From positions 1 to 32,524 of the forward strand of contig CASEBB010000015.1 of NCBI GenBank assembly GCA_949286015.1: a stretch of DNA of 32,524 nucleotides, read 5' to 3'. This document shows, piece by piece, positions 1-32,524 of the stretch. Numbering within the stretch: the stretch's first letter is position 1; every line of letters begins with the position of its first letter. The stretch is from an uncultured Succinivibrionaceae bacterium (GTDB lineage Bacteria; Pseudomonadota; Gammaproteobacteria; Enterobacterales; Succinivibrionaceae). A program made the position numbers and the translations under genes. The notes below the pieces were generated by a model. The model did not search any database, was not told the DNA's origin, and saw only the letters and a program-made list of their open reading frames with translations.

Positions 1-929
1 CACCACAAGACAAGTCCCTTTCCGAGGAGCTGAGCAAATGCTTGCTTAACCGGAGGTCTAGCTGGGATAGCTGCCTCCATTCCATGTGGTTTGGTGTATT
101 TATACCAAACTAATGCACTAAATTGGTGCAAAATAAAAATTTGCGACAAAATCATTGACGATCACCGCTTATGCGATCACACATTCATTCATTCATTCCT
201 AAGCTTAAGATCACAGTCATCTTAGCACAAGGGATCAGGGGTGACCTGAGGAACCGCAAAGACCACACTGCGCTCAGGAGAGTGGGGGCAGCAGCAAAGA
301 GGGATAGGAGTAAGGGAGTAGTTCTGGTACGGGGCTGGCGCTGTTAGTAGTGCGCAGGCGTTTTCCCCTTGTGTGGGTGTGTGCACTGCTACTTGCCATT
401 ACCCCACCTTAGAGATACGTCGCGTAAGCAACGCGTGATGCGCAATATCAGGTATTCATAAAGAGCCTTAAACCCACCGCAAAGGCCGATGGTAAGCCCA
501 TGACATAGGGGTAAATACTCTGCAGAGCAAGACGTGAAAACGTTCTCAGTAGCAGTAGTGCCTGCTCACGTGCCATGTGTTCTTACCCTCAAGAGTCATC
601 ATGGGGAGCAGCTGCTACAACAGCAGCACTCTGTTGCTGCACCATCACGGCTCAAATGGAGAGGGAGTAAAGAGATCCTTGTGCGTATCAGCTGCGCGCG
701 CAATACCAAGAAACAGAAGTGAGAGCAAGTGCAAAAATTTGCAAGAGCCCCAAGACACCTCCCTGCGATAAGAATCGCCTTCTGAAAAATGCAAGGCAGC
801 TCCTGATAACATTTTGCAGGCGAGTGCAGAGCATTCTTGCTAGAATGCCCTCACCGACACAGACCGGCCAGCTGTTAAGTTCGCTGCTCTGTGGATTGTT
901 ATGGCTTGCTGATAGATTAAGGATTCAAG
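1..929. other. Non-coding stretch with repeats at the window start
   Basis: No convincing gene is visible. It holds an AT-rich patch (about 90-150) with two short inverted repeats (TTTGGTGT/ATACCAAA near 90-109 and TGCAC/GTGCA at 115-131), an (ATTC) microsatellite near 182-198, and one copy of the dispersed family A repeat (358-547). The short ORFs at 534-955 overlap one another, lack ribosome binding sites and have low-complexity composition, so they are not called. A minus-strand frame open from about 80 down to base 1 could be the start of a gene leaving the window, but nothing in it is recognisable. Confidence 0.6.
358..547 (+). repeat. Dispersed family A repeat, copy 1 (MITE-like)
   Basis: About 190 bp that aligns with 22238-22420 on the same strand and, inverted, with 15375-15512 and 2760-2865. 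It begins GCGTTTTCCCCTTGTGTG and ends GAAAACGTTCTC, so the ends are imperfect inverted repeats. Shared internal blocks include ACTTGCCATTA, TTAGAGATACGTCGCG, GATGCGC and ACCGCAAAGGCCGAT. No ORF is contained. The size, terminal inverted repeats and intergenic location fit a miniature inverted-repeat element; a structured regulatory RNA repeat is an alternative. Confidence 0.65.
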
Positions 930-1097
930 ATGGTTACTCGACTCAAGGCGAATAATGGTGTTGTGGGTGAAGGCGTGAAGTTTGATCGCATCCGTCGCGT
1001 GACCGGTTACTTAGTGGGCACCTTAGATCGCTTCAATAATGGTAAGCGTGCTGAAGAGCACGATCGTGTCAAGCACAACTTCTCCAGCTTGCACTAA
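930..1097 (+). pseudogene. nrdD: Anaerobic ribonucleoside-triphosphate reductase (NrdD) C-terminal remnant
   Basis: The 55-codon frame from ATG 930 to TAA 1095-1097 ends in RRVTGYLVGTLDRFNNGKR followed by AEEHDRVKH. This resembles the extreme C-terminus of class III ribonucleotide reductases (E. coli NrdD has RRVCGYLGS...FNAGKQEEV...RVKH). The full protein is about 700 residues, so only the last part is present. An in-frame TAA at 918-920 closes the frame upstream, and the zinc-binding Cys pairs and glycyl-radical region are absent. There is no clear Shine-Dalgarno. A strong hairpin follows at once, as expected for a gene end. It is most likely a 3' fragment left by recombination or deletion. 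Family assignment rests on motif recall. Confidence 0.6.
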
Positions 1098-1105
1098 GAA
1101 GCCAT

Positions 1106-1146
1106 CTTGTACCGTACCCTCAGTGTTTTCTGAGGGTACGTACAAG
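1106..1146 (+). terminator. Strong hairpin after the nrdD remnant
   Basis: CGTACCCTCAG (1113-1123) pairs perfectly with CTGAGGGTACG (1130-1140) around a TGTTTT loop. The stem extends to CTTGTA/TACAAG with one bulged C, giving about 17 base pairs. It lacks a T-run, so it may be a transcript end stabiliser rather than a canonical terminator. It lies 8 bases past the stop codon. Confidence 0.55.
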
Positions 1147-1175
1147 AGCGTAAGCACCTCCCGCGCATTACCGCA

Positions 1176-1281
1176 CCTCCTCCTCCTCCTCCTCCTCCTT
1201 TTCTCTGTTCTCCTTTCCCTTACCCACCGCTTCTTCTTCTTCTTGTTCTTCTTCTTCTTCTTCTTCCTCTCATCTTCCTCA
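1176..1281 (+). repeat. Polypyrimidine (CCT)n/(CTT)n microsatellite
   Basis: Eight uninterrupted CCT units occupy 1176-1199. From about 1230 there is a run of CTT units broken by a single G. The ~105-bp tract is almost pure pyrimidine on this strand (one interruption, ACCCACCG, in the middle). Such tracts are rare in bacterial chromosomes and prone to slippage. It lies 250-350 bp upstream of tatD. Confidence 0.9.
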
Positions 1282-1530
1282 TTACTCATTTGCGCCTTAT
1301 CTACCGTACTCATATTGGCGTTCCTGCGCTCATGCGCCGTGGCGTGCGCTTCTCTTTAGCAGTTTGTCTGCGCTTTTGCTCTTTTGTGCCATAATGCAGC
1401 ACCGCTGAGTACAGCCTTACTGCACTACCTCAGTTTCAGTACCGCTAAGCAGCACCCTGATCCGATCCGGTGATCCATGGGCTGGAGCTTAGTGCTACGC
1501 TACCTGCTGACTACCGCCACAGAGGGTATC

Positions 1531-2436
1531 ATGACGTTTTTAGTGGATTCGCATTGTCATTTGGCGTCGCTGACCTTTGAGCAAACCGCCAAAGAAAAGG
1601 AAAAAGGTCGTCCGCACCAAGGCCCTAACTCCGTGCCTGAGGTTTTAGCGCGGGCGCGCGCCTGTGGTGTGACCCACATGCTCTCGGTGGCCTGCACTAT
1701 TGACGACTATCAGCACATGATGAAGCTGATCGCGCCTTATGACGGTATCTTTAACGCCTGCGGCATCCACCCGCTTAACTTAGAAGAGGCCCTCAACTGG
1801 CAAGAGGATGACTTAAAGGCATGCCTTACTGACAGCATGTGCGTGGCTTTAGGTGAGACTGGCCTCGATTACTTTTACGCCTCTGATAGCCGTGAGGCGC
1901 AGCTGGACTCTTTTGCCCGCCAAATCGATTTGGCCTGTGAGGTGAAAAAGCCTCTGATCATCCATGCTCGCTCGGCCCATCATGATACGGTCGAGCTGAT
2001 GCGTGCGCATAATGCGCGTGACTGTGGTGGTGTGATGCACTGCTTCTGCGATGAGGTGGAGATGGCCCGTGAGTGCTTAGACATGGGCTTCTTTATCTCG
2101 TTTTCGGGTATCACGACCTTTAGAGCAGCGGACAATGTACGTGAGGTGCTGCAATATGTACCGCTTGATCGCATGCTGGTGGAGACGGATTGCCCTTACT
2201 TAGCGCCAGTGCCAGTGCGTGGTATTGAGAACGAGCCTGCCTTTGTGCGCTACACCTTAGAGTACGTGGCTGACTTTAAGAAGATCCCACCAAAGGAGAT
2301 GGCGGATATCACGTCGCGCAACTTTGCCGAGTGCTTCCATGTGACGTTAGCGGAGCCAAGCAACGAGAACATCCCTGATAAGGACATCTCGGTCTACAAG
2401 CTGGAGCCGATCTTTAATAAGGGCTGGCCAAGCTAA
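1531..2436 (+). CDS. TatD family hydrolase (YcfH-like)
   Basis: 301 residues. Metal-dependent hydrolase of the TatD family, in which members act as Mg-dependent DNases or 3'-5' exonucleases; the substrate here is not shown. Family ligands are visible in order: DSHCH (H8, H10), GETGLDYF (E109), IIHAR (H145), MHCFC (H170) and ETDCPYLAP (D220). ATG 1531 is chosen because AGAGGG lies 5 bases upstream and the HxH motif sits at the N-terminus as usual; an in-frame ATG at 1477 would add 18 unrelated residues. It is slightly longer than YcfH (265 aa), owing to a charged loop (residues 21-32) and a C-terminal extension after ~275. Monocistronic, followed by a terminator. Confidence 0.92.
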   Translation: MTFLVDSHCHLASLTFEQTAKEKEKGRPHQGPNSVPEVLARARACGVTHMLSVACTIDDYQHMMKLIAPYDGIFNACGIHPLNLEEALNWQEDDLKACLTDSMCVALGETGLDYFYASDSREAQLDSFARQIDLACEVKKPLIIHARSAHHDTVELMRAHNARDCGGVMHCFCDEVEMARECLDMGFFISFSGITTFRAADNVREVLQYVPLDRMLVETDCPYLAPVPVRGIENEPAFVRYTLEYVADFKKIPPKEMADITSRNFAECFHVTLAEPSNENIPDKDISVYKLEPIFNKGWPS

Positions 2437-2486
2437 AGGACGCTGTGAGCAGGGACTCTGGTCTGGAGCAGGGTGCACGGTGGTAA

Positions 2487-2499
2487 GGGGCGGGCGCTG
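2487..2499 (+). repeat. GGGGCGGGCGCTG motif, copy 1
   Basis: Exact 13-mer 50 bases past the tatD stop. Exact copies also lie at 6737, 26859 and 32065, a near copy at 8576 (GGGGCGGGCGTTG) and a one-mismatch copy at 331. All are on the + strand and intergenic. Confidence 0.8.
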
Positions 2500-2539
2500 T
2501 AAAGCCTTAGGACGCAGGCGTCATCCCTGATGACACCGC

Positions 2540-2580
2540 AAAAAGAGAGGTGCTTGCCGTGAGGTGGGCGCCTCTTTTTC
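2540..2580 (+). terminator. Terminator of tatD
   Basis: AAAAAGAG...GGTGC pairs with GCGCCTCTTTTT, with a 2-base bulge and a ~15-base loop, and ends in a T-run. It lies about 105 bases past the tatD stop. Confidence 0.75.
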
Positions 2581-2626
2581 GTTTTGTATTTTCCCCCGAT
2601 GTTGTTGGCTTGCCAGCGGCCTTTGA

Positions 2627-2750
2627 GGTGGGATGTGAGTATCCCAAAAAGCAAATCTCAAAGGAGGTAACTGACTACAATCAGGTGCTTTACCCTTAGA
2701 GCAGGTGTTTGCTAAGGCTCTACTCTCGAGATAAGGCGCCGTAAGGCGCT
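2627..2750 (+). repeat. Family B intergenic repeat, copy 1
   Basis: Aligns with 13598-13735: AAAAGCAAAT, an AAGGAGGTA block, CAATCA, a GCTACTCT-like block and a closing hairpin AAGGCGCC-GTA-AGGCGCTT (GCGCC/GGCGC with a GTAA loop). Both full copies follow the terminator of a + strand gene. It directly abuts a family A repeat here. Confidence 0.6.
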
Positions 2751-2759
2751 TTTAGGTTA

Positions 2760-2865
2760 TCTATGTGGGGTTAAGACTCTTGATGCCTGGAGCATAAAGC
2801 GAAGCTACCGCGACTTATCTCTAAGGTGGGTTACTGGCAAGTGTGCACACACATGGGTAAAACGC
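2760..2865 (-). repeat. Dispersed family A repeat, copy 2 (inverted, diverged)
   Basis: Read on the minus strand it begins GCGTTTTACCCATGTGTG and carries CTTGCCAGTAACC and TTAGAGATAAGTCGCGGTAGC, matching copies 1, 3 and 4. Its distal half is degenerate. Confidence 0.6.
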
Positions 2866-3019
2866 TATCTTGGGTTTTCGTTTTGGGTGGCTAGTGGTGC
2901 AGATGATGGCGGATGGCGCTGGTTCTGTCAGTCACTGCGCTGAGTGCCTGTACTGGTAAGGGAATCAAGCCGCAAGGGAAGCAGCTGCAGAAGGAAATCA
3001 AAGCAAAGGAAGGTAGGAA

Positions 3020-3048
3020 ATAGGGCGCGCGTAAGATGCGGCGCGCCG
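3020..3048 (-). terminator. Probable terminator of dsbB
   Basis: GGCGCGC (3025-3031) pairs with GCGCGCC (3042-3048). On the minus strand the hairpin is followed by the T-rich CTATTTCC. It lies about 27 bases past the dsbB stop. Confidence 0.5.
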
Positions 3049-3074
3049 CAGAGATAGACCCGCAGGTCTTGGGG

Positions 3075-3638
3075 TTAGTAGTAATCCTTGTAGCTGTGGT
3101 GCTTGCGCTGCTTAAAGCACTGGCTGATAAAGAACAGCACCGAAACCACTAAACCACAGGCAAAGCTACAGAAAATCCACTCTGGCATGCTAAAGCCCAG
3201 CAGCGACCAGTCTAACTTCTCGCAAGCCGCATTTGGCTGGAACATCCATGGCAGCCACTCATTAAGTGGTAAGAACGATGGAAAGCTTGGTACCAGCTTG
3301 CACGAGCCACCAAAACCAGTCTGGTACACGGACGTAATGTGATCAAAGGCCACGACCAGACCACCGGCAGATCCCGCCATAAAGATTAAGATTGCCAGAT
3401 TGCGCAGTAGCACGTTGGTCGGACTTAAAAAGCCAATTAAGCCCGCCACGATAAAGGTGAGGTAAAAAGCACGCTCGTACACGCAGTTGACACACAGCGG
3501 TAAGCGCAGCTGATATTGGAAGTAGAGACCACACCCCTCTAAGACAATGCCTAACAGTAAGAGCATGATCCACGAGAAGCGATGGCGCGCTAACGCTTGG
3601 ATCAGGTAGATTAAACCCATAAACTTGTTTGCCCGCAT
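3075..3638 (-). CDS. dsbB: Disulfide bond formation protein DsbB
   Basis: 187 residues, inner membrane. DsbB reoxidises periplasmic DsbA and passes electrons to quinones. The CVNC pair (C49, C52) lies in the first periplasmic loop, in the context LPLCVNCVYER. The second pair is C113 (GSCKLVPSFPSFLPL) and C139, followed by WSLLGFSMPEW, closely matching E. coli DsbB order and spacing. Four hydrophobic segments lie near residues 22-42, 58-72, 78-98 and 152-172. The start could be ATG 3638 or ATG 3620; neither has a good ribosome site. The upstream in-frame extension to 3794 is unlikely. No DsbA is in the window. The protein ends in a basic, Tyr-rich tail. Confidence 0.9.
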   Translation of the reverse strand: MRANKFMGLIYLIQALARHRFSWIMLLLLGIVLEGCGLYFQYQLRLPLCVNCVYERAFYLTFIVAGLIGFLSPTNVLLRNLAILIFMAGSAGGLVVAFDHITSVYQTGFGGSCKLVPSFPSFLPLNEWLPWMFQPNAACEKLDWSLLGFSMPEWIFCSFACGLVVSVLFFISQCFKQRKHHSYKDYY

Positions 3639-5269
3639 CTTCCGCAATGAAAGAGCGTGCCCTCCTGCCGAAATAGTGTGGGTCACAGCGTGGCTGTGGG
3701 GGTGTCTGCGCCAAAACAGAGTGGTTGCAGCTGGGGTACACGCAAGCAGTAGCAGAGCGCAACTGCTGGTGCATTTGCAGACAATTATAGCCAAAGCGGC
3801 AGTAAAAAATAGCCTCGCCGCAATTTTCTTTTACCTATTGCACCACCAAAAAGTGTTTTTTGTGAGCAGTAACTAAAAGCCTGCCTTGAGGGCATGTAGT
3901 ATTCATGGCCCATGAGCCCAGAGTGGGGCGTGTTGCAGGGCTGCTTAGGGCTTGGTGTAGAGCTGCGCAAACAGGTTGCAGGAGTAGCGTGGCAGTGGAG
4001 CTGATGCAGGGTAAAGCTTGGTGACAAGTGCAGGGCATGGTGGCAGCAAAGAGAGTAGGGGCGTAACTTACGGCAGCCGCGTCCTTGAGAGTGGATAGCG
4101 AGGGCACAATGAGCAATGGCTCCTTACCAAGACGCCGCGCTGCATGTAACAGTAGGGTGGCGCCACGTTCTGGTGCTGAGCTGCTGTGCCTAATCCTGTG
4201 CCCGCATTGCCATCAGTACTTGTAGTGAGCAGCACCTTCAGCTTTAGCACCCTTAAGGTAGCTTACAGTGCTCCCCATGCTGTGCCGTCCTTGAGAGCAC
4301 AGGTGCTGTTCTCTTCAGTGCTTCCCCCACGCTTTTATCCCTAATGGTAGCAATGAGAGCAGCGCAGAACTGTCGCCCGCCATGTAAGCCGTCTTAATGC
4401 CTTAATGGTAGCTCTACTCACCGAGGCCATCGAGCGTTTGCCTCATGCCTCGCTCCGCTCGCTGTTTGCGCGAGGTGTGGTGGTGTACTGCTCTCTTGGT
4501 GCTTACAGTAAGCGTCAAGCAAAGGCCGCTTGTCCCATCAAGAGTGCTGCTATAAGAAACGACTGACCTCATAGATGATTGAACTTATGGCAACCATGCG
4601 CGCTCTACCCTCAGGTAGGCTCTGGCTAACCGGCACCATTTCATTTATCTCGAGGTAATGGACGCAACCAACACTCACCCCTGCATGCGTCGTCACTTAT
4701 GAGATCACTCATTCCTAAGCGCCCGCTGCCCATCTTTAACCGCTAACCCCGCCTTACTGCTGTTTCGCCTGTTCTTGTCAGTGCGCTTTCACCGCAAACC
4801 ACCTTTTTCACCCACGTCACCACGCACACCACATATAGGTAAAACACCATGCTTGCTGCACCAAAGTAGTGAAAAGAGTGGGGGCATTGTTCCAGAAAAA
4901 AGCAGCATTCCCGCCCATAAAAATACGCTTGCAGCGAAAGCGACTACTGAGCATGTTCTTTGCCAACTTTTGCTGTAAATTGGTGCAATGGTGCACAGCT
5001 TTGGCAAAAGTAGATGTTGCTCAGAATTCAGCTTGCTCGAGGACAGGCCCACTGCGCTTTGCTGTTATAGTGCTTCTAAGCGCCTCGCAGAGGCACCTCT
5101 TGGAGGAACCTCTCTGATGCTGTGTGCTAGAGAAAACTGCCAGTGACCTCTCATCAGGGCATCTGACTCTAGAGTAACCAGCTCTTCATAGCCAGCATGT
5201 TCGCGGCAGTTTGTGCAGCGCGTTTTTTGTCCCCATCGCGCCCTACATTCAAGATAAGGAGCAAGGCTA
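3639..5269. other. 1.6-kb gap without a recognisable gene
   Basis: Between the divergent dsbB and aspA starts. ORFs up to 93 codons occur on both strands but overlap, lack ribosome sites and show no known motif. A 53-codon frame from ATG 4405 has a protein-like composition but no Shine-Dalgarno. Near aspA there is a TATAGT hexamer (5065-5070) and an AGAGG..CCTC-TTG-GAGG..CCTCT hairpin (5089-5113), which could be regulatory. No tRNA was recognised. Confidence 0.5.
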
Positions 5270-6715
5270 ATGCGTGTTGAGCACGATTTCATCGGTACCT
5301 TAGAGATTGCCGATGACGTCTTCTATGGTGTGCAGACCTTCCGTGCATTGCAAAACTTCGACATCACCGGTGAGCACCTGCACGATTACCCTAATTTCAT
5401 CTACGCCTACGCAAAGGTGAAAAAGGCCGCAGCTCTTACCAACTGCGAGTTAGGCCTTTTAGATCAGGAAAAGTGCGACTACATCTGCCGCGCCTGTGAT
5501 GAGATCCTTACCGGCAAATACAACGACCAGTTTGTGGTCGACATGCTCCAAGGTGGCGCCGGTACCTCCACCAACATGAACACCAATGAGGTCGTAGCCA
5601 ACCTTGGTCTGACCTTAATGGGCCATCACAAGGGCGAGTATCAGTTCCTACACCCAAACGATCACGTTAACCTCTCGCAGTCCACTAACGACTCCTATCC
5701 AACGGCCATTAAGCTGGCGGTCTATGCCGACTTAGGCGAGCTCTATCACGCCATTATTGCACTGCGTGATGCCTTCTACGCTAAGGCCGAGGAGTTCAAA
5801 GACGTCATCAAAATGGGCCGCACCCAGCTGCAAGATGCCGTGCCTATGACCTTGGGCCAAGAGTTCCATGCCTTTGGCTCCTTGCTCTATGACGACATTA
5901 AGCGCCTTAAGGCTGCAGGTGAGCTCATGCTGGTGGTCAATATGGGCGGTACTGCCATTGGCACGGGCATTAACTCCCATCCTAAGTTCGCCTCCACTGT
6001 CGTGAAGCATTTGGGTGAGATTACCGGCAGCAAGATCATCTCCGCTGAGGACTTAGTCGCTGCTACCCCAGATTGCTCGTCCTATATGCAGGTGATGGAC
6101 ACCTTAAAGAGCATGGCCGTTAAGCTCTCGCAAACCTGCAATGACTTACGCCTCTTAAGCTCCGGCCCACGCTGCGGTCTTAATGAGATCAACCTGCCAA
6201 AGATGCAGCCTGGCTCATCGATCATGCCTGGCAAGGTTAACCCTGTGATCCCAGAGGTGGTTAATCAGGTGTGCTACCACGTCATTGGCGCCGCTGTCTC
6301 TGTAAGCTTTGCCGCTGAAGCTGGTCAATTGCAGCTTAACGTGATGGAGCCTGCGATTGCTTACGAGATCTTTAAGTCCATCAAGATGCTCAAGCGCGCC
6401 TGCACCACCTTACGCGAGAAGTGCGTCACAGGCATTACTGCCAACAAGCAGGTGTGCTTGGACTTTGTGCACAACTCCATTGGCATCGTCACTGCGCTCA
6501 ATCCTTACATTGGCTACGAGAACAGCGCCTCCATTGCCAAGGAGGCCTTAGCCACTGGCAAGCGCGTGCGTGATATCGCCTTAGAGCGTGGCCTGCTGAC
6601 TGAGGAGCAGTTAGACGAGCTCTTAAGCCCTGAGAACATGCTCAACCCACATCTGTCTGCTGAGAGTCGGCAGCACTTTAAGCCGCAATCCCCAGCAAAG
6701 GAGCAAGGTAAGTAG
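5270..6715 (+). CDS. aspA: Aspartate ammonia-lyase (aspartase)
   Basis: 481 residues, cytoplasmic homotetramer of the fumarase/aspartase superfamily. It deaminates L-aspartate to fumarate and ammonia, feeding fumarate respiration and succinate production. Family blocks in order: GAGTSTNMNTNEV (96-108), QSTNDSYPTA (137-146), GRTQLQDAVP (183-192) and the signature GSSIMPGKVNPVIPE (315-329). Length equals E. coli AspA (478). AAGGAG at 5256-5261 sits 8 bases before ATG 5270. dcuA follows 262 bases downstream in the same direction, the same partnership as the E. coli aspA-dcuA unit. Fumarase is the main alternative; the E/V-rich N-terminus (MRVEHDFIGTLEI) and the dcuA neighbour favour aspartase. 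Confidence 0.93.
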   Translation: MRVEHDFIGTLEIADDVFYGVQTFRALQNFDITGEHLHDYPNFIYAYAKVKKAAALTNCELGLLDQEKCDYICRACDEILTGKYNDQFVVDMLQGGAGTSTNMNTNEVVANLGLTLMGHHKGEYQFLHPNDHVNLSQSTNDSYPTAIKLAVYADLGELYHAIIALRDAFYAKAEEFKDVIKMGRTQLQDAVPMTLGQEFHAFGSLLYDDIKRLKAAGELMLVVNMGGTAIGTGINSHPKFASTVVKHLGEITGSKIISAEDLVAATPDCSSYMQVMDTLKSMAVKLSQTCNDLRLLSSGPRCGLNEINLPKMQPGSSIMPGKVNPVIPEVVNQVCYHVIGAAVSVSFAAEAGQLQLNVMEPAIAYEIFKSIKMLKRACTTLREKCVTGITANKQVCLDFVHNSIGIVTALNPYIGYENSASIAKEALATGKRVRDIALERGLLTEEQLDELLSPENMLNPHLSAESRQHFKPQSPAKEQGK

Positions 6716-6736
6716 CCTGCATTAAGCGCAACCTGC

Positions 6737-6749
6737 GGGGCGGGCGCTG
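6737..6749 (+). repeat. GGGGCGGGCGCTG motif, copy 2
   Basis: Exact 13-mer in the aspA-dcuA gap, 21 bases past the aspA stop. Confidence 0.8.
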
Positions 6750-6977
6750 GCAAATGAGGTAGCAGTGCTCTTGTGAGGAGCTTGCTCCTGACAGCGCTCT
6801 CCCGTATGATTGACGACTTTTGGCGTGGCGTGGCGGCGTGGTGCGGAGGAGCTGAGCTGTGCGGACGCTTGGGCAAAAGCCGCACGCACTGCTCTTGCTC
6901 TTGCTCTTGCGCTGGCGCTGTGTTGCGCTTGCTTACCAGACCATCAACTACAAACAACCAAGCACAGGGGGAAGCTT

Positions 6978-8384
6978 ATGGACATTTTGCTAATCCTGCG
7001 GCTCGTCGTTTTGTTCGGCGTGATCTTCTTTGGTATTCGCTTAGGCGGTATGGCTATCGGTTACACCGGTGGCTTGGGTGTCATCATCCTCACCGTGTTC
7101 TTAGGCATGAATGCCGGTGCCATTCCTACCGACGTTATTCTCATCATCATGTCGGTGATTGCCGCCATTACCGCCTTACAAAAGGCAGGTGGCCTCGATT
7201 ACATGGTGCGTGTAGCTGAGCATATCTTGCGCAATCACCCACGGCACATCAACTATCTGGCACCAACCGTAACCTATGTCATGACCGTGCTGGCTGGTAC
7301 CGGTCACACCGCCTTTGCTATGATCCCTGTGATTGTGGAAGTGGCAAAAGAGCAGGACATTAAGCCAGTGGCACCACTGTCGATTGCAGTGGTCTCGGGT
7401 CAGGTGGCTATTACCGCCTCGCCTGTGTCAGCAGCAGTGGTGTATATGACCGGCGTCTTAGAGCCTTTAGGTTGGTCGTATCCGGCCTTACTGGGTATCT
7501 GGATTCTCACCACTTACGCAGGCTGCATGATTGCCGCTTTTATCATGTCGACCTTTTTCTATAAGGGTAAGCTCTCGGAGGATCCAACCTACTTAGAGCG
7601 CGTCAAAGAGGGCTTAATCGCTCCTATCCACAGCGAGAAAAAGGCAGAGTTACCAGCAACAGCAAAGAGCTCGGTGGCGATCTTCTTAAGCGGCGTGCTC
7701 TTAGTGGTGATATACGCGACCTTCATCTCTGACGTGATCCGCGTGCCACTGGTGGCCTCATTACAAGAGAGTGTGGCTCAGGGTAGCACCATGGCGGCTG
7801 CCTTCTTAACGGTGTTAGAGCCATTAAAGCTTGCCCGTGACGGCGCCATCATGTCCTTTATGCTGCTGATTGCGACCTTGATCGTGATTAAGTGCAAGGT
7901 GCCTACAGGAGAGCTGGCGGATACCCCAACCTTTAAGTCCGGTATGACGGCCTGTATCTGCGTGCTGGGTGTCGCATGGCTGGGTAACACCTTTGTGGCA
8001 GGCTATACCGCGCAGATCGAGACCTTCTCGCAAGAGATCATCAGTCAGTACCCAGGTGTGCTGGCAGTAGTGCTCTTCTTTATCTCCGCGCTGCTGTACT
8101 CGCAAGCTGCTACCGCCAAGGCTTTAGTGCCAGTGATCATTGTGGCGCTCAATATGGAGGTGCACCCAGAGCTCTCCTACATCTTAGTGGCTTCGTTTGC
8201 AGCGGTGAGCGGTCTCTTCATTCTGCCAACGTACCCAACCTTACTAGGTGCGGTGCAAATGGATGATACCGGTACGACTAAGATCGGTAAGTTCGTCTTC
8301 AATCATTCGCTGCTGATTCCTTGCTGCTTGAGTATCTTCTTCTCGGTGGTGTTGGGCTTTGCCGCAGCTTCGGCCTTTGCCTAA
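6978..8384 (+). CDS. dcuA: Anaerobic C4-dicarboxylate antiporter DcuA
   Basis: 468 residues, inner membrane, Dcu family. It exchanges aspartate, fumarate, malate and succinate. The sequence tracks E. coli DcuA more closely than DcuB: GGLDYMV..AEHILR, AGTGHTAFAMIPVI, VAITASPVSAAVVYM, ACICVLGVAWLG, SALLYSQAATAKAL and TYPTLLGAVQMDDTGTTKIGKFVFNH are all present. About ten hydrophobic segments are visible. It is some 35 residues longer than E. coli DcuA, mainly from a central loop (about residues 255-285). ATG 6978 has AGGGGGA 5-6 bases upstream and gives the usual DcuA N-terminus; a longer frame from 6810 adds unrelated residues. Together with aspA it supplies fumarate for anaerobic respiration. 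Confidence 0.93.
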   Translation: MDILLILRLVVLFGVIFFGIRLGGMAIGYTGGLGVIILTVFLGMNAGAIPTDVILIIMSVIAAITALQKAGGLDYMVRVAEHILRNHPRHINYLAPTVTYVMTVLAGTGHTAFAMIPVIVEVAKEQDIKPVAPLSIAVVSGQVAITASPVSAAVVYMTGVLEPLGWSYPALLGIWILTTYAGCMIAAFIMSTFFYKGKLSEDPTYLERVKEGLIAPIHSEKKAELPATAKSSVAIFLSGVLLVVIYATFISDVIRVPLVASLQESVAQGSTMAAAFLTVLEPLKLARDGAIMSFMLLIATLIVIKCKVPTGELADTPTFKSGMTACICVLGVAWLGNTFVAGYTAQIETFSQEIISQYPGVLAVVLFFISALLYSQAATAKALVPVIIVALNMEVHPELSYILVASFAAVSGLFILPTYPTLLGAVQMDDTGTTKIGKFVFNHSLLIPCCLSIFFSVVLGFAAASAFA

Positions 8385-8553
8385 TAGCCGTACACGCAGA
8401 AAAGGAGCAGCTATAACCACGTCGCAAAGTCGTGCTGCTGATCAGGTAGCGATAGCACTCAGGATTGCGGAGCACAGGCAGCACGCGGATGCTGGCTCTG
8501 GTGTTAGTTACGGGAGGCAGCTTTCTCACCTCTCCTTTTCCTTGCGTTAGCAG

Positions 8554-8585
8554 CGCCCGCCTCTGTCAATCTACAGGGGCGGGCG
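8554..8585 (+). terminator. GC-rich hairpin downstream of dcuA
   Basis: CGCCCGCC (8554-8561) pairs with GGCGGGCG (8578-8585). The right arm is a variant of the recurrent GGGGCGGGCGCTG motif. No long T-run follows, so termination here is only likely. Confidence 0.45.
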
Positions 8586-8730
8586 TTGTGCTTTATAGCA
8601 GGATCGCAAAGTATTACCGTGCCACCCGTCTACTCACGAACGCAGATGATGACGCTTGAGCGCTTGCAGTTTTGTAGTAGAGATGAGTCCTATTGGTGGT
8701 AAGTGCTGTGGTTGAGCCGTTTGGCCCCGA

Positions 8731-8768
8731 CAAAATAAAGCCCCGCACAGCAAAAGCTGGACAGGGCT
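8731..8768 (-). terminator. Terminator of the AAA-ATPase gene
   Basis: On the minus strand, AGCCC and GGGCT enclose an inner CAGC/GCTG stem with a TTTT loop, and TTATTTTG follows. It lies about 80 bases past the stop at 8847. Confidence 0.65.
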
Positions 8769-8846
8769 CTTCGTCTGACGTCTGGACTCTCACGGAATGC
8801 GGAGTGTGTGGGCAGAGGCCTTTCTTGTGGTTAAAAGCAGAGTGCT

Positions 8847-10838
8847 TTAGCTTGAGGCTTTATCGCTCTTGCTACTGCCTTTTCTGCTTGTCTTGGAGCG
8901 GCTTGCTTTTGCGGTAGTAGCTTTGCGGCCCCCTGCGCTGTTAGAGCCCTTGTTACTAGCAGTTTTGTCTGCCGTCTTACGGCGCACCGTCTTGGTTTTG
9001 CGTGCAGTTTGGTCGCTAGTCTTTGGGCTCTTTGGGGGAGGCAGCTCTTGGTTTTCCACGGCGATTGGCTCAATCATGCCCTCATGGCGCTCGGTGTGCA
9101 CTCCTGTTGACAGCTTGGTTTTCGTAATGGTACGCCATGCAACGATCTGATGGTATTTATCGCAAATCACCACCACAACCCATACCACCAGCTTCCGCAG
9201 CTTTAGAAGGTTGTTGCAGTAGTCATTTTTTACCATCTGCCGCTCAGCTGCATTGAGCGTTTTGGTCTTCGTCAGATCAGTGTTGTAGCGCACGCGCTTG
9301 AGTTCAAAGGCGTAGATGGTATCTTTGGTGATTGCTACCAGATCACACCGGCCATGGCTATTGGCCACCTCGTCTTTAGTGGAGACTAAGGCGGAGCGTA
9401 ACCACATCTTGAACATGGTACGGTAGATTTTCTCTTGTATGACGTCTTTATCGTCAAAGACGTCATATAGGGAGTCGTTCAAGAGCTGATTTAAGCTCTT
9501 ACACACAAGCTCGATATCACCTGAGAGTAGCGCTTGTTGCGCATCTCGGAGCATAGGGTAGATAGCAGTCTCATCTTTGTTCGCCATATGAGCTGTGAAT
9601 ATAGCACTGAGCTCCGAGGCCACTTCGGCGTTAGTGATTTCGCACTTGTATTTAGTAGGGGAGGAGCTAATGGTGGCAGTGCTCTGAGCGGCAAGAGTAT
9701 CAGCAATCTCTCTGATAGAGAGCATGCCACTTTGCACCATAATCTGGTCAAGGGTAACCTCATTTGCTCTGACTGGGCTCGTGAGAGTACCTTTGTCTAC
9801 GACAATGGGCTGGCTATATTTGTTTACCAGCTCGGTTACGTCGTACTTACGCGCATGCAGAAAAGAATGTAAAGCTGCCGACGCATTAGAACTCTCCATC
9901 CAGTATGGATTAAGCTTGAGCTTAGCATTGGCCTGCTTTATAAAATCAGGGTCGTCCAATGGCGCAAAGAACTTGTTAATGGCATAGGGGCTGTACACCT
10001 TGACCGAGGCATCCTCATCAAAGCAAAAGCCATCGTAGGTGTGCTCAAGAAGCTGCCACAGCTCATCGATGGAGATTCCAAGATTATTGGCAGCTTGCGG
10101 GATGTATTCCGCAAAGCTCTGCTCAATCTCCTCTTTGGTATAGCCCAGCAAGTCAGCAAAACCAAGACTCATGCTGAGATCTTGAATGTTTTGCCCCGTA
10201 AACAGCGAGACCTCTCGGTAGCGCATGATGCCTGTGACCAAGATAAATCTGGCGTTATCTTGTTGGCGCAACCAGTTGTAGAAATCTGATAGTACGCTCT
10301 GTAACGCAGCAAACAGTTGCGGATCATTAAGATGCAAGGAGAGTGGGTAGTCCCACTCATCAATCAGAAACACAGGAGTCTGATTGGCGGTTAAGTCGTC
10401 GAGCTCCCTCTTTAGATCATTGAAGGAGACGATGCCTTTATAATTGATTGCACTAGAGAACCCCGCCTTTTTATAAGCAGAAACAAGCTCTTTGCATAAT
10501 TCAGCCTCAAACGTAGTGGCATCAGAGCTTGCTATGCCGATGAACGACAGACTGATAACAGGGTAAGTCTTGGTCTCGGGCCAAAGATCAAAAATGGCTG
10601 TTCCTGCAAAATTTTGTGGGCCATGGGCGAACAACTCTTTCAGCATCGAGCATAGGGTGGTTTTACCCATACGCCGTGGACGCGAAAAGAACACGAAGTC
10701 AAATAGCGTGACTAACTTGCCAAGTTTGGCTGTTTTATCGACGATTAGCTTGTTTTGCCCCACCAACTTGGTCCAACTGGAGACGCCCAGTGGGATAGGC
10801 TTGCGTGGCAATGCGTTTGTGTCAGCGTTTGCGTTCAT
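8847..10838 (-). CDS. AAA-ATPase-like protein with PD-(D/E)XK nuclease domain
   Basis: 663 residues from ATG 10838. The N-terminus (PIPLGVSSWTKLV...LIVDKTAKL) and SRPRRMGKTTL (Walker A, K59) define the AAA-ATPase-like family (PF09820). Walker B is FLIDEWD (D160, E161). Near the C-terminus GRCDLVAITKDTIYAFELKR gives the D499...E512-x-K514 pattern of a PD-(D/E)XK nuclease fold (DUF1703 type). A 64-residue Lys/Ser/Thr/Arg-rich tail ends the protein. AGGAGG lies 4 bases before ATG 10838 and 1 base before ATG 10841; the frame also opens at TTG 10856. The family is common in gut and other anaerobes, often multicopy, with no established role; defence or mobile-element functions are proposed. It stands alone here. 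Confidence 0.85.
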   Translation of the reverse strand: MNANADTNALPRKPIPLGVSSWTKLVGQNKLIVDKTAKLGKLVTLFDFVFFSRPRRMGKTTLCSMLKELFAHGPQNFAGTAIFDLWPETKTYPVISLSFIGIASSDATTFEAELCKELVSAYKKAGFSSAINYKGIVSFNDLKRELDDLTANQTPVFLIDEWDYPLSLHLNDPQLFAALQSVLSDFYNWLRQQDNARFILVTGIMRYREVSLFTGQNIQDLSMSLGFADLLGYTKEEIEQSFAEYIPQAANNLGISIDELWQLLEHTYDGFCFDEDASVKVYSPYAINKFFAPLDDPDFIKQANAKLKLNPYWMESSNASAALHSFLHARKYDVTELVNKYSQPIVVDKGTLTSPVRANEVTLDQIMVQSGMLSIREIADTLAAQSTATISSSPTKYKCEITNAEVASELSAIFTAHMANKDETAIYPMLRDAQQALLSGDIELVCKSLNQLLNDSLYDVFDDKDVIQEKIYRTMFKMWLRSALVSTKDEVANSHGRCDLVAITKDTIYAFELKRVRYNTDLTKTKTLNAAERQMVKNDYCNNLLKLRKLVVWVVVVICDKYHQIVAWRTITKTKLSTGVHTERHEGMIEPIAVENQELPPPKSPKTSDQTARKTKTVRRKTADKTASNKGSNSAGGRKATTAKASRSKTSRKGSSKSDKASS

Positions 10839-11829
10839 CATGCCTCCTCTCAACAATGCAGAAAATGTTACTCTTCCTAATTTTAGCCAAAAGTCAGTGC
10901 CATGTGCTTACGCAAACTGCCCCAATTGATCTTGAGGAAGCATGATAAATCGAAGGGCTCAGCACTATTGCCGCCTCATGGCATTAAAGTCGATAAACAT
11001 CGTAGCATTGTGCCACAGGCGCTAAGCTGGGATGCAAGATAATAGTGTTGGTGCCACCCCATCAAACGCTTAGTAGAGACTGCTTTTTTCTCGCGTGCTG
11101 GCCACTTCAGCTCTTAATAGTGGTCTTCAGTGTCTTCTCCACACAAGCGCTATCAAGCGTTTACGGGCCTTGCTGTGTGCCGCGCTTAACGCCCGCTGTG
11201 TGGTGGCTAAAGTGGGCTTTGCTGCTCCTTGCAGTGTACAGCACCGTGTGAGCTAGCTTCTGACTACAATTCCCCATTATATGTGCCCTGTAACCGTTTG
11301 CGCTTAGCCTCTGGCCATAGCGCATGCAAGCTAAAGGTGCGTGCTGCCTCAGGTATCTTCCTATTTTCGTGAGCGTCATTCCAAATTGGCCATTCCACAA
11401 CCACGGGCGCTGAATCCTAAGTCTATAATGAATCCCGATCAGCTTTTAAGTTGAGACGTTTTAGCAATTAGCAACGGCCACAGCTGCGTGTAGGGACGTG
11501 TGCTGATCCCGTGCTAAAGCAAAGCGTACTTACTCTAGCGCTTTTGCTCTGGGGTAACAACAGAGACTGAGAGGGAATCTTGGTGCACCGTACAAGTACT
11601 CTGTGCCTAATGAGGGCAAGTTTCGCTCACTTGCCGTAGTAAAAACAGAGTGTGGCGGTTCTTCTTCGTGCCCAGTCCGGCGTCAATGGCTTAAGCCAGA
11701 CAGTGAGGAGGGTGGGCTGTGGTGGCAGTAACACCCAAAGCGTAGGTAGGACTACTACCCAGCTTTGGTGCTGGCGACCACAAAGGGTGTGCACTCAGGG
11801 TTTTGATGTCGTTTGATTGGAGTTAAGCC
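10839..11829. other. 0.97-kb divergent gap between the ATPase and nhaB
   Basis: No gene recognised. The longest ORF (11045-11251) is a Cys/Trp/Leu-rich artefact without a ribosome site. The core CGGGCGCTG of the recurrent motif occurs at 11404. Divergent promoters for both flanking genes should lie here, but no clear -35/-10 pair was found. Confidence 0.5.
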
Positions 11830-13452
11830 ATGCCAAACATAACCTACGGTAAGGCATTTGCCCTGAACTTCATGGGCACAGCGCCAACGTGGTATAAGCT
11901 CTTTATTGTGAGCTGCCTGATATTAAACCCGATTCTGACCATGATTTCTCCGGTGTTAGCCGGTTGGGTCTTGGTCGCCGAGTTTATCTTTACTTTGGCC
12001 ATGGCTTTAAACTGCTATCCGCTGATTCCTGGCGGCTTGCTAGCCATTGAAGCTGCCGTGATCGGCCTCTGCGACATGGAGCATGTGCGCGAGGAGATCG
12101 GCGCCAACCTCGAAGTGATCCTGCTGTTAATGTTCATGGTCGCAGGTATTCACTTTGTGCGTGATGTGCTCTTATTCACCTTTACCCACGTGCTGGTAAA
12201 GGTGCGTTCGCACACCTTACTGGCCTTAATATTCTGCTTCTTCGGTGCCTTCCTCTCGGCCTTCTTAGACGCGTTAACCGTGCTGGCCGTGATCATGACC
12301 ATCTGCATCGGCGTGTATCGTTACTACCACGATATGATCTGTGGTGATGCCGCTACGGCGCGTCTGAGTAACGATAACTTCGTGCAAGAGGAGTACAAGG
12401 CTGACTTAGAGCAGTTCCGTGGCTTCCTCCGTTCGATCTTAATGCATGCTGCTGTGGGTACCGCTTTAGGTGGTGTCTGCACGCTGGTCGGTGAGCCACA
12501 AAACATCATCGTGGGTGGTGTTGCTGGCTGGAACTTCGCTGAGTTTGCTCTGCGTGTGTCGCCAGTATCGGTACCAGTCGTTATTTGCGGTTTTATCACA
12601 TGCTTCTTCTTAGAGAAGACCAAGCTCTTTGGCTTTGGTACGCAAATGCCAGAGTCAGTGCGCACTATGCTCGCTGGCATTGAGGCCAAAAATAACGCTA
12701 ACTTAACCCGCCGCGATAAGCTGCGCTTAGTGATCCAAGGCCTGTGCTGCGTGTGGCTGGTCATTGGCTTAGCTTTCCACTTAGCTGCTGTAGGCTTAAT
12801 TGGTCTGTCCATTATCATTATTGCCACTGCTTTCTGCGGTGTGACCTCAGAAGAGGAAATCGGTCAGGCCTTCACCTCGTCCTTACCATTCTGCGCTCTG
12901 TTGTGCGTGTTCTTCACTGTGGTAACGGTGATTTCGCAGCAAGAGCTCTTCCGTCCACTGATCACGTGGGTGCTCTCGACCTCGCCTGAGGATCAGCTCC
13001 CAATCTTCTATCTGGCCAACGGTATTCTCTCGTCAGTGTCAGATAACGTGTTCGTGGCCACGATTTACATCGAGCAGGTCTATGACGCCATGTTAAATGG
13101 TGTGATTAGTGGTGAGCAGTTTGACCACTTAGCTATCGCCATTAACACTGGTACCAACTTACCATCGGTGGCTACCCCTAATGGTCAGTCGGCCTTCTTA
13201 TTCCTCTTAACCTCGGCCTTAGCCCCATTAATCCGTTTAACCTACGTGCGCATGCTGTGGATGGCTTTACCATACACCATCGTGTTAACTGTGGTCGGTT
13301 TAATTGGCACGTGGTTCATTCTCCCAGACTTAACTCAGTACATGATTAATGAGGGCTGGTTAGTTTCTGGTGACATAGCACACGCTTCTGAGATGGGCTC
13401 GGCCTTAAAGGATGCAGCGGGCGCCGCTGCCGGTGCTGCCGCTGGCCACTAA
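11830..13452 (+). CDS. nhaB: Na+/H+ antiporter NhaB
   Basis: 540 residues, inner membrane. NhaB expels Na+ in exchange for H+. The N-terminus matches E. coli NhaB along its length: WYKL, AGWVLVAEFIFTLAMAL, CYPLIPGGLLAIEA, EHVREEIGANLEV, LLLMFMVAGIHF and AFLSAFLDALTVLAV are near-identical blocks. About a dozen hydrophobic segments are visible. GGAG at 11818-11821 sits 8 bases before ATG. The last ~20 residues form an Ala/Gly-rich tail (GAAAGAAAGH) not expected in the E. coli protein. Monocistronic, with a strong terminator downstream. Confidence 0.95.
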   Translation: MPNITYGKAFALNFMGTAPTWYKLFIVSCLILNPILTMISPVLAGWVLVAEFIFTLAMALNCYPLIPGGLLAIEAAVIGLCDMEHVREEIGANLEVILLLMFMVAGIHFVRDVLLFTFTHVLVKVRSHTLLALIFCFFGAFLSAFLDALTVLAVIMTICIGVYRYYHDMICGDAATARLSNDNFVQEEYKADLEQFRGFLRSILMHAAVGTALGGVCTLVGEPQNIIVGGVAGWNFAEFALRVSPVSVPVVICGFITCFFLEKTKLFGFGTQMPESVRTMLAGIEAKNNANLTRRDKLRLVIQGLCCVWLVIGLAFHLAAVGLIGLSIIIIATAFCGVTSEEEIGQAFTSSLPFCALLCVFFTVVTVISQQELFRPLITWVLSTSPEDQLPIFYLANGILSSVSDNVFVATIYIEQVYDAMLNGVISGEQFDHLAIAINTGTNLPSVATPNGQSAFLFLLTSALAPLIRLTYVRMLWMALPYTIVLTVVGLIGTWFILPDLTQYMINEGWLVSGDIAHASEMGSALKDAAGAAAGAAAGH

Positions 13453-13520
13453 GCTTTAGTAACAGGTCAGCTCATGTCAACTTGCTGAGTGCACGTAGCT
13501 AACCTGAGATTATTACCTCT

Positions 13521-13548
13521 GACAAAGCCGCAGTAATGCGGCTTTGTC
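13521..13548 (+). terminator. Terminator of nhaB
   Basis: A perfect 11-bp stem, GACAAAGCCGC/GCGGCTTTGTC, with an AGTAAT loop, followed by GTTTCT. It lies 68 bases past the nhaB stop. Confidence 0.8.
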
Positions 13549-13597
13549 GTTTCTGGAGAGCAGAAGCAAAATGCACTAACCTTGAGCAGGAGCGTGG

Positions 13598-13735
13598 CAG
13601 TTGTGAGGTGGCGAGGAGAGTGTCCCCAAAAGCAAATCCCCAAGGAGGTACCTGCCTCCAATCATGGGGCACCATGAGATTAGGTGGTAGCTGCGGCGCT
13701 ACTCTTAGCTAAGGCGCCGTGAGGTGCTGTTGCTT
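13598..13735 (+). repeat. Family B intergenic repeat, copy 2
   Basis: Aligns with 2627-2750: AAAAGCAAAT, CCAAGGAGGTACCTGCCTCC (itself a GGAGG/CCTCC hairpin), CAATCA, and a closing GCGCC-GTGA-GGTGC hairpin. The G-U pair and the GTGA loop, against GTAA in copy 1, preserve a GNRA-type tetraloop. Confidence 0.6.
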
Positions 13736-13773
13736 TACTGCAGAGATTGCGCGCCTAGCTGGCAAAAGCGATC

Positions 13774-13802
13774 ATGTGCCTTACTCCGGAGTGGGCTATA
13801 AT
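13774..13802 (+). promoter_or_regulatory. Possible cca promoter
   Basis: A perfect -10 TATAAT lies at 13797-13802, about 120 bases before the cca start. The upstream hexamer at the right spacing (ATGTGC) is a poor -35, so this would be a weak or activator-dependent promoter. Confidence 0.4.
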
Positions 13803-13922
13803 TTGCGCATACAGCGCTGTGCTGTAATGTACTGTGTTGCCTGAAGCAAAGTACAAAGTACAGCGTAGAGTAGAAAGTTGGTTTGAGCCTAAAGGGTGAA
13901 AGGTCAAGCGTCCGGAGGATGC

Positions 13923-15206
13923 ATGCAAGTTTATTTGGTAGGCGGAGCAGTGCGTGATCGCCTGCTGGGGCTCCCCGATGCTGATCGTGATTATGTGGTG
14001 GTGGGCTCTACGCCTGAGGAAATGCTCTCCTTAGGCTATCAGCAAGTCGGTCATGACTTCCCTGTGTTTTTGCATCCGCAAACCAAGGAAGAGTACGCGC
14101 TCGCCCGTACTGAGCGCAAAAGCGGCCATGGCTATAAGGGCTTTATCTGCGACTTTTCTCCTGACACTACGTTAGAAGAAGACCTGATGCGCCGTGACCT
14201 CACCATTAATGCCATTGCGCAGGATGACCACGGTAACCTCATTGACCCTTACCACGGCCTTGATGATCTCAACGACCGCATCTTACGGCACGTCTCGCCT
14301 GCCTTTGTCGAAGATCCCTTACGCGTGCTGCGCGTAGCGCGCTTTGCCGCTCGCTTTAACCACTTAGGCTTTAAGGTCGCACCTGAGACTTTAGCGCTAA
14401 TGAAGCAGATCGCTGCTTCTGGTGAGCTGCGGGCACTGACCCCAGAGCGGGTGTGGACGGAGCTGCAAAAGGCGCTGTGCACGCCAAACCCTGAGATCTT
14501 TATTGACCTCCTGCATTATGTGGGGGCCTTAGGTGAGGTCTTACCTGAGATTGAAAAGCTCTCCGGCGTCCCAGGACCAAAGCGCTGGCACCCCGAGATT
14601 GATACCCTTGTACACACCCTGATGACGGTGCACCGCCTCTCCCAAGAGAGTGAGAATCCAGTGGCGCGCTTTGCCATGCTCTGCCACGACTTAGGAAAGG
14701 GCTTAACGCCACCGAGCAATTGGCCTCATCACAAAGACCACAACGTGCTGGGCTTAAAACCACTTGAGGAGCTGTGCAAGCGCCTGAAGGTGCCAAATGA
14801 GTACTACGATTTTGCCAAGATCGTGGTCTTTTACCATTCCTTTATCCACCACCTCTATCGCAGTGGCGCTGAAGGCGTGGTGATGCTGCTCAATCACCTC
14901 GATGCGTGGCGCCGTCCGGAGCGGATTAAGCCATGGATCCTGTGCTGTAAGTGTGACTTTTTAGGGCGTAAGGGCTTTGAGTCGCGTCCTTTTCCGCGTG
15001 CTGACTATCTCTACGAGATGTTTGTGATTTGCCAGACGGTGTCACCAAAGGAGTTTGTGGCTCAAGGCTTAAAGGGCACGGCCATTCGTGATGCCATCTT
15101 TCAGCGGCGTGTAGAGCTGGTGCAGACCTTTATGCAGACGCTGCCGCAAAGCGAGCTTGACGACAGCGCTAACTCTATGCCACCTGCTGATAGTGTCCGT
15201 GATTAG
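13923..15206 (+). CDS. cca: CCA tRNA nucleotidyltransferase
   Basis: 427 residues. Adds or repairs the 3' CCA end of tRNA. Class II nucleotidyltransferase motifs: LVGGAVRD (5-12), DRD with catalytic D21 and D23, RRDLTINA (90-97) and EDPLRVLRVARFAAR (130-144). An HD phosphohydrolase domain follows with CHDLGKG (H255, D256), as in E. coli, which has 412 residues. ATG 13923 is preceded by GGAGGA at 3 bases spacing and gives MQVYLVGG, matching E. coli MKIYLVGG; the upstream GTG at 13896 is rejected. In E. coli cca is followed by uppP in the same block; here uppP is next but convergent. Confidence 0.96.
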   Translation: MQVYLVGGAVRDRLLGLPDADRDYVVVGSTPEEMLSLGYQQVGHDFPVFLHPQTKEEYALARTERKSGHGYKGFICDFSPDTTLEEDLMRRDLTINAIAQDDHGNLIDPYHGLDDLNDRILRHVSPAFVEDPLRVLRVARFAARFNHLGFKVAPETLALMKQIAASGELRALTPERVWTELQKALCTPNPEIFIDLLHYVGALGEVLPEIEKLSGVPGPKRWHPEIDTLVHTLMTVHRLSQESENPVARFAMLCHDLGKGLTPPSNWPHHKDHNVLGLKPLEELCKRLKVPNEYYDFAKIVVFYHSFIHHLYRSGAEGVVMLLNHLDAWRRPERIKPWILCCKCDFLGRKGFESRPFPRADYLYEMFVICQTVSPKEFVAQGLKGTAIRDAIFQRRVELVQTFMQTLPQSELDDSANSMPPADSVRD

Positions 15207-15214
15207 AGCTGGGC

Positions 15215-15250
15215 AAAGGCGGCTGCCACGACTACTGTGGCGGCCTTATC
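15215..15250 (+). terminator. Hairpin downstream of cca
   Basis: AAGGC and GCCAC pair with GTGGC and GCCTT around a GACTACT loop, with an asymmetric internal bulge. No T-run follows. It lies about 10 bases after the cca stop. Confidence 0.5.
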
Positions 15251-15374
15251 TTCAGGCTGTGCAGCAGGCTGCTTCATGGCGGCGTTGTAGATTGGGGGCA
15301 GGACTCAAGTGGCGCGCACTGCTGCGCCACACCAACAGAGGTACCACATTTGAGATCATGGTGTGCCCTGAAGA

Positions 15375-15512
15375 TCTTTTTGCGAGTGTGTGCCCCTATG
15401 TTATGGCTTAGAATCGGCCTTTTACGCTGATAGGGCGCATCAAGCGTCGCTACCGCGACTTATCTCTAATGTAGGTTAATGGCAAGTAGCTGCGCACACA
15501 TGGGGAAAACGC
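15375..15512 (-). repeat. Dispersed family A repeat, copy 3 (inverted)
   Basis: Read on the minus strand it starts GCGTTTTCCCCATGTGTG. It carries ACTTGCCATTAACCTAC, TTAGAGATAAGTCGCGGTAGC and GACGCTTGATGCGCC, then after an internal deletion AAAGGCCGATTCTAAGCC and ACATAGGGG. It closely matches copy 4 but lacks the distal terminal inverted repeat. Confidence 0.65.
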
Positions 15513-15591
15513 TCTCCTGTTGTCTTTAGGCAGTGGCAGCAGCAGCGGTAGCAGTAGAGGAAGCTGAGAGAGCCAGAGCAAAACAAGACGC

Positions 15592-15631
15592 GACAAAACA
15601 AAAGGCCGCCAACTTATTGCTAAGGGCGGCC
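15592..15631 (-). terminator. Terminator of uppP
   Basis: GGCCGCC (15604-15610) pairs with GGCGGCC (15625-15631). On the minus strand TTTTGTTTTG follows. It lies 68 bases past the uppP stop. Confidence 0.75.
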
Positions 15632-15698
15632 GTAGGGATAAGCGTGGAGATAGCACACTGCGCTTCGTTGTGTAGAGAGCGCAGCTTTAGAGCGCTTT

Positions 15699-16541
15699 TT
15701 AGGCTGGGAAGAAGTACAGCAGGGCGCAACCTAATAAGATACGGTACACCACAAACACCGCCATACCAGACTTTGAGATAAAGCGCATAAAGAGGTTGAT
15801 CACAATGATCGCCGTGACAAAGGAGATCACCGCGCCAATCAGCATTTCCACAGGGTTGGCACCAATGGTCTGATCAGTGAACAGCTTGTAACCCTCGAGC
15901 GAGCCCGAAGCAATAATGATAGGGATAGCTAAGAGGAAGCTAAAGCGCGCTGCCGCCTCTGGACGTAAGCCTAAGAACAGACCGGCCGTTAAGGTAATAC
16001 CAGAGCGCGAGGTGCCTGGGATTAAGGCTAAAGCCTGCGCAAAACCAATGATGACCGCCTGCTGTAAGGTCAGCTGCCGTAAGCTGTCAGCACGCTGGCC
16101 CTCGATATTGATAATGGTGCGCCAGTTGATCTTACGGTTGATATACGAAGCGATACCTAAGAGCACACCAAAGCCAATGGTGGTGTAGGCAATGACGTGA
16201 ATCGAGCGGGCGACCGTGGAGACATAGCCCTCTAATAAGAGACCGGCAAGGCCAGCGGGAATGGTGGCGATAACGATGTACCAGCCTAAGCGGCTTAAAG
16301 GAGTTTGCCGTCTTTTAATGACCGACTCAATGGTGTGCGTGGTGATTTGCACGAGGTCGGACATGTAGTAGAAGATGACCGCCAACAGCGTACCGATGTG
16401 CACAGCCACATCAAAGGCCAGACCTTGGTCAGGCCATCCTAGAATTTGGCTGGGGAAAATGAGGTGGGCACTGGAGGAAACAGGTAAAAATTCCGTGATT
16501 CCTTGCAAGAGGGCAAGAACCACAATATGAGTGATGGTCAC
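15699..16541 (-). CDS. uppP: Undecaprenyl-diphosphatase UppP (BacA)
   Basis: 280 residues, polytopic inner membrane protein. It dephosphorylates undecaprenyl diphosphate to recycle the lipid carrier for peptidoglycan; high dosage confers bacitracin resistance. Both family signatures are intact: GITEFLPVSSSAH (14-26) and PGTSRSG (175-181). Length matches E. coli (273). Translation starts at GTG 16541, with AAGGA five to six bases upstream; this start puts the first signature at the usual distance from the N-terminus. It belongs to the E. coli-like cca-uppP-folB-tsaD block but is separated from folK by 410 bases containing a strong terminator, so it has its own promoter. Confidence 0.95.
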   Translation of the reverse strand: MTITHIVVLALLQGITEFLPVSSSAHLIFPSQILGWPDQGLAFDVAVHIGTLLAVIFYYMSDLVQITTHTIESVIKRRQTPLSRLGWYIVIATIPAGLAGLLLEGYVSTVARSIHVIAYTTIGFGVLLGIASYINRKINWRTIINIEGQRADSLRQLTLQQAVIIGFAQALALIPGTSRSGITLTAGLFLGLRPEAAARFSFLLAIPIIIASGSLEGYKLFTDQTIGANPVEMLIGAVISFVTAIIVINLFMRFISKSGMAVFVVYRILLGCALLYFFPA

Positions 16542-16951
16542 AGGAAATCCTTGTGGCGTGCTGGGTGTGACTAATGACAGCGACAGGTGCTATTACCTGC
16601 CTCAAAGCGGTCATAAGCTTAGCACAGCGCTGGGGATTTTGGCGTAAAGTTTCGTAGCACCTATGGGCGGCACTGAAGCAAGGCCGCTAAGCTGCAGCGT
16701 CTTACTGCTTCTTTGCGGGGCTTGCGTGTTTTCTTTGGGCCTTACCTGTAGGCAAAAAAAGAGGCTTTAGTGCAAAGCAGAGGCACAACACCTTTGCACT
16801 AAAGCCTGAGAAAACGCTACAGGTGAGCGCTGCTCTGCCCACGGCGTGGACACGGCAGAGCAACTCTTACCCGTGTCGTGGGTACACCACTCATAATCCC
16901 TAAGGTGTAAGCAGCCCTTAAGCTCACAGAGCCTTTAGGCTTACAGCGCCC
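16542..16951. other. Gap between folK and uppP
   Basis: Contains the folK terminator, most of a 17-bp tandem repeat, and a CAGGT-GCTATT-ACCTG inverted repeat (about 16585-16600) just upstream of uppP that may be a regulatory site. No gene. Confidence 0.55.
16754..16807 (-). terminator. Strong terminator of the tsaD-folB-folK operon
   Basis: AGGCTTTAGTGCAAAG (16762-16777) is perfectly complementary to CTTTGCACTAAAGCCT (16792-16807), a 16-bp stem. On the minus strand a C then seven T follow. It lies about 145 bases past the folK stop. Confidence 0.85.
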
Positions 16952-16967
16952 TTAGGCTTGTGGCGCA
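16917..16967 (-). repeat. Three 17-bp tandem units spanning the folK stop
   Basis: Units 16917-16933, 16934-16950 and 16951-16967 share the pattern CTTAGGCTTACAGCGCC with 1-6 changes each. The third unit encodes the last folK codons and its stop at 16952-16954, so the duplication spread outward from the gene end. Confidence 0.65.
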
Positions 16968-17509
16968 GAGTCGGTACCATTCCACTGTGGGGCTGGACGG
17001 TTAAAATCAAAGTCTACTTTGCTCACGGTGCGGTTCTCAGGAATGTGTGGCACCATCTGCTCGCACAGCTCCTTAACCGTTAAACCTAAGATTGGGTGCA
17101 CCAGCTCTGGAGCGATGTCATTTAAAGGAATAGTGACAAATGGGTAGTCTTGGATGTCGTGACGTGGCAACTTGCATGGCTCGGTGCGCACCTCATTGCC
17201 ATAAATGAGGATGTCGATGTCCAAGCGGTGCTTTAAGCCAAAGTTGGTGCTGTTGTGCAGCATGATCTCAGAACCAGCCTTGTTCTCGATCGTCTTTAAG
17301 GTCTTGTACAGCTCCTCTAAGCTCAGCTCCGTCGTGCCACCCACCACTAAGTTGAGGAAATTAGGCTCGGCTTCACGCACGGCACGGGACTCGTACACTG
17401 GCGAGACTTTTAAGTCGGCAAACAGTGGCTTTAAGTGCTCCACAGCAAACAGGATCGCGTTATCGCGATTGAGGTTAGAGCCAATACCTAAGTAGACCTG
17501 AGTACCCAT
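16952..17509 (-). CDS. folK: 6-hydroxymethyl-7,8-dihydropterin pyrophosphokinase (HPPK)
   Basis: 185 residues. Transfers pyrophosphate from ATP to the pterin, the step after FolB in folate synthesis. The N-terminus has YLGIGSNL (6-13). The signature LKHRLDIDILIYG (92-104) carries the two Mg-binding aspartates D97 and D99, followed by LPRHDIQDYPFVTIPLNDIAPELVHP. The usual Arg-x-Leu-Asp arrangement is kept (R95). ATG 17509 lies 3 bases after the folB TAA (TAATTAATG), so translation is probably coupled. It occupies the position held by plsY in the E. coli order, making tsaD-folB-folK a mixed tRNA/folate operon. The last codons lie in a tandem repeat. Confidence 0.93.
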   Translation of the reverse strand: MGTQVYLGIGSNLNRDNAILFAVEHLKPLFADLKVSPVYESRAVREAEPNFLNLVVGGTTELSLEELYKTLKTIENKAGSEIMLHNSTNFGLKHRLDIDILIYGNEVRTEPCKLPRHDIQDYPFVTIPLNDIAPELVHPILGLTVKELCEQMVPHIPENRTVSKVDFDFNRPAPQWNGTDSAPQA

Positions 17510-17512
17510 TAA

Positions 17513-17869
17513 TTAGTCCTCTAAAGTTCTGGTTATTTCCACGCCGACACCCTCGGTATGCAACACCGCTTGGGTTTTCATGAGGCGGAGTTTCACCTTT
17601 TGTGGGTGGTATTGCTCCAAGATGAACTGGCAGACATCCTCGGCCAAGGTCTCAAGAAGCAAAGCCTTCTTTTGGCGAACAAAGGCTGTGACTTGCTGGC
17701 AAACGTCAGCATAGTTGATGGAAAGGTTGAGGTCACCTGATTGCGCGCATGGCTTAAGCGGCAAATACATGGTGATATCAGCAATTAGGGGTTGCTCGAT
17801 CTCACGCTCATGTGGGCAGATACCCACAATGGTGTCGATGCGTAAGGAGCGAATTAAGATCTTGTCCAT
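17513..17869 (-). CDS. folB: Dihydroneopterin aldolase
   Basis: 118 residues. Cleaves 7,8-dihydroneopterin to 6-hydroxymethyl-dihydropterin and glycolaldehyde, and epimerises it in E. coli. The FolB pattern is clear: MDKILIRSLRIDTIVGICPHERE (E21-E23 region), INYADVCQQV, LETLAEDVCQFIL, and a K98 before AVLHTEGVGVEITR. Length equals the family norm (~120). ATG 17869 is 2 bases past the tsaD TAG at 17872-17874, indicating translational coupling; the longer frame to 17908 would overlap tsaD. folK follows after 3 bases. Confidence 0.94.
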   Translation of the reverse strand: MDKILIRSLRIDTIVGICPHEREIEQPLIADITMYLPLKPCAQSGDLNLSINYADVCQQVTAFVRQKKALLLETLAEDVCQFILEQYHPQKVKLRLMKTQAVLHTEGVGVEITRTLED

Positions 17870-17871
17870 AG

Positions 17872-18897
17872 CTAAGCAGAAAGTGGCGGCAGTGAGGACA
17901 GTGGCCAACGTGGGAAGACGTTAACCTCTAAAGAACCTACTTGACCAGCCTTAAAGCGCAGCATACCGGCTAAGGCGATCATGGCGCCATTGTCGGTGCA
18001 GAACTCTTTGCGGGCGAAGAACACCTGACCTTTACGCTTTGCCATCATCTGCTGTAATGACTGGCGAATAGCACTATTAGCGCTGACGCCGCCCGCGACG
18101 ACTAAGGTGTTCATGTGGGTTTGCTCTAAGGCCTTTTGGCACTTATGGCATAAGCAGTCAGCGACGGCATCCTCAAAGCACTGGGCAATATTGGCCTTAT
18201 CCTGCTCTAAGTCAGTGCTCTTGTGCACCTCATTGAGCACGGCTGTTTTTAAGCCCGCAAAGGAGAAATTGAGGTTAGGCCGATCGATCATGGGCCGTGG
18301 AAAGTGATAGGCGTTGCTATCACCGTGACCGTCGCGGGCTAAGGCCTCAAGCTTGGGGCCGCCAGGGTAAGGCAGTCCTAAGAGCTTCGCGGTTTTATCA
18401 AAGGCTTCACCGGCAGCATCGTCTACAGACTCACCTAAGATCTCGTAGCTTCCTGGTGCTGCGACCTTAATGAGCATGGTGTGGCCACCGGAGACGAGCA
18501 GGGCGACGAAAGGAAAAGATGGAGGCGTGTCCTCAAGCATGGGCGCTAAGAGGTGGCCTTCCATGTGGTGGACAGGGATTGCTGGGATATCGAGGGCAAA
18601 GGCCAGAGCGCGGGCTTCCATGGCACCGACTAAGAGGGCACCGATGAGGCCAGGGCCTGCGGTATAGGCGACGGCATCGAGATCTTGTAAGGTGACGCCT
18701 GCATCTTGAGCCACTTTACGGATGAGAGGTACGACGCGCTTGATGTGATCGCGTCCGGCGAGCTCGGGTACCACGCCGCCGTATTCAGCGTGAATAGGAA
18801 TTTGGGTGTGAAGTGCGTGGGCGAGTAGGCCGCGCTGGTCATCGTAGATGGCAACGCCAGTCTCATCACACGAACTCTCAATTCCTAACACGAGCAT
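17872..18897 (-). CDS. tsaD: tRNA N6-adenosine threonylcarbamoyltransferase TsaD
   Basis: 341 residues. Catalytic subunit of the TsaBDE complex that makes t6A37 in ANN-decoding tRNAs. The start [14 protein letters not shown] is canonical. The metal site HHMEGH (H111, H115) is intact, as are [14 protein letters not shown] and [12 protein letters not shown], and it ends [10 protein letters not shown] like the E. coli protein (RWPLAELPAA). Start at 18897; the ribosome site is weak (AAGGA 12 bases upstream), and the frame extends to 19020 without family similarity. First gene of an operon with folB and folK, and divergent from rpsU as in E. coli. Confidence 0.95.
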
Positions 18898-19043
18898 AAG
18901 ATCAGCAATCCTTAAAGAAACTGTGGCAGAGGGGAGAAAGCCGGAAACAGCGTAGGGAGGCTCTCTGTGCAGAAGGTGTTTCGCGGTGGCGATTCTTGTT
19001 AGAGGGGAAAGCAGAGCCACTTTGGAAACGCACTAAACGCCTC

Positions 19044-19073
19044 ATAATAGCACTACCTGCGATTTTGTTGCGA
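19044..19073 (-). promoter_or_regulatory. Possible extended -10 promoter for tsaD
   Basis: On the minus strand TGCTATTAT gives an extended -10 (TGn plus TATTAT at 19049-19044). No good -35 is spaced upstream. It would leave a leader of about 140 bases before tsaD. Confidence 0.4.
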
Positions 19074-19100
19074 AAAGTGCAGGCAATTTTTTAGGGAAAG

Positions 19101-19210
19101 GCGTCAACACGGGCGTGAGCACGTGTTAGCGCCTGCCTCGCTACTCCTGTATTGGCGCGAGGGTAGGCATGGGGTAGGGCGTCAACACGGGCGTGAGCAC
19201 GTGTTAGCGC
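19101..19210 (+). repeat. Duplicated 32-bp palindromic unit, 78-bp period
   Basis: Identical 32-bp blocks start at 19101 and 19179, beginning GCGTCAACACGGGCGTGAGC and ending CACGTGTTAGCGC. Each can fold through AACACG/CGTGTT. The intervening sequence is partly similar (GGTAG runs). Confidence 0.85.
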
Positions 19211-19220
19211 TTGCCCCGAC

Positions 19221-19600
19221 ACTACCTTGGGGTAGGTCGTTAGCAGCGGCGCAGTACGCAGTAGCCACCTAAAAGCAGCTCACCGCCACCTCTGTGCCTC
19301 GTGGTCATTGGCTGTAAGTTACTCCGAGGAGAGTAGGGAAATGCCGTCAAGACGCCTTGAGATAAGGGCTCCTGTCCTGTAACTACCTTGGAGTAAAGCG
19401 TCAGCAGAGGCACAGCAAGCAGTAGCTGCCTTAAAGCAGCTCACCGCCCTCGCTGTGCCCCGTGGTCACCGGCTGTAAGTTATCTCGAAGGGAGAGGGAC
19501 AGGCCGTCAGGCATGCCGCCTTGAGATAAGAGCGCCTATCCCGTCACTACCTTGGAGTAAAGAGTCAGCAGCAGTGCAGTACGCAGCAGCCACCTTTGAG
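19221..19600 (+). repeat. 162-bp tandem repeat, about 2.3 copies
   Basis: Units begin at ACTACCTTGG, at 19221, 19382 and 19546 (periods 161 and 164). The third is truncated. Shared blocks include CAGTAGC, AAAGCAGCTCACCGCC, GTGGTCA, GGCTGTAAGTTA and GCCTTGAGATAAG. Internal differences are scattered, so the copies are not recent. No ORF is maintained across units. Confidence 0.85.
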
Positions 19601-19670
19601 CGCGCGCACACCTTTCTCCCAGCACCCTATCTGGCTACAGCTTAGTCCCTGATTTTATCTTTGCGCTGTC

Positions 19671-19699
19671 TTGACGCCACCACTCTTTGCGTCTAAAAT
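19671..19699 (+). promoter_or_regulatory. Sigma70-type promoter of rpsU
   Basis: TTGACG (19671-19676), 17-base spacer, TAAAAT (19694-19699). Near-consensus and about 155 bases upstream of the rpsU start. Confidence 0.75.
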
Positions 19700-19855
19700 A
19701 ATGCGGTTTTACGATTCGCCAGTTTCTCGATTTTGTTTGATTGCTGGTGTCGGCAGGCTCTAAGCTGCACCTCAAGCACTGGCCTTAGGCGGTGCTCGTT
19801 GCTTAGTCTTGCCTCGGTTTTTCTTTTGATATTTCTAAGGAAGGTGGTTTTACAC

Positions 19856-20071
19856 ATGCCAGTCATCAGAGTACGTGAGAACGAGCCATTTGATGTTGCT
19901 TTAAGACGCTTTAAGCGCTCCTGCGAGAAGGCCGGTATTATCTCCGATGTCCGTTCCCGCGAGTTCTACGAGAAGCCAACTACCGTGCGTAAGCGCGCTA
20001 AGGCTTCCGCCATCAAGCGTCACGCTAAGAAGCTGGCTCGCGAGAACGCACGTCGTACTCGTCTGTACTAA
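19856..20071 (+). CDS. rpsU: 30S ribosomal protein S21
   Basis: 71 residues, the same length as E. coli S21 and very similar: [26 protein letters not shown] at the start and an RARRTRLY-like end (ENARRTRLY). It takes part in initiation complex formation on the small subunit. ATG 19856 has AAGGAAGGTGG ending 8 bases upstream; a longer frame from 19733 is not coding. In E. coli rpsU is followed by dnaG and rpoD. Here a strong terminator follows and neither gene is present, so rpsU is monocistronic. Confidence 0.97.
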
Positions 20072-20180
20072 TTGAGCCTAAATAGCGCGTCTTTTTACAG
20101 TACGCCGCTACCGTAAGACTTTGCCTTGTGCAAAGTTCATTACATTAGGCTTCTTTTAGGGCTGAGCTGTGTTAGACAAG

Positions 20181-20200
20181 CCTCTACCCCGTAGTAGAGG
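20181..20200 (+). other. Small hairpin in the rpsU 3' region
   Basis: CCTCTAC/GTAGAGG with a CCCGTA loop. It precedes the main terminator by 20 bases and may protect or attenuate the transcript. Confidence 0.5.
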
Positions 20201-20219
20201 TTGCCTAAATATTACCTAA

Positions 20220-20268
20220 GGGCAGGTCAAGTGAAGATCCCTCTTCACTTCCCTGCCCTTTGTTATTT
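20220..20268 (+). terminator. Terminator of rpsU
   Basis: GGGCAGG and AAGTGAAGA pair with TCTTCACTT and CCTGCCC around a TCCC loop, 16 pairs with a small internal loop. TTTGTTATTT follows. Confidence 0.85.
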
Positions 20269-20608
20269 GTGCGTAGGCAAAAGCTCTTGTTGCCCCGCCG
20301 CAGTTCTGAGAACAAGGTAAAGCCTGCTACTAACCCTACTTTAAGGGCCGCCTCATACCTTTGTTCGCACCTTTCTCTCGGTGCCTGCGCAGGGATAATG
20401 GTGTGCTGCCTTGAGGCCTGCCCTACCTCACATTCTTGCTTGTTTCCCGCCTCTTGTTTTCCCGCAACTTGTAGTGCATACGTTTGCACCCTTACAACTA
20501 GCCTGCCACTTTTTGCCGCCTCTTACGTCATAGTTGTCCTATTGACGACATCCTTGAATTGACCGCCTTTCTGCCGCATGTAGTGCCGCTATTTCCTACC
20601 CCGATGTA

Positions 20609-20624
20609 TGTGAGCTAGTTCACA
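20609..20624. promoter_or_regulatory. CRP-like binding site
   Basis: TGTGA-GCTAGT-TCACA matches the cAMP receptor protein consensus half-sites exactly. It lies 400 bases upstream of the HAD-like gene, the only nearby gene it could activate. A TAAAGA at about 20681 could be a -10 at a class I-like distance. No crp gene is visible in the window, so the regulator is inferred. Confidence 0.5.
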
Positions 20625-21022
20625 GATATGTACTTTGGCTGTGTCTAGACTTTTCCCATGCCTATCGCAAAGCCTTGCGTTAAAGATTTTTTCTTCTTTG
20701 CCGTTAACGATTGCGTGGTGCATACCGTGCATGCTCTTAGATTGGATGCGTGGCATAAGCATATTTGCAGGGTAAAGCCTGCCACCGCCTGTAGCTGCTG
20801 TTAGAGCCTATATCTCCAACATCCTTGCAGCTGTTTGCTCTTTAGAGCGAGAACCACAAAATCACTCTCTGGTATACATGAGATCACTTCTTCGAGGTGA
20901 TGTGTTGAGCCGTCACAGGGAACACAACCTTAGCTCGGTATGGGCTGATTGCGACCTTAACTCGGTGTCATGACTTTTAGTAGTTAGCGCGCCGCGCTTA
21001 GTGCTGAATAGGGCAGGCAATA

Positions 21023-22054
21023 ATGCAAAATAATTTAGATAGTGAACGTCGTGCTCTGACCTTTGACCTGTATGGGGGCCTCTTAAACTTCCAGCTTATT
21101 CCGCACTTTGTCGGTCAAGTGGCGCGTGAGCGTAACATTAGTCCAGAGTTGGCTGAGTTCTATTTCAGCCTCTACATGGACCGCATGATGTATTCGCAGG
21201 ATTTCGTCACGTATCGTGACCTCCTCGCGATGGTCATGAAGTACCTCGATATGGAGCTCAACACCAACATCTTCTCCCCTAATGCCAACGAGCTCTACCT
21301 GCTGCACAACGACTTAAAGCCACACCATGATGTGCTGCCGGTGCTGATGTCCTTAAGAGATAAGGGCTACGAGCTCTTCCTCATGGCCAACTCCAATATC
21401 CAGCTGGTGCAGAATTACTACGATCGCCTCATGGGTCTGTTCTCGGACAAGACCGTGTTAGTGGCGGACGAAGTGCGTTGCTACATGCCGAAGATCGATT
21501 TCTTCCGCTTTGCTTCCACCAAGTTCAAGCTGCGCAGCGCTGATGACCACTTCCATGTGGCTTCGGACTACTTCCGTGACATTGTGCCTGCTTCCAGAAT
21601 GCAGTGGCTGACAGCTTACATCAACCGCTCCAAGACCGGTGAGATGAAGGGAGCCGAGCCTAGCGTCACGCTCACTAACATGACTGAGCTTGAAGAGGGC
21701 ATGACCCGCGCTCATCAGCGTATCTTAGAAGAGGAGCGTGCCGCGCAAGAGCGTGAGATGGCGGTGGCTCGTGCCAAGGAAGAGCAAATTGAGGCTGCGG
21801 AACGGCGAAAGGCGGCGGTACAAGCTGCGGTGCAACAGCAGCAGATGAATCAAATGCACGCCCAAAAGCAGATGTTCCAAAAGGCGGGTGTGCATGAGGG
21901 TAACCAGTACTTTGTGCCACAAAATGAGAAGGATCGTATCCTCTCAGAGAAGATGCGCAACATGAGCCCAACCAAGGCCCGTGCTTTAGCTAAGGCCCGT
22001 GAGAGAGCTATTGCTAATGCACGTTTACGTGAGGGCGGTAACGGCGGCTTCTAA
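21023..22054 (+). CDS. Degenerate HAD-like protein with charged helical tail
   Basis: 343 residues. Residues 10-202 follow the type II haloacid dehalogenase (HAD) layout. Motif I is FDLYGGL (D15 kept; the usual GTL is GGL). Motif II is MANSN (121-125, with S124). Motif III is VRCYMP, where the family has YKP: M155 replaces the conserved Lys. Motif IV is VASDYFRDIVPASRMQW...YINR, keeping D182 and D186 but losing the glycines. From ~225 to the end the chain is rich in E, A, Q, R and K (QQQQ, AKARERA), probably a long helix or coiled coil. No signal peptide or membrane segment is visible. Likely cytoplasmic and perhaps catalytically inactive. Ribosome site weak (GGGCAGG). Monocistronic with its own terminator. 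Confidence 0.75.
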   Translation: MQNNLDSERRALTFDLYGGLLNFQLIPHFVGQVARERNISPELAEFYFSLYMDRMMYSQDFVTYRDLLAMVMKYLDMELNTNIFSPNANELYLLHNDLKPHHDVLPVLMSLRDKGYELFLMANSNIQLVQNYYDRLMGLFSDKTVLVADEVRCYMPKIDFFRFASTKFKLRSADDHFHVASDYFRDIVPASRMQWLTAYINRSKTGEMKGAEPSVTLTNMTELEEGMTRAHQRILEEERAAQEREMAVARAKEEQIEAAERRKAAVQAAVQQQQMNQMHAQKQMFQKAGVHEGNQYFVPQNEKDRILSEKMRNMSPTKARALAKARERAIANARLREGGNGGF

Positions 22055-22116
22055 GGCTGCGCAGAGCTGCTGCTGCTGTTGCTGCTCATAACGCTTTCAT
22101 CGCAATTTCTGCTGAA

Positions 22117-22170
22117 ATAAAAGCCCAGTGTCTCTGCCCTTTGCGGGGTAAGCACTGGGTTTTTATTTTG
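22117..22170 (+). terminator. Terminator of the HAD-like gene
   Basis: ATAAAAgCCCAGTG pairs with CACTGGGtTTTTAT around a ~22-base loop, and a T-rich run ends it. It lies about 63 bases past the stop. Confidence 0.75.
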
Positions 22171-22237
22171 CGCTGTGGCTAGCTGCAGCGCCACCGTCTG
22201 TATCTTTCTCCTGTATCTAAAAGAGGAATGAGCAAGG

Positions 22238-22420
22238 GCGTTTTCCCCTTGTGTGAGCAAAGCTCCTTGCCATTAACCTACCTCAAGATACGTCGCGGTA
22301 GCGACGCTCGATGCGCCATATCGGGTTTATGCATCACATGTCTGCCCTCACCGCAAAGGTCGATTTTAAGCCAATAACACAGGGGAAATACTCTAAAGTA
22401 TCAAGGGGAAAAACGCTCTC
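22238..22420 (+). repeat. Dispersed family A repeat, copy 4 (most complete)
   Basis: Starts GCGTTTTCCCCTTG and ends CAAGGGGAAAAACGCTCTC, giving ~14-bp imperfect terminal inverted repeats around 180 bp. Internal hairpins: GAGC-AAA-GCTC and CGTCGC-GGTA-GCGACG. Copies 1-3 match over most of the length. No ORF. Confidence 0.7.
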
Positions 22421-22759
22421 GAATGAGCACCAACATGGCATGGGCGCGATCTTAAGATAAGCGCCGTCAGGCGCTGGAGCAGCACTAATGCTACATTTGC
22501 GGTAAGGCGCTGCAGCGCCGCCTTAAGCTCGGCTGTGGAGCATGTTAACCACCTTATACCTTAGAGCTGGTATGGTGCGCTGCACCATGTCGGCAGTGGT
22601 CAGCTCCGTTACAAGCGCTCGCTATCTGCTTAAGTGCTTAGGTACCGAAGTATCGTAGCTTCCCGCTGTTAACTTGTCACCAGCCAGCGTTGAAGCGTAA
22701 TTGCCAGCCATTAAGCTGCTCTATCCCATGATGCCGCATGGTGATCTCACAAAATCGGT

Positions 22760-22765
22760 TATAAT
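22760..22765 (+). promoter_or_regulatory. Possible -10 for the ExeA-like operon
   Basis: Perfect TATAAT, 278 bases upstream of the 23043 start. The position 17 bases upstream holds CATGGT, a poor -35. Confidence 0.35.
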
Positions 22766-23042
22766 CTTTTGGACTCGCAAACGGCATAGCAATCAGCTCT
22801 AACAGCAGCAAGTGCCAACAGTAAGCTGTAATACCCCCATGTCACTGCCTTCACGGGCTCTAACACCATGCTGTAATCTGCACGCACTATGGTGATAGCG
22901 ATGATGTCTATGTTGCTGTCAGGGTAAATGGGGTGTAGATGTAACGTGGTGCTGCTTTTGGGTAGTTAAGGTATCCGCAGCGTGTGCCTGTCAGCAAGCG
23001 GGAGTCTGATTTGAGAGACTGTCGGCATTAGGATTTTCGGCG

Positions 23043-25208
23043 ATGTACTTAAAGTTTTTTGGTTTGGATGACTACCCCTTTGATGGCTTGCCTGATCGCC
23101 GTTTCTACTACGTTGGTGGCTCTCAGCATCAGTCCCTAACGCTGCTTACTACCGCCTTATCCCGCAGTGGCAGTATTTGCGTCCTCTCTGGCTCTTCAGG
23201 TGCCGGTAAGACCACCTTAGTGCGCATGCTGATGCGTTCGTTGCCTCGGCGCATGCGTATCATCTCCATCGATGACCCTCGCCTCGATCCACACATGCTG
23301 CTGGCCACCATTCTGCGTGCCTCAGGTGTCGTGGCCACCTCGCTAGAGTCCATTGCCGAGCTGACTCTAAAGCTGCGCCAAATGCTGGAAAAGTCAATCG
23401 CCATGGGTATCATCACCACGGTGATCTGCGATGAAGCTCAGGGCTTAAGCGACGCGGTCTTAGAGCAAATCCGTCTCATCTCGAACATCGAGGGTGAGGC
23501 GGGCAAGATGATCAACTTCCTCTTAGTTGGTCAGGACGATCTGCTCACGCACATCAACAAGCCTGAGCACGACATGCTCAAAAACCGCATCAAGATCTTT
23601 GCGGTTTTACCACGCCTCAAGGAAGAAGAGGTTGGTGCTTACCTCACCTACCGCCTGCAGCAGGTGTCTTGCGTCAAGCCGATTTTTACCAATCGCGCGA
23701 TTGCGGTCATCACCAAGAAGAGCCAAGGTGTACCACGCCTGATCAATGCCATTGCGGACATGTGCTTGACCTTGGCCTGTGAAAAGAACAAGCAGCAGGT
23801 CAACTCCTTAATTGCCAACAAAGCCGCCCATATCGTGCGCTACAACAAGGTTGGCTTTAAGGACTACGTCCTCAACCTGTGCAAGGAGCTATTCTCGGTT
23901 TCCTTGTACCAGCGCTTACTGGTAATTGCAGCTGCCGCCGTGTGTGCCGCCGGTGCCTTTGTCGGTGCTCTGTACCTGTTAGAGCGCTACCACCCTCTGC
24001 AAACGGTGCAGGAGGCGCTGCTGACTGATGAGCAGGTGCAAAACCGCTATCAGGAGGTGGCCTCTTACCTCTTCTTGGGTAAGAATGCCGAGAGCCGTGA
24101 GCTCTACTACTTCAACCGCGCCATTTCGCAGGCGTACTTTAAGAGCGATGCCTTTGCGACCTTAGTTAAGGTCAATGGCTTTGCCGTTGGTGTCTCTGAT
24201 TCTTCCTCTGGTGCCAGTGCCGGTGGTGAGAGCAGCAATGTTGGTGGCGGTATCACCTTAGTTGACAACGGTGAGGTCGTGATTGGTAACGACCTGTTAG
24301 AGCAGGTGGGCTTACAGAGCCTCTATCAGGTGGGCAGCTTTGATGAGGCCATGTCGTTTAACACGCCAGTGCTCATCGGCCTTATCGATGATAACCTCAC
24401 GCCTTTCTACGCCGTGCTCTACCACATCAACGATGATGTGGCGCAGCTCATCATTGGTCAGTACCTCTTTGCGGTGAAGCTCGATTACGTGCGTGACCGC
24501 TATCTGGGCTCTTACACCTTGCTGCACCCTTATGTGGGCAACATTGACGACCTCAAGTCGCCAAAGACCGACGTGCGTAAGGCCATGGAGAACAACATCA
24601 GGCCGTACTTAGAGCAGTACCGCCAGCACGCCTTAGAGAGCACCAATCGCGATGCTAATTTGGCCTTGGAGCTCTATGACGAGCAGCAACAGCATCTTGA
24701 GGATGTGCGCAATCAGCTGCGTCAACAGCTCCTTGCTACCATGAGCACTGATGGCAAGAGCGAAAAAGCGCTGGCGCGCGAGCTTGAAGAGCGCTTAGGG
24801 CCGGTGCTGGAGCACTCCCGTGAGTACCAGACAGCCTTAGCTAAGCTTAAGGAGTGTGAGGATCGCAGCGCCCGCTATGAGGTGCGTGCTGACAACATCC
24901 GCAATATCTCCTTAAAGCTTGACGGTGGCTACGAAAAGGCCATGAACCTCTTCTTAGAGGATAGGGGCTACACCGATGTCACCTACCGAGCGATTGCGGA
25001 GCTGACCTTATCGTTCTCTGATGGCCCCCGCTTAATCGAGATCACTACTCCTGAGGGCGGTAATGGTGATAACGGTGCTGCTGCTGCTCCGGCTGTGCCT
25101 ACAGCTTACGTGCAGATGAAGGTACCATCTCTGTGGCAACAGCAGGTGCAGTTGCCAGCACGGCCGCATGTTAGTGCGAATGATGCTGCGCAGCAGGCGC
25201 AGGCCTAA
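23043..25208 (+). CDS. ExeA/GspA-like membrane-anchored AAA+ ATPase
   Basis: 721 residues. The N-terminus FFGLDDYPFDGLPDRRF and Walker A GSSGAGKT (50-57), Walker B VICDEAQGL (D130, E131) and LVGQDDL are typical of the ExeA/GspA/MshM ATPases, which work with envelope secretion or pilus machines. A membrane segment lies at ~291-313. The periplasmic part has a region (about 405-495, NTPVLIGLIDDNLTPFYAVL...GSYTLL) resembling the C39-like domain of GspA. The usual C-terminal peptidoglycan-binding domain is not seen; instead residues 520-615 are a likely coiled coil, followed by an Ala/Pro/Gln-rich end. AGGA lies 9 bases before ATG. It forms an operon with the small membrane protein 11 bases downstream. 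No other type II secretion or MSHA genes are near. Confidence 0.85.
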   Translation: MYLKFFGLDDYPFDGLPDRRFYYVGGSQHQSLTLLTTALSRSGSICVLSGSSGAGKTTLVRMLMRSLPRRMRIISIDDPRLDPHMLLATILRASGVVATSLESIAELTLKLRQMLEKSIAMGIITTVICDEAQGLSDAVLEQIRLISNIEGEAGKMINFLLVGQDDLLTHINKPEHDMLKNRIKIFAVLPRLKEEEVGAYLTYRLQQVSCVKPIFTNRAIAVITKKSQGVPRLINAIADMCLTLACEKNKQQVNSLIANKAAHIVRYNKVGFKDYVLNLCKELFSVSLYQRLLVIAAAAVCAAGAFVGALYLLERYHPLQTVQEALLTDEQVQNRYQEVASYLFLGKNAESRELYYFNRAISQAYFKSDAFATLVKVNGFAVGVSDSSSGASAGGESSNVGGGITLVDNGEVVIGNDLLEQVGLQSLYQVGSFDEAMSFNTPVLIGLIDDNLTPFYAVLYHINDDVAQLIIGQYLFAVKLDYVRDRYLGSYTLLHPYVGNIDDLKSPKTDVRKAMENNIRPYLEQYRQHALESTNRDANLALELYDEQQQHLEDVRNQLRQQLLATMSTDGKSEKALARELEERLGPVLEHSREYQTALAKLKECEDRSARYEVRADNIRNISLKLDGGYEKAMNLFLEDRGYTDVTYRAIAELTLSFSDGPRLIEITTPEGGNGDNGAAAAPAVPTAYVQMKVPSLWQQQVQLPARPHVSANDAAQQAQA

Positions 25209-25219
25209 AGGAGGGCGCC

Positions 25220-25651
25220 ATGCTTACAGCTGAGGAGAAAAAAGCAGCCCTCTGGGAGCTGTCTTTTAACTGGCTTAAGGCGCTTAAGCTCTTTTTCTTT
25301 TGCTTAGCGGCTTTTTCGGTAGGCTTAACGGCTCTGTACTGGACGCTTGATGAGCAGTATGGCCAGCGCCTTGAGGCGGTAAAAGCGCAGCTTTTACGGG
25401 ATATGGATGCCTTAGAGGAGCACTACTCCTATAAGCCGTTAGCCTCGCTCTATGAGGGCGTAGTGGCCTTTGGGGGGAAGGCTGACTTTGATGCCACTAA
25501 GGCGGTGGTGATTCCAAGTACCGAGCGCCTGAATAAAGAGCAATTAGTGGCAGTAAAGGGCCAGAGACGTGAGGTGGCACCGAGCGTCTATGAGGTGCGC
25601 TTTATTGCGGCTGCTGATAGCGCGGCTCAGACCGAGACTTTGGACGAGTAA
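25220..25651 (+). CDS. Small single-pass membrane protein, partner of the ATPase
   Basis: 143 residues, family not recognised. Residues 22-43 (LKLFFFCLAAFSVGLTALYW) form one membrane segment after a short charged N-terminus. The rest is probably periplasmic: a helix with acidic and basic residues (45-68), then SYKPLASLYEGVVAFGGKADF and a likely beta-rich part ending in VYEVRFIAA. It starts 11 bases past the ATPase stop with AGGAGG 5 bases before ATG, so it is co-transcribed and strongly translated. By position it could play the role of GspB/ExeB, which pairs with GspA/ExeA, but no GspB sequence motif was identified. Confidence 0.8.
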   Translation: MLTAEEKKAALWELSFNWLKALKLFFFCLAAFSVGLTALYWTLDEQYGQRLEAVKAQLLRDMDALEEHYSYKPLASLYEGVVAFGGKADFDATKAVVIPSTERLNKEQLVAVKGQRREVAPSVYEVRFIAAADSAAQTETLDE

Positions 25652-25703
25652 GAAGTCACGGCTGCGGCTAAAGAGTAGCAAGCAACAGAGCAGCGTACTG
25701 CTC

Positions 25704-25756
25704 ACAGCGTAGAGACCATCCCTTGCGTCTTAGGGGACGCAAGTACTCTACGCTGT
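25704..25756 (+). terminator. Two-tier hairpin after the ExeA-like operon
   Basis: ACAGCGTAGAG (25704-25714) pairs perfectly with CTCTACGCTGT (25746-25756). Inside it CTTGCGTC (25722-25729) pairs with GACGCAAG (25736-25743) around TTAGGG. A T-run is absent. It may end the operon transcript or be part of a structured RNA. Confidence 0.6.
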
Positions 25757-26858
25757 ACCCAAGAGACGGGATGATAAGCTAAGCCAGTAGACGGAGCTGG
25801 CGGTGATAGGCTCAGACGGGAGTAGGGGCTAAAGCTAAAGAAGCGTGGCTGTTGCGTCTTTGCGGTTCAATGGTGCAGCCGTACAGATAGGGATAGCGCG
25901 TGATAGAGCTTGGTGGGCTGTAGTAGGAGGTAGGTAGTAGCGATCAGAGCGCGCTGCGCCTTTTCTCCACTAAATTATCTTTTAGCGCTGTGCTGAGGCT
26001 ATCTTTGCATGTGAGAGCATGGTGACGCGTGATTGAGCTTGTGTGTTTACGCAGATGGGCACAGGGAAGCGTGAACAGAGCCTGCCCCAATGATACCAGC
26101 TCTGGTAGCAAAAGAGCTTAAATAGCACGTTTGCTGGGGACAGTGGTGGAGATCGTAGGAACAGAGCAAGCCCACGGAGAATGCTGTGCTGCTTAGATTA
26201 AACGCCGTGGTCGTAGCTGTGGATGCTTGCCTGTGGAAAACAGTGTGGAGTGGCCTTTTACTGCCATAAAAGCGCAGAGAAATGCCTAAACAGCATCTCA
26301 AGAGCAGGGTGTAACCACAAAGAGCGCGGCAGAAGTCTACACAGGGGTAAAAGTGCTCATAATTGACCTTGTTAAATGGCTTTGAGCAAAAATGCCTTAT
26401 ACCCACAGGTGTTGCTGCTTTTTCTGCTCTGTCATTTAACACGCATTATGGTTTTGGTGGATAGGCGTATGTTGTTACCACGCTGGCTTTTGCGCATCAG
26501 GAGCATGCTGCCGCTCCCGATCCTGCTGCTAATGATTCTCTTGGGGAGTCTTAAATCAGACTCTGTGTGGGCCGTGTCTGCAGCTTAATCGCGAGTAATA
26601 GGGCTTGTGAACAGAGCGCAGCTCTTAAAGTGGGGGCCTCACTTCAAGGTAAATGACGCAGGACGGCGCTATCTTGAGGTAACACTTGCTAAGGCCAATG
26701 GTGCCGCTTCTTTGGAGCAAGATAAAGGCTCTTGATCGCGTTCTCGGGCTCTTTGCTTAGCCCCAGTAGAGTCACCGTAAATCTTTGTCTGCTGCCTTCG
26801 CAAACGCGGTCAATGCTGTAGAGAAGGTGGCTGTGGCGATAGGAAAAGAGAAAAGTGA

Positions 26859-26871
26859 GGGGCGGGCGCTG
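26859..26871 (+). repeat. GGGGCGGGCGCTG motif, copy 3
   Basis: Exact 13-mer about 110 bases beyond the 3' end of the minus-strand SH3 gene, still in + orientation. Confidence 0.8.
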
Positions 26872-26937
26872 GAATGGTGAGGGATGGTGGGGTAAGAACG
26901 TAGCTGGGAGTGAGTCGCCGTAAGAGGCAGGGCGTTA

Positions 26938-26960
26938 AGCGGCCTCAAGTAAAGGCCGCT
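26938..26960 (-). terminator. Hairpin downstream of the SH3 gene
   Basis: AGCGGCC (26938-26944) pairs with GGCCGCT (26954-26960). On the minus strand only TTAACG follows, so termination is uncertain. Confidence 0.4.
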
Positions 26961-26981
26961 CTTAGAGCCATGGCGCTTAGC

Positions 26982-27740
26982 TTAGTAGCGCTCGCGCTTT
27001 TGCTTGCGCGTTGGGCGGGGAATAAACACAAAGATCACACCAGCAATGGCACCGCAAAACGCGATAATCGCACCCTGCATCCACCAGCGCATTTGCATGT
27101 CGAGATCCTTGGTCTCTAAGCGCTCAGAAGCATCACGATAGAGCGTATCCAGCTCCTCAATCGTAGCATCACGCTGCGTTAAGGTGCTCTTCAGCTCAGT
27201 GTTTTCTTGCGTCATGGTGCTCAGCTGGGCCTCGACTTCCTTTAAGCGGGCTGCCAGCTCGTTATCGTAGTTGTCTAAGCGGTACTGCAGATCGTTGATC
27301 GTGCCTTTCAGTTGCTCGACTAAGGGTGCACCACAGATGTCAGGTTGAATGGTGTCCAGAGGCATCCAAAAGGTCTTACCCTCGCTGTCTGCTAACTGGG
27401 CATAACGGCCATTGTCAGAGTAGCGGCGAAAGGTCAATTGCTCACCAATTTCGCGTTTACCGGTGACGCGATAGCCCTCACCTGGTCCCGAGCGAGTCCA
27501 GACGGTGTTCTTATCGGAGACGTAGACGGGGCCACCCACGTAGTAGCCATTGCGGTCTGGTTGTGGAGCTGGTTGGGCTTCAGGTGCGGCCTCGGCAGGG
27601 GCAGTAGTGGTCGCGGTAGCTGGAGCTGGCGCTGGATTTTCCTCGCTTGCCTGCACTGTGCTGCTGCCTAAAAGCAGACTAAAGAGCGTAGCCAGCACAC
27701 ACAAAAACCCTAGGTTATGAAGTGAGTTCTGTTTCTGCAT
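26982..27740 (-). CDS. ygiM: SH3-domain membrane protein, YgiM/TIGR04211 type
   Basis: 252 residues from ATG 27740. A signal peptide (1-32, with LGFLCVLATLFSLLLG and cleavage near VQASE) is followed by an Ala/Pro/Thr linker (35-62). A bacterial SH3 domain (about 66-137, VYVSDKNTVWTRSGPG...WMPLDTIQ), a coiled coil (140-215), a membrane segment (220-241) and a basic cytoplasmic tail (RPTRKQKRERY) come next. This is the order seen in E. coli YgiM. The neighbour glnE, divergent here, supports the assignment: ygiM lies between glnE and cca in E. coli. Function is unknown; binding to cell wall or envelope is assumed from the SH3b fold. An ATG at 27770 would add 10 residues. No good ribosome site at either. 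Confidence 0.88.
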   Translation of the reverse strand: MQKQNSLHNLGFLCVLATLFSLLLGSSTVQASEENPAPAPATATTTAPAEAAPEAQPAPQPDRNGYYVGGPVYVSDKNTVWTRSGPGEGYRVTGKREIGEQLTFRRYSDNGRYAQLADSEGKTFWMPLDTIQPDICGAPLVEQLKGTINDLQYRLDNYDNELAARLKEVEAQLSTMTQENTELKSTLTQRDATIEELDTLYRDASERLETKDLDMQMRWWMQGAIIAFCGAIAGVIFVFIPRPTRKQKRERY

Positions 27741-28682
27741 AAAAACTTCGTTGCGTGAAGCGCGCACCATGTGCTGCTATCCATGGGATGGATAAGCGCT
27801 TAAGTTGAGCCAAAGGAGGTGGCCACGGGAGTAGAGGCAAAGGGCGCGGCAAGAGAAAAGCTTGAGAAAGCAAAAAGAGTGTGGAGGTACAGCGTTGTAA
27901 GTTGCTGCTGCCGCCAGCACGGGGGTTCTTTGGAGAAGAAACCGGCGCTAATGATACCACACCGCCATATGTAGCGAGGTTTTGCCGTGCAGGCAGGGCT
28001 GGGGTGCTATGGCTTTTAGTTTGAGGTTTCAAGCGTAAAGGCAGATAGTGGTGCGTTTTGGGGCTGCGGGGCGTAGTGAGGCTAGATGGCTCATAGCTTA
28101 GCTTCAGGAACTCTCGGCACCACCACCACCACCACCACCACCACTACGTTCCCCAATCTCAAGGGCAGACGCTTTACTCAAAGCAAGATCAAAGGGCCGA
28201 TCCACTCTCAAAGTATGATCTGGACATGGTCATTACCACCATAACCGCCATTACCACCACGTCGCCTCAAGCTCAAGTGCAGCCGCCTTACTCTAAGTGA
28301 GGCCAAAGGGCCCTATCCACTCTCAGAGTATGCTCTGACCATGGCCATTACCACCTTAACCGCCAGCACCACCATGTCACCTCAATCCCAAAGGCTACCG
28401 CCTGTACTTTGAGTATTGCCAATATCCATTAGCAGTTATCCTCCGTCTGCCCCGCATCAAGACAAAAGCACCACCAGTAGCGCACAGCACTGGTGCATCT
28501 CAGCCCATCCCCTCACCATCATGGTCTAGCAACGTGCATCATCTCCCGCTTCACAACAGCAATGCGTGGCAAGCCCCCAGCTATTGGTTACAATGAGTGC
28601 TGACTACCCAAAGCGGCAGTCCTAATTTTGGGCAACCCCCCAAGAAAACGGTGCACCCAGATAAGTAGAGGAGGGCGGAAGC
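27741..28682. other. 0.94-kb divergent gap upstream of glnE
   Basis: Holds a (CAC)9 microsatellite and a ~114-bp tandem repeat. The minus frames at 27715-28032 and 28581-28901 lack ribosome sites and are not called. No clear promoter was found. Confidence 0.55.
28104..28430 (+). repeat. 114-bp tandem repeat with (CAC)9 tract
   Basis: CAAAGGGCC blocks at 28190 and 28304 set a 114-bp period. Each is followed by TATCCACTCTCA, a CATTACCACC block, TCACCTCAA-like and CCGCCTTACT-like blocks. The unit at 28104-28189 is partial and its trinucleotide part has expanded to nine CAC (28118-28144). In the second unit TCAGAG-TATG-CTCTGA forms a hairpin. Confidence 0.75.
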
Positions 28683-31600
28683 ATGCAGGTGATGCCTGAT
28701 TACCCTTACGCGATTTTCCCTGACCCAGACCATTTGCCTCAGCTCCCAGACGAGCTCCTGCAAGACGGGCAAAACTTTTACAATCGCCTGCAACAACGCG
28801 CATCCCCAGAGGATATGGCCATCTTTGATAGCCGCCCTGAGCTCATGTATATCCTCTCCATGTCCGACTTTGTAGCTAAGGCGCTCATCCAATACCCGCA
28901 TGAGTGTGCTCAGTTAATCGCGGACGGCGCCCTCGATAACCCTTACTACTCTCTGGACATCACCGACGAGGTTAACGCCCGTCTGGTACCAAACATCAAT
29001 GACATCGAGCTCAAAAAGCGCATGCGTATCCTTCGCCGTGTCCACATGGTGCCGATCGCATGGCGTGATCTCACCGGCCGAGCCGACATCGAAGAGATCT
29101 TTGTTTCGCTGTCTAACTTAGCTGAGAGCATCGTAGTGCGTACCGTGGATATTGTGCGTGCCAACATGCTCAACGTCTTTGGCCAAGCCTACGATAAGAA
29201 CGGCGCCGTCATGCCAATGCTGATCTTAGGCATGGGCAAACTCGGCGGTGGTGAGCTCAACTTCTCCTCAGACATCGATCTTATCTGCTGCTACCCTTAT
29301 GACGGTATGACCAGCGCTGGCAGCCGCTCTATCTCCCATCAGGAGTACTTTACTAAGGTCGTGCAGCGCCTTGCTAACCTGCTCTCCGATACCACGGTCG
29401 ATTCCTTCTGTTACCGCATAGATTTACGTCTGCGTCCTTTTGGTGATGCGGGCCCACTGGTGTCGTCCTTTGACGCCTTATCGGTGTACTACGAGACCCA
29501 AGGTCGCACATGGGAGCGCTATGCCTTAGTTAAGGCTCGCCTCTTAGGCAGTCACCATGAGTGGAGCCACTACGGTGATGAGCTCATTGAGCTCTTACGT
29601 CCTTTTGTCTACCGCCGTTACCTCGATTACGGCGCTATTGAGTCGCTGCGTAAGCTCAAGCGCATGATTGAATCCGAGGTGCGTCGCCGTAACCTCATTG
29701 ATAACTTTAAACTGGGCTCTGGCGGTATCCGCGAGATTGAGTTCATTGCGCAGGTCTTTGAGTTAATGCGCGGTGGTCGTATGCAGGAAATGGTGGAGCG
29801 TAGCCTGCGTAAGACCCTGCGTAATATCAGCAAGCTGCAACTGCTGCCTGACGATGTCTGCGTCCTCTTAGATGAGTGCTATATCTACCTGCGCCGCTTA
29901 GAGAACATCACGCAGATGCTCGCGGACAAGCAGACGCAAACGCTGCCTACCACCGAAAAAGACCGCCTGCGTGTGGCCATTGGTATGAACAAGAGCTCCT
30001 TTGCCGAACTGCAAGAGGAACTGGAGCAGGTTCGTACCAAGGTGCACCAAGAGTTCGTGGCAGTGATGCGTGATGATGACAGCGAAGAGCACGAGCTGGC
30101 CACAGAGAATGTGGAGCTGTGGGAGTCTACCTTAGGGGTAGACGAGCTGGCCTCGGTCTTAGAGCCCTTGCTGCTAGCTGCGCAGAGCCCAGAGACGGCG
30201 GCGCAGAAAAAAGAGGCCGTGCAATTGGCTGTGGCCTCCGGCGTCGCGGCTACCAGCAAAACGCCTCTGGGCGGTGGTGCCAATACGGCAGCAGCGGCTG
30301 CAGCAGCCGCTGAGGCGAGTGCTGCAGCGTCAGCTGCGGCTGCGGTAACGGAGCAGTTGCCTCCACAGGATATCCCTGAGGCGATTCGCAAGGAAGCCTT
30401 ATCACTGGCGCAGTCTATTCATGAGCTACGTCATGCCTTAGGGCGTATGCCTGTGGGCCCTATTGGCCGTGACACGCTGGTGCGTCTCATGCCCAAGCTG
30501 ATTCGTGACGTGATGCGCTATCCTAATGCCACCTCCCTCTTTAAGAAAGTGGCGCTGCTTCTTGAGAAGATTGCGCTGCGTACTACGTACTTACAGCTGC
30601 TTCTTGAGAACGCTGGTACCCGTGAAAAGCTCTTAGCGCTGCTCAATGGCAACAACTTCGCTGGTGCTCTGATCTCGGCTCACCCCATCTTGCTCGACGA
30701 GCTGATTGCCCCGCGCTACTTTAAAGCGCCACCACGTCCTGAGGAGTATCTGGCGTGGCTTAATGAGCGCCTGTTGCGTATCGATCCTGACGATCTTGAG
30801 GAGCAGATGGAAGAGCTGCGCCTCTTTAAGAAGATCATGGTGCTGCGTATTGCCATGTCCGATCAGAGCCAGAGCTTACCGCTCATGAAGATCTCTGACT
30901 CCTTGACGTGGCTGGCAGAGGCCATTATCCGCGAACTGGCGATGCTGGCGTGGAAGCAAACGGTCAATAAGTACGGCACGCCTACTGACCGCGATATCAA
31001 CAACCCAGGCTTTGCGGTGATTGGCTATGGCAAGTTAGGTGGCATTGAGCTGGGCTATAAGTCCGACCTCGATATGGTCTTTATCCGTGAGGTCTCTGAC
31101 GAGATGACCACCGGTGTCAGCGGTAGTGATGGCACCGTCACTAACAGCGTACCTGCGGCCATGTTCTATCAGCGCTTTGTCCAGCGCTTTATGCACCTGT
31201 GCACGACGCGGATGAGCGGTGGTGTGCTCTACGACCTCGACATGCGCTTACGTCCAGATGGCGATTCTGGTGTGCTCATGACTGACTTAGAGGCCTACGA
31301 GAACTACCAAAAGAACAGAGCATGGACATGGGAGCACCAAGCTCTGGTTCGAGCTCGTGCGGTGGCGGGATCACCTGAGGTGATTGCGGGCTTTAATAAG
31401 ATCCGTGATGAGGTCTTACGCACCCCACGTGATGAGAAGCAGCTCATCGATGACGTCTATGCCATGCGGATGAAGATGCGCAATTACTTAGACCGCAGCT
31501 CGGACAAGCTCTTTGACCTTAAGCAAGGTAAGGGCGGCATGGTCGACATCGAGTTTATTGCGCAGTACCTGCTCTTACGTGAGGCGCCACGTCAGCCTGA

Positions 31601-31886
31601 TATGGTGCTGTGGTCTGATAATGTGCGTATCTTTGATGAGTGTGCGCGTTTGGGGATCTTAAGTGAGGAGACGACGGCTACCCTCAAAAACGCCTATCTG
31701 GCAATTCGTGAGTGCTACCACCGCATTAGCTTAGCGGACTTACCACGTATTGTGGCGATGGAGGATAGACCAAAGGCGTGTGATGATGTCGCTGTGATCT
31801 TTGCGGAGATCTTTAAGGAGGCGGCAGAGCGCTTTGTGCCACCGCAGTACAGCAAGCAGAACTCACTGCCGTCGGTGACGCTGTAA
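28683..31886 (+). CDS. glnE: Bifunctional glutamine synthetase adenylyltransferase/removase GlnE
   Basis: 1067 residues; E. coli GlnE has 946. It adenylylates and deadenylylates glutamine synthetase in response to PII and glutamine. The two nucleotidyltransferase domains are clear: deadenylylase motif GMGKLGGGELNFSSDIDLI (183-201) and adenylylase motif GYGKLGGIELGYKSDLDMVF (781-800), each with the Asp-x-Asp metal pair. RIDLRLRPFG and DMRLRPDG, and GSGGIREIEF and GKGGMVDIEF, complete the paired domains. A low-complexity insert (~497-557) with long Ala runs sits in the linker and explains the extra length. AGGAGG lies 7 bases before ATG 28683. Terminator downstream. No glnA, glnB or hldE is in the window. 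Confidence 0.95.
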   Translation: MQVMPDYPYAIFPDPDHLPQLPDELLQDGQNFYNRLQQRASPEDMAIFDSRPELMYILSMSDFVAKALIQYPHECAQLIADGALDNPYYSLDITDEVNARLVPNINDIELKKRMRILRRVHMVPIAWRDLTGRADIEEIFVSLSNLAESIVVRTVDIVRANMLNVFGQAYDKNGAVMPMLILGMGKLGGGELNFSSDIDLICCYPYDGMTSAGSRSISHQEYFTKVVQRLANLLSDTTVDSFCYRIDLRLRPFGDAGPLVSSFDALSVYYETQGRTWERYALVKARLLGSHHEWSHYGDELIELLRPFVYRRYLDYGAIESLRKLKRMIESEVRRRNLIDNFKLGSGGIREIEFIAQVFELMRGGRMQEMVERSLRKTLRNISKLQLLPDDVCVLLDECYIYLRRLENITQMLADKQTQTLPTTEKDRLRVAIGMNKSSFAELQEELEQVRTKVHQEFVAVMRDDDSEEHELATENVELWESTLGVDELASVLEPLLLAAQSPETAAQKKEAVQLAVASGVAATSKTPLGGGANTAAAAAAAAEASAAASAAAAVTEQLPPQDIPEAIRKEALSLAQSIHELRHALGRMPVGPIGRDTLVRLMPKLIRDVMRYPNATSLFKKVALLLEKIALRTTYLQLLLENAGTREKLLALLNGNNFAGALISAHPILLDELIAPRYFKAPPRPEEYLAWLNERLLRIDPDDLEEQMEELRLFKKIMVLRIAMSDQSQSLPLMKISDSLTWLAEAIIRELAMLAWKQTVNKYGTPTDRDINNPGFAVIGYGKLGGIELGYKSDLDMVFIREVSDEMTTGVSGSDGTVTNSVPAAMFYQRFVQRFMHLCTTRMSGGVLYDLDMRLRPDGDSGVLMTDLEAYENYQKNRAWTWEHQALVRARAVAGSPEVIAGFNKIRDEVLRTPRDEKQLIDDVYAMRMKMRNYLDRSSDKLFDLKQGKGGMVDIEFIAQYLLLREAPRQPDMVLWSDNVRIFDECARLGILSEETTATLKNAYLAIRECYHRISLADLPRIVAMEDRPKACDDVAVIFAEIFKEAAERFVPPQYSKQNSLPSVTL

Positions 31887-31918
31887 GGTTAGGTAGGGTA
31901 GGGTAAGGTAGGTTAAGG
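31887..31918 (+). repeat. GGTTAGGTA-type G-rich repeat after the glnE stop
   Basis: Seven G-runs of 2-3 (GG or GGG) separated by TA, TTA, TAA or TTAA begin right after the stop. The pattern could form a two-tetrad quadruplex in DNA or in the glnE mRNA 3' end. Confidence 0.7.
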
Positions 31919-31982
31919 AAAAGGCCGGAGGAGAGCCATCACTCTGCGTAGTGGTGTGGTGGCTGCCTGCGGCTTTTCTTTG
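31919..31982 (+). terminator. Terminator of glnE
   Basis: AAGGCCG and GCCATCAC pair with GTGGTGGC (one G-U) and CGGCTTTT around a ~13-base loop. CTTTG follows. Confidence 0.65.
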
Positions 31983-32064
31983 AGATGCGGCGCCGTGTGC
32001 CGCGTGCACCTTTGGGGCCTTGGGGTAAGGTGGGGACTTGAATGCTGTGTACGTGCAGACAGCA

Positions 32065-32077
32065 GGGGCGGGCGCTG
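32065..32077 (+). repeat. GGGGCGGGCGCTG motif, copy 4
   Basis: Exact 13-mer 178 bases past the glnE stop. Confidence 0.8.
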
Positions 32078-32143
32078 TTAAGGGGAATCCCTTCAAGCTT
32101 CTGCTGTTAGAAGAACTGAGCGACCAAGGTTCTTTATGCCTAT

Positions 32144-32484
32144 GTGGACGGCAAAAGCGTTGCGACAAAGGTTCCGCGCAAGATCACTCTGCGAGCTATC
32201 CGTATCCTTGATCCAAGGAAAGGCCCAACTTGGGTACTGACTAACTTGCCTGAAGCAGTACCAGCTGAGGTCGTATTGAGAGTGTGGAGCAAATCCGTAA
32301 AACTTGCGCGCAGCCTTGGGGTGAGAAGATACTTGCAGCTGTGGGGAAAGCAGGGACTATCATGCCCTAACTTTACAGCGGCGCACTAACTATCGGAGAC
32401 ACAGAGCGGCTTCTTGCCGGTGATCGGGTGAAGTCTCCATGTGCTTACGCACATGGCTTCCTCCCGTTTTAATAGGGAGGGTCC
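32144..32484 (+). pseudogene. Possible degenerate transposase (IS200/IS605 OrfB-like end)
   Basis: The frame to 32389 reads PRKITLRAIRILDPRKGP then TWVLTNLPEAVPAEV, protein-like but unassigned. In another frame KILAAVGKAGTIMP-stop (to about 32372), then in-frame again LYSGALTIGDTERLLAGDRVKSP to the TAA at 32470-32472, has the look of a TnpB/OrfB C-terminal end (family pattern ...NILAAG...VKQ). The frames are broken by stops and shifts. The following hairpin fits the right end of such elements. Family assignment is a weak inference. Confidence 0.25.
32437..32480 (+). repeat. Two adjacent hairpins at the window end
   Basis: CCATGTGC-TTAC-GCACATGG (32437-32456), then CCTCCC/GGGAGG (32460-32480). 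Perfect 8-bp and 6-bp stems with no T-run. Subterminal hairpins of this kind occur at the ends of IS200/IS605 elements; a terminator for an unseen gene is the alternative. Confidence 0.55.
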
Positions 32485-32524
32485 TGAACAAGAATACAAT
32501 CCTACCTCAGCACCGTTCCAAACA

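Follow-up and report, generated by a model that had tools for sequence, protein, structure and literature searches.

The window, i.e., the whole 32,524-nt stretch that was analysed (contig CASEBB010000015.1 of an uncultured Succinivibrionaceae bacterium), carries on its forward strand a gene for a GspA-type AAA+ ATPase, followed directly by a gene for a small membrane protein (the partner). The two genes are referred to here as the derived pair. The features of the locus are as follows.

23043..25208, + strand: derived GspA-type AAA+ ATPase, 721 aa (open reading frame; profile searches, synteny, tree)
23043..23852, + strand: cytoplasmic AAA+ domain, residues 1–270 (AAA_22 match; Walker motifs)
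23889..23984, + strand: single transmembrane region of the ATPase, residues 283–314 (Kyte-Doolittle scan)
24102..24530, + strand: C39-like periplasmic domain without cysteine, residues about 354–496 (AF2, 4g54 match, hhalign, PF21327 in homologues)
24567..24902, + strand: long helical hairpin/coiled coil, residues about 509–620 (AF2 pLDDT above 90)
24927..25040, + strand: terminal short helices, residues about 629–666, ending SDGPRL (colinear with the PG_binding region of class A)
25207..25214, + strand: Shine-Dalgarno sequence AAAGGAGG preceding the partner and overlapping the stop codon of the ATPase (sequence)
25220..25651, + strand: partner, 143 aa, a single-pass membrane protein at the position of gspB (open reading frame downstream of the ATPase)
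25271..25348, + strand: transmembrane region of the partner, residues 18–43 (hydrophobicity scan; AF2 helix 18–69)
25553..25603, + strand: conserved C-terminal motif of the partner, residues 112–128, predicted beta hairpin (alignment; AF2 strands 112–120 and 123–130)
26982..27770, − strand: ygiM-like gene (TIGR04211, SH3 and anchor; downstream flank conserved for ordinary gspAB and the derived pair)

The cytoplasmic part of the ATPase was recognized by the Pfam profile AAA_22 (E 2.5e-19), and a motif scan found both the Walker A (GSSGAGKT at residue 50) and the Walker B motif (TTVICDE at residue 125) intact. This domain was very strongly conserved, with 96% identity to its counterpart in genome G001 at pS 0.67. 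The sole hydrophobic span in the Kyte-Doolittle scan comprised residues 283–314. The best NCBIfam match was TIGR03015 (XrtA/PEP-CTERM-associated ATPase), which aligned with residues 1–255 (E 1.2e-46) and scored 159 bits compared to a cut-off of 324.5; this model spans only about the first 256 residues. The reading of the locus as a defence system was rejected, as PADLOC gave weak ATPase matches only. The nearest named locus (L101) is that of Candidatus Anaerobiospirillum pullicola, with 97% identity across the ATPase. By this comparison, the window's genome is close to that species.

The periplasmic part of the ATPase (residues 316–721) was modelled with AF2 at a mean pLDDT of 81.5. The C39-like fold was predicted with confidence (pLDDT of about 95 over most of the domain, except for a loop at model positions 73–94); in the model, a long helical hairpin comes next, and short helices form the end. 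The best full-domain structure match was 4g54, the periplasmic part of Vibrio vulnificus EpsAB (Z 10.2, rmsd 4.0, 182 residues aligned), in a comparison where other C39-type folds scored as high. The VIA-align alignment of the model to 4g54 covered model positions 39–351. A search of PDB sequences with the ATPase family profile matched 4g54 and no other entry (hmmsearch E 0.0037). The GspA_C39-like profile PF21327 was sub-threshold in the window's ATPase (E 0.0033, 18.3 bits, cut-off 27), and matched 23 of the 32 derived homologues at E ≤ 0.1, the best of them at 8.5e-8. With hhalign, the family profile aligned to the C39-like domain of Escherichia coli GspA with a probability of 94.8% (E 5e-8). 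Judged from profiles and predicted fold, the periplasmic domain of the ATPase is the GspA C39-like domain. A preliminary description of this DNA had named a GspA-type AAA+ domain, one membrane helix, and a C39-like region, and all three were found. No cysteine is present between residues 301 and 605, and the catalytic cysteine of C39 peptidases is thus absent; the protein is therefore not expected to act as a C39-type cysteine peptidase. In Anaerobiospirillum, the C39-like domain also lacks the cysteine pair that ordinary GspA shares with most derived homologues from other genera.

The preliminary description further proposed that a coiled coil takes the place of the peptidoglycan-binding domain of GspA. 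The hairpin was indeed seen and PG_binding_1 (PF01471) was unrecognizable: the Pfam search listed it for none of the 32 derived periplasmic parts, compared to all five ordinary GspA proteins examined (E ≤ 0.005). However, this replacement is not general, as only Anaerobiospirillum has the coiled coil, which is absent from the homologues in other genera, most of which are 535–635 aa long and end shortly past the C39-like domain. The terminal helices of the window's ATPase are colinear with the PG_binding region of class A, and their SDGPRL end resembles the MPRL end of ordinary GspA. When the C-terminus alone was compared to ordinary GspA with hhalign, the alignments were colinear in one comparison and not significant (E 0.6–0.9). 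These helices (residues about 629–666) may be what is left, in degenerate form, of the peptidoglycan-binding domain of GspA. Active envelope remodelling, the role initially suggested for the pair, was not borne out, because the peptidoglycan-binding domain is unrecognizable and the C39-like domain has no cysteine.

The partner follows the ATPase after a spacer of exactly 11 bases (25209–25219), with AAAGGAGG as the strong ribosome site previously described. Its description as a 143-residue single-pass protein with no recognized family also held: residues 18–43 form the membrane span, and searches of Pfam and NCBIfam gave no Pfam match and no meaningful NCBIfam match. The hallmark of the partner family is the C-terminal motif VKGQRR...VYEVRF (also VKGQKR...YEVRFV), in which K113, Q115, and R127 are nearly invariant. 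The HR domain (T2SSB, PF16537), which binds the secretin N0 domain in GspB, was not found in the partner by profile searches. Similarity to E. coli GspB was not detectable, and in hhalign comparisons with nine GspB proteins the membrane helix alone aligned (probability 17%–32%). The AF2 model of the partner was of low confidence (pLDDT 75, pTM 0.39) and matched nothing in the PDB at E ≤ 0.001; the sequence search of the PDB gave nothing below E 0.69. The partner matches GspB in position, size class, and topology; homology of the two is based on position and topology only, i.e., on a single-pass inner membrane protein encoded directly 3' of gspA. Replacement of gspB rather than its remodelling could apply, because only the membrane helix is aligned by hhalign. 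The partner adjoins the ATPase, directly downstream, in 30 of the 30 derived loci that could be assessed (those not cut by a contig end). Strong matches to the partner family were confined to the same genomes as the derived ATPase. Outside the family, the matches were only weak (E 5e-7 to 5e-5, open reading frames of 331–586 aa) and came from a single further genus and two individual genomes.

The order of genes at the locus is tsaD-folB-folK-bacA, cca, the ATPase and partner, ygiM-like (TIGR04211), CYTH, and glnE. In the Succinivibrionaceae that have a type II secretion system (T2SS), this position is occupied by an ordinary GspA that carries PG_binding_1 together with a GspB that carries T2SSB. 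Outside the family, cca adjoins gspAB in two genomes. Anaerobiospirillum retains the ygiM and glnE flank, but has the upstream block in inverted orientation and cca at a greater distance. The ATPase is thus encoded at the gspAB address, with the partner in the gspB position. Because this address is common with the T2SS-positive relatives, the derived pair is most likely a positional descendant of gspAB. The preliminary reading was partly supported: the partner is of no recognized family, but the origin of the pair can be traced through the gspAB locus and the GspA C39-like domain. An unrelated ATPase pair inserted at the gspAB locus, or replacing it, would accord with the stand-alone pair originally proposed and with the low identity of the AAA+ domain to family GspA (only about 30%), its long stem in the tree, and the restriction of partner-GspB similarity to the membrane helix. 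We regard such an origin as very unlikely, since the GspA-specific C39-like domain, the order, the topology, and the address are all shared with gspAB.

Among the open reading frames of the window that were scanned against Pfam and NCBIfam, no secretion or pilus gene was found, in agreement with the earlier description. Two other genes of the window were recorded. At 8847–10856 (− strand), a 669-aa protein with AAA-ATPase_like and PDDEXK_9 domains is encoded; this family may be mobile, as its members lie near the pair in eight of the loci examined. At 21023–22054 (+ strand), a HAD-type protein with a charged C-terminal extension is encoded, which adjoins the pair in Anaerobiospirillum loci only.

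The distribution of the pair was determined in 57 Succinivibrionaceae genomes, where the derived ATPase was counted at a match over 330 bits. The derived pair was found in 35 of them, none of which had GspD over the cut-off. In 16 genomes of the family, T2SSB or an ordinary GspA (about 30% identical) was present, and 14 of them had GspD; the two without it are assemblies that are 74%–77% complete. Neither version of the pair was found in six genomes. In the genome collection, the derived ATPase was limited to Succinivibrionaceae, save for four distant ATPase matches. Profile searches of the window's genome (G000, 93.7% complete) detected no GspD-type secretin, GspF, or T2SSB. Its nine congeners were likewise without a T2SS secretin, with one weak secretin match in G008 (9.2e-32). 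A clear GspB homologue together with a complete T2SS, or an ordinary peptidoglycan-binding domain, had been named as counter-evidence to the initial reading: the partner is no clear GspB homologue, the genome has no T2SS, and the ATPase has no recognizable peptidoglycan-binding domain. A literature search of partial coverage found nothing on a GspAB pair without T2SS, nor on T2SS in Succinivibrionaceae.

Other trans-envelope systems are present in some of these genomes. The sole strong T2SSE match in the window's genome has TrbC- and TrbE-like genes as neighbours; this GspE-like ATPase thus belongs to a conjugation locus. This conjugative type IV locus (L158:5956–12320, contig C10) encodes a VirB11-like ATPase, a TrbC-like pilin, and a TrbE/VirB4-like ATPase. 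A secretin is also found in some Succinivibrio; in the one locus read (L157:1179–10545 of the complete genome G042), it is part of a type III injectisome with FHIPEP, SseC-like, Secretin, and YscD-like genes. The pair could accordingly serve another secretin or trans-envelope channel, e.g., the type III injectisome or the conjugative type IV system. However, the GspD-model secretin had no match in G000–G007, G009, and many further carriers of the pair, and the type III secretin also occurs in genomes without the pair (e.g., G020, G021, G031, and G051). A type III or type IV client was rejected because its distribution across genomes does not match that of the pair, and we consider it highly improbable.

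In the tree of AAA+ domains, the derived sequences formed a single clade (support 100/100), with a stem of 2.31 changes per column and slow evolution afterwards. This clade was not placed inside family GspA, and its split from GspA and MshM was left unresolved by the tree. The genera that carry the pair grouped at 0.996 in a tree of concatenated flanking genes. One ATPase clade together with grouped host genera suggests one loss of T2SS coupled with one remodelling. The dN/dS of the ATPase was about 0.07–0.13 in most pairs (up to 0.21), and that of the partner was 0.09–0.27. The ATPase values argue against decay and indicate that the pair is in use; by this measure, the pair is kept under strong purifying selection. 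The loss of the peptidoglycan-binding and HR domains would be compatible with a relaxed need, and the six genomes with neither version of the pair with a decaying vestige of the lost T2SS. Such decay is barely credible given the low dN/dS, the intact ATPase frame in every carrier, the conserved motifs, and the joint retention of both genes across many genera.

ExeA attaches to wall material, forms multimers with ExeB, and is required for secretin assembly; the periplasmic domain of ExeB bridges to the secretin N0-N1 domains (PMC4098917, PMC9239104). The derived pair resembles GspA/GspB (ExeA/ExeB) of the Aeromonas and Vibrio T2SS in its two-gene order, in the architecture of the first protein (GspA-type AAA+ domain with Walker motifs, one membrane helix, and then the C39-like periplasmic domain), in the single-pass topology of the second, and in the chromosomal address in relatives. 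In contrast to GspA/GspB, it has no recognizable PG_binding_1 and no HR domain (T2SSB), and its genome has no secretin or T2SS. In E. coli K-12, GspA is described as archetypal, with a peptidoglycan-binding domain, and GspB as small, with no HR domain (PMC9239104). Therefore, a GspB without HR has a precedent, and this one (139 aa) is also of the size of the partner. The periplasmic C39-like domain of E. coli GspA is homologous to that of the derived ATPase. Unlike the derived pair, E. coli gspAB adjoins gspC-gspI of the T2SS locus. The MshM ATPase of MSHA pili also has a GspA-type AAA+ domain, but it is only about 300–320 aa long, has no periplasmic part, adjoins the mshL secretin, and forms a separate clade.

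Taken together, it is likely that the pair descends from the T2SS assembly factors GspA and GspB, which were retained and rebuilt when the secretion system was lost in an ancestor within the Succinivibrionaceae, and which now have a non-secretin client. As T2SS is absent from the host, a gut bacterium, and from its relatives, and the pair is under strong selection, the two proteins probably have a different function in the cell envelope. By analogy with ExeAB, the ATPase would multimerise in the cytoplasm and join the partner in the membrane, and ATP hydrolysis would drive the assembly or placement of an envelope-spanning structure. The secretin would no longer be the client of the pair, and wall contact via PG_binding_1 would have been abandoned, with the coiled coil in its place in Anaerobiospirillum. 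Since the ATP-driven core and the membrane anchoring are kept and both specificity modules are dropped or changed, we infer the same type of scaffold with a different client.

The leading candidate for this client, weakly supported, is the flagellum. Specifically, the pair could help the rod and ring or the polar tuft to assemble through the cell wall. FlgI was present in 35 of 35 genomes with the derived pair and missing in two of the six family genomes without the pair and T2SS (Fisher p 0.018, uncorrected for kinship). One of these six (G031) has neither the pair nor FlgI, and four of its congeners have both. However, FlgI is present and the pair absent in G021, G030, G051, and G053, and flagella are built without the pair in most bacteria. 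In G007 (L066), the pair is followed at a distance of about 1.4 kb by four consecutive flagellin-like open reading frames in the same orientation, but only this one of the ten Anaerobiospirillum genomes shows such an arrangement. We consider this specific role unlikely. The broader proposal, that the GspAB module was uncoupled from secretion and became an independent ATP-driven machine for envelope assembly that serves a new client (perhaps the flagellum), is tentative, and we give it somewhat less than an even chance.

If this broader proposal is true, a secretin-assembly ATPase can be re-targeted. The presence of a GspA annotation should not be taken as evidence of type II secretion. GspA has been studied together with the secretin and the wall, so that its own role in the envelope has been hard to separate from theirs. 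This lineage would provide a natural experiment, in which the secretin and the peptidoglycan-binding and secretin-binding domains were lost and the ATPase and C39-like parts were kept under strong selection. The core function of the ATPase is thereby separated from the secretin in a lineage that includes the cultured species Anaerobiospirillum succiniciproducens and Succinivibrio dextrinosolvens.
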